Assembly: GCF_017311415.1 (NCBI RefSeq)
Contig: NZ_JAEKIS010000013.1
Coordinates: 62,001-126,000, forward strand
Source: Salipiger abyssi
GTDB taxonomy: Bacteria > Pseudomonadota > Alphaproteobacteria > Rhodobacterales > Rhodobacteraceae
DNA length: 64,000 nt
Reading direction: 5' to 3'
This document shows positions 1 through 64,000 of this stretch, one piece after another. Below the pieces are notes generated by a model, which worked only from the letters and a program-made list of their open reading frames with translations, searched no databases and had not been told where the DNA came from. Each line of letters opens with the position of its first letter. Within the stretch, counting starts at the first letter, position 1. The position numbers were made by a program, and so were the translations under genes.

Positions 1-444
1 CACCACGGTCGCGTGTTCGAGGCTGAGATTGCGGGCATTGGCGATGGCCCGGTGCAGCTCCAGCGTGCGGAAGCCTTCCGCATGCAACGCGATCTCCAGC
101 GCATCGGCCCAGTCCTGGCAGACGCCCTTGTCGCGGAACCCGTTCACCACCTTGAAATTATGCACGAGCGGCGGATCGACCACGCGCCAGTCTCGCGCCC
201 AGTCGAGCGGCTTCAGCACCGCGATGCGCGCCGCGCGTTCCGCCTCTGCCGGATCGACCCCCGGCCCCAGCGCCCGCAGCTCCGCCGCGACCTCGGCGAT
301 CCGCGCCTCCTGCGCGCTGGCGCTCGCGCTTGTCTCGGAGGCCTGGGTCGAGACCACCGGCGCCGAACATCCCGCCAGCGCCGCGACCAGCATGCTCAGC
401 GCAACTCCGCGCAGATGCCGCCCCTCACCCCGCCTGCTGAACAT
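1..444 (-). CDS. Putative lipoprotein, transglutaminase-like motif, 3' end cut by window edge
   Basis: Translating the minus strand from the ATG at 444 gives an open frame that runs off the left edge (about 148 codons). The N-terminus is a lipoprotein signal: a basic start (RRGEGRHLR), a short hydrophobic stretch and the lipobox LAGC with Cys at about residue 26. The mature part has GVCQDWADAL and, about 30 residues later, EHATVV, which recalls the G-x-C-x-D/E and H-x-x-V elements of transglutaminase-like cysteine proteins. That similarity is my inference. The gene starts inside the last 20 bp of ntrX, so it is probably the next gene of the ntrBC-ntrYX operon. No stop is visible. Family and function are otherwise unknown. 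Confidence 0.7.
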   Translation of the reverse strand, partial: MFSRRGEGRHLRGVALSMLVAALAGCSAPVVSTQASETSASASAQEARIAEVAAELRALGPGVDPAEAERAARIAVLKPLDWARDWRVVDPPLVHNFKVVNGFRDKGVCQDWADALEIALHAEGFRTLELHRAIANARNLSLEHATVV

Positions 445-1843
445 GATCCTCGTCCACATAAGCGATGCGCCCGCCGGATTTCGAGCCGGTCACCACGCCC
501 AGCGATTTCAGCTTGCGGTGCAGCGCCGAGCGCTCCATGCCGACAAAGGCCGCGGTGCGCGAGATATTGCCGCCGAACCGGTTGATCTGGGTGAGCAGAT
601 ATTCCCGCTCGAAGGCCTCGCGCGCCTCGCGCAGCGGCAGGGTCGCCAGCGTGCCCGAAAGCACCACGCGCCCCTCTTCGTCGCCGCTCACAGGCGCCTC
701 CTGCGGCAGCTCGCGCGCCTCGATGGGGCCGGTGCCTTCGCCCAGGATCAGCACGCGCTCCACCAGGTTCTTGAGCTGGCGCACATTGCCCGGCCAGATC
801 ATCGTCTGCATCAGCGCAATCGCATCCTCGGAAAGCGGCCGCACCGGCAGGCCCTGAGACTTGTTGCAGGCCTCGATGAAATAGCCGGCGAGCAGCGGGA
901 TATCCTCGCGGCGGTCCTCCAGCGAGGGCACCGCGATCGGCACCACGTTGAGCCGGTGATAAAGCTCCTGACGGAAGCGGCCCGCGGCGATTTCCTCGTC
1001 GAGATCGCGATTGGTCGAGGAGATCACCCGCAGATCGACCCGCACCTTGTCGGCGCCGCCGACGCGGGTAAAGCTCTGGTCGACCAGCACGCGCAGGATC
1101 TTCGACTGGGTGCCGAGCGGCATGTCGGCGACCTCGTCGAAATAGACCACGCCGCCATGCGCCTGCTCCAGCAGCCCCGGCTCGATGCCACGTTCTGGGG
1201 TCTCGCGGCCGAACAGCACCTCTTCCATGGTCTCGGGCGCGACGCCGGCGCAGTTCACCGTCACGAACGGCCCCTGCGCACGGCCGGAATGGGCATGGAT
1301 GTAGCGCGCCGCCACCTCCTTGCCGCTGCCCGCAGGCCCGGTGAGCATCACGCGTCCATTGGATTTCGTCACCTTGTCGAGCTGGCTGACCAGCGCGCGG
1401 AAGGCGGCGCTTTCGCCCACCATCTGCGCCACTTCGGTTTCGCGCCGCTTGAGCTGACTGTTCTCGCGCCGCAGCTGCGAGGTCTCCATCGCGCGCCGGA
1501 TCACCACCAGCAACTGGTCGATATTGAAGGGCTTTTCGATGAAGTCATAGGCGCCCTGCTTGATCGCCGCGACGGCGATCTCGATATTGCCGTGACCCGA
1601 GATGATGATGATCGGGATATCGGGATTGTCGCGCTTGACGGTCTTGAGGATGTCTATCCCGTCCATCTTGCTGTCCTTCAGCCAGATGTCGAGGATCAGC
1701 AGCCCGGGGGGTTCTGCATTGACCTCCGTCATCGCCTCGGTCGAATTCGCCGCCAGCCGCGTGGTGTAGCCCTCGTCCTCGAGGATGTCCCCGATCAGCT
1801 CGCGAATGTCGCGCTCGTCGTCCACGATCAGGATATCGCTCAT
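425..1843 (-). CDS. ntrX: Nitrogen response regulator NtrX
   Basis: 472 aa. Receiver domain (about 1-120) with acidic pair D8/D9, phospho-acceptor D52 and K104 in EKPF. Central AAA+ domain (about 140-370) with Walker A GPAGSGKE (169-176) and Walker B VVYFDE (232-237). C-terminal HTH (about 429-453). Partner of the membrane kinase NtrY just upstream, with which it overlaps by 4 bp. Between NCAG and the Walker B strand there is no GAFTGA sigma-54 loop; ELFGHEKGAFTGA is replaced by LFGRETPERG. NtrX proteins of alphaproteobacteria commonly lack this loop, so the protein probably does not work as a classical sigma-54 activator. Known roles of the family are nitrogen, redox and envelope regulation. 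Confidence 0.96.
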   Translation of the reverse strand: MSDILIVDDERDIRELIGDILEDEGYTTRLAANSTEAMTEVNAEPPGLLILDIWLKDSKMDGIDILKTVKRDNPDIPIIIISGHGNIEIAVAAIKQGAYDFIEKPFNIDQLLVVIRRAMETSQLRRENSQLKRRETEVAQMVGESAAFRALVSQLDKVTKSNGRVMLTGPAGSGKEVAARYIHAHSGRAQGPFVTVNCAGVAPETMEEVLFGRETPERGIEPGLLEQAHGGVVYFDEVADMPLGTQSKILRVLVDQSFTRVGGADKVRVDLRVISSTNRDLDEEIAAGRFRQELYHRLNVVPIAVPSLEDRREDIPLLAGYFIEACNKSQGLPVRPLSEDAIALMQTMIWPGNVRQLKNLVERVLILGEGTGPIEARELPQEAPVSGDEEGRVVLSGTLATLPLREAREAFEREYLLTQINRFGGNISRTAAFVGMERSALHRKLKSLGVVTGSKSGGRIAYVDEDHVQQAG

Positions 1844-4137
1844 GTCTGCCCCTCTAATTCTGAAATCACTCTGGTCATATGGGCCGGACGCGCCGGCGCG
1901 AGCCCGAGCGGCAGGCGGATCACCGCCATCGCCCCGGCATGGGTGGCGCCGTCGAATAGCGGCGCATCCTCAAGGGCAAGGCTGCCGCCATGCTCCTCGA
2001 TGATCTTCTTCACGATGGGCAGGCCGAGCCCGGTGCCCTTGTCGCGGGTGGTCACGTAAGGCTCGAAGAGCCGAGCGCGGTCCTCCGGCAGGCCGATGCC
2101 ATTGTCCATGATGCGGATCAGCGCCCGCCCGTCCTCTTCGACGAGGCTCACGCGGATCTCCGGAACATAGCCCTCTGGCACGCCCTTTTCCTGAAGAGAT
2201 TCAATGGCCTCTCCGGCGTTCTTGATGAGATTCGTCAACGCCTGGCCGATCATGGTGGCGTCGAGCTCGGCGGGCATCTCCATCGCCGGCAGGTCGATGA
2301 CGAAACGCACATCCGGCTGCCCGGTCTCCTGCAACAGCGCCGCGCCGCGCAACAGCGCCACCACGTCCTCGGGCCGGCGTTCGGGCTCGGGCATGCGGGC
2401 GAACTTGCTGAACTCGTCGACGATGCGGCGCAGATCCTCGGTCTGGCGCACGATGACCTCGGTCATCTGCCCCAGCTTCTCGGCATCTTCGCCCTCGACC
2501 ATGCGGCCGAACTTGCGCTTGATGCGCTCCGCCGAGAGCCGGATCGGCGTCAGCGGGTTCTTGATCTCATGCGCAATGCGGCGCGCCACGTCGCCCCAGG
2601 CCGCCATGCGCTGCGCGCTGACCAGATCGGTCACGTCGTCGAAGGCGATCACATAGCCCTCGAGCGAGCCGTCCTGACGGCGGCGCACCGAAAGACGCAC
2701 CAGCAGGTGCTCCAGCCGGCCCTCGCGGCTGACTTTCACCTCTTCCTGCGCCGTCTCCTGCCCGCTGCCGCGCAGCTTGTCGAAAAGCGCGCCGAATTCC
2801 GGCACCGCGACGGTGATCGGCAGCTCGGATTTGGTCTCGTGCCAGCCCAGCAACCGCTCGGCGGAGCGGTTCACGAAGGTCACGCGCCCGCTATCGTCGA
2901 GCCCCACCACCCCGGAAGTGACCGAGGACAGCACGGAATCGAACAGCCGCTGCCGGCGCTCGATCTGGCGGGTGTTCTCCAGCAGCGTCTCGCGCTGCGC
3001 CTTGAGCTGCCGGGTCATCTGGTTGAAATAGCGCCCGAGCATGGAAATCTCGTCGTCGCCCTCGTCCTCGATGACCTGCACGTCGAGATCGCCGCCGCCG
3101 ACCCGCTGCGCCGCGCCGGTGAGGCGCCCGACCGGGCGCGCGAGACGTTCGGCGAACCACAGGCCGAGCCAGGTGGCGGCGAGGATCAGCAGCACCGCAA
3201 AGCCCAGATAGAGCAGCGCGAAATCGAAAAGCCGCCGGCCCCGTTCGCTTTCCTGCTGCTGGTAGAACTGCGCGGTCGCCTGCGTTTCATCCAGCAAATT
3301 CAGTAGGTTGCCATCCACTTCTCGACTGACGTACAAGAAGCGGTCGGCAAAGGCGTCGAGCGGCACCAGCGCGCGCAGCTCGTGATTGTCCCAGTCGGGG
3401 ATCAGCACGAGCCCCTGTTCGCCGGCCTGCGCGATCTGCGCGATGTTCGGCTGTTCGTAATCGAAGAGATAGGAGCGCTCGCCCCGGGCGCGGATCTCGC
3501 CCGCGCCGTCGATCACATAGGCCTCGCGCAGCCCGCGCTGGATCTGCCCCTGCCCTTGTTGAAGAATCTGCCGTATGTCCCCGTCATCCAAGGCGAAATT
3601 CGCCCGACGTGCAGCATCGAGAAAGCGCCCGAGCGCCTCTACGTCCTCACTCAGTCCGCGACGCTGCTCGGCCTCATAGGCCTCGGCGGCGGCGAGCGAG
3701 GCGCCCACCACATTCTGCACGCGGCTGGAGAACCAGGTTTCCAGACCGATATTGATGGTGAGCACGGCAAAGACAGCGACGGTCACCGTGGGCAGCAGCG
3801 CCATCAGCGCGAACACGCCTGTGAGCCGCAGGTGCAGGCGCGACCCCGCCGACTGCGCCCGCCGGTCCGAGATCATTCGCGCCACGCGGAAGAGCACCAG
3901 CGCCGCCAGCAGCAGCACATAGACCAGATCTGCCAGCAGCACGAGCCGCAGGCTCATCTCCGTGCCCTTGCCGCTGTCGAGCGGGCCCAGCACCATGAAG
4001 GTGGCAAAGGCCAGAACCGGCCCCAGCAGCACGAGCCCCAGCGTCGCCACGTTCTGCACCCGCCGCTGACGGCGCAGACGGCTCAGCCGGGTCCACGTCA
4101 TGCTACGCGCCACAGATTTCCGTGCCCGAGTGGCCAC
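1840..4137 (-). CDS. ntrY: Nitrogen-sensing membrane histidine kinase NtrY
   Basis: About 765 aa from the chosen GTG. Order: two N-terminal membrane segments, a third, a long periplasmic sensor region, another membrane span, HAMP (around the RPVGRLTGAAQRV stretch), PAS, HisKA with HEIKNPLTPIRLS (His near residue 523) and an HATPase with NLIKNAGEA, DNGIGLP and GTGLGLPIV. It phosphorylates NtrX, whose gene overlaps it by 4 bp. The frame is open back to an ATG at 4233, but the GTG at 4137 has GAGG seven bases upstream. An ATG at 4101 (MTWTRL) is a second candidate. The gap to the ntrC stop is short, so it is likely in the same operon as ntrBC. Confidence 0.94.
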   Translation of the reverse strand: MATRARKSVARSMTWTRLSRLRRQRRVQNVATLGLVLLGPVLAFATFMVLGPLDSGKGTEMSLRLVLLADLVYVLLLAALVLFRVARMISDRRAQSAGSRLHLRLTGVFALMALLPTVTVAVFAVLTINIGLETWFSSRVQNVVGASLAAAEAYEAEQRRGLSEDVEALGRFLDAARRANFALDDGDIRQILQQGQGQIQRGLREAYVIDGAGEIRARGERSYLFDYEQPNIAQIAQAGEQGLVLIPDWDNHELRALVPLDAFADRFLYVSREVDGNLLNLLDETQATAQFYQQQESERGRRLFDFALLYLGFAVLLILAATWLGLWFAERLARPVGRLTGAAQRVGGGDLDVQVIEDEGDDEISMLGRYFNQMTRQLKAQRETLLENTRQIERRQRLFDSVLSSVTSGVVGLDDSGRVTFVNRSAERLLGWHETKSELPITVAVPEFGALFDKLRGSGQETAQEEVKVSREGRLEHLLVRLSVRRRQDGSLEGYVIAFDDVTDLVSAQRMAAWGDVARRIAHEIKNPLTPIRLSAERIKRKFGRMVEGEDAEKLGQMTEVIVRQTEDLRRIVDEFSKFARMPEPERRPEDVVALLRGAALLQETGQPDVRFVIDLPAMEMPAELDATMIGQALTNLIKNAGEAIESLQEKGVPEGYVPEIRVSLVEEDGRALIRIMDNGIGLPEDRARLFEPYVTTRDKGTGLGLPIVKKIIEEHGGSLALEDAPLFDGATHAGAMAVIRLPLGLAPARPAHMTRVISELEGQT

Positions 4138-4248
4138 AGAGATACCTCGCCAGGATGTGCTGCTCGAAGCAGCGGACCGCCATATTCTGTGGCTTCTTCG
4201 CAACTCCATCCGAAAACGAAGCAGCGCGGCCACATCTATGTGACCCTT

Positions 4249-5622
4249 TTACATCAGTTTGCGGCGGCGTGTCACGCGAATATCCAGATCGGTGATCTTC
4301 TTGCGCAAAGTATTGCGATTGATTCCCAGCAGATCGGCGCATTTCGCCTGATTGCCGCCGGTGGCCTCCAGCGCGATCTCGATCAGCGGCGCCTCGACCT
4401 CCTTGAGGATGCGGGCATAGAGCCCCGGCGGCGGCAGCATATTGCCGTGCAGATCGAAATAGCGGCGCAGGTGGCGGGCCACCGAGGTGCCGAGCTTCTC
4501 CGCATCGCCACCGCGCAGGATCGGGCCGGTATCGGGCTGATTGCCCAGCACCGCCTCGACCTCGGACCGGCTGATCTCCTCGGCGCGCGAGGTCAGGCTG
4601 AGCCGGCGCACGGAATTTTCCAGCTGCCGCACATTGCCCGGCCAGCTATAGGCGCGGAAAAGCTCGGCGGCGTCCTTGGAGAGCCAGCGCTTGGGCGCGC
4701 CCTCGCGCTCGGAGCGGGCGAGGAAATGCTCGGTCAGCAGGGCGATATCCTCGACCCGTTCGCGCAGGCTGGGCACGTTGATCGTGGCGCCGGAGAGCCG
4801 GTAATAAAGATCCTGCCGGACATGGCCCTCCTCCATCGCCTGGGCCAGATCGCCCTGCGAGGTGGCCATGAAGCGCGGCACATGCTCGCCCGGGATATCC
4901 ATCATGCGTACCACGCGCGCCTGGATCTCGTCGGGGATGTCGGTGATCTCGTCGATCAGAAGCGTGCCGCCCTTGACCCGTGCCAGCACCCGCGCCGGGC
5001 CTTCGAGATCGGACAGGTCGGCGCCGGTCACGGTGATGAAGGGCAGCGTGCGGCGGTCGGAGAAATCATGCACCGCGCGGGCGATCAGCGATTTGCCCGT
5101 GCCGCTCTCACCCGAAATCAGCACCGGCAGATCGGTGTTCATCACCCGCGCCACGAGGCGGTAAAGCGCCTGCATCGCCGGGGTCTTGCCCACCAGCGGC
5201 AGCTCGTCCGGCCCGTCGGCACCGATCGTCGCCACCTCGTCGCGCTTCGGCGCGCGGTTGCGGTTGTCGAGCGCCTTGGCGGTGCGCTTCATCAGGTCCG
5301 GCAGATCGAAGGGCTTGGGCAGGTAGTCGTAGGCCTCGGCCTCGGCCGCCTGGATCGCCGTCATGATGGTGTTCTGCGCCGAGATCACGATCACCGGCAG
5401 GTCGGGCCGGTCCTGGTGGATCTTGGGCAGCATCTCCAGCCCGTTGCCGTCGGGCATGACCACGTCGGAAATCACCACGTCGCCCTTGCCCTCGCCGACC
5501 CAGCGCATCAGCGTGGTCAGCGAACTGGTGGCATGCACCTTGCAGCCCGCGCGGGTCAGCGCCTGGGTCAGAACCGTCCGGATCGTGCGGTCGTCGTCTG
5601 CGACTAGAACCGTGCCGTCCAT
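4249..5622 (-). CDS. ntrC: Nitrogen regulator NtrC (GAFTGA-less)
   Basis: 457 aa. Receiver domain with D53 as phospho-acceptor and K103; AAA+ domain with Walker A GESGTGKS (171-178) and Walker B LLIDE (221-225); Fis-type HTH at the C-terminus ([21 protein letters not shown]). Where other NtrC proteins have ELFGHEKGAFTGA, this one goes directly from [10 protein letters not shown] to [13 protein letters not shown], so the sigma-54 contact loop is deleted. This is the state known for Rhodobacter capsulatus NtrC, which activates sigma-70-type RNA polymerase. Its start codon overlaps the ntrB stop by one base (TAATG), so expression is coupled to the NtrB kinase. Confidence 0.96.
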
Positions 5623-6707
5623 TATCTCTTCTCCTCTGTCTCGCGCGGGGCGCGCGGAAGCGAAATGCGAAAGACCGTGCGGCCGGGAACGGAATCCACG
5701 GAAATCCAGCCGTCATGGTCCGAGATGATCTTGGAGACCAGCGCCAGCCCCAGCCCGGTGCCGTTCTCCTTCCCCGAAACGAAGGGGTCGAACACATCGC
5801 CCTTGATGTCGTCGGGCAGACCGGGGCCGTCGTCGATCACCTCGACCTGAAGGGGCAGCTTCTGCGTGGTGCCGTCGGCGCGGCGCATCCGGAAGGAATG
5901 TTCATAGAACGTGTGCAGCCGGATCGTTCCGCCCTCTTTCGGGTCGGCGGCTTCTGCCGCGTTCTTCAGGAGGTTCAGCACCACCTGCAACAGCTGGTCG
6001 GGATCGCCGAAGGCCAGCGGCAGCGAGGGGTCGTAATCCTCGATGAATTTCATATGCGCGCCGACGCCGAGCTGGGTCGAGCGGCGGGCACGGTCGAGCA
6101 CGTCATGGATGTTGACGGGCTTCTTCTCGGGTGCCGAGAGATTGCCGAACTGCTCGACCTGTTCGAGCAGTTTCACGATGCGGCGGGTCTCGGCGACGAT
6201 GAGGTCGGTGAGCTCGAGATCGTCTTTCGACAGGTTCATGCTCAGCAGCTGCGCCGCGCCGGTGATGCCGGCGAGCGGGTTCTTGATCTCATGCGCCAGC
6301 ATTTCGGCCATGCCGATGGCGGATTTCGCGGCGGATTTCACCGAATGGCTCTGGGTCATGCGCCCCGCCAGCTCGCGCGGGGAAATCAGCATGATGAACC
6401 AGCCGGGATAGTTCTGCACCGGCGCGATCTGGAGGTTGCAGACCAGCGGCGGGCGCGATCCGGTGCCCACATCGACATCGTTGACGAAAAGCGGCGTGCC
6501 GTGTTCGCGGGCCCGCGCCAGGCTTTCCTCCAGCGGCGCGTCGACCGCCAGCCGGTCCCAGATCGGCTGGCCGATCAGCCATTTCGCCGAGTTGTTCATA
6601 AACCCCTCGGCCGCCGGATTCATGTCGGCGATACGCTCCTCGGCATCCAGCAGGATGGCCGGCACCGGCAGCGAGGACCAGAGCTGCATCTGAAGCTCGC
6701 TGTTCAT
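5622..6707 (-). CDS. ntrB: Nitrogen regulation histidine kinase NtrB
   Basis: 361 aa. Cytoplasmic kinase/phosphatase that controls NtrC and, in the family, is itself controlled by PII protein. N-terminal PAS domain (about 5-115), HisKA with H139 in [20 protein letters not shown], then HATPase motifs [16 protein letters not shown] and GTGLGLALV. No membrane segment, as expected. The frame is open further upstream, but [10 protein letters not shown] at 6707 is chosen because it overlaps the dusB stop as ATGA and begins right at the PAS domain. Order dusB-ntrB-ntrC is the classic nifR3-ntrB-ntrC arrangement. Confidence 0.96.
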
Positions 6708-7687
6708 GCCGCCTCCGCCAACGCGTCTTCGAGCGCCACGCGCAGCCGCGCCCTGACCTGCGCGGGGTCGCGCTCGGTCAGGATCTCGCGACGCATTTGC
6801 GGCTCCGTGCCGGCGGCATCCATGTACCAGCCCAGATGTTTGCGGGCGCATCTCGCACCCAGGTCGGCGCCGTAAAACGCGATCATCGCTTCATAATGCT
6901 CCAGCACGATTTCCGTCAGATCCGCGCCGCGCGGCACCACCGGCGCCGGGGCGCCGTAAAGCGCATGCGCGATCTCGGCCAGCCGCCAGGGCGCGCCCTG
7001 CGCGCCGCGACCGACCATCACCCCGTCGGCGCCCGAGAGCCGCAGCGCCTCGCGGGCGCTGGCGGCGTCCACGATGTCGCCATTGGCCACCACCGGCACC
7101 GAGACCGCCTCTTTCACCGCGCGGATCGCCGCCCAGTCGGCGCGGCCCTTGTAGAACTGGCAGCGCGTGCGACCGTGGATCACAATCATCCGCACGCCTG
7201 CCGACTCGGCCCGGCGCGCCAGATCGGCGGCGTTGCGGGTGCCGTCGTCCCAGCCGAGCCGCGTCTTCAGCGTCACCGGCACGTCGACCGCCCCCACCAC
7301 CGCCTCGATCAGCCGCAGCGCGTGGTCGGGCTCGCGCATCAGCGCCGAGCCGGAGTAGCCGCCGGTGACCTTCTTCGCCGGGCAGCCCATATTGATGTCG
7401 ATGACGCGCGCGCCCATATCGGCCACCATGCGCGCGGCCTCGGCCATCGGCTCGGGCGCGCGGCCCGCGATCTGGACGGAGGTGTTCTCGATTCCCGCCC
7501 CCAGCTCGGCCTTTTCGCGCGTGCCGGGGCGCGCGGTGAGAAACTCGCCGCTTGCGATCATCTCGGAGACCACGAGCCCCGCGCCCCAGCGCGCCACCAG
7601 AGAGCGGAACGGCAGGTCTGTAATGCCCGCCAGCGGGGCCAGCAGGACAGGAGGGGAGATCGACCGGTCGCCCAGAGGGAGTTTCAA
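6704..7687 (-). CDS. dusB: tRNA-dihydrouridine synthase DusB (NifR3)
   Basis: 327 aa from a TTG start. FMN/NADPH-dependent enzyme that reduces uridines to dihydrouridine in the D-loop of tRNA. Family signature LAPLAGITDLPFR near the N-terminus, catalytic Cys102 in NMGCPAKKV, and the phosphate-binding GADGVMVGRGAQG toward the C-terminus. The frame is open to an ATG at 7771, but that extension is unlike the family. The TTG at 7687 has AAGGA eight bases upstream and puts the TIM barrel close to the start. First gene of the ntrBC-ntrYX operon; historically called nifR3 for this reason. Divergent from ispDF. Confidence 0.92.
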   Translation of the reverse strand: MKLPLGDRSISPPVLLAPLAGITDLPFRSLVARWGAGLVVSEMIASGEFLTARPGTREKAELGAGIENTSVQIAGRAPEPMAEAARMVADMGARVIDINMGCPAKKVTGGYSGSALMREPDHALRLIEAVVGAVDVPVTLKTRLGWDDGTRNAADLARRAESAGVRMIVIHGRTRCQFYKGRADWAAIRAVKEAVSVPVVANGDIVDAASAREALRLSGADGVMVGRGAQGAPWRLAEIAHALYGAPAPVVPRGADLTEIVLEHYEAMIAFYGADLGARCARKHLGWYMDAAGTEPQMRREILTERDPAQVRARLRVALEDALAEAA

Positions 7688-7862
7688 GCGCCTATTCCTT
7701 GTGCAGATGCTTGGGAGGTAACCTGAGGCCCGAGTACATTCAATTGTTTGGGCACCGCCCCGCCCCATCACAATGCAGTTTGCCTATTTTTTGAGCGCGG
7801 CGCCAGAGCGCATTGCGCAGCCCCGGGGCAATGCCTAGAGAAGCCGGGAAGGAGCGAGGCCC

Positions 7863-8996
7863 ATGGACACAGCCGTCATCATCGTTGCCGCCGGGCGTGG
7901 CACCCGCGCCGGGGGCGCTCTGCCCAAGCAGTGGCGCGAGATCGCCGGCAAGCCGGTGGCGCGCTGGACGCTGGAGGCCTTTGCCCATCTGCCGCGCCTC
8001 GTGCTGGTGATTCACCCCGACGACCGCGCACTGGCAGAGGCGGTCGCCGCCGGGCTGCCGGTGACGCTTGTCGACGGCGCGGAGGATCGCGCGGGCTCGG
8101 TGCGCGCGGGGCTCGCGGCGCTGGCCGATGCGCCGCCAGAGCGCGTGCTGATCCACGATGTCGCCCGCCCCTGCGTCAGCCGCGCCAGCATCGACGCGGT
8201 TGTCGCCGCGCTGGCCACCCATCCCGGCGCCGCGCCGGCGCTGGCGGTGACCGATGCGCTCTGGATCGGCGAAAACGGCCAGGTCACAGGCACCCGCGAC
8301 CGCGCCGGGCTCTACCGCGCGCAAACGCCGCAGGGCTTCCGCTATGACGCCATTGCCGCCGCCCATGCGACGCAGACCGGAGCCGCCGCCGACGATGTGC
8401 AGGTCGCCCGCGCCGCGGGGCTGGACGTTGCCATCGTTCCGGGCGAGGAACGCAATCTCAAGATCACCGGCCCGGAGGATTTCGCCCGGGCCGAAACGCT
8501 GCTGAAGGGAGACGCGATGGATATCCGTCTGGGCAATGGCTATGACGTTCACCGCTTCGGCGCGGGTGATCACGTTGTGCTCTGCGGGATCAAGGTTCCG
8601 CACGGGCGCGGGCTTCAGGGTCATTCCGACGCCGATGTCGGCATGCATGCGGTGACGGATGCGCTTTACGGCGCCATGGCCGAGGGCGATATCGGCCGGC
8701 ATTTCCCGCCCTCCGACCCGCAATGGAAAGGCGCCGCCTCCGAGATCTTCCTGCGTCACGCGGTAGAGCTGGCGGGCTCGAAGGGCTTCGCGATCTCCAA
8801 TATCGACCTGACGCTGATCTGCGAACGCCCCAAGATCGGCCCGCATGCCGCTGAGATGACAGCGGAAATGGCGCGCATCACCGGGCTTGCCTCGGACCGC
8901 ATCTCGATCAAGGCGACCACTTCGGAACGGCTGGGCTTCACCGGTCGCGAGGAAGGTATCGCCGCCATTGCAACCGCAACGCTGGTGAAACCATGA
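7863..8996 (+). CDS. ispDF: Bifunctional MEP-pathway enzyme IspD-IspF
   Basis: 377 aa fusion of two steps of isoprenoid precursor synthesis. Residues 1 to about 215 are the MEP cytidylyltransferase (IspD), with the CTP-binding [16 protein letters not shown] at 9-24 and DVARP. Residues 219-377 are the MEcPP synthase (IspF), with metal ligands in DVHRF (D228, H230) and SDADVGMHA (H262) and the C-terminal [16 protein letters not shown]. The junction keeps an internal Met at 219, but there is no stop between the halves. Such fusions are usual in alphaproteobacteria. The last 4 bp overlap the start of pgpA. GGAGCGAGGCCC precedes the ATG and holds the ribosome-binding site. Confidence 0.97.
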
Positions 8997-9475
8997 AAGC
9001 CATCGCCTCCTTCCTCTATATCGGCTTCCTGAAGCCCGCCCCGGGCACCTGGGGCTCGCTCGCCGCCCTGCCCGTCGCCTATGCGCTGCTGCTCGCCGGC
9101 GGGTTCTGGCTGCTGCTGATCGCCACGGCTCTGGCCTATGCGCTGGGTCTGGTGGCCACCCGCGCGCTGACCCAGAGCGGCGATCACGACCCGTCCTGGA
9201 TCGTCATCGACGAAGTGGTCGGCCAGTGGATCGCGCTCTTCCCAGTGGGCTACGGCGCGGCGATGATGGGGGTGGAGCTCTGGCGGCTCTATCCCGGCTG
9301 GATCTCGGCCTTTGTGTTCTTCCGGCTCTTCGACATCTGGAAGCCCTGGCTGGTGGGCATGGCCGACCGGCGCGGCGATGCGCTGGGGGTGATGCTGGAT
9401 GACGTGATTGCCGGCGTGTTTTCTGCTATTGTCACGATCATACTCGCCGCCCTTGCCCATGGAGTCCTGATGTGA
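8993..9475 (+). CDS. pgpA: Phosphatidylglycerophosphatase A
   Basis: 160 aa, usual length. Dephosphorylates phosphatidylglycerol phosphate, the last step to phosphatidylglycerol, in the inner membrane. Diagnostic motifs are [14 protein letters not shown] near the N-terminus, the acidic [10 protein letters not shown] and the C-terminal [15 protein letters not shown]. Several hydrophobic spans (about 22-65, 80-110, 135-158) agree with an integral membrane enzyme. Translationally coupled on both sides: ATG overlaps the ispDF stop, and its own stop overlaps the GTG of the next gene. Confidence 0.95.
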
Positions 9476-9951
9476 CCGAAGTCATCGCCCGCGATATCCT
9501 GATGCGCGCCCGCGAACGTGGCGTCACCGTCACCACCGCCGAAAGCTGCACCGGCGGCATGGTCTCGGCGGCGCTGACCGATGTGGCCGGCTCGTCGGAC
9601 ATCTTCCATCGTGGCGTGGTGACCTATTCCAACGCCGCCAAGCAGGAGATGCTGGGCGTGCATGCGGAGACCCTGAATGTGCACGGCGCGGTCTCCGAAG
9701 AGGTGGTGCGCGAGATGGCCGAAGGCGCGCGGCGCGCGGCGGAGGCCGATTTCGCGGTGGCGATCTCGGGCGTGGCGGGCCCCGGCGGATCGGAGCAAAA
9801 GCCCGAGGGCATGGTGTGTTTCGCGCTCGCCCGCGACGGCGAGACGCTGACCGAGACGGTAGAGTTCGGTGCGCTCGGCCGCGCCAATGTGCGCGCGGCC
9901 GCCACCCACCACGCCCTGGAACTTCTGCGCGACGCGCTGGCGGAAGATTAG
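9472..9951 (+). CDS. pncC: CinA-type nicotinamide-nucleotide amidohydrolase
   Basis: 159 aa from a GTG that overlaps the pgpA stop. It matches only the C-terminal amidase half of CinA: TTAESCTGGMVSAALTDVAGSS (Ser44-type nucleophile region), VVTYSNAAKQEMLGV, HGAVSEEVVREMAEG and SGVAGPGGSEQKPEG. The enzyme hydrolyses NMN to nicotinate mononucleotide and ammonia and recycles pyridine nucleotides, for example NMN released by the NAD-dependent ligase LigA, whose gene is also in this window. The N-terminal COG1058 domain of full-length CinA is absent, as in many stand-alone PncC proteins. Last gene of ispDF-pgpA-pncC. Confidence 0.93.
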   Translation: MTEVIARDILMRARERGVTVTTAESCTGGMVSAALTDVAGSSDIFHRGVVTYSNAAKQEMLGVHAETLNVHGAVSEEVVREMAEGARRAAEADFAVAISGVAGPGGSEQKPEGMVCFALARDGETLTETVEFGALGRANVRAAATHHALELLRDALAED

Positions 9952-9956
9952 GGATC

Positions 9957-9980
9957 GGTGGGCAGAATTGCCCACCCTAC
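9957..9980. repeat. Dispersed palindromic repeat, copy 1
   Basis: A short palindrome built on GGTGGGCA...TGCCCACC followed by CTAC, just after the pncC stop. The same unit recurs at 25580-25602 and, as an inverted pair, at 35964-36020. This copy carries one extra A in the centre. All copies are outside genes. Confidence 0.8.
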
Positions 9981-9988
9981 GGGATCCG

Positions 9989-10007
9989 CCCCGGACCTGA
10001 TCCGGGG
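9989..10007. repeat. GC-rich palindrome CCCCGGA-N5-TCCGGGG
   Basis: Perfect 7-bp arms around CCTGA. A close copy (6-bp arms, same loop) is at 13054-13070. Both lie at the 3' end of a plus-strand gene, in spacers without other genes. There is no T-run, so it is not a clear terminator. Probably a small interspersed repeat. Confidence 0.65.
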
Positions 10008-10131
10008 CCTCTGCGCGGGCTTCCTTGCAGGCCCATGCTCTTGCTGATCACCGATTGCCCCGGCACCTCTGGCCGGGCCTGCGGTTGCTGGATCGTCTTG
10101 CGCCGGACAAGCGCCTCGCCGGGCCGCGTGG

Positions 10132-11031
10132 CTACTCCATCGCCCCTCCGTCCGGCAGCGCCTTGAGGTAGGCCGCCACCGCTGCGCGGTCTTCCGGCGC
10201 GAGGCTGGCGAAATTCTCCACCACCTCGACCATATGCCCACCGACACTGTCGAACTCCGGTGTGAATCCGGTTTCGAGATAGTAGGCGATGTCGCTCGCC
10301 TCCCAGCTCAGGTGATCCGGTGTCAGCCCCGGGATCGTACCACGCCCGTTGGGGTTGGGCGCCCCGGTCAGCCAGCGCCCGGTGTCGAGCCCGCCGAGCG
10401 CGTCGCGCGGGGTGTGACACTCGGCGCAATGGGCCAGCGCCTCGACCAGATAGCGGCCGCGCACCAGCTCCTGGCCCTCGGCCTCCTCCATCACCCAGCC
10501 ATCATCGAAATAGAGCAGTTTCCACAGACCCAGGCCCCGGCGGATATTGAACGGAAAGCCCAGCTCATGCGGCTGGCTCGGCGTATCCGAGGCGGGCAAT
10601 GTCTGCATATACGCCCAGAGATCCACCAGATCGCGGTCGTCCATGCGCGCATAGGCGGTATAGGGGAAGGCCGGGTAGAGATGCGCGCCACCGGGCGAGA
10701 CGCCGCGCATCACCGCATTGGCGAAAGCTTCCTGGCTCCAGCCGCCGATGCCCTGCTCGGGGTCGGGCGAGATATTGGGGGCGAGGAAGGTGCCGAAATC
10801 GGAGGCGAAGCGCTGCCCGCCCGCCAGCACGAGCTTGGCCTCGCCGTCGGCATCCGGCGCGTGATGACACGACGCGCAACCGGCGGCTGTGAACACAAGC
10901 TCGCCGCGCACGGCGTCGCCCTCAACACCGGCAAAGCTGCCCTCGGGCAACCGGTCGGGCGCCGTGACGATCCAGCCGATCCCGGCGGCGACGAGCCCCG
11001 CCAGGACGAGACCCGCGATCAGTCTGCGCAT
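10132..11031 (-). CDS. Membrane-anchored di-haem cytochrome c
   Basis: 299 aa. N-terminal uncleaved anchor (about 5-22, LIAGLVLAGLVAAGIGWIV) and two haem-attachment sites, CASCH (52-56) and CAECH (202-206), in two cytochrome c domains. Downstream Met residues (for example HMVEVVE) could be axial ligands. Di-haem proteins of this shape serve as electron carriers or as cytochrome subunits of periplasmic dehydrogenases (alcohol/gluconate type). No dehydrogenase subunit is next to it, so the partner is unknown. It starts 4 bp after the stop of the cytochrome c' gene, so the two are probably one transcript. Confidence 0.9.
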   Translation of the reverse strand: MRRLIAGLVLAGLVAAGIGWIVTAPDRLPEGSFAGVEGDAVRGELVFTAAGCASCHHAPDADGEAKLVLAGGQRFASDFGTFLAPNISPDPEQGIGGWSQEAFANAVMRGVSPGGAHLYPAFPYTAYARMDDRDLVDLWAYMQTLPASDTPSQPHELGFPFNIRRGLGLWKLLYFDDGWVMEEAEGQELVRGRYLVEALAHCAECHTPRDALGGLDTGRWLTGAPNPNGRGTIPGLTPDHLSWEASDIAYYLETGFTPEFDSVGGHMVEVVENFASLAPEDRAAVAAYLKALPDGGAME

Positions 11032-11035
11032 AGGC

Positions 11036-11494
11036 TCAGGATTCCGGCGCGCGATAGGTGTCGTGGCAGGCCTTGCAGGCGCCGCCCAGTTGCCCCAGCG
11101 CCGGCCCCAGCGCCTCCTGTCCGGTGCCTGCGGCGGCCTGCATGTTCAGCGCGGCCTCGCCGAGCCCGGACCATTTGGCGCCGAAATCGTCGAAATTGTC
11201 CCAGATCTCCGCTTTTGCGCGGGTGCCGTCGACGCCCATTTCCGAGCTGCCCTCGGGCCAGAGCGGGCCCTGATGGATCATCGACACCGCAACGACGGAA
11301 TCGGCCGCCATCTGCGCGGCCTCGGCATCGTAGTCGATCTTGCCCTGAGCCATGCCGCCCAGCGTGCCGAGATTGATCGCCAGAATACGGAACTGGCCCT
11401 GCCGCGCCTTGAGCTGCGCGCTGTAATCCTGGGCATAGGCTGCGCCGGCGGTGCAAAGGGAAAGGGCCGCGAGGCCGGTCAGGAAACGGTTCAT
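11036..11494 (-). CDS. Cytochrome c' / c-556 family protein
   Basis: 152 aa. Cleavable signal peptide MNRFLTGLAALSLCTAGAAYA (mature from about residue 22), a four-helix-bundle composition and a single C-terminal haem site CKACH (140-144), the hallmark of cytochromes c'. Family members are periplasmic and bind NO or take part in electron transfer; which applies here cannot be told. The frame is open upstream to 11584, but the ATG at 11494 starts the signal peptide and follows TGGAGGATTTGC. Transcribed ahead of the di-haem cytochrome gene. Confidence 0.92.
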   Translation of the reverse strand: MNRFLTGLAALSLCTAGAAYAQDYSAQLKARQGQFRILAINLGTLGGMAQGKIDYDAEAAQMAADSVVAVSMIHQGPLWPEGSSEMGVDGTRAKAEIWDNFDDFGAKWSGLGEAALNMQAAAGTGQEALGPALGQLGGACKACHDTYRAPES

Positions 11495-11777
11495 GCAAAT
11501 CCTCCAGTGGCAAAAGCTGGCGCCGGTATGGCGACATAGCGAAGCTGCGGAAGAGTGTGCCGCTCTGCGACGATCTGACAACACCCTCTTGTGAGGAACG
11601 GCGGCGAGGGGCCGACTGACGTTAGGGCATCACCCTGACGGCCCAGGCAGGTCTCGGAGAGGGTTTTGTCACGGAATACAGACAGTTGAGCAACGTTTCC
11701 CTTGATTGAATAGACTTTCCGATACGCACTTTATACGGGCATACATGACATTCTCCTCGCGCATATGTGAAGGCGCG

Positions 11778-11963
11778 TCAGGGCGAAACGCGGTTCGGAA
11801 CGCGCAGCCGTTCGGGGCTCAGCGCGTCGGGCCAGCCGACCCAGCGCTCGACCGCATAAAGCGCGAGGCAGAACGCGATCACCGCCAGCACCAGTTTCAC
11901 ACGTCCCGAAGAGGGCGGGTTGCGCGCCCATTTCGCCATGCGGAGCAACCAGAGCGGGTTCAT
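11778..11963 (-). CDS. Small membrane protein of unknown function
   Basis: 61 aa, MNPLWLLRMAKWARNPPS..., with one clear membrane segment (about 24-41, VKLVLAVIAFCLALYAVE) and a basic N-terminal half. It begins one base after the hpt stop codon, in the same direction, so it is very likely cotranscribed with and coupled to hpt. The motif RMAKWARNPPS then a single span is one I associate with small conserved proteins of Rhodobacteraceae. I cannot name a function. The 283 bp between its stop side and the cytochrome c' start hold no gene I can support. Confidence 0.75.
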   Translation of the reverse strand: MNPLWLLRMAKWARNPPSSGRVKLVLAVIAFCLALYAVERWVGWPDALSPERLRVPNRVSP

Positions 11964-11964
11964 G

Positions 11965-12507
11965 TCAGCCCTCCGGGAAGCGCACCTTGCCGATGAAGGG
12001 CAGGTTACGGTTGCGTTGCGCGTAATCGATGCCATAGCCGACCACGAACTCGTCGGGGATCTCGAAGCCCGTCCAGTCGGCCTTGAGCGCCACCTCGCGC
12101 CGCGCCGGCTTGTCGAGCAGCGCGATGGTGCGCAGCTTGCGCGGGCTGCGCGAGGCCAGCAGTTTCAATACGTGATGCAGGGTAAAGCCGGTGTCGACGA
12201 TATCCTCGACCACCAGCACGTCGCGCCCCTCGATGGGCGAGCGCAGATCCTTGAGAATGCGCACCTCGCGGCTCGACTGCATGGCGTCGCCATAGGAGGA
12301 GGCTTCGAGGAAATCCACCTCCACCGGCAGGTCGAGCTCGCGCACCAGATCGGCGATGAAGACAAAGCTGCCGCGCAGCAGGCCCACGACGACCAGCTTG
12401 TCGGTGCCGCCGAAATCGCGACCGATCTCGCGCGCCAGCGCCTCGATCCGCGCGGCGATGGATTTGGCCGAGATCATCTCGTCTACGACATATGGCCGCT
12501 CTGTCAT
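11965..12507 (-). CDS. hpt: Hypoxanthine phosphoribosyltransferase
   Basis: 180 aa. Transfers phosphoribose from PRPP to hypoxanthine (or guanine) in purine salvage. The PRPP-binding motif [14 protein letters not shown] is at residues 98-111. [16 protein letters not shown] and the C-terminal [20 protein letters not shown] are typical. The frame continues far upstream, but [17 protein letters not shown] at 12507 gives the normal family length. It is divergent from the RatA-like gene starting at 12589, with an 81-bp shared upstream region. Confidence 0.95.
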
Positions 12508-12588
12508 CCCGTCCCCCTTGCAAAGCCGCGCCCAGCATACGAAATGGGAACCCACTGTCACGCGATAAAGGGACGCCGGACCAGCGAC

Positions 12589-13041
12589 ATGCCGACCCAT
12601 TCCGAGACCAAGCACCTGCCTTACACGGCACAGCAGATGTACGACCTCGTGGCCGATGTGGCCCGCTACCCGGAATTCCTGCCCTGGACCGCCGCCGCGC
12701 GCATCCGCTCGCGCGAGGAACATGGCGATCACGAGGTGATGCTGGCGGATCTGGTGATCTCGTTCAAGGTGTTCCGCGAACGTTTCGGCAGCCGGGTGAC
12801 GCTCTATCCGCAGGAAAACCGGATCGACACGGAATATCTCGACGGGCCGTTCCGCCACATGATTTCGAAATGGCAGTTCGAGGACAAGGCGGAGGGCGGC
12901 GTCGACGTGCATTTCTTCGTCGATTTCGAATTCAAGAACCGCATTCTCCAGGGCGCGGCAGGGATGTTCTTTTACGAGGCGATGCAGCGCATCGTGCGCG
13001 CCTTCGAACGCCGCGCAGCGGATCTCTACGGCACTGCCTGA
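12589..13041 (+). CDS. RatA/COQ10-type START-fold protein
   Basis: 150 aa. Polyketide-cyclase/START fold with [28 protein letters not shown] at the N-terminus, which is the signature of the COQ10/RatA family. The mitochondrial member binds coenzyme Q; the E. coli member RatA was reported to block ribosome association. In alphaproteobacteria a ubiquinone-carrier role is the more often given annotation. The ATG at 12589 gives the family length, and the longer open frame upstream overlaps hpt in antisense and is ignored. Confidence 0.88.
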
Positions 13042-13053
13042 GGTTTTATGCCC

Positions 13054-13070
13054 CCCGGACCTGATCCGGG
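13054..13070. repeat. GC-rich palindrome, second copy
   Basis: CCCGGA-CCTGA-TCCGGG, the same unit as at 9989-10007, again a few bases after a plus-strand stop codon. Confidence 0.6.
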
Positions 13071-13227
13071 CAGAACGCGCGGTATTTCCAGAGCGTCTCA
13101 ATCCTGCCATCGGGTGGCCAAATCCCTGCCCTTCTGGCGCAGAGCCAACGTGCTGCGTGCCGCGGCGCCCGCACTTCCGCCGCTTTCCCCCTTAACACCG
13201 CTCCTCCGATCCCCTATCTGCCCCGTC

Positions 13228-14580
13228 ATGACACAGAGATTGCATATCGTCGGCGGCGGCATGGCCGGATCCGAAGCGGCCTGGCAGGCGGCGCAGATGG
13301 GCGTGAACGTGGTGATCCACGAAATGCGCCCCAAGGTGGAGACCTTCGCCCACCGCACCGGCAAGCTGGCTGAGATGGTCTGTTCCAACTCCTTCCGCTC
13401 GGACGATCACGAACAGAACGCCGTGGGCCTGCTGCATTGGGAGATGCTGCAAGCGAACGGGCTGGTGATGCGTCAGGCCTATGCCAATCGCCTGCCCGCC
13501 GGCGGCGCGCTGGCGGTCGACCGCGAGGCGTTCTCGCAATCGGTGACGGATGCGCTGGCCGCGCATCCGGGTATCGAGGTCTCGGGCGAGGAGATCTCCG
13601 AACTGCCCGAGGACGGCCAGTGGATCTTTGCCACCGGCCCGCTGACCTCGGACGCTTTGGGGCGCGCCATCGCCGCCGAGACCGGCGCCGAGAGCCTCGC
13701 CTTCTTCGATGCCATCGCCCCCATCGTCTATGCCGAGAGCATCGACATGGATGTCGCCTGGCTGCAATCGCGCTATGACAAGGGCGAGACCGAGGAAGAG
13801 CAGAAGGCCTATATCAACTGCCCGATGACGAAGGCCCAGTACGAGGCCTTCATCGACGCCCTGCTCGCCGCCGACAAGACCGAGTTCCACGAGGGCGAAA
13901 CCGCCGGCTATTTCGACGGCTGCCTGCCCATCGAGGTCATGGCCGAGCGCGGTCGCGAGACCCTGCGCCACGGCCCGATGAAGCCCGTGGGCCTCACCAA
14001 TCCGCACAAGCCCGAGGAAAAGGCCTATGCGGTGGTGCAACTGCGCCGCGACAATGCGCTCGGGACGCTGTTCAATATCGTCGGCTTTCAGACCAAGATG
14101 AAATACGGTGCCCAGACGGATGTGTTCCGGATGATCCCGGGGCTGGAGAATGCCAGCTTTGCCCGGCTCGGCGGCATTCACCGCAACACCTTCCTCAACT
14201 CGCCGACGCTGCTGGATGCGCAGATGCGCCTGCGCTCGCGCCCCAATATCCGCTTTGCCGGGCAGATCACCGGGGTCGAGGGCTATGTGGAAAGCTCTGC
14301 CATGGGGCTGGCCGCCGGTCGCATGGCCGCTGCCGAGCTCCTCGGCCACCCGCTGCCGCAGATCCCGCAGGACACCGCCCATGGCGCGCTGATCCACCAC
14401 ATCACCGGCGGCGCCGAGGCCAAGACCTTCCAGCCGATGAACGTGAATTTCGGCCTGTTCCGCCCGGTCGAGGGGCTCAAGGGCGGGCGCCGGGGCCGGC
14501 GCGACCGCTACAAGGCCTATACCGACCGCGCCAAGGAGGCCTGGTCGGGCTGGCTGGCCACGCAGGAGGTGCCCGCATGA
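13228..14580 (+). CDS. trmFO: tRNA m5U54 methyltransferase TrmFO (folate/FAD)
   Basis: 450 aa. Makes ribothymidine at position 54 of tRNA using methylenetetrahydrofolate and FAD. The N-terminal Rossmann motif [13 protein letters not shown] (8-20) binds [15 protein letters not shown], the [11 protein letters not shown] stretch and the C-terminal MNVNFGLF are characteristic of the Gid/TrmFO family. The frame is open upstream, but the ATG at 13228 begins directly before the FAD motif as in homologues. The 186 bp upstream hold the palindrome at 13054-13070. The stop overlaps the next small gene by 4 bp. Confidence 0.96.
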
Positions 14581-14795
14581 ACTATGTGCTCGCGCTCTTC
14601 CTGCCGCCGCTATCGATCCTGCTGACGGGCCGACCGATCCTGTCGATCGTGGTCTTCGTGATCTGGATCCCGGCGATCATCTTTTCCGGCGGGCTGACAC
14701 ATCCGATGTTCATCCTGCTGGCCTGGGTGCTGATCTATCAATCCGGCGAGGAACGCCGCACCCGCCGTATCGAGCGCAGCTACCGCGACGAGTGA
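14577..14795 (+). CDS. Small two-span membrane protein, YqaE/Pmp3-like
   Basis: 72 aa with two hydrophobic segments (about 4-36, broken around the LTGRP turn, and 42-55) and a charged C-terminal tail ([15 protein letters not shown]). The [12 protein letters not shown] start followed by [10 protein letters not shown] recalls the Pmp3/YqaE family of small membrane proteins, but the match is loose. It sits between trmFO and gluQ with a 4-bp overlap on the left and a one-base overlap on the right (stop TGA at 14793-14795), so it is translated as part of that operon. Confidence 0.75.
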
Positions 14796-15652
14796 TGCGC
14801 AGCCGCTTTGCGCCCTCGCCCACCGGCCCGCTGCATCTGGGCCATGCCTATTCGGCACTGCTGGCCTCGGACATGACGCGGGCGGCGGGCGGCGCATTTC
14901 TGCTGCGCATCGACGATCTTGACCAAAGCCGCGCACGCCCGGAATGGGAGGTGCAGCTCAAGGAGGATCTGCACTGGCTGGGACTCGACTGGCCAGAGCC
15001 CTGCCGGCGGGAATCCGAGCATCTCGGCGAATACGAAGCGGCGCTGGACAGGCTCTGGCAGATGGGCCTGCTCTACCCCTGCACCTGCACCCGCCGCGAC
15101 ATCCGCGAGGCGCTCTCTGCCCCGCAGGAAGGCGCCCCGCTCACCGGGCCGGACGGGCTGATCTATCCCGGCACCTGCCGCCCGGATACGCCGCCCGCCG
15201 GCCCGCGCCCGAAGGATGTGACTCTGCGGCTCGACATGGCGCGCGCCTGCGCAAAGCTCACGGCGCCGCTCACCTTCGCCGAAACCGGCGCCGGACCCGA
15301 TGGCCAGAGCGGCACGATCTCCGCCTCGGATGACGAGATGATCCGCGACATCGGCGATGTGGTGGTGGCGCGCAAGGATATGGGCGCCTCTTATCACCTC
15401 GCTGTGGTGGTGGACGATGCGGCGCAGGCGATCACCCATGTGATCCGGGGCCGCGATCTCTTCGAGGCCACGCGCATCCACGCGCTGCTGCAACGCCTGC
15501 TGGATCTGCCCACGCCGGTCTATCACCACCACCGGCTGATCCGCGACGAGCATGGCAAGCGGCTGGCGAAACGCGACGACGCCCGCGCCATCGCGCTCTA
15601 CCGATCCGAGGGCAAGAGCCCGCAGGAAATCCGCGCCATGGTCGGTCTCTGA
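14795..15652 (+). CDS. gluQ: Glutamyl-Q tRNA(Asp) synthetase
   Basis: 285 aa. Truncated class I glutamyl-tRNA synthetase homologue that activates glutamate and transfers it to queuosine in tRNA(Asp). HIGH-like motif PTGPLHLGHAYSAL near the start, zinc-site cysteines in CTCTRRD and GTCR, and the KMSKS-like loop GKRLAKRDDA. The anticodon-binding domain of normal GltX is absent, as expected. The start is the ATG at 14795 or the GTG three bases earlier; both overlap the preceding stop. Third gene of trmFO-small protein-gluQ, so two of the three act on tRNA. Confidence 0.94.
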   Translation: MRSRFAPSPTGPLHLGHAYSALLASDMTRAAGGAFLLRIDDLDQSRARPEWEVQLKEDLHWLGLDWPEPCRRESEHLGEYEAALDRLWQMGLLYPCTCTRRDIREALSAPQEGAPLTGPDGLIYPGTCRPDTPPAGPRPKDVTLRLDMARACAKLTAPLTFAETGAGPDGQSGTISASDDEMIRDIGDVVVARKDMGASYHLAVVVDDAAQAITHVIRGRDLFEATRIHALLQRLLDLPTPVYHHHRLIRDEHGKRLAKRDDARAIALYRSEGKSPQEIRAMVGL

Positions 15653-15671
15653 CCGGCGCGGGCGCTCACGT

Positions 15672-15890
15672 TCAGCGGGTCTTTTCCTTTTTCCGCGCCC
15701 AGCCGATGAACAGCCCCGCCGCGCCGATAAAGGCGGTGAAATAGCCCACGGGCATCAGCCACCAGGGCGCATCGGCAACCTGTGTCGCGTCCACCGGCGC
15801 GGTGCCGAAGACAGGACCGAGCAGCGGATAGACCGCCACGATCGCCAGGCCGAGGATGAGAACGGCGGATGAAAGTCGCATGATAGGCAT
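15672..15890 (-). CDS. Small two-span membrane protein
   Basis: 72 aa. Two hydrophobic segments (about 7-27 and 44-64) joined by a loop with DAPWW, and a basic tail ARKKEKTR on the cytoplasmic side. GGGAGG lies six bases before the ATG at 15890, which supports it as a real gene. No family recognised. It lies convergent to gluQ and downstream of hisI in the same direction, with a 76-bp gap. Confidence 0.65.
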   Translation of the reverse strand: MPIMRLSSAVLILGLAIVAVYPLLGPVFGTAPVDATQVADAPWWLMPVGYFTAFIGAAGLFIGWARKKEKTR

Positions 15891-15966
15891 GATAAACCTC
15901 CCGGGTTTCTCCAGAGGAAACGCGCCCGCGCGCGATGGTGTTCCGCCCCTCGCGCAGCCGTGAGGC

Positions 15967-16326
15967 CTATGCCATCGGCGTCATGATCTCGACCTCGTCG
16001 CCCTCGCGCAGCGCCGTGTAGAAACACGAGCGCCGGTTGGTGTGACAGGCCGGCCCGGTCTGGTTCACCAGCGCCAGCAGGCAATCGCGGTCGCAATCCA
16101 CCCGCAGCTCGACCAGCTCCTGCACATGGCCCGAGCTCTCGCCCTTCACCCAGAAGGATTTGCGCGAGCGCGACCAGTAGGTCACCCGCCCGGTCTCCAG
16201 CGTCTTTGCCACCGACTCGGCATTCATCCAGGCCATCATCAGCACCTCGCCGGTCTCCGCCGCCTGCGCGATGCAGGGGATGAGGCCGTTCGCATCATAG
16301 ACCAAAGTGGCGGGATCGAAGCTCAT
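15967..16326 (-). CDS. hisI: Phosphoribosyl-AMP cyclohydrolase
   Basis: 119 aa. Third step of histidine synthesis, opening the purine ring of PR-AMP. The zinc/magnesium site motif [28 protein letters not shown] holds the conserved Cys and Asp residues; [40 protein letters not shown] is the substrate-binding half. The HisE pyrophosphohydrolase domain fused in many bacteria is absent, as is usual in alphaproteobacteria. It is alone here, away from other his genes. Divergent from the NifU-like gene. Confidence 0.96.
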
Positions 16327-16395
16327 TGCGCAAAAACCCTTTTGCAGTCTCGAAAACGCCCCCTATCTATGGGAGACGATCCGAAAGGGAAAGCC

Positions 16396-16848
16396 ATGTC
16401 CGCCGAGACCGACCTGATCAAGCTCTACTCCCAGCGCATCCTCGCACTGGCCGCCGATATCCCGCGCACAGGCCGGCTGGAGGCGCCCGATGCCAGCGTC
16501 AAGAAACGCTCGCCGCTTTGCGGATCGACGGTCACCGTTGATCTGCGCATGCAGGACGGCAAGGTCGCCGATTACGCGCAGGACGTGAAGGCCTGCGCGC
16601 TGGGTCAGGCCTCCGCCTCGGTGGTGGGCTCGTCGATTGTCGGCTGCACCCCCGAAGAGATCTCGGCAGCGCGCGACGCGCTGCGCGCCATGCTGAAGGA
16701 AGACGGCCCCACCCCGCCCGCACCCTTCGACGGGCTCGAAGTGCTGCGCCCGGCACAGGCCTACAAGAACCGCCACGCCTCGATCCTGCTGGCGCTCGAC
16801 GCCGCCAGCGAGGCGGCGGAAGAGGCGCGTCAGGCGCAGAGCGCTTAA
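16396..16848 (+). CDS. NifU/SufU-like iron-sulfur scaffold homologue
   Basis: 150 aa. Matches the N-terminal scaffold domain of NifU/IscU/SufU: C42 in SPLCGSTVTVDL and C67 in VKACALGQASASVVG align with the first two cluster ligands. The third ligand Cys of IscU/SufU seems replaced: the segment YKNRHASILLAL aligns with K-C-A-T-L-A of SufU so that H127 takes the Cys place. Whether it still builds clusters is open. Start at 16396 follows CGAAAGGGAAAGCC. TTAA-N7-TTGA at its 3' end is discussed elsewhere. Confidence 0.85.
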   Translation: MSAETDLIKLYSQRILALAADIPRTGRLEAPDASVKKRSPLCGSTVTVDLRMQDGKVADYAQDVKACALGQASASVVGSSIVGCTPEEISAARDALRAMLKEDGPTPPAPFDGLEVLRPAQAYKNRHASILLALDAASEAAEEARQAQSA

Positions 16849-16872
16849 GCTCATATTGAGGTTTTGCGGTTT

Positions 16873-18306
16873 ATGCCGGTGCTGCAACAGCGCAGGGCCA
16901 GCATGCAACACGATCCCTCACTTGGCGCGCCGGGCGCGGCGCGGGAACTGACCAGCCTGACCCGGGGCGCCACCGCGCTCGGGCGCGAGGTTGTCGATAT
17001 CTCGGGCTTTCTCCAGGCGCTCGACGCGCGCAGCCTCAGCCAGCTCTCCACCCTGACCGAGGTCGGCAAGGCGACAGAGAATGTCGCCGCCGCCAATGCC
17101 CGGGTCTCCGCCGATATCCGCGACGTGGCGCGGGGCGCCGACGAGGCCAGCGCGCAGGTCGAGGCCTCCATCGGCACGCTGGCGCGCTCAGGCACCGCCG
17201 CGCGCGAACTGGCACGCTGGGTGAAATCGGTACATGCGGAAAACGACGCGGTCGAGGAAATGCTGGGCGCGGTGAAAACCTCCAACAGCCAGATCGCCTC
17301 CATCGCCAGCCAGGTGAACATCCTCGCCGTCAATGCCAAGATCGAGGCGGCGCGCGCCGGCGATGCCGGGCGCGGCTTCGCCATCGTCGCCGAGGCGATC
17401 AACGAGCTCAGCCAGCAGACCGGCGCGGCGGTGCAGGCGATCTCCGCCACCGTGGCGCGCATGTCCGACTGGATCGAGGCGCTGAATTCCGGTGCGCTGC
17501 ACACCTCTCAGGAGGCGGAGACCGTGCTTTCGGGCGCCGAGGCCGCCGATGCCGCCTTGTCGGAGATCCGCGAGCGCATGGGCACGCTGCAAAGCGCCAC
17601 CGCCCGCATCGCCATGGATATGGACCGCGCGAGCAGCGCCGTGGAGGAGCTGCGCCCCACGGTCACCGGGCTGCAAGGCTCGGTCGGCGAGGTGACGCGC
17701 GGGGTCGACGAGGCCTCGCGCCGCTGCGAGCGGCTGGTCGACGGATCAGAGGCGATCCTGCAACATGCGGTGGCCATCGGCGGCACCGGCGAGGATGCGG
17801 CGATGATCGCGCAGGTCAAGGAGCTGGCGCTCCGCGTCTCGCAAAGCTTCGAGGCGGCGCTGGAGGCGGGCCGGATCTCGGGCGCGGCGCTTTTCGACAG
17901 CGATTACAAGCCGGTGCCCGGCACCGATCCGCAGCAGGCGCTGACCGCCTTCACCACGCTCACCGACACGCTGCTGCCGCCGATCCAGGAGCCGGTACTG
18001 TCGCAGGATCCGCGCATCGTGTTCTGCGCCGCGGTCGACCGGAACGGCTATCTGCCGACGCATAACCGCAAATTCTCCCAGCCCCAGGGCAGCGATCCGG
18101 TCTGGAACGCCGCCAACAGCCGCAACCGCCGGATTTTTGACGACCGGGTCGGGCTCAAGGCCGGGCGCAACACCAGACCCTTCCTGCTTCAGGTCTATCG
18201 CCGCGACATGGGCGGCGGCAATTTCGTCATGATGAAGGATCTCTCCGCCCCGATCACCGTGCGCGGCAAGCACTGGGGCGGCTTGCGGCTCGCCTACCGG
18301 TTCTGA
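16873..18306 (+). CDS. Soluble methyl-accepting chemotaxis protein with C-terminal sensor
   Basis: About 477 aa. No membrane segment. Residues about 40-290 are a long coiled-coil with the MCP signalling tip [34 protein letters not shown], which contacts CheA/CheW. Residues about 320-477 are a separate globular domain ending in [24 protein letters not shown] and [13 protein letters not shown], a Cache-like module seen in other alphaproteobacterial receptors. The sensor therefore follows the signalling domain, the reverse of the usual order. Start: ATG at 16873 with GAGG 11 bases upstream; a TTG at 16864 and an ATG at 16903 are alternatives. Confidence 0.9.
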
Positions 18307-18321
18307 GCGCGGCCCCACAAG

Positions 18322-18357
18322 AAAAAGCCGCCGCGCTCCGGGGGAGGAGGCGGCGGC
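18322..18357 (-). terminator. Rho-independent terminator for the small SOS-type gene
   Basis: Read on the minus strand: stem GCCGCCGC / GCGGCGGC (18350-18357 and 18327-18334) followed by TTTTTC. It lies 150 bp downstream of the 39-aa gene and also next to the convergent chemoreceptor stop. Confidence 0.7.
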
Positions 18358-18507
18358 GAGTGGCGTGTCTTTTTGGGGAAACGGACCGGTGCGTGCCGCC
18401 GGGTTTCAGGCAGGCCGGGGGCACATCAGCGGGGACAGTCGCCTTGCATCGGGACAGTGATGCGGGACCGGTCCGGGAAAAGACCGCAGGCAGAAACGGA
18501 AAACCTT

Positions 18508-18627
18508 TCAGAAGCTGGGCAGGTGCAACGCCCCCAGAAGAATGACCACCAAAGACACGCCGCCGATCATATCCTGAAGAAGGGTGGATTCGGCGCGGGT
18601 CAGAACCTTGCGAAGCGTGTCGATCAT
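18508..18627 (-). CDS. 39-aa single-span membrane protein behind a LexA-type box
   Basis: MIDTLRKVLTRAESTLLQDM is followed by a single hydrophobic span (about 20-37, ending LLGALHLPSF). The ATG at 18627 has AGGGA nine bases upstream. The N-terminal half is amphipathic and basic. A GAAC-N7-GAAC direct repeat, the alphaproteobacterial LexA-box form, is centred 71 bp upstream of the start, and a terminator follows the gene, so it is a one-gene unit. Size, topology and control recall SOS-induced small membrane proteins such as Caulobacter SidA (a division inhibitor) or E. coli TisB; the sequence itself resembles neither clearly. Function is inferred only. Confidence 0.7.
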   Translation of the reverse strand: MIDTLRKVLTRAESTLLQDMIGGVSLVVILLGALHLPSF

Positions 18628-18690
18628 GGTGGCATTCCCTGTCTGGCGTTTTGTTACCCTTTTGTTCTCATACGCTTTACGATCTGTAAA

Positions 18691-18705
18691 GAACTTTTTG
18701 AGAAC
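18691..18705. promoter_or_regulatory. LexA (SOS) box, GAAC-N7-GAAC
   Basis: GAAC at 18691-18694 and 18702-18705 with seven bases between, the form bound by alphaproteobacterial LexA (GTTC-N7-GTTC on the other strand). A third GAAC at 18712-18715 extends it with a spacing of six. It lies between the recG stop (18745) and the small gene (start 18627), both minus strand, so it can only serve the small gene. Confidence 0.7.
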
Positions 18706-18744
18706 ATTTGAGAACAAAACAGGTTTCAGCAGAGGCGCGCGCGG

Positions 18745-23108
<4,364 letters not shown>

Positions 23109-23160
23109 TCACGCCGTCTGGGGCAAGTGATAGGGCGCGGGGGCGGCGGCGTCCAGCCGC

Positions 23161-23877
23161 TCAGCCGTTGGCGGCGATGGCGGGCGGCTCGTCCGAGCGC
23201 GGCTCCGGATCGCGCAGCACATAGCCGCGGCCCCAGACCGTCTCGATGTAATTTTCGTCGCCCGTCGCCTCGGAAAGTTTTTTCCGCAATTTGCAGATAA
23301 ACACGTCGATGATTTTCAATTCCGGCTCGTCCATGCCGCCATAAAGGTGATTGAGGAACATTTCCTTTGTCAAAGTCGTGCCTTTCCGCAGACTTAGCAA
23401 TTCCAGCATCTGATATTCCTTGCCGGTCAGATGCACCGGCTTTCCGCCCACTTCCACGGTTTTGGCATCGAGATTGACCGAGATTTTCCCGGTACGGATC
23501 ACCGATTGCGAATGGCCCTTGGAGCGGCGGATGATCGCGTGAATGCGCGCCACCAGCTCGTCGCGATGGAAGGGTTTCGTCAGGTAATCGTCGGCACCGA
23601 AGCCGAAGCCCTTGATTTTATTCTCAGTATCGTCGGCGCCCGAGAGGATCAGGATGGGCGTGTTGATCCGTGACAGGCGCAGCTGTCGCAGCACCTCATG
23701 CCCATGAATATCGGGCAGGTTGAGATCGAGAAGGATCAGATCGTAGTCGTATAACCTCGCGAGATCTATGCCTTCTTCGCCGAGGTCGGTGGCATAAACA
23801 TTGAGATTGGCATGCGTCAGCATCAGCTCGATGCTTTTCGATGTGGTCGGGTCGTCTTCCACCAGAAGGATGCGCAT
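23161..23877 (-). CDS. ctrA: Cell-cycle master response regulator CtrA
   Basis: 238 aa. OmpR-type regulator: receiver with acidic D8/D9, phospho-acceptor D51, K-containing [21 protein letters not shown], and a winged-helix DNA-binding domain (about 125-228) with [52 protein letters not shown], a sequence diagnostic of CtrA. In Rhodobacterales CtrA controls motility and gene-transfer-agent expression rather than being essential. It ends in IAANG, not the AA degron seen in Caulobacter. Start at 23877 with GGAG eight bases upstream. The leader holds a LexA-type and a CtrA-type motif. Confidence 0.97.
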
Positions 23878-23882
23878 AAGCT

Positions 23883-23897
23883 GTTCTCCGCTTGTTC
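23883..23897. promoter_or_regulatory. LexA-type box in the ctrA leader
   Basis: GTTC (23883-23886), seven bases, GTTC (23894-23897). It overlaps the ctrA ribosome-binding site (GGAG in reverse), 6-20 bp before the ATG. A GTTC-N7-GTTC match is expected about once per strand per 65 kb by chance, so position is the main support. Confidence 0.4.
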
Positions 23898-23928
23898 TGT
23901 CCCTTATGCCGACCCTGTCGGAAATAGG

Positions 23929-23943
23929 TTAATGCTTCTTTAC
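23929..23943. promoter_or_regulatory. CtrA-binding site candidate upstream of ctrA
   Basis: TTAA-N7-TTAC at 23929-23943, one base off the full CtrA consensus TTAA-N7-TTAA, 52-66 bp upstream of the ctrA start. The position suits autoregulation, which is known in Caulobacter. Confidence 0.55.
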
Positions 23944-23992
23944 TGTAGACAAACGCGGAGTCATTTCAATCGCAGGTTGCTTTCATCGGAAG

Positions 23993-24292
23993 TTAACCTT
24001 CGGTCACGCCCTGCCCCGGCGCGCGGAACCGCTGCACCAGCGTCGCCTTCAGCGCCTCCTCGCCATGGCAGGCGACGGCGCGCATCCATTCGCCCAGCTC
24101 CTCGGAGCTGAGGCCGTAGCGATCCAGCGCCTGTTTTTCAGATAACAGCCCGTAGCGCACCGCCCTGACCACCGCTGCCTTGCGCGAGGCCACCCAGCGT
24201 CGTGTTTCCGGCGGCGGCAGGTCGGCGCGGGTCATGATTGTGCCGTCCGGGAGGGTCACCGCGCGCGGGCCGTCGATTTTCTTCAAATACAT
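23993..24292 (-). CDS. sciP: CtrA inhibitor SciP (DUF1153)
   Basis: 99 aa. DUF1153 protein: MYLKKIDGPRAVTLPDGTIMTRADLPPPETRRWVASRKAAVVRAVRYGLLS followed by an HTH-like EKQALDRYGLSSEELGEWMRAV. SciP binds CtrA and blocks transcription at CtrA promoters in Caulobacter. Here it is directly upstream of ctrA on the same strand, 115 bp apart, so regulator and inhibitor are linked. It is divergent from mnmA, with a TTAA-rich element in between. Length is as in the family. Confidence 0.92.
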   Translation of the reverse strand: MYLKKIDGPRAVTLPDGTIMTRADLPPPETRRWVASRKAAVVRAVRYGLLSEKQALDRYGLSSEELGEWMRAVACHGEEALKATLVQRFRAPGQGVTEG

Positions 24293-24341
24293 TGTTCTTG
24301 TCCCAGTCGTTCCGGCTGAGACGTATTTGACCGCGCACGAT

Positions 24342-24356
24342 TTAACGCTGTCTAAA
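24342..24356. promoter_or_regulatory. Weak CtrA-like site upstream of sciP
   Basis: TTAA (24342-24345), seven bases, TAAA (24353-24356), in the sciP/mnmA divergent spacer about 50 bp before the sciP start. One mismatch to TTAA-N7-TTAA; low specificity. Confidence 0.3.
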
Positions 24357-24418
24357 ACCGCCCCTTGAGAGTGCTTCGCATTTTCCTATATTCCGGCGGT
24401 ATTCCCCAGGAGAGACCA

Positions 24419-25561
24419 ATGCCCCTCGACGCCCAGACTCTGAACTCGCTCGGCCTGCCGAAACCGCCGTCGGAGACGCGCGTGGTCGTCGCCATGTCGG
24501 GCGGCGTCGACAGCTCGGTCGTGGCGGCAATGCTGGCCGAGGAAGGCTATGACGTGGTGGGCGTGACGCTCCAGCTCTACGATCATGGCGCGGCGCTGGC
24601 CAAGAAAGGCGCCTGCTGCGCCGGGATCGACATTCACGACGCGCGCCGCGTGGCCGAACAGATGGGCTTTCCGCATTACGTGCTGGATTACGAGAACATC
24701 TTCCGTGACGCGGTGATCGACGAGTTTGCCGAGAGCTATCTCGGCGGCGCCACGCCGGTGCCCTGCATCCGCTGCAACGAGCGGGTGAAGTTCAAGGATC
24801 TGCTGGGCACCGCCAAGGATCTCGACGCCGATTGCATGGCGACCGGCCATTACATCCAGCGCATGCTGGGCGATCACGGCGCCGAGTTGCATTCGGCGGC
24901 GGACGCCAATCGCGACCAGAGCTATTTCCTGTTCTCCACCACGCCAGAGCAGCTCGATTACCTGCGCTTCCCGCTCGGCCACCTGAAGAGCAAGGCCGAG
25001 ACGCGGGCGCTGGCGGCGAAATACGGGCTGAGCGTGGCCGACAAGCCCGACAGCCAGGACATCTGTTTCGTGCCGGACGGCAATTATGCGTCGGTGATCG
25101 AAAAGCTGCGTCCGGGCGCCGCCGAGCCGGGCGAGATCGTGCATGCGGACGGGCGCGTTCTGGGCGAGCACCGGGGCGTCATCCATTACACCATCGGCCA
25201 GCGCCGCGGGCTCGGCATCGGCGGGCTGAGCGAGCCGCTCTATGTGGTCAAGCTCGATGTCGACAACAAGCGCGTGGTGGTGGGCCCGAAAGAGATGCTT
25301 GCGACCCGCAAGGTGCCGGTGCGCGAGATCAACTGGCTGGGCGACGCGCCCTTCACCTCGCAGGCGGAATGGCCGCTCTCGGTCAAGGTGCGCTCGACCC
25401 GCCCGCCCCGCGAGGCGGTGATCCGGCCGATCTCCGAGACCGAGGCAGAGGTCGAGCTGATCGTCGCCGAGGAAGGCGTGAGCCCGGGCCAGGCATGCGT
25501 GTTCTACGACCCGAACGGCAGCCGCATCTTTGGCGGCGGCTGGATCTGGCGGGGGTATTGA
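24419..25561 (+). CDS. mnmA: tRNA 2-thiouridylase MnmA
   Basis: 380 aa. Puts sulfur on U34 of tRNAs for Lys, Glu and Gln. PP-loop motif SGGVDSS (27-33) binds ATP; catalytic Cys in [13 protein letters not shown] and the second Cys in [12 protein letters not shown]-terminal domains with [14 protein letters not shown] and LFVVK-like strand complete the family. The open frame begins at 24365, but the ATG at 24419 has CAGGAGAGA just upstream and gives the usual start. A structured spacer with no gene follows. Confidence 0.97.
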
Positions 25562-25579
25562 GCGGCGGTTGACGGGAGT

Positions 25580-25602
25580 GGTGGGCAGATTGCCCACCCT
25601 AC
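25580..25602. repeat. Dispersed palindromic repeat, copy 2
   Basis: Same unit as 9957-9980 without the extra A, 18 bp after the mnmA stop. Identical in sequence to the left copy at 35964-35986. Confidence 0.85.
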
Positions 25603-25733
25603 GAGTGCCGGCCCAGACAGAGCCGCGCCATCGCCGGCCCGTGGGGTGGCGACCTCACCTCTGAGCTTCTCGATTTATCCCAGCCACATCCGAAAGACCT
25701 CGACACTTCGCGCTGACGTCACCAAATCGCCAG

Positions 25734-25787
25734 CCCGTCACGCCAAAGGCGTGCCGATTATAAACGGCGCACCTTTGGTGCGACGGG
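25734..25787. repeat. Nested palindrome (three-way cruciform potential)
   Basis: Outer arms CCCGTC (25734-25739) and GACGGG (25782-25787). Inside are two 6-bp hairpins with 3-base loops, CACGCC-AAA-GGCGTG (25739-25753) and CGCACC-TTT-GGTGCG (25768-25782), and a central GCCG...CGGC pair around ATTATAAA. The whole 54 bp is close to its own reverse complement; most differences keep each small hairpin paired. Confidence 0.75.
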
Positions 25788-25871
25788 ACGGGTCATGCCA
25801 GAGGCATGCCTTCAGCATGACGATGGCGCGGCGGCCTTCGGCCTTGTCCCGCGCCAGGGCAATGCTCCGCC

Positions 25872-25893
25872 GTAGGCAGGGCACTCTGCCTAC
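25872..25893. repeat. Hairpin GTAGGCAG-N6-CTGCCTAC
   Basis: 8-bp perfect stem 8 bp from the 3' end of the minus-strand esterase gene. No T-run, so not a standard terminator. It resembles the dispersed 23-bp palindrome in its GTAGG/CTGCC parts. Confidence 0.6.
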
Positions 25894-25900
25894 CGTCCCC

Positions 25901-26566
25901 TCAGAACCCGCACTTGTCCCGCAAGAAGGCCAGCGCCACCGACAGCCCGTCGGGCGCGATGCCGTGGCCGGTGCCCTTCATGATATGGGCATAGACCTCT
26001 TTCCAACCCGCCTCCTGCAAGGCCTCCGCCGCGTCGGGCAGCGATTGCGGCGGCACCACATCGTCGGCATCGCCATGCACCAGCAGCACCGGCGGGCGGC
26101 TCACCACCTCGTCGGCCAGCAGCTCGGGCTGCAACAGGCGCCCGGAAAACCCGACCACGCCGGCAACCTCATCCTCGCGGCGCGGCGCCACATGCAGCGC
26201 CATCATCGTGCCCTGCGAAAACCCGACCAGCGCCACCTGTTCGGGCAGCAGATCCTCGTCGACCATCAGGGCGTCGAGAAAGGCATTGAGATCCTCCACC
26301 GCGCGCGCCATTCCGGATTCCTGCTCCTCCTCGGAGGAGCCGTCGAGCCAGGGGATCGGGAACCACTGATAGCCGAAGGGCGCCCCGGCGCAGCTCTCGG
26401 GCGCGTCGGGCGCCACAAAGAGCGTGTCGGGCAGATGCTCGCCCAGCGGATCGGCCAGCCCCAGAAGATCGGCCCCGTTGGCGCCATAGCCGTGCAGGAA
26501 GACCACGCAGGAGCGTTTCTCACCCGAGACGGGCTCCTTGCGGCCGGTTTGCAGAACGCGGGTCAT
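25901..26566 (-). CDS. Phospholipase/carboxylesterase family hydrolase
   Basis: 221 aa, alpha/beta hydrolase. HGYGAN near residue 25 forms the oxyanion hole. Nucleophile S117 in GFSQG, acid Asp at about 168 in HGDADDVVPP and H201 in GTGHGI complete the triad. This is the LpxK-unrelated carboxylesterase/lysophospholipase (PF02230-type) family, cytoplasmic, with small acyl esters as usual substrates. No signal peptide. Its start overlaps the stop of the DNA glycosylase gene by 4 bp, so it is the last gene of cobK-alkA-esterase. Confidence 0.9.
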   Translation of the reverse strand: MTRVLQTGRKEPVSGEKRSCVVFLHGYGANGADLLGLADPLGEHLPDTLFVAPDAPESCAGAPFGYQWFPIPWLDGSSEEEQESGMARAVEDLNAFLDALMVDEDLLPEQVALVGFSQGTMMALHVAPRREDEVAGVVGFSGRLLQPELLADEVVSRPPVLLVHGDADDVVPPQSLPDAAEALQEAGWKEVYAHIMKGTGHGIAPDGLSVALAFLRDKCGF

Positions 26567-27198
26567 ACGATCCCCTCTCGCTGTTTCGCCACATGGTAGT
26601 AGGCCCAGAGCGCCCGTGCTGCAACCGATCTCCAGGGACTCCAGGCCTCGGCCATCTGGCGCAGCGCGCGCTCCTTGGGCCGCTCCGGCAGATCGAAGAG
26701 CAGCCGGGCGGATTCCTGCAAGGCCAGATCGCCGGGCGCAAAGACATCGGCGCGGCCGAGCGAGAACATGGCATAGATCTCGGCGGTCCAGATCCCGATG
26801 CCCTTCACCGCGACCAGCGTCTCGACCACTTCTCCCGTGGGCGCGTGGCGCAGCGCATCGAAGTCGATGCCGGCCTCGGCCAGCGCGCGGGCATAGCCGG
26901 CCTTCTGCCGCGAGAGACCGAGCGCGCGCAGCCCCTCCTCATCGGTCGCGAGAATCGCGTCGGGCGTGGTCATGCCCGCCGCCTCCAGCTTGGCCCAGAT
27001 CGCCCGGGCCGAGGCGACGCTGACCTGCTGGCTGACAATGGCCGAGAGAAGCTGCCCGAACCCGTCCGGGCGCAGGCGCAGCGGCAGCGGGCCGGTGCGC
27101 TCCAACGCCCGGGCAAAGCGCGGCTCGGCCTCGGCAAGCCAGCTCGCGCCCTCGGCAACGCAGGCGTCGCCCTCGATTATGCGTCCAATCTCAGCCAT
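26563..27198 (-). CDS. DNA-3-methyladenine glycosylase II (AlkA-like)
   Basis: 211 aa. HhH-GPD base-excision glycosylase that removes alkylated purines. The helix-hairpin-helix VAVKGIGIWTAEIYAMFSLGR (about 130-150) is followed by the catalytic Asp at 157 in DVFAPGDLAL. LLSAIVSQQVSVASARAIW is the typical start of the domain. The N-terminal AlkA_N domain of E. coli AlkA is absent, as in the short forms. Chosen start 27198 overlaps the cobK stop by 22 bp. The longer open frame upstream is antisense-like read-through of cobK in another frame. Confidence 0.92.
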   Translation of the reverse strand: MAEIGRIIEGDACVAEGASWLAEAEPRFARALERTGPLPLRLRPDGFGQLLSAIVSQQVSVASARAIWAKLEAAGMTTPDAILATDEEGLRALGLSRQKAGYARALAEAGIDFDALRHAPTGEVVETLVAVKGIGIWTAEIYAMFSLGRADVFAPGDLALQESARLLFDLPERPKERALRQMAEAWSPWRSVAARALWAYYHVAKQREGIV

Positions 27199-27905
27199 CG
27201 CCCCGCCCAGTCCATTGCCTCGCGCACCGTTTCGACCCGCGCGCCCTCTGGGCGGCGCGGGCGGGCCAGCATCGCCACCGGCAGCCCCAGCGCCCGCGCG
27301 GCGGCGAGCTTTGGCCAGCCGCCGGCACCGCCCGCATTGTGGGGAATCAGCCAGCCGATTCCCAGCCGCCGGATCAGCGCCGCCTCGCCGCGCGGCGTGA
27401 ACGGCCCCTGTCTCGGCAGAAAGCGTCCGCGCCGCAGCGGAAATCCGCCCATCGCCGGCGACAGGGTTCGGGCATAGACAAAGCCGTCGAAATTGCGCAG
27501 CCCGGCCAGCCGCCCGCGCCCCAGCGAGGCCAGCACCGTGGCGCCGCAAGGCACGCAGGCCGCCGCCTCGCTGGCATGGCGCAGCATCGCCCAGCGGTCG
27601 CCGCGCCCGGGGCGCCATTCCGGGCGCACCAGTTGCAGATGCGGCAGCCCCAGCGAGGCGCAGGCGTGCGCGGTGGCAAAGGCGGTGTCGTCATCGCAGG
27701 GATGCGCCGCCTCGATCACTGCGCCCACCCCCTGCGCCGCCAGCCAACCCGCCGTCACCGGCCCGTGGCTCACCGGCGCCGGCCAGGGGCGCGGCATCCG
27801 CTCGGGCGCGGAAAGCCGCACGGCGCAGCCCGGCAGGCGCGAGGCCAGCGCGCGGGCCTCGGCAGAGCCGCCGACGATCAGAACAGAGGCGTGAAAATCC
27901 TTCAT
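27177..27905 (-). CDS. cobK: Precorrin-6A reductase (CobK)
   Basis: 242 aa. NADPH-dependent reduction of precorrin-6A in aerobic cobalamin synthesis. N-terminal VLIVGGSAEARALASRL, the conserved IEAAHPCDDDTAFATAHACASLGLPHLQLVRPEW, and the C-terminal NAGGAGGWPKLAAARALGLPVAMLARP fit CobK/CbiJ. In related genomes cobK is often with other cob genes; here it stands alone with a glycosylase and an esterase. It overlaps the glycosylase start. Divergent from the MFS gene by 87 bp. Confidence 0.92.
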   Translation of the reverse strand: MKDFHASVLIVGGSAEARALASRLPGCAVRLSAPERMPRPWPAPVSHGPVTAGWLAAQGVGAVIEAAHPCDDDTAFATAHACASLGLPHLQLVRPEWRPGRGDRWAMLRHASEAAACVPCGATVLASLGRGRLAGLRNFDGFVYARTLSPAMGGFPLRRGRFLPRQGPFTPRGEAALIRRLGIGWLIPHNAGGAGGWPKLAAARALGLPVAMLARPRRPEGARVETVREAMDWAGRWLRLDA

Positions 27906-27992
27906 CCTCTCCCTCTTAGCCGCCCTGACTGTGCGCTGCCAAACATATTCCCCCCTTGCGATAGGTCGCGCCGCATCCTACGGCTTGCCCCC

Positions 27993-29207
27993 ATGGATAC
28001 CGTTCAAGACTCCCGCGCCAAACGCAACGTCACCGTGCTGGTGGCCGCGCAGGCCCTTCTCGGCGCGCAGATGCCGATGATCTTCACCATCGGCGGGCTG
28101 GCGGGACAGTCGCTTGCCGGCAATCCCTGTTTCGCCACGCTGCCGATCTCGATGATCGTGCTGGGCTCGATGCTGGCGGCGACGCCGGTCTCGGCCTTCA
28201 TGCAGCGCTTTGGCCGCCGCGCGGGATTCGCGCTCGGCACGCTGGGCGGCGCGCTTGGTGGCGCAGTGGGCGCCTGGGGGCTCTATACCGCCTCCTTCCC
28301 GATCTTCCTGCTGGGCAGCCTGCTGACCGGCATCTACATGTCGGCGCAGGGCTTTTACCGCTTTGCCGCCGCCGACACCGCGTCGGAGGCGTTCCGGCCC
28401 AAGGCGATCTCCTACGTGATGGCGGGCGGGCTGCTGGCGGCGGTGATCGGGCCGCAGCTTGTGAAACTCACGGCCAATGCCTTCGTCATCCCCTTCCTCG
28501 GCACCTATGCGGCGGTGATCGCCGTGAACCTCGTGGGCTCTGTGATGTTCCTCTTCCTCGACATCCCCAAGCCGCCGGTGCCCGCCCATGACGCCCCCAA
28601 GGGCCGCAGCCGCTGGGAGCTGCTGACCACGCCGCGCATCGCCGTGGCGGTGATCTGCGCCATGGTGAGCTATGCGCTGATGAACCTGGTGATGACCTCG
28701 ACGCCGCTGGCGGTGGTGGGCTGCGGGTTCGAGACCGGCGACGCCGCCAATATCGTCACCGCGCACGTTCTGGCGATGTATGTGCCCTCCTTCTTCACCG
28801 GCCACATGATCGGTCGCTTCGGGGTGGAAAAGGTCGTCGCCCTGGGGCTCTTCATCCTTGCCTGCGCCGGTGGCGTGGCGCTGATGGGCGTCGAGCTGGA
28901 GCAGTTCTTCCTGGCGCTGGTGCTGCTGGGCATCGGCTGGAATTTCGGCTTCATCGGCGCCACCACCATGCTGGCCGGCGCGCATGAGGCGCATGAGCGC
29001 GGCCGCATGCAGGGGCTAAACGACCTGCTGGTCTTTGGCGGCGTGACCATGGCCTCGCTGGCCTCGGGCGGGCTGATGAACTGCTCAGGCGGCACCGCGC
29101 AGGAGGGCTGGACGGCGGTCAACATGGCCATGGCGCCCTTCCTGATGCTCGCCGGCGGCGCGCTGATCTGGCTGGTGCTGCGCCCGCAGGAACAGGCGGC
29201 GGAGTAA
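27993..29207 (+). CDS. MFS transporter
   Basis: 404 aa with about 12 hydrophobic segments and a central charged loop (PPVPAHDAPKGRSRWELL, about 197-214). RFGRRAGFALG between helices 2 and 3 is an MFS A-like motif, and GRFGVEKVVALG is its mirror in the second half. The GIGWNFGFIGATTMLAGAHEAHERGRMQGLNDLLVFGG stretch is typical of a subgroup of alphaproteobacterial MFS proteins with unknown substrate. No neighbour suggests the substrate. Convergent with the hydratase gene, 12 bp apart. Confidence 0.88.
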   Translation: MDTVQDSRAKRNVTVLVAAQALLGAQMPMIFTIGGLAGQSLAGNPCFATLPISMIVLGSMLAATPVSAFMQRFGRRAGFALGTLGGALGGAVGAWGLYTASFPIFLLGSLLTGIYMSAQGFYRFAAADTASEAFRPKAISYVMAGGLLAAVIGPQLVKLTANAFVIPFLGTYAAVIAVNLVGSVMFLFLDIPKPPVPAHDAPKGRSRWELLTTPRIAVAVICAMVSYALMNLVMTSTPLAVVGCGFETGDAANIVTAHVLAMYVPSFFTGHMIGRFGVEKVVALGLFILACAGGVALMGVELEQFFLALVLLGIGWNFGFIGATTMLAGAHEAHERGRMQGLNDLLVFGGVTMASLASGGLMNCSGGTAQEGWTAVNMAMAPFLMLAGGALIWLVLRPQEQAAE

Positions 29208-29219
29208 CCCGCCGCCGCG

Positions 29220-29996
29220 CTACCGTCCCTCGAAGCTCGGCGGACGCTTTTCGAGGAAGGCCACCACGCCCTCCTTGAAATCGCGGCTCTTGCCGCATTC
29301 GCCCTGAAGCCGCGACTCGAGCTCCACCTGGGTGTCGAGATCGTTCTCGAAGGCGCCGCGCAGCGCGGTCTTGATGCGGGCATAGGTCTGGGTCGGCCCA
29401 TTGGCCAGATGCGCCGCCCGGGCGCGCCACACCGCCTCGAATTCCGCATCCGGCACCGCCTCCCAGATCATCCCCCAGTCATCGGCCTGCCGCGCGCTGA
29501 TGCGGTCGGCAAAGAGCGCCGCCCCCATCGCCTTGGCAAGCCCCATCTGGCGCGGCAGTGCCCAGGTGCCGCCGGCATCGGGGATAAGCCCGATACGTGC
29601 AAAGGCCTGCATGAAGAACGCGCTTTCCGTCGCGATCACCACGTCATGGGCCAGCGCCAGATTGGCCCCCGCGCCCGCCGCAGCCCCGTTCACCGCCGCG
29701 ATGGTCGGCAGCGGGCAATCGACGATGGCATTCAGCATCGGCGCGTATTCGTCGCGCAGCACCCGCTCCAGGTCGATATTGGCCGCCGTCTCGCGGTCGC
29801 CGAGATCCTGACCCGAGCAGAAGGCCCGGCCTTCGCCGGTCATCACCAGCACCCGGGCCGTGCGCCCGGCCTGGCGCACCGCGTCGGCGATCTCGGCGCG
29901 CATCTGGGTATTGAGCGCGTTCATCACCTCGGGCCGGGACAGGGTGATCAGCGCCACCCCCTCCGCCTCCTCCAGTTTGATCGTGTCGTAAATCAT
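29220..29996 (-). CDS. Enoyl-CoA hydratase/isomerase, PaaG-like
   Basis: 258 aa, crotonase fold. Oxyanion-hole segments FCSGQDLGDR (about 58-67) and NGAAAGAGANLALAHDVVIATESAFFMQAFARIGLIPDAGGTWALPR. The catalytic position after LIP is Asp (D in PDAGGTW), as in PaaG-type epoxyphenylacetyl-CoA isomerases, not Glu as in hydratases; the single Glu of the other site is not evident. It may act in aromatic or fatty-acid oxidation, but no paa genes are near, so the substrate is uncertain. Start at 29996; the open frame begins 36 bp earlier. Confidence 0.88.
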   Translation of the reverse strand: MIYDTIKLEEAEGVALITLSRPEVMNALNTQMRAEIADAVRQAGRTARVLVMTGEGRAFCSGQDLGDRETAANIDLERVLRDEYAPMLNAIVDCPLPTIAAVNGAAAGAGANLALAHDVVIATESAFFMQAFARIGLIPDAGGTWALPRQMGLAKAMGAALFADRISARQADDWGMIWEAVPDAEFEAVWRARAAHLANGPTQTYARIKTALRGAFENDLDTQVELESRLQGECGKSRDFKEGVVAFLEKRPPSFEGR

Positions 29997-30066
29997 GTCC
30001 CGCCTCGCTGTCGCATCGGGCGCATGGAACACGGAACCGACCGGTTTGGCAAAGGCAAACCCCGCC

Positions 30067-30567
30067 TCAGAGCCGCGCCGAAAGCGCCGCGATCAGCGCC
30101 CGCGCCTCGGGCGGCGGCGCCTGCTCGCGGCGCAGATAGACCGCACCGTCCACGGTGCGCGTCACCAGCCCGGCCTCGACCATCGACCGGCGGAGCTGCG
30201 CGGCATCGCGGAACCCGGTCAGCGCGTCGATACGGACACTGATCTGGCGCTCGCTCATCTCCTGCCGCGCGGGAAGCTGCGCCCAGAGCGGCCAGAGGCA
30301 GAGCCATTGCATCCGCGTGCGCCCGGGAAAGCGCATCAGCCGCCCCTGCCCGTCGAAATGCCGCAGCGCGCGCTCGACCCGCTTGCGATCCGCCTGAGGC
30401 GCGGGCGCATGGCTGGCACGCAGATGCTGGTAATTGCGGTAGCCCGCCGCGCGGGCGATCTGCCCCAGCATCTCCAGATGCGAAGGCGGGCTGGCGAGCC
30501 CTGCGCGCAGGCTGCGGGCGAAATGCGACAGATCGTCGATCGTCAGGGATATCACGTCACGGGTCAT
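30067..30567 (-). CDS. DUF2087-domain putative regulator
   Basis: 166 aa. The C-terminal half (about 60-150) is DUF2087: KRVERALRHFDGQGRLMRFPGRTRMQWLCLWPLWAQLP then ISVRIDALTGFRDAAQLRRSMVEAGLVTRTVDGAVYLR, a winged-helix-like module found in ArsR-type regulators and stand-alone proteins. The N-terminus MTRDVISLTIDDLSHFARSLR...YRNYQHLRAS is conserved in related proteins of the same family. No metal-binding cysteines. Target genes are unknown. It lies between the hydratase and ccmH, 70 bp from the former. Confidence 0.8.
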   Translation of the reverse strand: MTRDVISLTIDDLSHFARSLRAGLASPPSHLEMLGQIARAAGYRNYQHLRASHAPAPQADRKRVERALRHFDGQGRLMRFPGRTRMQWLCLWPLWAQLPARQEMSERQISVRIDALTGFRDAAQLRRSMVEAGLVTRTVDGAVYLRREQAPPPEARALIAALSARL

Positions 30568-30721
30568 CAGATCCTCCGGAACCGATACCGCGCCCCTCTC
30601 GGGGTGGAGATCCGCCCTTGTCCATCGGGTATCGCCGGGGAAAGGAAAAGCGATGAAGATGCAGGTTTAGCGACTGGCGGAGACTGGGTGAACTGCCGAC
30701 CCTGCCCGTGCTTTAGCAGGC

Positions 30722-31213
30722 TCAGCCCTGCTCGTCCAGAATCTGCCGCAGCCGCGCGCGCTCTTCGTCGGAAAGCCCTGCCTCGCTCGCCGGCGTCGCG
30801 GTGGCGCGACCGCGCAGGTAGAACCCCGCCGTGATCAGCGCCAGCACAAAGAGGATCGGCCCCGCCGCCCAGAGCAGCCAATTCCAGCCGCCGGAGGTGG
30901 GTTTCAGCAGCACGAACTCGCCATAGCGATCGACGAGATACTCGACGACCTCTTCGTTGCTGTCGCCCTCGACCAGCCGCTCGCGCACCAGAAGGCGCAG
31001 GTCGCGTGCCAGAGAGGCGTTGGAATCGTCGATATTCTCGTTCTGACAGACCAGGCAGCGCAGCCCCTTGGAGATCTCACGCGCCCGCGCCTCCAGCGCC
31101 GGATCGTCGAGCATCTCGTCGGGCTGCACGGCGGCGGCGAGATTGGCCACCAGCAGGAACGCGAGCGTCAGCAGCGCCGGGGATCTGCCCAGCCAGACAA
31201 TCAGCCGTCTCAT
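30722..31213 (-). CDS. ccmH: Cytochrome c maturation protein CcmH
   Basis: 163 aa. Signal peptide (1-28), periplasmic domain with the thioredoxin-like LRCLVCQNENIDDS (C53, C56), then one membrane span (about 110-130) and a cytoplasmic tail. It reduces or presents apocytochrome c cysteines for haem ligation together with CcmF. The TPR domain of the long enterobacterial CcmH is absent; in Rhodobacteraceae that part is a separate protein (CcmI). The start overlaps the ccmF stop by 4 bp. Confidence 0.96.
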   Translation of the reverse strand: MRRLIVWLGRSPALLTLAFLLVANLAAAVQPDEMLDDPALEARAREISKGLRCLVCQNENIDDSNASLARDLRLLVRERLVEGDSNEEVVEYLVDRYGEFVLLKPTSGGWNWLLWAAGPILFVLALITAGFYLRGRATATPASEAGLSDEERARLRQILDEQG

Positions 31214-33180
31214 TCCGCCGGCACCCCCTGCCGCAGCTTTGCGCTCTTGCGCGCACCGGCGGCGACGCGGAACCGCCGGTCCGACAGGCTCAGCGCGCCG
31301 CCGAGCGCCATGAGGATCGCGCCCGCCCAGATCCAGTTGGCCAGCGGCTTGATATAGACCCGCATGGTCCAGCCGCCGCCCTGCTGCGCGTCACCGATCA
31401 CCACATAGACATCGCGCAGGAAACGGTAGTCGATGGCGGCCTCGGTGGTGGGCATCTGCGCCACTGGATAGGTGCGTTTCTCCGGGTAGAGATGGGCGAT
31501 CTCCCTGCCCTCCTCGCGCACCGCGACCTCACCCATATCCGAGATGTAGTTCGGCCCCTGCACACGTTCGACGCCCAGCAGCTCGATCTCGAAACGGTCG
31601 ACCGTGAAGGGCTCGTTCAGCTGCGCGACGCGGATATCCTCCTGCTCCCAGGCCATGAGCCCGGCAATGCCGGCCATGCAGACGCCCAGCCCCGCATGCG
31701 CCACCGCCTTGCCCCAGTCGGCGCGCGGCAGGCGCAGCAGCCGGCCGAAATCGCGGCTCTTGCCGAGGCGGCTGAGGATATCGGTGAGCGACCCGGCGAT
31801 CAGCCAGGTGCCGAGGAACATGCCGATCGGCCCGAGCAGACTGCGCCCGGTCTGCATCGCCCAGAACAGCCCCGCCACGGCCAGTGCCAGGACAAAGGCC
31901 GGCGCCAGCTGGCGCATCACCCGCCCCGGCTTGCCGCGCTTCCAGCTCAGCATGGCGCCGATGGGCAGGATCGCCCCCAGCACCACCATGAAGGGGGTGA
32001 AGGCCATGTTGAAGAACGGCGCCCCGACGCTCAGCTTGCGGTCGAACAGCATCTCGGCCACCAGCGGCCAGAGCGTGCCGGTGAAGACCACGAAACAGGC
32101 CACCGCCAGCAGGATATTGTTCACCACCAGCGCGGATTCGCGGCTGACGATGCCGAACACCCCCTTGGCCTGCATCACATTGGCCCGCGCCGCAAAGAGC
32201 GTCAGCGCGCCGCCGGTGAAGAAGACCAGGATCCCCAGGATGAACACGCCGCGCTCGGGATCTGTGGCAAAGGCATGCACCGAGGTCAGCACGCCCGAGC
32301 GCACGATAAAGGTGCCGATGAGCGAGAATCCGAAGGCGAGGATCGCCAGCAGCACCGTCCAGCTCTTCAGCGCCTCGCGCTTCTCCACCACGATGGCGGA
32401 ATGCAGCAGGGCGGCGGCCAGCAGCCAGGGCATGAAGCTGGCGTTCTCCACCGGATCCCAGAACCAGAACCCGCCCCAGCCGAGCTCGTAATAGGCCCAC
32501 CACGACCCCAGCGCGATGCCGATGGTCAGGAACACCCAGGAGAGCAGCGTCCAAGGCCGTACCCAGCGCCCCCAGGCGGCATCCACGCGGCCCTCGATCA
32601 GCGCGGCGACGGCAAAGCTGAAACAGATGCTGAGCCCGACATAGCCGAGATAGAGGAAGGGCGGGTGAAAGGCCAAACCCGGATCCTGCAGCAGCGGGTT
32701 CAGATCCTGCCCGTCGAAGGGCGGCACCGCCATGCGCAGAAACGGGTTCGAGGTGAAGAGGATAAAGGCGAAAAACGCCACCCCCACCATCGCCTGCACC
32801 CCCAGCACCCGGGCGCGCAGCGTCGGCGGCAGATTGCCCCCGAACCAGGCCGCCAGCGCCCCGAAAAGCGACAGGATCAGCACCCAGAGCAGCATGGAGC
32901 CCTCGTGATTCCCCCACACGCCCGAGATCTTGTAGAGCATCGGCTTGGCGGAATGGCTGTTCTGCACCACCACCCGCAGCGAGAAATCCGAGGTGATGAA
33001 GGCATGGGTCAGCGCCGCGAAACTGAGCGCTGTCAGCAGGAACTGCGCGGTTGCGGCGGGCTCGGCCACGGCCATCCAGCCGGGCCAGCGTTTCTGCGCG
33101 CCCACCATCGGCACCACCGCCTGCACGCAGGCGACGAGGAAGGCGAGGATCAGGGCGAAATGTCCAAGTTCGGTAACCAT
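31210..33180 (-). CDS. ccmF: Haem lyase subunit CcmF
   Basis: 656 aa, multi-span. Contains the WWD-type haem-handling motif WGGFWFWDPVENASFMPWLLA, conserved His in SWWAYYELGWGG, WGNHEGSMLLW near the N-terminus, and the periplasmic C-terminal domain. CcmF, with CcmH, attaches haem to apocytochromes c in the periplasm; the window holds two c-type cytochromes and CcmE elsewhere. Start at 33180 (MVTELGHFALI), as in homologues; the frame runs 63 bp further. Upstream is the holin/endolysin cassette, 166 bp away. Confidence 0.97.
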   Translation of the reverse strand: MVTELGHFALILAFLVACVQAVVPMVGAQKRWPGWMAVAEPAATAQFLLTALSFAALTHAFITSDFSLRVVVQNSHSAKPMLYKISGVWGNHEGSMLLWVLILSLFGALAAWFGGNLPPTLRARVLGVQAMVGVAFFAFILFTSNPFLRMAVPPFDGQDLNPLLQDPGLAFHPPFLYLGYVGLSICFSFAVAALIEGRVDAAWGRWVRPWTLLSWVFLTIGIALGSWWAYYELGWGGFWFWDPVENASFMPWLLAAALLHSAIVVEKREALKSWTVLLAILAFGFSLIGTFIVRSGVLTSVHAFATDPERGVFILGILVFFTGGALTLFAARANVMQAKGVFGIVSRESALVVNNILLAVACFVVFTGTLWPLVAEMLFDRKLSVGAPFFNMAFTPFMVVLGAILPIGAMLSWKRGKPGRVMRQLAPAFVLALAVAGLFWAMQTGRSLLGPIGMFLGTWLIAGSLTDILSRLGKSRDFGRLLRLPRADWGKAVAHAGLGVCMAGIAGLMAWEQEDIRVAQLNEPFTVDRFEIELLGVERVQGPNYISDMGEVAVREEGREIAHLYPEKRTYPVAQMPTTEAAIDYRFLRDVYVVIGDAQQGGGWTMRVYIKPLANWIWAGAILMALGGALSLSDRRFRVAAGARKSAKLRQGVPAE

Positions 33181-33346
33181 GCCCTTGTGTATATTGAACC
33201 GCCCCCGCCCGGCCAACGGAAATCGCGGAACGGCCCTGTTCACATTGTCGCAATCCGATATGGCGACGGGGCGGCCCTGAAACCGCCCCGCCCCTTCATC
33301 TTTCTCTCAAATACTCACAAACCGCCCCGGCGGCCGGGACCCGCGC

Positions 33347-33889
33347 TCAGGACCGCGCGGCGCGCCACTCCGCCAGCGCCGGATTCGGCGCCGTCTCTTC
33401 CCGCTCCTCCGGCTCCGTCTGCGCGCGCAGCGCCTCGAGCCCGCGCAACTGCCCCATGACCTCGGGCACCGCCGCCACCGTCGCCGCCATCTCGCGGCGG
33501 AACTGTTGGCCCTTGGTCTGGTGCCGCGCGCCGAAATAGAACCCCACGATGACCGCCAGCAGCCACCAGAGCGGCTCCGGCACCAGCGCGATGCCGGTCA
33601 TGCGCTCGGCGAACCACACCGGATCGACCATGGCCGAAACGAAAAGCCCCAGCGTTCCCAAAGCCATGGCCGGGCGCGGCACGCGGTTGAGCGCATCCAT
33701 CAACCGGTCGAAGCGCGATGGCCGCTGGCCGAGGAACTCCGCCGCGAACTGCTCCAGCGCCTTGCCCTGAAGCCCCGCCTCGCGCGCCGCCTGCGCCTCG
33801 GCGTTGACGCGGAACACCTCCGCCGTGTCGCGGAGAACAGTGCCGCCGCCGCCAAAGAGCAGCCCCATGGTGCGGTCGATCATCCCCAT
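33347..33889 (-). CDS. Holin of three transmembrane segments (GTA-type)
   Basis: 180 aa. Family of 3-TM holins associated with gene-transfer-agent release in Rhodobacterales. Hydrophobic segments at about 72-92 (AMALGTLGLFVSAMVDPVWF) and 100-118 (PLWWLLAVIVGFYFGAR), with an amphipathic N-terminal region (GLLFGGGGTVLRDTAEVFRVNAEAQAARE) and a charged tail (EPEEREETAPNPALAEW). The start overlaps the endolysin stop by 10 bp, so the two are a lysis pair. No phage structural gene lies in the window. Confidence 0.88.
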   Translation of the reverse strand: MGMIDRTMGLLFGGGGTVLRDTAEVFRVNAEAQAAREAGLQGKALEQFAAEFLGQRPSRFDRLMDALNRVPRPAMALGTLGLFVSAMVDPVWFAERMTGIALVPEPLWWLLAVIVGFYFGARHQTKGQQFRREMAATVAAVPEVMGQLRGLEALRAQTEPEEREETAPNPALAEWRAARS

Positions 33890-34500
33890 GCCGCCACCCG
33901 GGCGCGGAACTGCGCCTCCGTCAGATGAAAGCGCGGCGAGATGAAATCCTCGGCCCGGCGGATCCAGCCGCCCTTGCCGCCGGCGCGGGTGCGGGCGTAT
34001 TTGCGGCTCGCCGGGCGGGCATCGGCCAGGGCGAAATAATAATTCCGCCGCGCGATACCATAGGCGTCGGCCAGGTGATCCGGCGCGCCGGCATAGGCGC
34101 GCGCGGCGGCGGCGATGGTCTGCGGCCCGATGGCGCCGTCAACCACCACCCGCTCGCCCATCCGGTTGAGCAGCCGTTGCAGGATCTTCACCGCATTGCC
34201 GCCGGCATTCACATACATGTCGAACACCGTGGCATGCAGCACCTCGGGCAGATCGCCGATGCGCGGGCGGTCGAAATAATGCCGGATAAAGATCTCCACC
34301 GCCTGCGCCCGGCTCAGCCGCTGCACATCCCGCGCGTCGACATCGCCGTCCCCATCCAGATCCAGCCCCAGCCGGCGCATGGTGTGGATCGTCACCCCGT
34401 ATTTCGTCGCCCCGCCGGGATCGTCGGGGTCGTTCACATAGCCGCCCTCGCGGGCGAGGATCTCTTCGGCGATCCGCCGTACCTCTGTTTCTGCGGTCAT
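33880..34500 (-). CDS. Endolysin, GH108 N-acetylmuramidase
   Basis: 206 aa. REGGYVNDPDDPGGATKYGVTIHT at 17-40 is the GH108 catalytic motif with Glu18 as the acid; the C-terminal part (about 90-200) with GAIGPQTIAAAARAYAG is a peptidoglycan-binding domain of the type 3 family. No signal peptide, so it needs the holin to reach the wall. R. capsulatus has a matching endolysin-holin pair that releases RcGTA. Start at 34500 (MTAETEVRR); upstream frame to 34641 is read-through. A TTAA half-site is about 70 bp upstream. Confidence 0.9.
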   Translation of the reverse strand: MTAETEVRRIAEEILAREGGYVNDPDDPGGATKYGVTIHTMRRLGLDLDGDGDVDARDVQRLSRAQAVEIFIRHYFDRPRIGDLPEVLHATVFDMYVNAGGNAVKILQRLLNRMGERVVVDGAIGPQTIAAAARAYAGAPDHLADAYGIARRNYYFALADARPASRKYARTRAGGKGGWIRRAEDFISPRFHLTEAQFRARVAAWG

Positions 34501-34606
34501 CTCTGGTCTCTCGCGCCTCTTTGCCTCAGGGTCGGGGGACAGCCCCCTTCCCGAAGCTCGCCAGAAACTGGTTAACCAAGCTTCAGACCACCGCACGGAG
34601 ACCGCC

Positions 34607-35041
34607 ATGACCCCGCCCCTCACCGCCGAGGAGATCATCACCCTGCTGGAGCTTTCGCCGCATCCCGAGGGCGGGTATTACCGGCAGACCTGGGTGGCCG
34701 AGGCGCCCGAGGGCGCGCGGCCGGCGGGGACCTGCATCTATTTCCTGCTGAAGGCGGGTGAGCGCAGCCACTGGCACCGGGTGGATGCCGCCGAAATCTG
34801 GCTCTGGCATGCCGGCGCGCCGCTGGTGCTGTCGATGGCGCCGGACGCGGACGGCCCGCGCCGCGACCTGATGCTCGGCCCCGATCTGGCAAGCGGCGCG
34901 CGGCCGCAGCTCGTGGTACCGGTCCATCACTGGCAGGCGGCGCGCAGCACCGGCGAGTGGACGCTAGTGAGCTGCACTGTCTCGCCGGGCTTCCGCTTTG
35001 ACGGTTTCACCCTTGCCGAGCCGGGTTTCGACATTTCGTGA
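34607..35041 (+). CDS. Cupin protein, DUF985
   Basis: 144 aa. DUF985 cupin: LELSPHPEGGYYRQTWVAE at the N-terminus and SHWHRVDAAEIWLWHAGAPLVLSM in the barrel, with H-x-H and Glu residues fit for a metal site. Some relatives bind sugars or act as epimerases; no substrate can be assigned. Divergent from the endolysin gene by 106 bp. A minus-strand terminator at 35080-35108 separates it from the PRC-barrel gene. Confidence 0.9.
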   Translation: MTPPLTAEEIITLLELSPHPEGGYYRQTWVAEAPEGARPAGTCIYFLLKAGERSHWHRVDAAEIWLWHAGAPLVLSMAPDADGPRRDLMLGPDLASGARPQLVVPVHHWQAARSTGEWTLVSCTVSPGFRFDGFTLAEPGFDIS

Positions 35042-35079
35042 AACCCCGTACTAGCCTGCAATAAAATATCTTTTTCACA

Positions 35080-35108
35080 AAAAAAGACCGGGGCAGTGCT
35101 GCCCCGGC
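35080..35108 (-). terminator. Rho-independent terminator of the PRC-barrel gene
   Basis: Minus strand: CCGGGGCAG / CTGCCCCGG stem (35100-35108 and 35089-35097) followed by TCTTTTTTT. It begins 26 bp after the stop codon at 35135. It also blocks read-through into the cupin gene. Confidence 0.85.
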
Positions 35109-35134
35109 CTCTCATCCTGCGGCGATGTGCCGGA

Positions 35135-35815
35135 TCAGTTCATGGCCGACTCATCGACATTTTCCATGTCCATCAGCTCTTGCTTGGTGAAGTTCGTCAC
35201 CACGGCGTAACGGTCGTTATCCACCGGCACCAGCTTCACGTCGCTCATCGTGAGGTGGACATGCTTGTCGCCGATGTCGAGGAAGCCGCCGACCTCGGCC
35301 ACGATACCCTCAAAGGAGCCGTCGGAGGTCAGCACGATATCTTCGATTTCACCGACATTGTCCCACTGGTCGGACACGGCGTCATAACCCATCGAGTCGT
35401 CCCAGTCGGTCATCTCGCCATCGGCGTCGATCGCATAGACGGTGCCGCCGGTGATATCGCGGGTGCGGATCATGCCGTCCGCGTCACCTTCGAAGAGCGC
35501 TTTCGCGTCGCTCGCGACGTTGCGCATGGCATCGCCGGTCTCGTCGGCTGCGGTCTGCATCGCGTCACCGGTCGCCTCGACACCGTCTTCGATAGCCTGA
35601 CCGGCCGCGTCGGCAGTGTTCGAGATCGCGTCGCCGGTCTCTTCCAGAGCGTCTTCGCCTTCGGCCATTGCAGCGTCGGCGTTGTTCTCCATCGATTCCA
35701 TGGCCCCGGTTTCCTGCTTGGGCATGGTCTTGGTTTCGTCGGTCTCGGCACTCTGCGCATAGGCGGTGCCGGCGGTCAGTGCGATGGCAGCAACGGTTGC
35801 GGTAAGGCGTTTCAT
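35135..35815 (-). CDS. Secreted PRC-barrel protein
   Basis: 226 aa. Signal peptide MKRLTATVAAIALTAGTAYA; a Ser/Glu/Ala-rich helical region (about 25-115) with an approximate repeat pattern NADAAMAEGEDALEETGDAISNTADAAG; then a PRC-barrel domain (about 118-225, IRTRDITGGTVYAIDADGE...VGEIEDIVLTSDG). Periplasmic or envelope-associated. PRC-barrel proteins bind other macromolecules; no partner is named. Translation starts after CGGAGGAAAGACC at 35815. A 14-bp perfect palindrome lies 90 bp upstream. Confidence 0.88.
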   Translation of the reverse strand: MKRLTATVAAIALTAGTAYAQSAETDETKTMPKQETGAMESMENNADAAMAEGEDALEETGDAISNTADAAGQAIEDGVEATGDAMQTAADETGDAMRNVASDAKALFEGDADGMIRTRDITGGTVYAIDADGEMTDWDDSMGYDAVSDQWDNVGEIEDIVLTSDGSFEGIVAEVGGFLDIGDKHVHLTMSDVKLVPVDNDRYAVVTNFTKQELMDMENVDESAMN

Positions 35816-35904
35816 GGTCTTTCCTCCGTGTGTTGTCTTCGTGACTTGATACAGCCACAACACGCCGGTGCCGGACACGTTCCACCCGGGCAAAAACCCG
35901 CTCA

Positions 35905-35918
35905 TGACATTAATGTCA
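35905..35918. promoter_or_regulatory. Palindrome TGACATTAATGTCA upstream of the PRC-barrel gene
   Basis: Perfect 14-bp palindrome, AT-rich inside GC-rich sequence, about 90-103 bp before the start codon. It looks like a dimeric regulator operator. Not matched to a known regulator. Confidence 0.45.
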
Positions 35919-35963
35919 GGGAACAATTCCAGAGAAACCGGAATGCGATGACCGAGAGGAAAC

Positions 35964-36020
35964 GGTGGGCAGATTGCCCACCCTACGGAACTCGGCGGTA
36001 GGGTGGGCAATCTGCCCACC
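35964..36020. repeat. Dispersed palindromic repeat, inverted pair (copies 3 and 4)
   Basis: Two 23-bp units at 35964-35986 and 35998-36020 that are exact reverse complements, with 11 bp between. The pair ends 6 bp from the pgi stop codon. Transcribed on the minus strand it could form a 23-bp stem. Confidence 0.85.
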
Positions 36021-36026
36021 GCCCGC

Positions 36027-37613
36027 TCAGCAGTTCCTGTGCACGAAGTCCAGAAGCTGCCGGGTCGAGCCGTCCTTGCCATCGGACGGCTCGTCGCCCG
36101 TCACCATCGGCCCCAGCGCCGTGGCCAGCTCCTTGCCGAGCTCGACGCCCCACTGGTCGAAGGAGTTGATGTCGAGGATCACGCCTTCGACAAAGACCCG
36201 ATGCTCATAGAGCGCCACGATGCGTCCCAGCGTCTCGGGATCGAGCTGCGGATAGATCAGCGTGGTGGAGGGCCGGTTGCCCGGGAACACCCGGTGCCGC
36301 GCCTGCCGTTCGAGCTCCTCGCCCTCGAACGCACCCGCCACCTTGTCGCGCGCCTCGTCGAGCGAGCGCCCGCGCATCAGCGCCTCGGACTGCGCCAGAC
36401 AATTGGCGATGAGCAGCGCGTGGTGATGCGCCAGGTCGGGCTCGTGGCCCTTTGCCGCCACCATGAACTCACAGGGCACCACCCGGGTGCCCTGGTGGAT
36501 GAGCTGGTAAAACGCATGCTGGCCATTGGTGCCGGGCTCGCCCCAGACCACCGGGCCGGAATTCTGCGCCAGATCGGCGCCGTCCATGCTCACGCTCTTG
36601 CCGTTGCTCTCCATTTCCAGCTGCTGAAGATAGGCCGGCAGCCGCGCCAGGCGGTTGTCATAGGGCAGCACAGCGCGGGTGGCATGGCCGAGGATCTGAT
36701 TGTGCCAGATCCCCACCAGCGCCAGCATCACCGGCATGTTTTGTGCCAGCGGCGTCTCGCGGAAATGCCTGTCCATCGCCTGCCCGCCGCGCAGGAAGGC
36801 GCGGAAATCCTCCGGGCCGATGGCGATCATCAGCGAGAGCCCGATGGGCCCCCACATGGAATAGCGCCCGCCGACCCAGTCCTCGAAGCCGAAAACGCGG
36901 CTTTCCGGTATGCCCCATTCCGCCGCCTTCTCCAGGTTGGAGGACAGCGCCACGAACTTGCCGTCGGTGCCCACGCCCTGCGCATCGAGCCAGTCCCAGG
37001 CGGTTTTCGCGTTGGTCATGGTTTCGATGGTGGTGAAGGTCTTCGACGCGATGATGAAGAGCGTGCTCTCGGGCGGGCAGCGTTTCAGCGTGTCGGCGAT
37101 ATCGGCGCCATCGACATTGGAGACGAAATGACAGCGCGGCCCGTCATGGAAGGGCGCCAGCGCAATCGCCCCCATCTTGGGGCCAAGGTCGCTGCCTCCG
37201 ATGCCGATATTCACCACATCGGTGATGCCTGAGCTGCGGATCTCCGCAGCCAACGCCTCCATTCGCGTGAGCGTCTCCAGCACTTCCGGCATGACGTCCT
37301 CGCCATCCACCAGCACCGGCGCGCCGTCGAGATTGCGCAGCGCGGTATGCAGCACCGCGCGGCCTTCGGTCTCGTTGATCTTCTGGCCCGCAAACATCGC
37401 GTCGCGCCGCGCGGCGACCTCCGCGCCCTCGGCCAGCGCCACCAGCGCGGCGCTCACCTCACCGTCGATCTGCGTCTTGGAGAAATCGAAGAGCACCCCG
37501 TCGCTGGCGATGGAGAATGCCTGCGCGCGTCCCGGATCCTCGGCAAAAAGCGCGTCGATACGGCGCCCGTCGCGCGCGGCGGCGAGGCTCGTCAGCTCAT
37601 CCCACATGATCAA
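36027..37613 (-). CDS. pgi: Glucose-6-phosphate isomerase
   Basis: 528 aa. Interconverts glucose-6-P and fructose-6-P. PGI signatures: [39 protein letters not shown], and the C-terminal [13 protein letters not shown]. Catalytic Glu and Lys lie in these blocks. Third gene of zwf-pgl-pgi (minus strand), 14 bp after the pgl stop, so the operon feeds glucose carbon through the 6-phosphogluconate (Entner-Doudoroff or pentose phosphate) route. ATG at 37613 or 37607 (MWDELTSL) are both possible. Confidence 0.97.
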
Positions 37614-37627
37614 ATCCCATTTTCGCT

Positions 37628-38305
37628 TTATTCGGCCCAGTGCACGGTGGCCTCGTCGAGCACCGCGTTCACCGGTGCCTCGGCAGGCGGCATTCCCCGC
37701 GCGTTTTCCAGCGCATCGCGTTTTTCCTGACCGAAAATAAGCACATGCTTTTTCAAGGCGCCATCGAGAACCGGCGCGCTCAGCGTAATACGCGGCTCCG
37801 GTGCGCCCGGTGCCCGCATCGGCAGCAGGATCGGCGCATCTTCGTCCAGCGCATCCTTCAGCCGGTCGGCGCCGGGAAAGATGGAGGCGGTGTGCAGGTC
37901 GGCACCCATGCCGAGCAGCACCGCCGCCAGCGGCAGCGCCGGTTCGATGGCCGCGCAGAGATCGTCCATGGCATCTTCGGGCCGTTCCGCGTCGGCGTAA
38001 AGCGGCAGGTAGCGGGCGGCGGCCGCGCGCTCGATCAGCAGGCGCTCGCGCAGCAGCTTCGTGTTCGAGCGCTCCGAGCTTTCCGGCACCCAGCGCTCGT
38101 CGGTGAGCAGCACATCGACGCGCGACCAGTCGAGATCGGCGGCGCAGAGCACGTCGAAAACCGGCCCCGGCGAGGTGCCGCCCGGCACCGCCAGCGCCGC
38201 GCGCTCCTGATGGCCGAGCGCCGCGCGCAGCTCGCCGGCGATCTGGTTGGCAAGATCCATCGCCAGCATTTCGCGGTCGGGATAGACGCGGAACTCGTAG
38301 GTCAC
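37628..38305 (-). CDS. pgl: 6-Phosphogluconolactonase
   Basis: 225 aa. Hydrolyses 6-phosphogluconolactone. NagB/DevB-type fold with [44 protein letters not shown] and [16 protein letters not shown]. The start is taken as GTG at 38305 because the stop of zwf overlaps it as GTGA and AGGAGGATACAGAC precedes it; the ATG at 38323 lies inside zwf and has no comparable site. Middle gene of zwf-pgl-pgi. Confidence 0.95.
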
Positions 38306-39762
38306 GTCTGTATCCTCCTCCATCGGCGACCGTCGCGGTTGATCAGGAAGGCCGCATCGTCCGGCCCGCCGCTGCCGGCGTCATAGGGTTTGGGCGAGTC
38401 GCCGCGCCGTTCCCAGCCCTCGATCAGCGGATCGGTCCAGGCCCAGGCGGCCTCGACCTCGTCGCCGCGCATGAACAGCGTCTGGTTGCCCCGGATCACA
38501 TCCATGATCAGCCGTTCATAGGCATCGGCGGCCTCTTCGGCCTCCGGCCCCAGCGCCTCAGCAAAGGACATGTCGAGCGGCACGTCCACCAGCCGCATGC
38601 CGCCCGGCCCCGGCTCCTTGATGGTCACACCCAGCGTCATGCCCTCATTGGGCTGAAGCCGGATCGACAGCACATTGCGATGCCGCCCCGCGTCGATGCC
38701 AAAGATCGAATGCGGCGCGTCCTTGAACACCACGGCGATCTCCGAGGCCTGCGCGTTCAGCCGCTTGCCGGTGCGCAGATAGAAGGGCGTGTTGGCCCAC
38801 CGCCAGTTGGAGATATAGCATTTCAGCGCGATATAGCTCTCGGTCTTGGAGGTCGGGTTCTCCGCATCCTCGCGATAGGAGGGCATCTGCCCGTCCGAGG
38901 TATATTGCCCGCGCACGATCTGGTCCGGGTCCACCGGATCGAGCGCCCGGATCACCTTGAGCTTTTCGTCGCGCACCGCGTCGGCCTCGAACCGCGCCGG
39001 CGGCTCCATGGCGATCAGGCACAGAAGCTGCATCAGGTGGTTCTGCACCATGTCCCGCATGGCGCCGGCGTTGTCGTAATAGGAACCACGACCGCCCACG
39101 CCCACCGTCTCGGAGACGGTGATCTGGATGTGATCCACGTATTGCGCGTTCCACAGCGGCTCGAACAGCATATTGCCAAAGCGCACCGCCATCAGGTTCT
39201 GCACCGTCTCCTTTCCGAGGTAATGGTCGATGCGATAGATCTGATCCTCGTGGAAATGCTTGGCCAGCTCCTCGTTGAGCTCGCGCGCGCTTTCGAGATC
39301 GTGGCCAAAGGGTTTCTCGACCACGATGCGCACGTCGCGGTGGCTGAGCCCGTTGACCTGGAGCCCCTCCGCGAGATCGCTGAAGAGGCTCGGCCCGACG
39401 GAGAAATAGAACGCGCGCACCACGTCGTCGTCATCGCGCAGGCGCTCCTTCAACTCTTTCCAGCCGCCCTCGCCCTTGGCATCGACCGGCACATAGTAAA
39501 GATGCTTGAGGAAGGCCTTCACCGCCTTCTTGTCGCGCCCCTTCTTGCGGCCGAACTCCTCGATCGCCTCGCGGGCGAGTTCGCGATAGCCGTCATCGTC
39601 CATCTCGGAGCGGGCGGCAGCGATGATGCGGCTGTTTTCGGGGATCTGTCCGGCGCAGAACCGCCGGAACAGCCCGGGCAGGATCTTGCGCCGCGCCAGA
39701 TCGCCGGTGCCGCCGAAAATAACGAGGTCGAACGGATCGACCGGGATGACGCGGGAAACCAT
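38302..39762 (-). CDS. zwf: Glucose-6-phosphate 1-dehydrogenase
   Basis: About 486 aa. Oxidises glucose-6-P with NADP or NAD. NADP-binding [13 protein letters not shown] near the start, the active-site [15 protein letters not shown] (Lys/His), and the [13 protein letters not shown]-like [13 protein letters not shown]. Start taken as ATG at 39762 ([22 protein letters not shown]); the ATG at 39789 has no clear ribosome-binding site. First gene of zwf-pgl-pgi. A LacI-type operator lies about 40 bp upstream. Confidence 0.95.
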
Positions 39763-39798
39763 TTCTGGCGTATCTCCGATTCTCTGCATGCTCAGATG

Positions 39799-39808
39799 TT
39801 AGCGCTAA
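39799..39808. promoter_or_regulatory. LacI-type operator TTAGCGCTAA upstream of zwf
   Basis: Palindrome with the central CG typical of LacI/GalR-family operators; extended on the left to TGTTAGCGCTAAT. Located 37-46 bp before the chosen zwf start. A sugar-responsive repressor is likely but is not in the window. Confidence 0.5.
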
Positions 39809-39982
39809 TTGCGCCCTTCCCTAACCCTAACTGCCTGACGAGTCTAACACCCCGTGACAGGTCGGCAATGACAAGCGGCAGGAAAAGCGCGATGATGCTG
39901 TGATTTGCCTCTGGCCGGGCTTGGCGCTTGAACACCGCCAGCCTGCATGCCACCCCTGTCAGGTACTTAGTAAGGAAATATC

Positions 39983-40921
39983 ATGGCGCAGCGCATCATC
40001 ATCGATACAGACCCCGGCCAGGACGACGCGGTCGCCATTCTTCTGGCGCTTGCCTCGCCGGAAGAGCTTGAGGTTCTCGGCATCACCGCCGTTGCGGGCA
40101 ACGTGCCCCTGGCGCTGACCGAACGCAACGCGCGCATCGTCTGCGAACTCGCCGGCCGCCCGGATATCAAGGTCTTTGCCGGCTGCGACAAACCGCTGAG
40201 CCGCGCGCTGGTGACCGCCGAGCATGTGCACGGCTCCACCGGTCTCGACGGCCCCGTCCTGCCCGCCCCTACCATGCCCCTGCAATCGCGGAATGGGGTG
40301 GATTTCATCATCGACACGCTTCGTCAGGAACCCGAAGGCACCGTGACGCTCTGCCCGCTCGGACCGCTGACCAACATCGCCGCCGCGTTTCAGCGGGCGC
40401 CGGATATCGTCGGCCGGGTCAAGCAGATCGTGCTGATGGGCGGCGCCTATTTCGAGGTCGGCAACATCACCCCCGCCGCCGAGTTCAATATCTATGTCGA
40501 TCCTGAAGCGGCGGATATCGTCTTCCACTCGGGCGTGCCGCTCACCGTCATGCCGCTCGATGTCACGCATAAGGCGCTGGTGACCAAACCGCGCAACGAT
40601 GCCTTCCGCGCGCTCGGCACACCGGTCGGCGAGGCGGTGGCCGAGATGACCGATTTCTTCGAACGCTTCGACCGCGACAAATACGGCTGGGACGGCGCGC
40701 CGTTGCATGACCCGTGCGTCACCGCCTGGCTGCTCGCGCCCGATCTCTTCACCGGCCGCTTCATCAATGTCGAGATCGAGACGGTCTCCGAGCTGACCCG
40801 CGGCATGACCGTCGCAGACTGGTGGGGGGTGACCGACCGTCCGAAGAATGCCACCTATATCGGCGACCTCGACTCGGATGGGTTCTTTGCCCTGCTGACG
40901 GACCGGCTGGCGCGGCTATGA
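39983..40921 (+). CDS. Ribonucleoside hydrolase (IunH family)
   Basis: 312 aa. Splits purine or pyrimidine ribonucleosides to base and ribose. Calcium-site motif IIIDTDPGQDDAVAILLAL at the N-terminus, HGSTGLDGP, LGPLTNIAAAF and the C-terminal LHDPCVTAWLLAPDLF with the conserved Asp. Specificity (inosine-uridine or pyrimidine) cannot be set. Its stop overlaps the acetyltransferase start by 4 bp. Promoter region shared with divergent zwf (about 190-220 bp). Confidence 0.93.
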   Translation: MAQRIIIDTDPGQDDAVAILLALASPEELEVLGITAVAGNVPLALTERNARIVCELAGRPDIKVFAGCDKPLSRALVTAEHVHGSTGLDGPVLPAPTMPLQSRNGVDFIIDTLRQEPEGTVTLCPLGPLTNIAAAFQRAPDIVGRVKQIVLMGGAYFEVGNITPAAEFNIYVDPEAADIVFHSGVPLTVMPLDVTHKALVTKPRNDAFRALGTPVGEAVAEMTDFFERFDRDKYGWDGAPLHDPCVTAWLLAPDLFTGRFINVEIETVSELTRGMTVADWWGVTDRPKNATYIGDLDSDGFFALLTDRLARL

Positions 40922-41364
40922 AATCGCTGCATCTCGCCGGATCCGAGGACATCGACAGGCTCATGCCGCTGGTCTCGGCTTTTCACGCAGAAGAGAGTTA
41001 CGGCACGGACGAGGCCCATATCCGCGCCGCGCTGGCCCCCATTCTCGACGGGCTGCCGCACGGGGCTATATGGCTCATAGGACCGCGCAAGGCGCCGGTC
41101 GGCTATATACTGGTGAGCTTCGGCTGGAGCCTGGAATTCGGCGGGCTCGACGCCGTGCTCGACGAGATCTTCATCCGCCCCGCCGTGCGCGGGCGCGGCA
41201 TGGGCGGCGAAGCGCTGCACCAGCTGGTCACCGGGCTGCGCGACGCGGGTGTGAAGGCGGTGCATCTCGAAGCCGACCGCACCGACGAACCGTTGCAGCG
41301 CTTTTACGGGCGCAACCGCTTTCAGCTGCGCGAGGGCTACGCTCTGATGAGCCGCGTCCTCTAG
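40918..41364 (+). CDS. GNAT acetyltransferase
   Basis: 148 aa. GNAT fold: LDEIFIRPAVRGRGMGGEALHQLVTGLRDAGVKAVHLEADRTDEPLQRFYGRNRFQLREGY, with RGRGMGG as the acetyl-CoA pyrophosphate loop. Substrate unknown. Coupled by ATGA overlap to the nucleoside hydrolase, so probably cotranscribed. Convergent with the pirin gene, 10 bp apart. Confidence 0.85.
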   Translation: MKSLHLAGSEDIDRLMPLVSAFHAEESYGTDEAHIRAALAPILDGLPHGAIWLIGPRKAPVGYILVSFGWSLEFGGLDAVLDEIFIRPAVRGRGMGGEALHQLVTGLRDAGVKAVHLEADRTDEPLQRFYGRNRFQLREGYALMSRVL

Positions 41365-41374
41365 ACCCCAGGCC

Positions 41375-42307
41375 TCACGGCAGCGGAATGAACTCTGCGT
41401 CGTCGCCCGGCGGCAGGTGAAAGCGGCCGTTTTCCCAGTCGCCCCGGCGCCAGGCCTCCTTGGCCTCCTCTATGCGCTCCTTCGATGAGGCGACGAAGTT
41501 CCACCAGATATAGCGCGGCCCCTCCAGCGTCGCGCCGCCGAGCAGCATCACCCGCGCGCCCTGCGGCCCGGCTTTCAGCGACACCCGGTCGCCGGGGCGG
41601 AACACCATCATCTGCCCGGCCTCATAGCTGGTGCCGGCCTGCGAGACACTGCCCTCGACCACATAGACGCCCCGGTCCTCGTGATTGTCCGGCAGCGGGA
41701 TCGCGGCGCCAGCCTCCAGCACCGCATCGGCATAGAACATCTCCGAGTCGGTCTCGACCGGCGCCCGCGCGCCCCAGGCATCGCCCAGCACCAGCCGCAC
41801 CTGTTTGCCCTCGCCTTCGAGAAACGGCAGTTCGTCGGCGGCGGCATGCTGAAAGAGCGGCGCGCGGTCCTCGTGATCCTTTGGCAGAGCAACCCAGGTC
41901 TGGATGCCGAAGAAGGGCATCGGGTCGACCTGCGTCTTGTCGTCGGTGCGTTCGGAATGGGTGATGCCCTCTCCGGCCACCATCCAGTTCACCGCGCCGG
42001 GCTCGATCCAGGCATCGGTGCCCAGCGAATCCCGGTGATGCATGCGCCCCCGGAACAGGTAAGAGATCGTGGCGAGCCCGATATGCGGGTGCGGGCGCAC
42101 ATCCATGCCCCGCGTCGGCAGGAATTCCGCCGGGCCCATCTGGTCGAAGAAGATGAACGGGCCGACCATCTGCCGCTTCGGCGCGGGCAGCGCGCGGCGC
42201 ACCTCGAACCCGCCGAGATCGCGGGCGCGCGGCAGGATCAGCGTGTCGATGGCATCCACCTCGTCTCCGGTGGGGCAATGCGGGTCAAGCGCAGGGTTCC
42301 AGCTCAT
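41375..42307 (-). CDS. Pirin family protein
   Basis: 310 aa, bicupin. Pirin signature VGPFIFFDQMGPAEF, DVRPHPHIGLATISYLFRGRMHHRDSLGT and the metal ligands His-His...His/Glu in the first cupin (HPHIG, HHRDS, EGITHSER). Bacterial pirins bind iron and include quercetin dioxygenases and regulators; the role here is unknown. Divergent from selO with a 197-bp spacer. Confidence 0.92.
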   Translation of the reverse strand: MSWNPALDPHCPTGDEVDAIDTLILPRARDLGGFEVRRALPAPKRQMVGPFIFFDQMGPAEFLPTRGMDVRPHPHIGLATISYLFRGRMHHRDSLGTDAWIEPGAVNWMVAGEGITHSERTDDKTQVDPMPFFGIQTWVALPKDHEDRAPLFQHAAADELPFLEGEGKQVRLVLGDAWGARAPVETDSEMFYADAVLEAGAAIPLPDNHEDRGVYVVEGSVSQAGTSYEAGQMMVFRPGDRVSLKAGPQGARVMLLGGATLEGPRYIWWNFVASSKERIEEAKEAWRRGDWENGRFHLPPGDDAEFIPLP

Positions 42308-42504
42308 ATCGGCCTCCTCGTTCTCGGGCTATGACCTGAAGATAGCGCAATCGGCGCATGCGCAAACCGCCGGGTTTCGCGCGGGATATGCGCGTTTTTG
42401 CACAGGACAGTGACCGCCCCCGATTGGACGCCAAGGGAAATGCGGGTATCCTGAGGGCAAAGCCTCACCCTTCCCTTCGCGCCACGCATGATTATCTGAG
42501 TGCC

Positions 42505-43923
42505 ATGACCCTGCACATCCCCTTCGACAACAGCTATGCCCGCCTGCCCGGCTATTTCTACACACGGCTGAAGCCCACCCCCGTGAGCGCGCCCAGGCTC
42601 ATCGCCTTCAACGAGGCGCTTGCCGAGGAGCTGGGCATCACCGGCACCGAAGATCCGCGCCTCGGACCGGTCTTTGCCGGCAATGTGCTGCCCGAGGGCG
42701 CCGACCCGCTGGCGCAGCTCTATGCTGGGCACCAGTTCGGCGGCTTCTCGCCGCAGCTCGGCGACGGGCGCGCGCATCTGCTGGGCGAGGTGGTGGGTCG
42801 CGACGGCATCCGCCGCGACATCCAGCTCAAGGGCTCCGGCCCCACCCCCTATTCCCGGCGCGGCGACGGGCGCGCCTGGCTGGGGCCGGTGCTGCGCGAA
42901 TATGTGGTGAGCGAGGCGATGCACGCGCTCGGCGTGCCGACATCCCGGGCGCTGGCCGCCGTGCGCACCGGCGAGGACATCTATCGCGAGCGTCCGCTGC
43001 CCGGCGCCATCCTCACCCGCGTGGCGCAGAGCCATATCCGTGTCGGCACCTTCCAGTTCTTCTCCTCGCGCGGGCAGTATGAGGATCTGCAAACCCTCTT
43101 CGACTACACCGCCGCGCGCCACTATCCCGGCGCCACCAGCCCCGATGCGCTGCTCCAGCAGGTCTGCGACCGGCAGGCGGCGCTGGTCATGCAGTGGATG
43201 AGCTTCGGCTTCATCCACGGGGTGATGAACACCGACAATTGCACGCTCTCGGGCGAGACCATCGATTACGGCCCCTGCGCCTTTATGGACAGCTACGACC
43301 CGGGCCAGGTCTATTCCTCGATCGACCGGCACGGGCGTTACGCCTATGCGGCGCAGGCGGATATCATCATCTGGAACATGGCGCAGCTCGCCACCGCGCT
43401 GGTGCCGCTGATGCCCGATGCCGACGCCGCGGTCGAACGCTTTACCGAGATCGTGCACGGCATGGCCGACACGCTGCGCCGCGAATGGCTGACGCGCTTT
43501 GCCGCCAAGATCGGCATCTCCGCGCCGACGCCCGACGACGGCGCGCTGATCGGCGAGCTGCTCGACCTGATGCACAAGGGGCAGGCGGATTTCACCAATA
43601 CCTTCCGCGCGCTTGCCGATGGCGGCGCGCGCGACCAGTTCACCGACCCCACGGCCTTTGACGCCTGGGAGACGCGCTGGCGCGCCCGGATCGAGGGCGA
43701 GGACGACCCGCAGGCGCTGATGCGGCGCAGCAACCCCGCCTTTATCCCGCGCAACCACCGGATCGAACAGATGATCTCGGCGGCGGTGGAGGGCGACGAG
43801 CGCGCCTTTCACCACATGCGCGGTGTGCTCGCCCATCCCTTTGACGACCAGCCCGAGGCTGAGGAGCTGCGCCGCCCGCCGCTGCCCGCCGAGGTCGTTC
43901 CCGCCACCTTCTGCGGCACCTGA
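42505..43923 (+). CDS. selO: Protein adenylyltransferase SelO (YdiU)
   Basis: 472 aa. Pseudokinase-fold enzyme that transfers AMP to Ser/Thr/Tyr of target proteins, linked to redox stress. GHQFGGFSPQLGDGRAHLLGEV, LKGSGPTPYSRRGDGRAWLGPVLREYVVSEAMHALGVPTSRALAAV and HGVMNTDNCTLSGETIDYGPCAFMD are the UPF0061 core. The usual C-terminal Sec/Cys motif is represented by a Cys in PATFCGT at the very end. Start at 42505; the open frame begins 147 bp earlier. Confidence 0.95.
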   Translation: MTLHIPFDNSYARLPGYFYTRLKPTPVSAPRLIAFNEALAEELGITGTEDPRLGPVFAGNVLPEGADPLAQLYAGHQFGGFSPQLGDGRAHLLGEVVGRDGIRRDIQLKGSGPTPYSRRGDGRAWLGPVLREYVVSEAMHALGVPTSRALAAVRTGEDIYRERPLPGAILTRVAQSHIRVGTFQFFSSRGQYEDLQTLFDYTAARHYPGATSPDALLQQVCDRQAALVMQWMSFGFIHGVMNTDNCTLSGETIDYGPCAFMDSYDPGQVYSSIDRHGRYAYAAQADIIIWNMAQLATALVPLMPDADAAVERFTEIVHGMADTLRREWLTRFAAKIGISAPTPDDGALIGELLDLMHKGQADFTNTFRALADGGARDQFTDPTAFDAWETRWRARIEGEDDPQALMRRSNPAFIPRNHRIEQMISAAVEGDERAFHHMRGVLAHPFDDQPEAEELRRPPLPAEVVPATFCGT

Positions 43924-44031
43924 CCGGCGAAGCCCGCGTCGGCGCGGGGAAATTTCCCTTCACGCGGGGGGCGGCTTTCTGCCAGAGTGGCGGCAAGATG
44001 CTCGATCACCGATGACGGGAGGAACCGGAAA

Positions 44032-44808
44032 ATGGGTCTTATGGGAACGCTGGCGAAGGTCGCCATCGGCTATGCCGCGGCGCGCGGCGTCGACAAGATG
44101 TCCGGCGGTCAGGGCCTGGGCGCCCTGCTCGGCGGCGGTGCGCAGGTCAAGGGCAGCGAGCCCGGCACCGCGCAGCAGGCGCAGCTCGGCCAGATGCTGG
44201 GCGGCGGCCAGTTTCAGGAGATGATGGAGAAGATGCAGCAGGGCGGGCTTGGCGCGATGATGGCCGGAGCCGGGCTCGGCGGCACCGGCAGTGGCAGCGG
44301 CGACAAGGGCGGGCTGCTCTCGGCGCTCGGCGGTCAGGGCGGTGCCGGCATGGCCGGGCTGTTTGCCATGATGGGCGGCGCGGCGGCAACCGGCGGCAAG
44401 GGGGTCGGCGGCATGCTCGACCAGATGGGCGCGGCCGGCGCCCCGCCCGAAGCCGAGGAGGCCGCCGGCCTGATGCTGCGCGCGATGATCCAGGCGGCCA
44501 AGGCCGATGGCGGCATCGACAAGGCGGAACAGGCCAAGATCCTCGAAACCGTCGGCGACGATGCCACGCCCGAGGACATCGCCTTCGTCAAGGCGCAGCT
44601 CGCGGCGCCGGTCGATGTGGCCGGGCTCGCCGCCGACACGCCCGAGGCGCAGAAACCGCAGGTCTATGCCGCCTCGCTGATGACCATCCGCGTCGACACC
44701 CAGCAGGAGGCCGATTACCTCGACACGCTGGCCAAGGCGATGGGGCTCTCCGAGGTGGTGGTCAATCAGCTCCATATGCAGATGGGGATGCAGCCGCTCT
44801 ATTCCTGA
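44032..44808 (+). CDS. DUF533 (YebE-like) protein
   Basis: 258 aa. N-terminal region rich in Gly, Met and Ala (about 1-140, many GG and GGL stretches) and a TerB-like C-terminal domain (about 145-255, EEAAGLMLRAMIQAAKADGGIDKAEQAKILETVGDD) with the acidic pattern of the DUF533/TerB group. In E. coli YebE is an inner-membrane protein induced by envelope stress. Here TM segments are weak (about 105-120). ATG at 44032 after GGGAGGAACCGGAAA. Followed by a clear terminator. Confidence 0.85.
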   Translation: MGLMGTLAKVAIGYAAARGVDKMSGGQGLGALLGGGAQVKGSEPGTAQQAQLGQMLGGGQFQEMMEKMQQGGLGAMMAGAGLGGTGSGSGDKGGLLSALGGQGGAGMAGLFAMMGGAAATGGKGVGGMLDQMGAAGAPPEAEEAAGLMLRAMIQAAKADGGIDKAEQAKILETVGDDATPEDIAFVKAQLAAPVDVAGLAADTPEAQKPQVYAASLMTIRVDTQQEADYLDTLAKAMGLSEVVVNQLHMQMGMQPLYS

Positions 44809-44829
44809 GCGCATCCCCTGCCCTTTTGC

Positions 44830-44861
44830 CCCCGCCCGGACGGTTTCGGGCGGGGCTTTTT
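44830..44861 (+). terminator. Rho-independent terminator after the DUF533 gene
   Basis: Stem CCCCGCCCG / CGGGCGGGG (44830-44838, 44847-44855), 8-base loop, then CTTTTT. It separates the DUF533 gene from the EamA gene at 44887. Confidence 0.85.
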
Positions 44862-44886
44862 GTGTTCCCCCCCCAGGAGACCGCCC

Positions 44887-45768
44887 ATGTCCCGCTCCCC
44901 CTATTTCGGCCTCGCGCTCGCGGCGTTCGGCGCGCTGGCGCTGACGCCCGATGCGCTGCTCATGCGGCTTTCGGGCATGCATGGCTGGCAGATGCTGGGC
45001 TGGCGCGGGCTCTGCGTCGGCGCGGTGTTCTGGAGCGGCTGGCTATTGAGCCGGCGGACGCCGGGCGCGCTGCGCCCGCTGCTGAGCCGCGCCGGGCTGG
45101 TGCTGATCCTGGCGCAGTTCTGCAACGCGACGCTGTTCCCGCTGGGCATCGCGGCGGCGCCGGTGGCGGTGGTGCTGCTGGCGGTGGCAACGGGGCCGGT
45201 CTGGGCGGCGCTGCTGTCGCGGCTGCTGCTGGGCGAGCCCACCAGCCGCGCCACCTGGGCCGCCATCGCCGCCGTGCTGGCGGGCATCGCGCTGGCGGTC
45301 TCGGGCAAGGGCGATGTGGCGGTGAACCGCACAGCCCTCACCGGGGCGCTCTGCGGGCTGGGCGTGGCGCTGAGCCTTGCCAGCACCTTTGTCACCCTGC
45401 GCCGCGCGCCGGCGCTGCCGCTGCTGCCGGCGCTCGGCACCGGCGCGGCGCTGGCCGGGCTGACCGGGGTCGCGCTCACCGGCCCCGCAGCGATGACAGA
45501 GGGCAATGTCGCGGCGATCCTTGTCACCGGGCTCGCCATCCTGCCGGTCTCGTTCTTTTCGCTGTCCTCCGCCTCGCGCCACACGCAGGCGGCCAATGTC
45601 AGCCTGCTGATGCTGCTCGAAACGGTGCTGGGGCCGCTCTGGGTCTGGATTGGCCTCGGCGAGGCGCCGAGCCTGCGCATGCTCGCCGGCGGCGCCATCG
45701 TGATCGCGGCGCTACTGCTCTATATCCTCGCGCCGCGCCGGCGGGTCACCGCGCCTCGCGTCGGGTGA
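44887..45768 (+). CDS. EamA/DMT-family transporter
   Basis: 293 aa with about ten hydrophobic segments in two EamA halves (about 5-135 and 145-285); GWRGLCVGAVFWSG and SVLLAL-like ALLSRLLLGEPTSRATWAAIAAVLAGIALAV, with GEAPSLRMLAGGAIVIAALLLYI near the end, are typical. Drug/metabolite exporter family, substrate unknown. CCCAGGAGACCGCCC precedes the ATG. It overlaps the convergent permease gene by 23 bp at its 3' end. Confidence 0.88.
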   Translation: MSRSPYFGLALAAFGALALTPDALLMRLSGMHGWQMLGWRGLCVGAVFWSGWLLSRRTPGALRPLLSRAGLVLILAQFCNATLFPLGIAAAPVAVVLLAVATGPVWAALLSRLLLGEPTSRATWAAIAAVLAGIALAVSGKGDVAVNRTALTGALCGLGVALSLASTFVTLRRAPALPLLPALGTGAALAGLTGVALTGPAAMTEGNVAAILVTGLAILPVSFFSLSSASRHTQAANVSLLMLLETVLGPLWVWIGLGEAPSLRMLAGGAIVIAALLLYILAPRRRVTAPRVG

Positions 45769-46630
45769 GGACGGTGTGCAGCCCCGCCGCCGCCACGGTC
45801 AGCAGAATGATCACCGTGCCCACCGCATTGATCACCGGCGGGTGGCCGTTGGGGTTGCGCGCCATGGCACCGATCTCGGTGGCAAAGGTGCAGGCGCCGC
45901 CTTTGGCGAACATCGTGGTGTTGTAATTCTCCATGCTGGCCATGAAGGCGATCACCGCCGCCGAGGCCAGCGCCGGCGCCAGATAGGGCAGCGTCAGCCG
46001 GCGGAACACCCGGAACGGCGTGGCGCCGAGATCCAGCGCCGCCTCCTCCAGCTCCACCGGCTGGCGTTGCAGCCGCGCCATCAGGATCAGCATCGGATAG
46101 CCGGCGATAAAGGTGGTCTGCGCCATGACGATGGTGAAGAGCCCCGCATCCACGCCGAGCCGTCCCCAGAACACCAGCGCCGAGAGCCCCAGCACGATCC
46201 CCGGCGCCAGCATCGGCGACAGCAGCACCCACCAGAGCACGCCATTGGCGCGCGACCGCCAGCGGGTCAGCAGCACCGCGCCGGCCAGCCCCAGCATCAG
46301 CGACAGCGGCACCACGAGCGCGGCCACCAGTACCGAATTGCCGAAACAGCCGACAAAGCGGTCGCGGTCGAGCGCGCGCAGCACCGGGTCTGCCCGCAGC
46401 GCCTCCTCGGGCATCCAGAAGAACGCGTACCATTTGCCGGTGATGCCCCGCCAGTCGGTCACCGAGGGCGGCGAGACATCGTTGAATGACGACAGCACCA
46501 TGAGCAGCAGCGGCAGGAACATGAAGGCGAGGAACGCCCAGGTGTATAGCGTCAGCAGCCCGTCGGCGCTGATGAGGCGCGGCAGGCGAAACACCGGCGC
46601 GCCGCTGCGTGTATCGGCAAGATCGCTCAT
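45746..46630 (-). CDS. Spermidine/putrescine-type ABC permease (PotC-like)
   Basis: 294 aa, six hydrophobic spans. ABC permease EAA loop ELEEAALDLGATPFRVFRRLTLPYLAPAL docks the ATPase. The long N-terminal periplasmic loop (SFNDVSPPSVTDWRGITGKWYAFFW...) and length match PotC/YdcV-type polyamine or 2-aminoethylphosphonate permeases. Start at 46630 overlaps the stop of the other permease by 4 bp. Third gene of ATPase-permease-permease; no binding-protein gene follows. Confidence 0.9.
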   Translation of the reverse strand: MSDLADTRSGAPVFRLPRLISADGLLTLYTWAFLAFMFLPLLLMVLSSFNDVSPPSVTDWRGITGKWYAFFWMPEEALRADPVLRALDRDRFVGCFGNSVLVAALVVPLSLMLGLAGAVLLTRWRSRANGVLWWVLLSPMLAPGIVLGLSALVFWGRLGVDAGLFTIVMAQTTFIAGYPMLILMARLQRQPVELEEAALDLGATPFRVFRRLTLPYLAPALASAAVIAFMASMENYNTTMFAKGGACTFATEIGAMARNPNGHPPVINAVGTVIILLTVAAAGLHTVLTRREAR

Positions 46631-48009
46631 TGCACCCTCGCGAAATCCTTGAGACGCGTCCGCATCAGCCACATGAAGAGCGCCACCAGCGCGAAGCAGA
46701 CCAGCGTATAGGCAAAGCTGTAGGCGGCGCCGGTATTGGCGTTCGGGCTCTCGAAGAACTTGTTGTAGATCGTCTGGCTGAACCATTCGGCCTGAAGGCC
46801 GCGGCTGATAATGCGCGGCACCGAAAACGCCCCCGCCGCCAGCATGAAAGTGGCGATGGTGCCCACGGCAATGCCGGGTTTGGAATGCGGAATGATGATG
46901 CGGCGATGCACCCGCCAGGGCGAAGCGCCAAGATCGCGCGCCGCCTCGATCTGGTTGCGGTCGAGCGTGCTCATGACGTTATAGATCGGGAACACCATGA
47001 ACAGCACATAGGTGTAGACGATCACCAGAAAGACCGTGCCGGGGAAGCGCTTGAACTGGATCGGCTCGGCGATCAGGCCCAGCCATTGCAGCAGCCCGTT
47101 CAGCAGCCCCGCATTGTCGATGATCGTGGTCCAGGCATAGATCCGCATCAGCTCGACAATGGCATAGGGGATCACCAGCCCGAGGAAGAGCCAGACCGCC
47201 CGGCGCGGCGGCGTGGCCAGCGCCACCTTGTAGGCGATGGGATAGCAGAGCAGCAGCGCCAGCGCCGTGGCGATCACCGCCTGCACCAGCGTGCGGGTCA
47301 GCGTCACCAGACCGATGCGTTCATAGGTCTGACCGTCGGCCTCAAAGCGCAGCCCGATCAGTGCCAGCAGCCTGTTGGAGAGCTTCGCATTCTCCTCCGC
47401 CCGCCGCGCGTCGGATTGCGGGATCAGCCTTGCGCTCGCGAGCGTGGCGAAATTCTCGAGCGTGTAGAGGTTGGCCTTGGCCTCGCGCTCTTTCAGCTCG
47501 CCGTAAAGGTTCAGCGCCAGCGCGCCGATTTCCTCGGCGGTGGCTTTCTGCTCGGCGATGGGCGCGCTGTCGGAAACGCTGAGCAGCGGTAGACCGTAGG
47601 TCTCGTCGAGCCAGGCGCGCGGCTCGCCGGCGGAGCGCACCAGCGCGGTATGGGTGGTGGCGCGGTCGCATTGCAGAATATAGGGACGCGCGGTTGTCTC
47701 CGCGCCGCTTACCGAGGGCAGCGCCAGGCCGGAGGTGGGTGCCGCCGGGCCGGAGAGCGAGGGGATGGCCAGCCCGCCGGAGGGCCTGGCCGCGTCGGGC
47801 GCATAGCTCTCCAGCACCGAGATACAGGTGCGAGCGTCGCGCATCAGCATCTGCGCCGCCGAGCTGTCGAGCGCGCGGGCCGGCGCGGTCATCGCGCGCT
47901 CCAGCATGGTGAGCTGTGGCAGCACGATCAGCATCAGCCCCCAGAGCGCGGCGGCGGCGAAAAACGCCAGCGTCAGCCCGCGCCCGTATCCGCGCAAAAG
48001 CCCGTTCAT
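46627..48009 (-). CDS. Spermidine/putrescine-type ABC permease (PotB-like) with long periplasmic loop
   Basis: 460 aa. First membrane span at about 11-32, then about 200 residues outside the membrane before the permease core (about 238-455). EAA loop QIEAARDLGASPWRVHRRIIIPHSKPGI. The external insert has two copies of a nine-residue unit, GLAIPSLSG (79-87) and GLALPSVSG (94-102), and two Cys (C62, C114) that could be a disulfide. Standard PotB proteins are about 280-300 aa, so the insert is unusual. Overlaps both neighbours by 4 bp. Confidence 0.9.
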   Translation of the reverse strand: MNGLLRGYGRGLTLAFFAAAALWGLMLIVLPQLTMLERAMTAPARALDSSAAQMLMRDARTCISVLESYAPDAARPSGGLAIPSLSGPAAPTSGLALPSVSGAETTARPYILQCDRATTHTALVRSAGEPRAWLDETYGLPLLSVSDSAPIAEQKATAEEIGALALNLYGELKEREAKANLYTLENFATLASARLIPQSDARRAEENAKLSNRLLALIGLRFEADGQTYERIGLVTLTRTLVQAVIATALALLLCYPIAYKVALATPPRRAVWLFLGLVIPYAIVELMRIYAWTTIIDNAGLLNGLLQWLGLIAEPIQFKRFPGTVFLVIVYTYVLFMVFPIYNVMSTLDRNQIEAARDLGASPWRVHRRIIIPHSKPGIAVGTIATFMLAAGAFSVPRIISRGLQAEWFSQTIYNKFFESPNANTGAAYSFAYTLVCFALVALFMWLMRTRLKDFARVQ

Positions 48010-49109
48010 TGCGCCGCGAGCTCGCTGCCGGTGCGCGCCAGCGGCCCCGCCGGCAGGATCACCGCACGCTCGGCGGAAAAGCCCAGCCCCGTCAGATCCT
48101 GCCCCGAAAGTTCCGGCGCGCGCCCGTCATTGGTGACGTGAACGGAAAGCTCCACCCCCTGCGCCTCGAAGAAGAGGTTGAGAAAGGCGCCCTCCAGATC
48201 GCGGCGCTTGAGCCGTGCCGACAGCCGGTTTTCCGCATGGCCCGGCACCATCGCCTCGGGCCGGACGAAGAGCATCGCGTCGGCGCCCGGCGCCAACTGC
48301 TCGGGGTTGCGGGCGCGAAACCGGCCCAGCGGCGTGACAATGCGGGCGGTGCCGTTCTCCACCGTCTCGACACGGCCCTCGAAGCGGTTGATCTCGCCCA
48401 CGAAACTGGCGGCAAAGGCGGTGCGGGGCTGCGAATAGATCTCGTCGCCGCTGCCCACCTGCTCGATGACGCCATTGTTCATCACCGCGATGCGGTCGGA
48501 CATGGTGAGCGCCTCGCCCTGATCGTGGGTGATGTAGATGAAGGTCACCCCGGTCTTGCGCTGGATCGCGCGCAGCTCGGCGCGCATATGCTGGCGCAGC
48601 TTCAGATCCAGCGCCGAGAGCGGCTCGTCGAGCAGCAGCACCGAGGGTTCCACCGCCAGCGCCCGGGCGATGGCCACCCTCTGGCGCTGACCGCCGGAAA
48701 GCTCCGAGGGCAGCTTGTCGCCCTGATCGCCGAGCGCCACCAGATCCAGCAGCTCCTGCGCCCTGTCGCGGCGGGCGCGTTTGCCGATGCCGCGCGCCTC
48801 CAGCCCGAAGGCGACATTTTCCCAGACCGGCATCAGCGGGAACAGCGCGAGGTTCTGAAAGATCAGCGCCGTGGGCCGCGCGTTCGGCCCCTTGCCCGCC
48901 ATATCCTCGCCGCCGATCAGCACGCGACCTTGCGAAGGCTCGATAAAGCCCGAAACCGCGCGCAGGATCGTCGTCTTGCCGCAGCCCGAGGGGCCGAGGA
49001 TCGAAAAGAACTCGCCCGCCTCGATGCGCAGATCGGTGGGCGCCACCGCGGTGAAGCCGTTGGGATAGGTGATGGAAACGCTGTCGAGCGTCACGTCCTT
49101 GCCGCGCAT
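48006..49109 (-). CDS. Spermidine/putrescine-type ABC ATPase (PotA-like)
   Basis: 367 aa. Walker A GPSGCGKT, signature LSGGQRQRVAIARAL, Walker B VLLLDEPLSALD and switch His in THDQGEAL; C-terminal TOBE region (about 270-360) with MLFVRPEAM. Powers the two permeases encoded just downstream. First gene of the three-gene importer unit on the minus strand. The substrate-binding protein, needed for uptake, is not adjacent; a separate gene elsewhere is likely. Polyamine specificity is by family only. Confidence 0.93.
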   Translation of the reverse strand: MRGKDVTLDSVSITYPNGFTAVAPTDLRIEAGEFFSILGPSGCGKTTILRAVSGFIEPSQGRVLIGGEDMAGKGPNARPTALIFQNLALFPLMPVWENVAFGLEARGIGKRARRDRAQELLDLVALGDQGDKLPSELSGGQRQRVAIARALAVEPSVLLLDEPLSALDLKLRQHMRAELRAIQRKTGVTFIYITHDQGEALTMSDRIAVMNNGVIEQVGSGDEIYSQPRTAFAASFVGEINRFEGRVETVENGTARIVTPLGRFRARNPEQLAPGADAMLFVRPEAMVPGHAENRLSARLKRRDLEGAFLNLFFEAQGVELSVHVTNDGRAPELSGQDLTGLGFSAERAVILPAGPLARTGSELAAQ

Positions 49110-49185
49110 GGGGAGACTCCGTCGGAAACGGGCCTGTCCTAACGACGGAACGTGACAGTTTCTTGATGGCCGCCCCGACGCGGGC

Positions 49186-51042
49186 TCAGGCGCTTTTCAT
49201 CGTGTCGTTGCCGTTCTCGTCGCGCCGGTCCTCCTTGCGCTCCTGACGCTTGGGGGCAAAGACCAGCAGCCGCGTCCCCTCGGTCTCCTTGGGCTTGTCC
49301 TCCGGCCCCAGCAGGCGCAGCGTGCCGTTCGGGCCGAGATCGGCAAAGGGCACCGCCTCGGGGTTCTTGGCGCGCCAGTCCTCCAGCGTGAATTCGGCGC
49401 TAAGCTTGGTGACGCGGAATTCCCAGCCCTCCGACAGACGCGCATTGGATTCGAAAAACGTCTCGTCGAGCCCGATCTTGCCGCCGCCCAGCGTCGCCGG
49501 CAGCGCGTGGCGCGCCGAGGCCTGACGCACGCGCTTGAGCTGGAACACATGTTCGCGGCCGAATTCCGGCGCCAGATCGGTGGCCACAAGCGTGTTGTAG
49601 GCATCGTTGTCGGTGGCGGCGATCACCTTGTCATAGGTGACGAAATCGAGCTTGTGCTCGGCGGCTTCCGACAGGATGTCGCCCCAGAAGGTCTCGAGCC
49701 CCGCCTCGCGGGCCTGCCGCAGATGTGCGTGGTTGGGGTCGGCCACCACCACCGGGAGGTCGAGCTTTTTCAGCGCCGCCCCCAGCGCCGCCGCCCAGCG
49801 GGAGCCGCCGACGATCATCACCCCCGGCGTCGCCGTGGCGTTCTGCCCCAGCAGCCGTGCCAGCGGGGTCAGGGTAAAGCCGTGCAGCACCACTGTCGCC
49901 GCCACCAGCGCAAAGGCCAGCGGCGCGACCCGGTCGCCGTCGGGAATGCCGAGCTGCGCCAGCCGCTCGCCAAAGAGCCCCGCCACCGCCACCAGCACCA
50001 CGCCGCGCGGGCCGGTGAAGGCCACCAGCAGCCGCTCGCGCCAGGGCACATTGGTAAAGGCCAGCGCCACCAGCACCGGCAGGGGGCGCGCAAGAAACAC
50101 CACCGCCAGCACAAAGACCAGCGCCCGCCAGTCGAGCGAGGCCAGCGTCTCGCGGTCCATATTGGCGGCAAGCAGGATGAACACGCCCGAGACCAGCAGG
50201 ATCGTCGCGTGTTCCTTGAAGCGGCGCAGTTCCACATAGCTCGGCAGATCGGCATTGGCGATCCACAGCCCCATGACGGTGACCGCGAGCAGCCCGCTTT
50301 CGTGCAGCAGCGCGTCCGACAGCGCGAACACCGCCAGCAGCAGCACGAAGAGCACCGGCACCTTCATGTATTCCGGCACCAGCGCGTTGCGGAACGACCG
50401 CGCCAGTCCCCAGCCCCCGGCGACGCCGAGCACGATGGCGCCTACGATGCCGACCACCATGTCGGTCACCGCGGTGCTGACCGAAGCGGCGCTGTGCAGC
50501 ACCGTCACTACCTCGAAGGCCAGCACGGCGGCCAGCGCGCCCACCGGATCGTTGACGATGGCCTCCCATTGCAGCAGCGCCGCCGGCCGCCGCTTCAGCC
50601 GCGCCTGCCGCAGCAGCGGCGCGATCACCGTGGGGCCGGTGACGATCATGATGCCGCCGAACACCGCCGAGGCCTCCCACGAGAGCCCCGCGCCCCAGTG
50701 CAGCGCGGCGCTGGAGGCGGCCCAACCCAGCGGCGCGCCGAGAAACACCAGCCGCTTGACCCCGGTGGCGGCGTCGCTGAGCGAATGCACGCTCAGTGTC
50801 AGACCGCCTTCGAAGAGAATGATGGCGACGGCGATGGCCAGCATCGGCTGCATCAGCGAACCGAAATCGCGCGAGGGGTCGAGCACGCCCAGCCCCGGCC
50901 CGACCGCGAGCCCCGCGAGCAGCATCAGCACGATGGCCGGCATGCGCAGCCGCCAGGCGAGCCATTGCGAGCCCACCCCCAGCACGCCCACCAGCGCAAA
51001 TCCCAGTACCGGGGCGAGCCCCGCGCTTTCCGCCACTGCCAT
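49186..51042 (-). CDS. Cation/proton antiporter with TrkA-N domain
   Basis: 618 aa. CPA1-type membrane domain (about 1-400) with about 12 spans, including LFEGGLTLS, TGPTVIAPLLRQARLK, WEAIVNDPVGAL and FTGPRGVV, followed by a Rossmann TrkA-N-like domain (about 405-520: GVMIVGGSRWAAALGAALKKLDLPVVVADPNHAHLRQAREAGLETFWGDIL...VIAATDNDAYNTLVATDLA) and an acidic/basic tail. Exchanges Na+ or K+ for protons; the nucleotide-binding domain should gate it. Start at 51042 after GGAAAGGACGACG. Confidence 0.92.
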   Translation of the reverse strand: MAVAESAGLAPVLGFALVGVLGVGSQWLAWRLRMPAIVLMLLAGLAVGPGLGVLDPSRDFGSLMQPMLAIAVAIILFEGGLTLSVHSLSDAATGVKRLVFLGAPLGWAASSAALHWGAGLSWEASAVFGGIMIVTGPTVIAPLLRQARLKRRPAALLQWEAIVNDPVGALAAVLAFEVVTVLHSAASVSTAVTDMVVGIVGAIVLGVAGGWGLARSFRNALVPEYMKVPVLFVLLLAVFALSDALLHESGLLAVTVMGLWIANADLPSYVELRRFKEHATILLVSGVFILLAANMDRETLASLDWRALVFVLAVVFLARPLPVLVALAFTNVPWRERLLVAFTGPRGVVLVAVAGLFGERLAQLGIPDGDRVAPLAFALVAATVVLHGFTLTPLARLLGQNATATPGVMIVGGSRWAAALGAALKKLDLPVVVADPNHAHLRQAREAGLETFWGDILSEAAEHKLDFVTYDKVIAATDNDAYNTLVATDLAPEFGREHVFQLKRVRQASARHALPATLGGGKIGLDETFFESNARLSEGWEFRVTKLSAEFTLEDWRAKNPEAVPFADLGPNGTLRLLGPEDKPKETEGTRLLVFAPKRQERKEDRRDENGNDTMKSA

Positions 51043-51155
51043 CGTCGTCCTTTCCGGTATTGCCGCCCCATGGCGCCGCAAACGTGCGCAAGCGCGGCCC
51101 TGCGCTCAGCAAATGGCACGCGGGCAGTTTCTGTCCAGCCCTGCTTTCGGAGACG

Positions 51156-52328
51156 TCAGGGCAGATCGTGCAGAATATCGACCCCCATCAGCCGCGCATG
51201 CGCCTGAAGCGCGAAGCGGTCGGTCATGCCGGCGATGTAATCGGCCACCAGCCGCGCCAGCGCCGCCTCGTCCTGCGCCGCGTCGATCTCCTGCCGCCAG
51301 CGCTGCGGCAGGTTTTCGGGGCGCTCCATGTAGATCGGGAAGAGATCGCGCACCACCTGCGTGACCTTGGTGCGGATCTCCATCACCGAGGGCGCGCGGT
51401 ACATGCGACGGAACAGGAAGGCGCGGACCTCCTTCAGCTTCACCCACATCTCGTCGGAGAACGCGATGACCGGGCGGCCCAGATGGCGGATCTCCTCCGC
51501 CGAGCCGGGCGCCGCCGCTTCCAGCCGCGCGCGGCTGGTGTCGATCACGTCCTCGACCATATAGCCAAAGACCCGCCGCAGCGCCTCGTGCCGGCGCCGA
51601 TAGGGTTCGAGCCCGGGATAGCGCCGGTCGACCTCGGCATAGGCCGGGGCGATCAGCGCCATTTCGGCAATCTCGTCCTCGGTGAAGAGCCCGGCGCGCA
51701 GCCCGTCCTGCAAATCGTGGTTGTTATAGGCGATGTCGTCCGAAAGCGCCGCCACCTGCGCCTCGGCGCTGGCATGGGTGTGCAGCTCCAGATCGTGGCT
51801 GGTGTTATACTCCGCCAGCGTCACCGGCAGCGCCTTGCCCTCGGCCAGCGGCAGCAGAGGGCCGTTGTGCTTGGCGATGCCCTCCAGCGTGTCCCATGTG
51901 AGGTTGAGCCCGTCGAACTCGGCATAGTGGCGCTCCAGCGAGGTCACGATGCGCAGCGCCTGGGCATTGTGATCGAAGCCGCCAAAAGGCGCCATCAGCT
52001 CGTGCAGCGCATCCTCTCCGGTATGACCGAAAGGCGTGTGGCCGAGGTCATGCGCCAGCGCCACCGCCTCGGTGAGATCGGTATTGAGCCCCAGCGCGCC
52101 AGTCATAGTGCGCGCCACCTGCGCCACCTCGATGGAATGGGTGAGCCTGGTGCGGAAGAAATCGCCCTCGTGCTCAACAAAGACCTGGGTCTTGTGCTTG
52201 AGCCGTCGAAAGGCCGATGAATGAATGATGCGGTCCCGGTCGCGCTGGAAGCAGGAGCGGAACGCGCTTTCCTCTTCCGTCACGCGCCTGCCGCGCGCTT
52301 GTGCCGGGTCGCAAGCGTAGATCGCCAT
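51156..52328 (-). CDS. dgt: dGTP triphosphohydrolase family (Dgt)
   Basis: 390 aa. HD-domain enzyme cleaving dNTPs to nucleoside and triphosphate. RDRIIHSSAFRRLKHKTQVFVEHEGDFFRTRLTHSIEVAQVAR and HDLGHTPFGHTGEDALHELM carry the metal ligands His, HD and the later Asp in LSDDIAYNNHDLQDGLRAG. The dGTPase-like type 2 group is common in alphaproteobacteria. It lies divergent from erpA with a 109-bp spacer. Confidence 0.95.
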   Translation of the reverse strand: MAIYACDPAQARGRRVTEEESAFRSCFQRDRDRIIHSSAFRRLKHKTQVFVEHEGDFFRTRLTHSIEVAQVARTMTGALGLNTDLTEAVALAHDLGHTPFGHTGEDALHELMAPFGGFDHNAQALRIVTSLERHYAEFDGLNLTWDTLEGIAKHNGPLLPLAEGKALPVTLAEYNTSHDLELHTHASAEAQVAALSDDIAYNNHDLQDGLRAGLFTEDEIAEMALIAPAYAEVDRRYPGLEPYRRRHEALRRVFGYMVEDVIDTSRARLEAAAPGSAEEIRHLGRPVIAFSDEMWVKLKEVRAFLFRRMYRAPSVMEIRTKVTQVVRDLFPIYMERPENLPQRWRQEIDAAQDEAALARLVADYIAGMTDRFALQAHARLMGVDILHDLP

Positions 52329-52437
52329 GCGGGTCGCCTTCTGCTATGCGGCCCGGATCGTCTCGCCCGGTTGCCGCCTGTCCTTGTTCTTCCTATATTA
52401 CGGGTGCCTCCCGAGATAAACCTTTGCGAGTCCAGAC

Positions 52438-52761
52438 ATGAACCTGCCTCCGAAAGTCACCGAGCGTGCCTTTGCCCGCCTCAACGAGATCGGCGCCAAT
52501 GCCCAGGGCAAGGCCCTGCGCGTTGCGGTCGAGGGTGGCGGCTGCTCGGGATTCCAGTATGAAATCACGCTCGACGATCCCGCCGAGGACGATCTCGTCC
52601 TCGAAGGCAGCGGCGAACGCGTGGTCGTCGATCAGATCTCGCTGCCGTTCCTCGCCGATGCCACGATCGACTTCACCGAAGAGCTGATCGGCGCGCGGTT
52701 CGTGATCGAGAACCCCAACGCCACCAGCTCCTGCGGCTGCGGCACCAGCTTCGCCATGTGA
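52438..52761 (+). CDS. erpA: A-type iron-sulfur carrier (ErpA/IscA-like)
   Basis: 107 aa. Three Cys ligands: C36 in EGGGCSGFQYEI, and C99 and C101 in SSCGCGTSFAM at the C-terminus. Delivers [4Fe-4S] clusters to targets such as IspG/IspH, dehydratases and, in Rhodobacteraceae, likely the respiratory chain. Monocistronic. Ends 6 bp before the convergent stop of the Hsp70-like gene. The exact A-type subgroup (ErpA, IscA, SufA) is not certain. Confidence 0.9.
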   Translation: MNLPPKVTERAFARLNEIGANAQGKALRVAVEGGGCSGFQYEITLDDPAEDDLVLEGSGERVVVDQISLPFLADATIDFTEELIGARFVIENPNATSSCGCGTSFAM

Positions 52762-52767
52762 GCGCGC

Positions 52768-54009
52768 TCAGGCGGTGGCCAGCGCCAGACCGTCGATCAC
52801 CGCCGTGAACGCCTCCGACCGGCGCAGCCGCGCGCCTGGGCAGACCGCGCGCGCCGCGTCGGCCACCAGCCGCATCAGGCTCGACCCGCCGACCAGCACC
52901 ACGGCACCGATCTGCATCGGCGTGACCTGCGCACGGTGCAACGTCTCGTACATGGCGTGGCGCAACTGTTCGCCCGCCTCCGTCAGCGCGGCGGCGAGCG
53001 CCCCGGCTGTGAGCGGCGCCGCAAGCCCGCGCTCGATCACCCCCATCTCGATGGCGGCACCCGGCGTGCCGCTATTGGCGGCGATCTTGCCGCGCTCCAC
53101 GGCAAAGGCCAGCTCGTGGCCCAGCTCATCCTCCAGCACGCTGACAAGGCGGGAAAATTTCTCCGGCTCCACCGCATGGCGCTTCATGTCGCGGGCGGCG
53201 CGCAGGGTGTCGGCGGTGTAGAGAAACGGGATCATCGCCCAGGTCGCCAGATCCACGTAAAGCGCATTGGGCACCGGCAGCAGCCCCTCGCCCAGCGGCC
53301 GGCGCAACTGCGAGCCGAGCCCCAGCAACGGCATGGCGTGGCTCAGCGAGACCGAGCGGTCGAAATCGGTGCCGCCCAGCCTTATGCCATGCGAGGCGAG
53401 GATCTCGATCCCCTCCGGCGCGGCGCGGAACACCGAGAAATCCGAGGTGCCGCCGCCGATATCGACCACCAGCCCCAGCTCGCCGGGGCGGTCGGCCTCC
53501 TGAAAGGCGCGCGCTGCCGCCTCGGGTTCATAGAGGAACGCCACTTGCGCAAACCCCGCCGCCTCGTAGCAGCCGCGCAGATCCGCCAGCGCCGCCGCGT
53601 CGCGCGCGGTGTCGGAGCTGTGGAAATGCACCGGACGGCCCGAGAGCACCCGGTCGAACGCCCTGCCCGTCTGCGCCTCGGCGCGGGTCTTTACCTCGAC
53701 CAGAAAGGCGGTGACGATCTCGGCCAGCGTGCGGCGGCGCCTGGCGATCAGGCGTTTCTCGTGAAAGAGCGGCGTGCCCAGCACGCTTTTCAGCGCCCGC
53801 ATATAGCGCCCGTCCTCACCTGCGATCAACGCCTCGGCAGCCGCCGAGCCGATGCGCATGGCGCCGCCCTCCTCGGGAAAGAACACGGCGGTGGGCAGGG
53901 TCTCGGCCCCGGGCTCCAGCGCGATGCGCCGCAATGCGCCCTGCTCCAGCATCGCGGCGGCGGAATTCGAGGTTCCGAAATCGACGGCAAGCGTGGCGGG
54001 CACGGGCAT
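52768..54009 (-). CDS. Hsp70-like actin-fold ATPase (YegD type)
   Basis: 413 aa. N-terminal phosphate-binding loop AVDFGTSNSAAAML (8-21), second loop LGLVVDIGGGTSDFSVF and adenosine motif VVLVGGSSLMRLVADAARAVCPG. The substrate-binding beta-sandwich and lid of DnaK are absent, as in YegD. Possibly a chaperone-like protein of unknown client. Its start faces the repeat-peptide operon; a GC-rich hairpin (54073-54103) lies between. Confidence 0.9.
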   Translation of the reverse strand: MPVPATLAVDFGTSNSAAAMLEQGALRRIALEPGAETLPTAVFFPEEGGAMRIGSAAAEALIAGEDGRYMRALKSVLGTPLFHEKRLIARRRRTLAEIVTAFLVEVKTRAEAQTGRAFDRVLSGRPVHFHSSDTARDAAALADLRGCYEAAGFAQVAFLYEPEAAARAFQEADRPGELGLVVDIGGGTSDFSVFRAAPEGIEILASHGIRLGGTDFDRSVSLSHAMPLLGLGSQLRRPLGEGLLPVPNALYVDLATWAMIPFLYTADTLRAARDMKRHAVEPEKFSRLVSVLEDELGHELAFAVERGKIAANSGTPGAAIEMGVIERGLAAPLTAGALAAALTEAGEQLRHAMYETLHRAQVTPMQIGAVVLVGGSSLMRLVADAARAVCPGARLRRSEAFTAVIDGLALATA

Positions 54010-54072
54010 GGCGGTATCCTTTGCGGCGGGAAGGTGCTGCCGCTACCGCAAAGCGCCGGGGCGCGCAAGACA

Positions 54073-54103
54073 CCGCCCCGGGATCGCGTGGACCCCGGGG
54101 CGG
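54073..54103 (-). terminator. Possible terminator of the repeat-peptide operon
   Basis: Stem CCGCCCCGGG / CCCGGGGCGG (54073-54082, 54094-54103), 11-base loop, 17 bp beyond the EamA stop on the minus strand. No T-run, so termination strength is uncertain. Confidence 0.45.
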
Positions 54104-54119
54104 CCTCAGAGGGAAAGGA

Positions 54120-55001
54120 TCAGGCGCGGAGCGCGCGGCGGGCAGGCAGCGCCTCGTCGGCGACCAGCCAGAGCCCGGAGCCCACGACCAGCGCCACGCC
54201 CAGCATCGTGCCCATGCCCGGCAGCTCGCCAAAGCCCCACCAGCCGATGGCGACCATCCAGACGAATTGCAGATTCATCAGCGGCGTCGCCACATAGGCC
54301 GGCAGCAGCCGCAGCGCCTCGACCGAGAGCCAGCGCGCGGCAAAGAGAAAGAGCGCATAGCCCGTGACCCAGCCCAGATCCGCCAGCCCCATCGGCTGCC
54401 AGACAAAGGGCAGCGCCACGCCCATGGTGAGCATCAGCGCGAGGTTGGGCCAGAAAACCTGCGCCAAGGGCACCCGTTCGATCCGCGCGATATAGCGCGC
54501 CGCCACCATCGAGCCGGTGCCGGTCAGCGCCGCGAAAAGCGCCCAGAGATGGCCCGGATCGACCGCCAGCCGCCCCGCCGGCATCAGGCAGAGCACCCCC
54601 GCCGCGCCAAGGCTCAGCGCCAGCCACACCGCCGGGCGCACCGGCTCGCCCAGGACCGGGCCGGAAAGCGCCGCCGCGATCAGCGGCATCAGCGCGATGA
54701 ACAGGAAGACATCGGCAAAGGGCAGCAGCCGGAAGGCCTGAAAGAAGCCGATGGCCGCCAGCACCGTGAGCATGGCGCGCAGCGCCATGACACCCCGGCA
54801 GCGCGTGCGCAGCCCGCCATGCCCGCCGCGCCGCGCAGCGGCCAGCGACAGCAGAATGACCAGCCCCGAAGAGAGCGCAAAGAGCTGCGGCGCGGCATAG
54901 CCGCCTGCGATCAGCTTGGTGATGCCGTCCGCCGCCGCGATGGCGCCGGTATAGAGCGCCACCAGCCCGGCGCCCGCCAGCGCACTGCGCGCGGCGCTCA
55001 T
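54120..55001 (-). CDS. EamA/DMT-family exporter of the repeat-peptide operon
   Basis: 293 aa, about ten membrane spans in two EamA repeats (about 12-140, 148-285). RAMLTVLAAIGFFQAFRLLPFADVFLFIALMPLIAAALSGPVLGEPVRPAVWLALSLGAAGVLCL is the first-half hallmark. The ATG overlaps the stop of the preceding unknown gene as ATGA. The family exports small metabolites and amino acids; export of a peptide product is only a guess from context. A second EamA gene at 44887 shares the fold but is not next to any repeat gene. Confidence 0.88.
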   Translation of the reverse strand: MSAARSALAGAGLVALYTGAIAAADGITKLIAGGYAAPQLFALSSGLVILLSLAAARRGGHGGLRTRCRGVMALRAMLTVLAAIGFFQAFRLLPFADVFLFIALMPLIAAALSGPVLGEPVRPAVWLALSLGAAGVLCLMPAGRLAVDPGHLWALFAALTGTGSMVAARYIARIERVPLAQVFWPNLALMLTMGVALPFVWQPMGLADLGWVTGYALFLFAARWLSVEALRLLPAYVATPLMNLQFVWMVAIGWWGFGELPGMGTMLGVALVVGSGLWLVADEALPARRALRA

Positions 55002-56059
55002 GCCTGCCCCGCGCGGGCGAAGCCCTCGAAGAAGGCGTCGAAATGCGCCGATTGCCCGGCCAGCGTATCGACCACATCAAGCGTCTGCGGCGACAGCCGC
55101 GCCTGCATCCGCGCCCGCATTACCGGCCAGTCCGGACGGCGCGCATCGCCCTCGGCAAAGAGCGCCTCCGACAGCTCGCGCAGCGGTGCCGCGACACGTT
55201 CGGAGCGGGTGAAGCGCATGCGCTCCGCCACCAGCGGCTTGCGGAAGGGCTCGGCCCCCGTCACCGCCGCATGCCAGTTGCACACGAGGAAATCGTGATA
55301 ATCGTCGGCGACCGAGAGCCCCTCGCCCTGCTCGACGGAAAACAGATGCGTCTCGCGTGCCAGCCAGCCCGTCCAGAGCGCCGGTGGCTCGGCGCCGGCA
55401 TAGCGCAGCGCGATGCAGATTTCGGCCAGAAGATCGGAATTCTGCTCAAGAAATGCCAGATTGCCGGCAAAATGCAGGCTGGTGAGCGCCTCCGCCCCCA
55501 GCTCGGGGTCGCGCCGCCCGTATTCGCTGAGGTAAAAGACGATATGGGTCAGCTCATAGGCGGCTTTCTTGTTCGGCAAGGCAAAGGTCTGCGTCCGGGC
55601 GCAAAACGCGCGCAGCCGGTCGGCCAGTCCTGCGTCCTCCGGACCGTCCACATCGCGCCGCGCCAGAAGCCGGCGCGCCTCCATACGTTGCAGGTCCGAA
55701 AGCTCGGCGCCGGCGAAATCCTCACGCGCCGCGCGGTCGGCCAGCATCGCGCCGGTGTCGCCCTCCATCCCCAGATCCTCGAGATCCAGCGTGATGGACA
55801 GCAGAAAACGGTAATATTGCGGGAAAAAGGCCAGTCGTTTCTCGACCGTCTCGTAAAAGCCTGCCAGCGCCTCCAGCGCCGCGCGCGGCAACATGGTGCC
55901 GGTGCATTCGAGAATGTTCAGAAGCTCGGCGTTTTCCTTCAGCCAGAACACATCCTCCTGACGCCGTCGGCAGGTGGCAAAGCTGGTCAGCAGCGCGGCG
56001 GCGCCGGTTTCCGGCGTGGCGACGCGGGCTTTGGGCCGGAGCGCGATCACATTGGTCAT
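54998..56059 (-). CDS. Soluble protein of unknown function, partner of the repeat gene
   Basis: 353 aa, no signal peptide or membrane span; mainly helical, with MTNVIALRPKARVATPETGAAALLTSF at the N-terminus and several conserved-looking aromatic and acidic stretches (RRRQEDVFWLKENAELLNILECTG, FPQYYRFLLSITLDLEDLG, KKAAYELTHIVFYLSEYGRRD). No kinase, radical-SAM, YcaO or LanM motif is seen. Start at 56059 after AAGGAAGAGGCCCGAC. It follows the repeat gene (71-bp gap with a hairpin) and overlaps the EamA gene by 4 bp, so the three are one unit. It may modify, bind or mature the repeat protein, but that is not shown by sequence. Confidence 0.85.
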   Translation of the reverse strand: MTNVIALRPKARVATPETGAAALLTSFATCRRRQEDVFWLKENAELLNILECTGTMLPRAALEALAGFYETVEKRLAFFPQYYRFLLSITLDLEDLGMEGDTGAMLADRAAREDFAGAELSDLQRMEARRLLARRDVDGPEDAGLADRLRAFCARTQTFALPNKKAAYELTHIVFYLSEYGRRDPELGAEALTSLHFAGNLAFLEQNSDLLAEICIALRYAGAEPPALWTGWLARETHLFSVEQGEGLSVADDYHDFLVCNWHAAVTGAEPFRKPLVAERMRFTRSERVAAPLRELSEALFAEGDARRPDWPVMRARMQARLSPQTLDVVDTLAGQSAHFDAFFEGFARAGQA

Positions 56060-56084
56060 GTCGGGCCTCTTCCTTCTGGTGCGC

Positions 56085-56112
56085 GCGGGCGTCTCATCCC
56101 CAAGACGCCCGC
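56085..56112 (-). promoter_or_regulatory. Intercistronic hairpin after the repeat gene
   Basis: Stem GCGGGCGTCT / AGACGCCCGC (56085-56094, 56103-56112), 8-base loop, between the repeat-gene stop and the next start. No T-run. Such a hairpin could lower transcription or stabilise the upstream message, giving more of the first product. Confidence 0.55.
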
Positions 56113-56130
56113 TGCAAAGACATCGGACGA

Positions 56131-56655
56131 TCAGGCGCCCGAGGTGAACAGGCCGGTGGCCTCGCCCGCTGCGGCGCGGGTGCCTTTGGGCGCGGCGCCC
56201 GAGGTGAACATTTCCACGGCATCGCCACGGATCGCGTCGCTGGCAGTCGGTGCGGCGCCGGAGGTGAACATCTCGACCGCATCGCCCTGCGAGGCCTCGG
56301 AGGTCACCGGCGCGGCACCGGAGGTGAAGAGCTCCACCGCGTCGCCGCTGGCGGTTTCCGACTGCGCCGGTGCGGCGCCGGAGGTGAAGAGCGCGACGGC
56401 CTCGCCGGTCATGGTGGCGCTGCCCATCGGCGCGGCACCCGAGGTGAAGAGACCGGTGGCCTCGCCGGTCGCGGCGGAACCGGTCACCGGAGCGGCACCG
56501 GAGGTGAACATCTCCAGCGCATCGCCGGTCATCGTTTCGCTGCCCATGGGCGCGGCACCCGAGGTGAACATCGAGCAGCCGTCGCCGCCGAACAGATCCG
56601 CACCGAGCGCGTCAACGGATTCTTCAGTGATTGCATGCTTGAGTTGAGCGGACAT
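56131..56655 (-). CDS. Repeat protein with eight FTSGAAP units (putative precursor peptide)
   Basis: 174 aa from ATG at 56655 (AGGGG eight bases upstream). Residues 1-29 are a leader-like part (MSAQLKHAITEESVDALGADLFGGDGCSM) with a Gly-Gly at 23-24 and the only Cys at 27. From residue 30 the heptad FTSGAAP recurs at 30, 50, 70, 90, 110, 130 and 150; at 170 the sequence is cut to FTSGA by the stop. Each unit is 20 aa, with a variable linker ending in G-D/E-A-x-x-M/L. No secretion signal or membrane span. Downstream are an unknown soluble protein and an EamA exporter. The open frame runs to 56790 but that part is likely leader. Function unknown; a precursor or structural repeat protein are both possible. 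Confidence 0.85.
   Translation of the reverse strand: MSAQLKHAITEESVDALGADLFGGDGCSMFTSGAAPMGSETMTGDALEMFTSGAAPVTGSAATGEATGLFTSGAAPMGSATMTGEAVALFTSGAAPAQSETASGDAVELFTSGAAPVTSEASQGDAVEMFTSGAAPTASDAIRGDAVEMFTSGAAPKGTRAAAGEATGLFTSGA
56141..56570. repeat. 60-bp tandem repeat array coding FTSGAAP units
   Basis: The core GAGGTGAA (reverse of TTCACCTC) starts at 56141, 56201, 56261, 56321, 56381, 56441, 56501 and 56561, an exact 60-bp period. DNA around the heptad is near-identical while the linkers differ, so the codons of the heptad are kept under selection or by recombination. Confidence 0.95.
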
Positions 56656-56994
56656 TCTGGAAACCCCTGTGTGAAAAAGCCGATTTAGGCGTTGAAGTTC
56701 GTGCCATTTGGCCGTTTCAGGGTTTCCGCCAATGCGTGTTTCTGGCAATATGCTTTCTTGCATAGGTTGAACAATACACAATTTATGCACATGAAAGACC
56801 GCCGCTAGTCGGCCTGAAAAGTTGAAAATTCTCGTTTCTCCACAGGGAAATATTTTCTGTGGATAAGTTTCTGTGCCCTCTGGAAACCTGCGAATCGCTG
56901 TGTCTTAAGCTCGAATCGCCTTCGCGAAACCGGCTGCGGGCTTGCCCCCGAGCGGTGCTTGAGCGATAGCTGGGCGAGCGCAGCGGAGGGCTCC
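56656..56994. other. AT-rich promoter spacer between repeat gene and xthA
   Basis: 339 bp of lower GC content than its surroundings, divergent promoters for the repeat operon (minus) and xthA (plus). It holds the DnaA-box pair described next. A possible -35 TTGTTC and -10-like ATATTG, 17 bp apart, can be read on the minus strand near 56740-56780 but are weak. No ORF is convincing. Confidence 0.6.
56836..56866. promoter_or_regulatory. Inverted DnaA-box pair
   Basis: TTATCCACA, the exact E. coli DnaA consensus, on the minus strand at 56858-56866, and TTCTCCACA (one mismatch) on the plus strand at 56836-56844. The two are inverted with an AT-rich GGAAATATTTT-type centre. It might be DnaA control of one of the divergent genes. 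Confidence 0.45.
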
Positions 56995-57777
56995 ATGAAG
57001 ATCGCCAGCTTCAACATCAACGGCGTCAAGGCACGCATCGCGGCCCTGAGCGACTGGCTGGACGAGGCCAAGCCCGACGTGGCGCTGCTCCAGGAGATCA
57101 AATCCGTCGACGAGGCCTTCCCGCGCGAGCATTTCGAAGAGCGCGGCTATCAGGTCGAAACCCACGGTCAGAAAGGCTTCAACGGCGTCGCGATTCTGTC
57201 GAAACTGCCGCTGGAGGACGTCACCCGCGGCCTGCCCGGCGATGACGAGGACGAGCAGGCGCGCTGGATCGAGGCGACGGTGGTGGGCGACACCCACGCG
57301 CTGCGGCTCTGCGGGCTCTACCTGCCCAACGGCAACCCGGCGCCGGGGCCGAAATACGACTACAAGCTCGCCTGGATGGAGCGCATGGAGGCGCGCGCCC
57401 GCGCCCTGCTGGACGAGGAAATGCCGTTCCTCATGGCCGGCGATTACAACGTGATTCCGCAGGCTGAGGACGCGGCGAAACCCGAGGCCTGGGAAGAGGA
57501 TGCGCTTTACCTGCCGCAGACCCGCGCCGCCTTTCGCCGGATCCTCAACCTGGGATTCACCGAAGCGTTTCGCACCCGCCACCCCGGCCCCGGGCATTAC
57601 TCCTTCTGGGATTACCAGGCCGGCGCCTGGCAGCGCAACAACGGCATCCGCATCGACCATGTCCTGCTCTCGCCGCAGGCCGCCGATCTGATGACCGATG
57701 TGCAGATCGACCGCGAGATCCGGGGCCGCGAAAAGCCCTCCGACCACGTCCCGGTCTGGGTCGAGTTGGCATGCTGA
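56995..57777 (+). CDS. xthA: Exodeoxyribonuclease III
   Basis: 260 aa. AP endonuclease/3'-exonuclease for base-excision repair. MKIASFNINGVKARI, LLQEIKSVDEAF (metal Glu34), MAGDYNVIP (Asp-x-Asn) and the C-terminal DHVPVWVEL active-site His are all present. GCGGAGGGCTCC precedes the ATG at 56995. The gene upstream start at 56959 in the open frame is ignored. The next gene is bolA, 79 bp downstream. Confidence 0.96.
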   Translation: MKIASFNINGVKARIAALSDWLDEAKPDVALLQEIKSVDEAFPREHFEERGYQVETHGQKGFNGVAILSKLPLEDVTRGLPGDDEDEQARWIEATVVGDTHALRLCGLYLPNGNPAPGPKYDYKLAWMERMEARARALLDEEMPFLMAGDYNVIPQAEDAAKPEAWEEDALYLPQTRAAFRRILNLGFTEAFRTRHPGPGHYSFWDYQAGAWQRNNGIRIDHVLLSPQAADLMTDVQIDREIRGREKPSDHVPVWVELAC

Positions 57778-57856
57778 CATGCGGCGCATGCTTGCGTAGG
57801 TGCGGCATGGGGCTTACATCTGAGTGACAGGACACTGAACAGCGGAGTTTCGCCAC

Positions 57857-58099
57857 ATGGCCATCGAAGCGACGGAGATCGAGCAGCTGATACGGGCCGC
57901 CTTTCCCGATGCGAAGATCACAATCACCGACCTTGCGGGGGACAGCAATCACTATGCTGCCGAGGTGATCGACGAGAGCTTTCGTGGCAAGAACCGCGTT
58001 CAGCAGCAGCGCGCGGTCTATGCCGCGCTGAAGGGCAAGATGGACGGCAATAACGGCGCGCTGCACGCGCTTGCGCTGACCACCAAGTCGCCCGACTGA
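57857..58099 (+). CDS. bolA: BolA family protein
   Basis: 80 aa. BolA fold with SNHYAAEVIDESFRGKNRVQQQRAVYAALKGKM, where the HYxxxVxxxxFxGxxxVxRHRxVY signature is seen in modified form (QQQR for RHR). It pairs with monothiol glutaredoxin through a shared [2Fe-2S] cluster in iron signalling. grxD is the next gene, 127 bp downstream on the same strand, which supports this pairing. Confidence 0.93.
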   Translation: MAIEATEIEQLIRAAFPDAKITITDLAGDSNHYAAEVIDESFRGKNRVQQQRAVYAALKGKMDGNNGALHALALTTKSPD

Positions 58100-58226
58100 T
58101 GACAGAGCCAAGCGGCCTGCTCGGCGTATCCACATGGTGCGCGGATCTGGCCGGCTTCATGAGACACGGCTCGCGATACTGGCGGGCCAGGCGCGCGAAA
58201 GAGCGGCGCCTCGTAAGGAGAACACG

Positions 58227-58589
58227 ATGACCGACGCGAAGACGACGATCGACGACACGGTGAAAGCCAATGATGTGGTGCTGTTCATGAAAGGCACCAA
58301 GACCCAGCCGCAATGCGGCTTTTCCAGCCGCGTTGCGGGCGTGCTGAATTACATGGGGGTGGATTTCCTCGATGTGAACGTGCTGGCCGACGACGGGATC
58401 CGTCAGGGCATCAAGGATTATTCCGACTGGCCGACCATCCCGCAGCTCTATGTGAAGGGCGAATTCGTCGGCGGCTGCGACATCATCACCGAGATGACTC
58501 TGTCGGGTGAGCTCGACCAGCTCTTCGAGACCAGCGGCGTGACCTATAACAAGGATGCCGCCGAGAAGATCCGCGAAGCCAACGCCTGA
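58227..58589 (+). CDS. grxD: Monothiol glutaredoxin (Grx4 type)
   Basis: 120 aa. Active site QCGFS with Cys30; KGTKTQPQCGFSSRVAGVL, WPTIPQLYVKGEFVGGCDI and the C-terminal helix are typical. Binds [2Fe-2S] with glutathione and partners BolA. AAGGAGAACACG directly precedes the ATG at 58227. A clean terminator follows. Confidence 0.96.
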   Translation: MTDAKTTIDDTVKANDVVLFMKGTKTQPQCGFSSRVAGVLNYMGVDFLDVNVLADDGIRQGIKDYSDWPTIPQLYVKGEFVGGCDIITEMTLSGELDQLFETSGVTYNKDAAEKIREANA

Positions 58590-58615
58590 GGGCACACCCT
58601 GCCCCGGCGATTGGG

Positions 58616-58642
58616 AAAAGCAGCCCCCGGGGCTGCTTTTTT
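58616..58642 (+). terminator. Rho-independent terminator after grxD
   Basis: AAAAGCAGCC / GGCTGCTTTT hairpin around CCCGG, with the TTTTTT run at its 3' side. 27 bp after the grxD stop. Confidence 0.9.
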
Positions 58643-58715
58643 CATTCCGGGATAGGGGTTAGCGCTGAGCGCGGGTATTTCGGGATATCCCGAAACGATA
58701 GGGAAAGGCGCTGAA

Positions 58716-59219
58716 ATGCCAGAGATCGAGATTCGCGACGCCCGCGCGGCGGAGGAGCTGGCAGCGGTACGCGCGCTCTGCATGGATTACCGTAGGCACC
58801 TCGCCGAACACGACCCGATGGGCCGCGTGCTGGTCGACAGCTTCTATCCCGAAGCGGCCTATGCCGAGACGCTGGCCAGACTGCCCGAGGGGCATGACGC
58901 GGTGCTGCTGGCAATGGCCGGAGGCAGCCCCGTCGGCTGCGCCATGTCGCACGCGCTGGAGGATGGCAGCTGCGAGATCAAGCGGCTCTATGTGGCGCCC
59001 GAAGGCCGGGGCAAGGGTGCCGCCCGCGCGCTGGTGCAGGAGCTGCTGGCGCGCGCCAGGGCACGCGGCCAGAGCCGCGCCCTGCTCGACACGATGAAGA
59101 CCCTGCATGCGGCCCGCGCGCTCTATCTTGCCATGGGGTTTCGCGAATGCGGACCCTACCTGACCTATGCGCCCGGTGAGGCCGAAGAGCTGTGCTTTTT
59201 CGAGATGCCTTTGACGTAA
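58716..59219 (+). CDS. GNAT acetyltransferase
   Basis: 167 aa. EIKRLYVAPEGRGKGAARALVQELLARARARGQSRALLDTMKTLHAARALYLAMGFRECGPY is a full GNAT core with acetyl-CoA loop RGKGAA. Substrate unknown; small-molecule or protein N-acetylation both possible. Separated from grxD by the terminator and from the convergent ccmE by a second hairpin. Confidence 0.88.
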   Translation: MPEIEIRDARAAEELAAVRALCMDYRRHLAEHDPMGRVLVDSFYPEAAYAETLARLPEGHDAVLLAMAGGSPVGCAMSHALEDGSCEIKRLYVAPEGRGKGAARALVQELLARARARGQSRALLDTMKTLHAARALYLAMGFRECGPYLTYAPGEAEELCFFEMPLT

Positions 59220-59224
59220 AACGC

Positions 59225-59249
59225 AAAAGGCGCGCCCAAACGGCGCGCC
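59225..59249 (-). terminator. Terminator of ccmE (shared hairpin)
   Basis: Two GGCGCGCC arms (59229-59236, 59242-59249) around CAAAC, read on the minus strand with TTTT after it. It lies between the convergent acetyltransferase and ccmE stops. Confidence 0.6.
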
Positions 59250-59295
59250 CTCGATCAGCTCAGCCCTTTTTCGGGTGTTCCCGAAAGACCGAAGC

Positions 59296-59745
59296 TCAGC
59301 TGCTGGGCTCCTTGTAGACCCCCTGCTCCTTCAGCGCGTCCATCACCTCTTTCGGCATATAGGTCTCGTCATGCTTGGCGAGGATCTCCGAGGCCTTGAA
59401 CACCCCGTCCACATAGCGCCCGGTGCCCACCATGCCCTGGTTTTCCGAGAAGAGATCCGGCAGCACACCGGCAAAGATCACCGGGACAGTGGCGCCGCCA
59501 TCGGTCACGTTGAAGCGGATCTCGTGACCGTCGCCGCGAATGAGCGAGCCCTCTTCCACCAGACCGCCGATGCGGAAGGTCTCGTTCGGCGAGGGCGGCT
59601 CCTCCATCACCTGGCTGGGCGAGCGGAAGAAGTTGATGCCGTCGCGCATCGCATAGCCGATCAGCGCGGTGGAGATCACCAGCGCCACGGCGGCGAGCGC
59701 AACCACCTGGATGCGGCGCTGCTTCTTCAGCGATTTGAGCGACAT
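59296..59745 (-). CDS. ccmE: Cytochrome c maturation protein CcmE
   Basis: 149 aa. One N-terminal anchor (about 12-32) and a periplasmic OB fold. The haem-binding His is H125 in AKHDETYMP, with Tyr129 as ligand. CcmE takes haem from CcmC/D and hands it to CcmF; ccmF and ccmH are 26 kb away in this window, so the ccm genes are split. Ends in the terminator hairpin at 59225-59249. Confidence 0.97.
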   Translation of the reverse strand: MSLKSLKKQRRIQVVALAAVALVISTALIGYAMRDGINFFRSPSQVMEEPPSPNETFRIGGLVEEGSLIRGDGHEIRFNVTDGGATVPVIFAGVLPDLFSENQGMVGTGRYVDGVFKASEILAKHDETYMPKEVMDALKEQGVYKEPSS

Positions 59746-59859
59746 GGTGCCTCCTCCTACCCGAGTCCGCCGCGGATGTTCATCAGCTTACACTATATGG
59801 CATTCAAAAGCCCGGATGTAAGTGCGCCAGATCAAATTGCGGCGCCCTGACGCGGGGGC

Positions 59860-60672
59860 TCAGGCCGCCTCGAACGCGATCTCGCGGCGCAGGAAGCGTG
59901 TCGCATGGCGCGACACCTTGCGCGGGTCGCCGGTGGTGAGAAAGCGCGTCTCGCTGCCCGAGCCCAGCATGTCGGGATGGCGCTGGAGATAATCCGCCAG
60001 CGACTCGGCCACCAGATTGGCCTGCGAATAGACCGAGACCTCCGGCCCCAGCGCGTCCTGAAAGATGTCCTGCATCAGCGGGTAATGCGTGCAGCCGAGA
60101 ATCGCCGCCTGCGGCGTCGGCATCTTGCGCTTGAGCGCGTCCACATGCGAGCGCACCAGCGCCTCGGCGAGGATCATGTCGCCCTCTTCGATCGCGTCGA
60201 CAAGCCCGCCGCAGGCCTGCGCCTCCACATCCACGCCGATGGCGCGGAAGGCCAGCTCGCGCTGAAAAGCGCGGCTGCGCACGGTGGCGGGCGTGGCGAA
60301 CAGCGCCACATGCTGCACGCCCACCTCGCGCGGGGGCGAGTTGTCGCCCCATTGCCGTTCGGTCATCGCCTCGATCAGCGGCACAAAGACCCCCAGCACG
60401 CGCTTGTCGCGGGGGATCCAGCTCTCCTGCATCCGGCGCAGCGCGGCGGCAGAGGCGGTGTTGCAGGCGAGGATCACCAGATCGCAGCCCGCCTCCCAGA
60501 TCCGCTCCACCGCAGCGGTGGTAAGGTTGTAGATATCGTCTGCATCGCGCACGCCATAAGGCGCGTTGGCGGTGTCGGCGAAATAGACGAAAGGCACCTC
60601 GGGCAGCCGCTTGGCCACCGCGTCGAGCACCGTCAGCCCGCCCAGTCCGGAATCGAACACACCTACCGCCAT
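59860..60672 (-). CDS. murI: Glutamate racemase
   Basis: 270 aa. Supplies D-glutamate for peptidoglycan. Both catalytic Cys are present: C70 in ACNTASA and C194 in GCTHYPL, with [11 protein letters not shown] at the N-terminus. ATG at 60672 (MAVGVFDSG) after GGAGG; the open frame begins 21 bp earlier. It follows the indolepyruvate oxidoreductase gene on the same strand, 98 bp apart. No signal or unusual insertion. Confidence 0.95.
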
Positions 60673-60770
60673 CTGCCTGCCTCCGCCTCGCACGCCGCGC
60701 GAGTCGCGCGGCGCTGTTTTGCTCTTAGGCAGGTTGTGCCGGAAAATCCATTCCGACGGAAGCCGCAGAC

Positions 60771-63700
60771 CTATTCGGCGGCCTGCGCGAGCGGCGCCCC
60801 GCCCTGACGGATCGCCGCGAGCAGCTCCTCGCGGCGCTTGGCGGCCTGCTGCTGGTTCTTCTCCTTCACCGGGCCGAAACCGCGGATCGACAGCGGCAGC
60901 TCGGCCAGCGCGACGGTGGCGTCTAGCGTCTCGGGCGTGACCTTGGGCAGCACCTCGGCCATATCGGCCTCGTATTCGGCGATCAGCGCGCGCTCCATCT
61001 TGCGCTCCGCCGTGCGCCCGAACGGATCGAGCGGCGTGCCGCGCAGACCCTTGAGCTTTGCCAGCACACCGAAGCCGCGCAACATGCCCTCGCCATAGCG
61101 CTTCTTGACCGGGCGGCCGTCGGGGCCGGTCTTCGACAGCATCGGCGGCGCCAGGTGGAAGGACATCTTGAACCCGTCCTCGAAGGTCGCGAGCGCCTTG
61201 TCATGAGTCTCCAGATGCAGCCGCGCCACCTCGTACTCGTCCTTGTAGGCGAGCAGCTTGTGATAGCCCTTGGCCAGCGCCTCGCGCAGGCGCGTGTCCT
61301 CGGCCTGATCGAGCATCCGGCGATAGCGCTTGGCCAGCCGCTTGCCCTGATAGGCGATGAGATGGTTTTCGCGGAAGGCGATCTTTTCGTCGAGCGTCTT
61401 GGGCTTGTCGACGACATTCGGCGTCAGCAGCCGCGCCGCCTCTTCGGGATGCAGTGTGGCCCAGCGGCCGATCTCGAAGGCGCGCAGGTTCTTCTCCACC
61501 GCCGCGCCGTTCAGCTCCACCGCCCGGGCGATGGCATCATGCGGCACCGGGACCAGCCCCCGCTGCCAGGCGGCGCCGAGGATCATCATGTTGGAAAAGA
61601 TCGAATCGCCCAGCGTCGCGCGCGCCAGCTCGCTGGCGTCGAAAAGCTGCACCCGGTCCTGCATCCGCGCCTCGAGCGCCAGCTTCAGCCGGTCGGAGGG
61701 CAGTGCGAATTCGGTGTCGCGGGTGAAATCGCCGGTGATGATCTCGTGGCTGTTGACCACCGCACCGGTGCGGCCCGCGCGGGTCAGACCCAGCGTCTTG
61801 GCGCCGGCGCTCACCACCAGATCGCCGCCGATCAGCGCGTCGGCCTCGCCGATGGCCACGCGCACCGCCGAGATATCCTCGGGGCGATTGGCCAGCCGCA
61901 AGTGGATATGCACCGCACCGCCCTTCTGCGCGAGCCCGGCCATTTCCATCATGCCGGCGCCGAGCCCGGCGATCTGCGCCGCCTGCGCCAGCACCGCACC
62001 GATGGTCACCACACCGGTGCCGCCGACGCCGGTGATCACCACGTTATGGGTGCCGTCGATCTCGGGAAGCTGCGGCGTGGGCATGTCGGGCAGCTCAAGC
62101 GCGGTGGTCTCTCCCTTGCGGATCTTCGCCCCCTCCAGCGTCACGAAGCTCGGGCAGAAGCCTTTCAGGCAGGAGAAATCCTTGTTGCAGCTCGACTGGT
62201 CGATGGCGCGCTTGCGGCCAAGCTCGGTCTCTTCCGGCACGATGGCGACGCAGTTCGACTGCACGCCGCAATCGCCGCAGCCCTCGCAGACATCGGTGTT
62301 GATGAACACGCGCTGGTCGGGATCGGGGAACTTGCCGCGCTTGCGGCGGCGGCGCTTCTCGGCGGCGCAGGTCTGCACATAGACAATGGCCGAAACACCC
62401 TCGATCTCGGCAAAGCGTTTTTGCACCGTGTCCATCTCGGCGCGCTCGTGTTTCTCGATGCCCTTGGGAAAGGCGTCGAGGTCGATCTCTTCCTTCTCGT
62501 CATAGACCAGAGCGACGTGTTTCACCCCCATCGCCAGCAGTTCCTCGGTGATCTGCTGCGCGCTCAGCCCGCCCTCGTTCTGCTGACCACCGGTCATGGC
62601 GACCGCATCGTTGAAGAGGATCTTGTAGGTGATGCTGGTGCCCGCCGCGACGGCGGCGCGAATGGCCTGTACGCCCGAATGGTTGTAGGTGCCGTCACCG
62701 AGATTCTGGAAGACATGCCTGGTGGTCGAGAACGGCGCCTCGCCGATCCAGTTCGCGCCCTCGCCGCCCATATGGGTGAAGCCGGTGGTCTCGCGGTCCA
62801 TCCACTGCACCATGTAATGACAGCCGATCCCGGCATAGCCACGGCTGCCCTCGGGCAGCTTGGTGGAGGTGTTGTGCGGGCAGCCGGAACAGAAATAGGG
62901 CAGCCGCGCCGCGAGATCCTCGGCATTGTCGGATTTACGCGCATCGGCGAGCGACCGGAGCGCCGCCCTGATGCCATCGGTGCCGCGTCCCTCCTCGATC
63001 AGGATGTCGCCGAGCCGTTCTGCGATCATGATCGGATCGAGCGCCGCCTTGGTCTGGAACAGCTCCGGCCCGTGCATCGAACCGGCGCCGCCACCCTTGT
63101 GCCAGCCCCAGACGCGGCGGCCCCGGCGGTCGTCAAAGATCGCCTCCTTGACCTGCACCTCGATGAGCTTGCGCTTTTCCTCGACGACGACGATCAGGTC
63201 GAGCCCCTCGGCCCAGTCGTGGAAGCCCTTCATATCGAGCGGAAACACCTGCCCGACCTTGTAGGTGGTGATGCCGAGCCGCTCGGCCTCGTCGGCGTCG
63301 ATGCCCAGCAGCGCCAGCGCGTGTTCGAGATCGAGCCAGTTCTTGCCCGCCGCGACAAAGCCGATCTTGGCGCCGGGCTTGCCCCACATGCGCTTGTCCA
63401 TGCGGTTGGCGTGGGAAAACGCCTCTGCCGCAAAGCGCTTGTAGTCGATCATCCGCGCTTCCTGGTCGTGCGGATTGTCGCCGAGCCGGATATTGAGCCC
63501 GCCAGGCGGCATGTCGAACTGCGGCAGAACCAGCGACATGCGGTCGGGGCGGCCATCGACCACCGAAGTGGCCTCGACCGTGTCCTTCATGGTCTTGAGC
63601 CCGACCCAGACACCGGCAAAGCGCGACAGCGCATAGCCATATACACCGTAGTCGATGATTTCCTGCACGCCGGCGGGCGAGACCACCGGCATATAGGCAT

Positions 63701-64000
63701 CCACCATCGCCCATTCCGACTGATGCAGCACGGTGGAGCTTTCGCCGGTATGGTCGTCGCCCATGGCCATGAGCACGCCGCCGTGTTTCGAGGTGCCCGC
63801 CATATTGGCGTGCCGCATCACGTCGCCAGAGCGGTCGATCCCCGGCCCCTTGCCGTACCAGAGCCCGAAGACCCCGTCATATTTGCCTTCGCCACGCAGC
63901 TCGGCCTGCTGGCTGCCCCATAGGGCGGTTGCGGCCAGGTCTTCGTTCAGACCTTCCTGAAAGACGATATCGTTTTTCGTCAGGTATTTGCCGGCACGCC
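60771..64000 (-). CDS. Fused indolepyruvate ferredoxin oxidoreductase, 5' end cut by window edge
   Basis: The last about 1075 residues are visible; the frame continues without a stop to the right edge. Oxidises aryl or branched pyruvates to acyl-CoA, passing electrons to ferredoxin. The visible part has the TPP-binding [14 protein letters not shown]...[10 protein letters not shown] region, the [4Fe-4S] cysteines CEGCGDC and [15 protein letters not shown], and the gamma-subunit-like domain [23 protein letters not shown]. Alpha, beta and gamma parts are on one chain, the alphaproteobacterial form. The ATG/GTG starts inside (63821) are not true starts. Confidence 0.92.

Follow-up and report, generated by a model that had tools for sequence, protein, structure and literature searches.

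The repeat gene in the window, the whole 64,000-nucleotide stretch of Salipiger abyssi DNA analyzed here, probably belongs to a small RiPP-type operon in which a multi-core precursor would be modified, probably epimerized, at its cores by the adjoining DUF6902 protein and then cleaved and exported. Each precursor of this family from marine bacteria repeats one species-specific pentapeptide almost without change, and a relative of an epimerase family is encoded beside it. It is therefore likely that the repeats serve as cores for a ribosomally made peptide product that has yet to be described.

The repeat gene (56131..56655, minus strand), recognized as an open reading frame with homologs, encodes 174 amino acids. 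Alignment marks residues 1–23 (56587..56655, minus strand; MSAQLKH...) as a leader-like N-terminal stretch without repeats, in which Met1 is invariant and Lys6 is kept in at least 90% of 48 aligned precursors. The N-terminus, MSAQLKHAITEESVDALGADLF, has by eye no long hydrophobic stretch. Eight copies of FTSGA follow, all on the minus strand: core 1 at 56554..56568, core 2 at 56494..56508, core 3 at 56434..56448, core 4 at 56374..56388, core 5 at 56314..56328, core 6 at 56254..56268, core 7 at 56194..56208 and core 8 at 56134..56148, the last with the stop codon directly after it. They start at residues 30, 50, 70, 90, 110, 130, 150 and 170, so that all seven spacings are 20 residues or 60 bp, just as the original prediction had described for this 174-residue protein, together with its single Cys (residue 27). 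The same prediction took the heptad FTSGAAP to be invariant. Seven copies do read FTSGAAP, but the eighth is FTSGA followed by the stop, and the invariant unit, found in all eight, is thus FTSGA rather than the heptad. In 2000 shuffled versions of the protein, the count of any 5-mer did not exceed four. The invariant Ser and Gly of FTSGA are each split 4:4 between synonymous codons while linker residues vary freely; such a codon split means that the identity of FTSGA is more than recent DNA copying. Pfam and NCBIfam gave no family above threshold for this protein, and neither it nor the DUF6902 protein was matched in the plasmid collection at E ≤ 1e-3. Literature searches for DUF6902, PF21836, PF21843 and the FTSGAAP motif returned no paper, and the system was absent from reports on RiPP precursors, Rhodobacteraceae/Roseobacter or multicore, as judged by titles and the beginnings of abstracts.

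Among 198 genomes from the family to which the window belongs, the source genome included, 53 contain a match to the window protein. In the GTDB genome collection, 48 loci were picked up, of which 47 lie beside DUF6902 and come from Rhodobacteraceae-type genomes. The 48th (L079, Pseudonocardia) lacks repeats as well as all eight window neighbors and was rejected as a chance match; three weak matches in genomes without DUF6902 (G040, G116 and G140; E about 5e-4 to 1e-3) were also taken as chance. Salipiger pentaromativorans is the closest named relative. With duplicates dropped, and with L123 left out as lying at a contig end in the wrong frame, the set came to 91 distinct precursors, the window's included; per-position counts were made on precursors with at least three units only, and the repeat-protein alignment and structure prediction took in 48 of 84 precursor references.

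The homologs share a scaffold, G(-6)-[DE]-x-x-x-x-F(0), behind a short N-terminus that mostly reads M-x-A-x-x-K. The Gly-Gly with Leu at -4 to which the original prediction drew attention is present in the window but is not a feature of the family. GG occupies positions -7 and -6 of the first unit in only 13 of the 91 precursors, against DG in 41, which rules out a conserved double-glycine leader cleavage site. The cores themselves are diverse, with 25 different majority tetrapeptides (positions +1 to +4) among 88 precursors. They include FTSGS, FSSGS, FTSGL, FTSSM, FTSSL, FASGS, FPSGS and FSSAS; the Trp-containing FTSWS (also at the DUF6902 locus L193), FVSWS, FISWS, FPSWS and FTNWC; and FTSCA, FTCGL, FTCGA, FCSAS, FITSC, FSTSC, FTTSC and FTTSM. 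Not every core has Phe at position 0, as YIAGL, MMCCS and STSSF show. STSSF is the core of two precursors upstream of DUF6902 (L194 and L195), which have six or seven STSS each and in which the core is offset by one residue relative to the usual scaffold. In Shimia and its kin (L055, L057, L059, L060, L062 and L064), doubled cores FTSGL-VQM-FTSGL with a spacing of 8 residues alternate with long spacers.

The core changes even within the genus. Among nine other loci of the window's genus, six carry FTSGA and one was readable in part only; L150 has TSCA in 12 of 12 copies, with Tyr or Val for Phe in four, and L154 has FTSAA in 14 of 14. On a tree of 90 DUF6902 proteins, counted with 16 rare-core rows left out and a bootstrap that had not settled, at least 26 changes separate the 11 commoner core types, against a mean of 47.7 after shuffling.

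Within one protein the copies hardly differ. Over 681 units of 88 precursors, the four core positions from +1 to +4 have identities of 0.99, 1.00, 0.99 and 0.99 within a protein, compared with 0.54, 0.85, 0.45 and 0.37 between proteins; at linker positions +7 to +13 the identities are 0.29–0.38 within and 0.13–0.21 between proteins. In these first identity and codon counts the units had been picked by their likeness to the majority core, a choice that inflates the values, and a second round used units defined by the scaffold alone (G at -6, F at 0). By this definition, 636 of 654 units carry their own protein's majority tetrapeptide. Copy pairs that differ at five or more of seven linker residues still share the tetrapeptide in 958 of 1048 cases. 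In the likeness-picked count, between-protein pairs with equally different linkers have it in common in 9%.

The codons agree with this pattern. Among likeness-picked units, synonymous differences at core positions +1 to +4 separate 44–53% of copy pairs and residue differences 0–1.5%; among scaffold-only units, chance matches included, the values are 41–50% and 4–6%. Linker copy pairs show 10–17% synonymous and 63–70% residue change. Synonymous differences in the cores, next to linkers that have diverged, indicate that selection on the peptide keeps the copies alike, and the contrast in codon pattern between core and linker excludes recent DNA homogenization as the cause of core identity. By the scaffold-only count, 13 precursors hold more than one tetrapeptide. 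A real second core type is present in five of them (L051, L110, L126, L128 and L130), L028 and L056 have single-residue core variants, and the remaining six owe their count to a stray match away from the repeated cores, of which L128 has one as well. The unit that matters is the pentapeptide and not the heptad, and it changes between species while staying near-uniform within a protein. The proposal that the repeated motif rather than the linker is under selection thus holds, with the pentapeptide in place of the heptad.

The stop codon directly follows core residue +4 in 71 of the 91 precursors. The 20 others carry a tail: 13 are Trp-core precursors, most of which add a short stretch like GPVRA, and in two the tail closes with a different core, FSSGS. 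A precursor holds from 2 to 20 copies. The spacing is 20 residues in 315, 21 in 231 and 8 in 24 of 596 cases, and 63 of the 91 precursors have more than one spacing. A strict 60-bp period is thereby excluded as a requirement, and the strict 20-residue period fails as a general rule outside the window.

An inspection of the neighboring genes pointed to a near-obligate partner. The gene for the DUF6902 protein (353 aa; 54998..56059, minus strand), the proposed modifying enzyme with matches to PF21843 and PF21836, starts 71 bp past the precursor stop. It overlaps by 4 bp the gene for an EamA (DMT-type) transporter (54120..55001, minus strand; PF00892, E 8.2e-12), the proposed exporter. When 47 loci were compared against eight window genes, DUF6902 was directly downstream of the precursor in all 47 with xth on the opposite side, erpA-dgt usually followed, and the EamA gene was found in 37, one of the ten others being truncated by the locus end. 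The homologs thus keep this neighbor and not the heptad, whose core part varies by species. An Hsp70-like (YegD-type) gene lies between the EamA gene and erpA in the window (52768–54009, minus strand); it was matched in L032 alone of the 47 loci and is therefore probably not part of the system.

The two genes also occur together across genomes. DUF6902 is present in 55 of the 198 family genomes and a repeat match in 53, with both in 50; a repeat match thus accompanies 50 of the 55 DUF6902 genomes as opposed to 3 of the 143 others (Fisher 3e-37). Three of the five DUF6902 genomes without a match have a small two-copy ORF immediately upstream, with the cores YIAGL (L114), MMCCS (L115) and YTTSC/FTTSC (L116). 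The remaining two are a DUF6902 gene at a contig end (G139) and L113, which lacks a precursor. Four DUF6902 loci had no precursor found by the script: L116 was positive by eye, L113 had none and two were base-masked. Orthologs of the window's EamA protein (E ≤ 1e-40) occur in 41 of the 55 DUF6902 genomes and in 0 of the 143 others (Fisher 9e-31), and are absent at this cut-off from 14 of the 55. In a draw of 299 genomes of the phylum, DUF6902 was found in four: the genome that the window comes from and three others from the same family. No protease or dedicated leader peptidase was recognized among the five window proteins scanned; some RiPPs rely on a housekeeping protease.

The window's DUF6902 protein matches PF21843 (E 1.4e-161) and also, over residues 29–232, PF21836 or DUF6895 (E 8.1e-22; 78.4 bits against a cut-off of 23.8). 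An hhalign comparison of 81 DUF6902 proteins with ten actinobacterial DUF6895 proteins gave a probability of 92 and E 6e-7 over 132 columns. H172, D209, E213 and H255 align with DUF6895 residues in this comparison, K41 and E45 match by eye, and each of the six is kept in 80 of the 81 aligned DUF6902 proteins (out of 95, being 94 distinct and L113). By its sequence, DUF6902 is a diverged relative of DUF6895, a family whose members are called lasso-peptide epimerases in a title cited by one review (Shi et al., ACS Catal 2026). Epimerization is thus our best guess for DUF6902, by homology to a family that is itself an epimerase by that title. By analogy, the two conserved His and the conserved acidic residues would suit two-base chemistry.

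The sole exception at all six positions is the DUF6902 protein of L113 (2931–4028, plus strand), in which all six shared polar residues are replaced, although D252 is retained. It is also the sole readable DUF6902 protein with no recognizable precursor. L113 may serve as a natural control, though one of a single sequence that has itself diverged overall (24% identical to the window's DUF6902); it is perhaps a repurposed or decaying copy. DUF6902 proteins are mostly 46–84% identical to that of the window. The AlphaFold model of the window's DUF6902 is almost all-helical (pLDDT 94.7); Foldseek found no PDB match to it at E ≤ 0.001, and a sequence search found no solved relative at E ≤ 1. Its weak, non-significant Foldseek matches include helical-repeat proteins, among them NprR (E 1.2) and PrgX (E 0.86).

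These observations suggest a possible pathway. The 174-residue protein would be a cytoplasmic precursor with a leader of about 23 residues, followed by eight units GDAVEM-FTSGA-AP-linker. DUF6902 may recognize the leader, the G(-6)...F(0) scaffold or both, and would then modify each core, most likely by Cα inversion, with His172, His255, Asp209, Glu213 and Asp252 as candidate acid/base residues. A protease would cut the units, leaving core residue +4 as the last residue of the product, and the short peptide would be exported by the EamA protein. EamA transporters belong to the DMT superfamily and suit a small exported product better than a protein of 174 residues. As every copy would give the same product and a related species would make another, the product is most likely recognized by its sequence, as a signal or identity peptide. 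Two marks of a RiPP are present: an encoded precursor with a conserved N-terminal stretch followed by cores (91 precursors), and a candidate tailoring enzyme, DUF6902, linked to it. The proposal as a whole describes a multi-core RiPP, likely a new class if the chemistry is shown. The original interpretation is thus partly supported, and the next gene, which it had named for a test, is a near-obligate neighbor that is kin to a peptide-modifying enzyme family.

The main rival, unlikely in our view but serious, is that the repeat protein folds as a β-solenoid or amyloid-like structural or binding protein with stacked cores, DUF6902 being its chaperone or maturase. It is serious because identical residues stacked on successive rungs could favor copy identity. 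The AlphaFold model of the repeat protein is in fact solenoid-like, with about two strands per 20-residue repeat and a pLDDT of 71–77 in most repeat-region blocks; the prevalence of 20- and 21-residue spacings would suit such a fold, and the amyloids FapC and CsgA are among the non-significant Foldseek matches (E 1.8 and 6.4). The confidence of the model is, however, moderate (mean pLDDT 70.8, pTM 0.57), with no PDB match at E ≤ 0.001. A solenoid also agrees poorly with members of two copies, with 8-residue and mixed spacings, with a stop placed precisely at core +4 in most precursors, and with the linkage to an exporter, since EamA-type transporters are to our knowledge not known to carry large proteins.

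An unmodified signal peptide made from a multi-copy precursor, with DUF6902 as binding protein, protease or receptor, would predict the same core pattern, and the mostly helical model of DUF6902 with the quorum sensors NprR and PrgX among its weak matches would be in keeping with it. We regard it as improbable, as DUF6902 is homologous to a family that is an epimerase family by title, and the sole protein to have lost its conserved polar set is the one that lacks a precursor. A further alternative, in which the array stays intact in the cell as a scaffold or decoy that binds DUF6902 or another partner by avidity and is never released, could explain core identity through a shared binding pocket and would need no protease, none having been recognized among the operon genes scanned. 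It appears highly improbable, given that the motif differs between related species while DUF6902 stays mostly 46–84% identical to the window's, and given the exporter linkage. That neutral recombination homogenizes a tandem repeat with a functionless core is scarcely credible, for although near-identical linkers in some homologs reveal that arrays do expand, frequent synonymous but rare residue differences are confined to the cores, and the tetrapeptide survives between copies with strongly different linkers.

The multi-core RiPP reading has partial parallels among known systems. In multi-core bacterial RiPPs such as the cyanobactins, one precursor combines a leader with several cores; here no cyanobactin-type protease was among the window neighbors scanned, and the number of five-residue cores in one precursor of this family can reach 20. 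DUF6902 and the DUF6895 family have in common the motifs YxLTHxVFxLxxxG, D...E and YH. They are separate Pfam families, however, with 23% identity between DUF6902 and actinobacterial DUF6895 across the 132 aligned columns, and the neighbor of DUF6902 is a repeat protein, unlike the lasso-peptide system that the title for DUF6895 names. No lasso cyclase or leader-peptidase gene was found among the window neighbors scanned (DUF6902, EamA, Hsp70-like and exonuclease III); across the 47 loci the comparison was limited to the eight window genes and would miss others. MslH, the epimerase of the lasso peptide MS-271, is reported to invert a Cα in a ribosomal precursor with two His/Asp pairs and to have a calcineurin-like fold (PMC10406935). 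The DUF6902 model, almost all helical and with no PDB match at E ≤ 0.001, is not calcineurin-like. Fungal Kex2-processed repeat proteins and α-type pheromone precursors are reported to carry repeated identical or near-identical motifs that are released by cleavage (PMC6339444). As with pheromone precursors, identical copies that change between species suggest recognition by sequence. The fungal precursors are eukaryotic, secreted and cut by KEX2, whereas dibasic pairs are absent from the window protein, and its locus encodes a candidate modifying enzyme next to it.

If the proposed pathway is right, a new peptide product would have its gene at the same chromosomal site in all loci read and would occur in roughly a quarter of the family genomes sampled (55 of 198 have DUF6902), in a group known mainly for acyl-homoserine-lactone signaling. 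DUF6902 would gain a function, an enzyme superfamily for which no solved relative was found would be extended, and dozens of natural core sequences with matching enzymes would be on offer. Identity within a protein and change between species also raise a testable question, namely what makes all copies change together. A bolder version, which we put forward only tentatively and consider doubtful, is a "pherotype" system: a penta- or tetrapeptide with a d-amino acid would act as a species or lineage code that is rewritten in all copies upon the splitting of lineages, exported by a dedicated EamA transporter and sensed by kin, as a new RiPP class with DUF6895 and DUF6902 as a superfamily of peptide epimerases of a helical fold to which no solved structure was matched.

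Peptide-like genes accompany this enzyme superfamily in distant lineages, as short peptide ORFs lie upstream at other DUF6895 loci too. Nine DUF6895 loci outside DUF6902 have such ORFs (L163, L164, L178–L182, L191 and L192); like the window locus, they place a small peptide ORF upstream of the DUF6895 protein, and the peptides (e.g. GPWFVLK and SPPTPRPKKG) are unrelated in sequence to the FxSxx cores. Pfam gave nothing above cut-off for five of these peptides, and sub-cut-off DUF6895 matches (G531, G547, G644, G826, G274 and G285) were left out. In five genomes of the phylum of Pseudonocardia (5 of 346 above cut-off; L178–L182), two tandem DUF6895 genes are preceded by a small peptide ORF that was called at 61 to 105 aa and has SPPTPRPK close to its C-terminus. 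One ORF separates the peptide from DUF6895, of 232–236 aa in three loci and of 183 and 319 aa as called in the other two. Judged from these ORFs, the five loci look like another undescribed peptide system.

In proteobacteria, the upstream ORF of L164 holds two units, DWTFVSPNYVYKGS and DWTFISHNYVYKGS, and that of L163, 78 aa long, contains AWAFIVKGKFVFK. At L191 (5604–6203, plus strand) there is a pair of paralogous ORFs, 66 and 65 aa long, with GRWYVYVG and GPWFVLAG close to their C-termini, and at L192 (7437–7868, minus strand) a 143-aa ORF with AGPWYIYK and VGPWFVLK units, so that two-unit repeats are found in the upstream peptides of both L164 and L192. At L191 and L192, peptides with a GPW[FY][VI]-type motif adjoin DUF6895, and L191 includes, in addition, a gene for a papain/C39-like protease (4271–4906). 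A weaker tenth case is L196, where a 97-aa ORF containing GWWAVVSDHCVVAGG lies upstream of a short, diverged DUF6895-like frame without a repeat.
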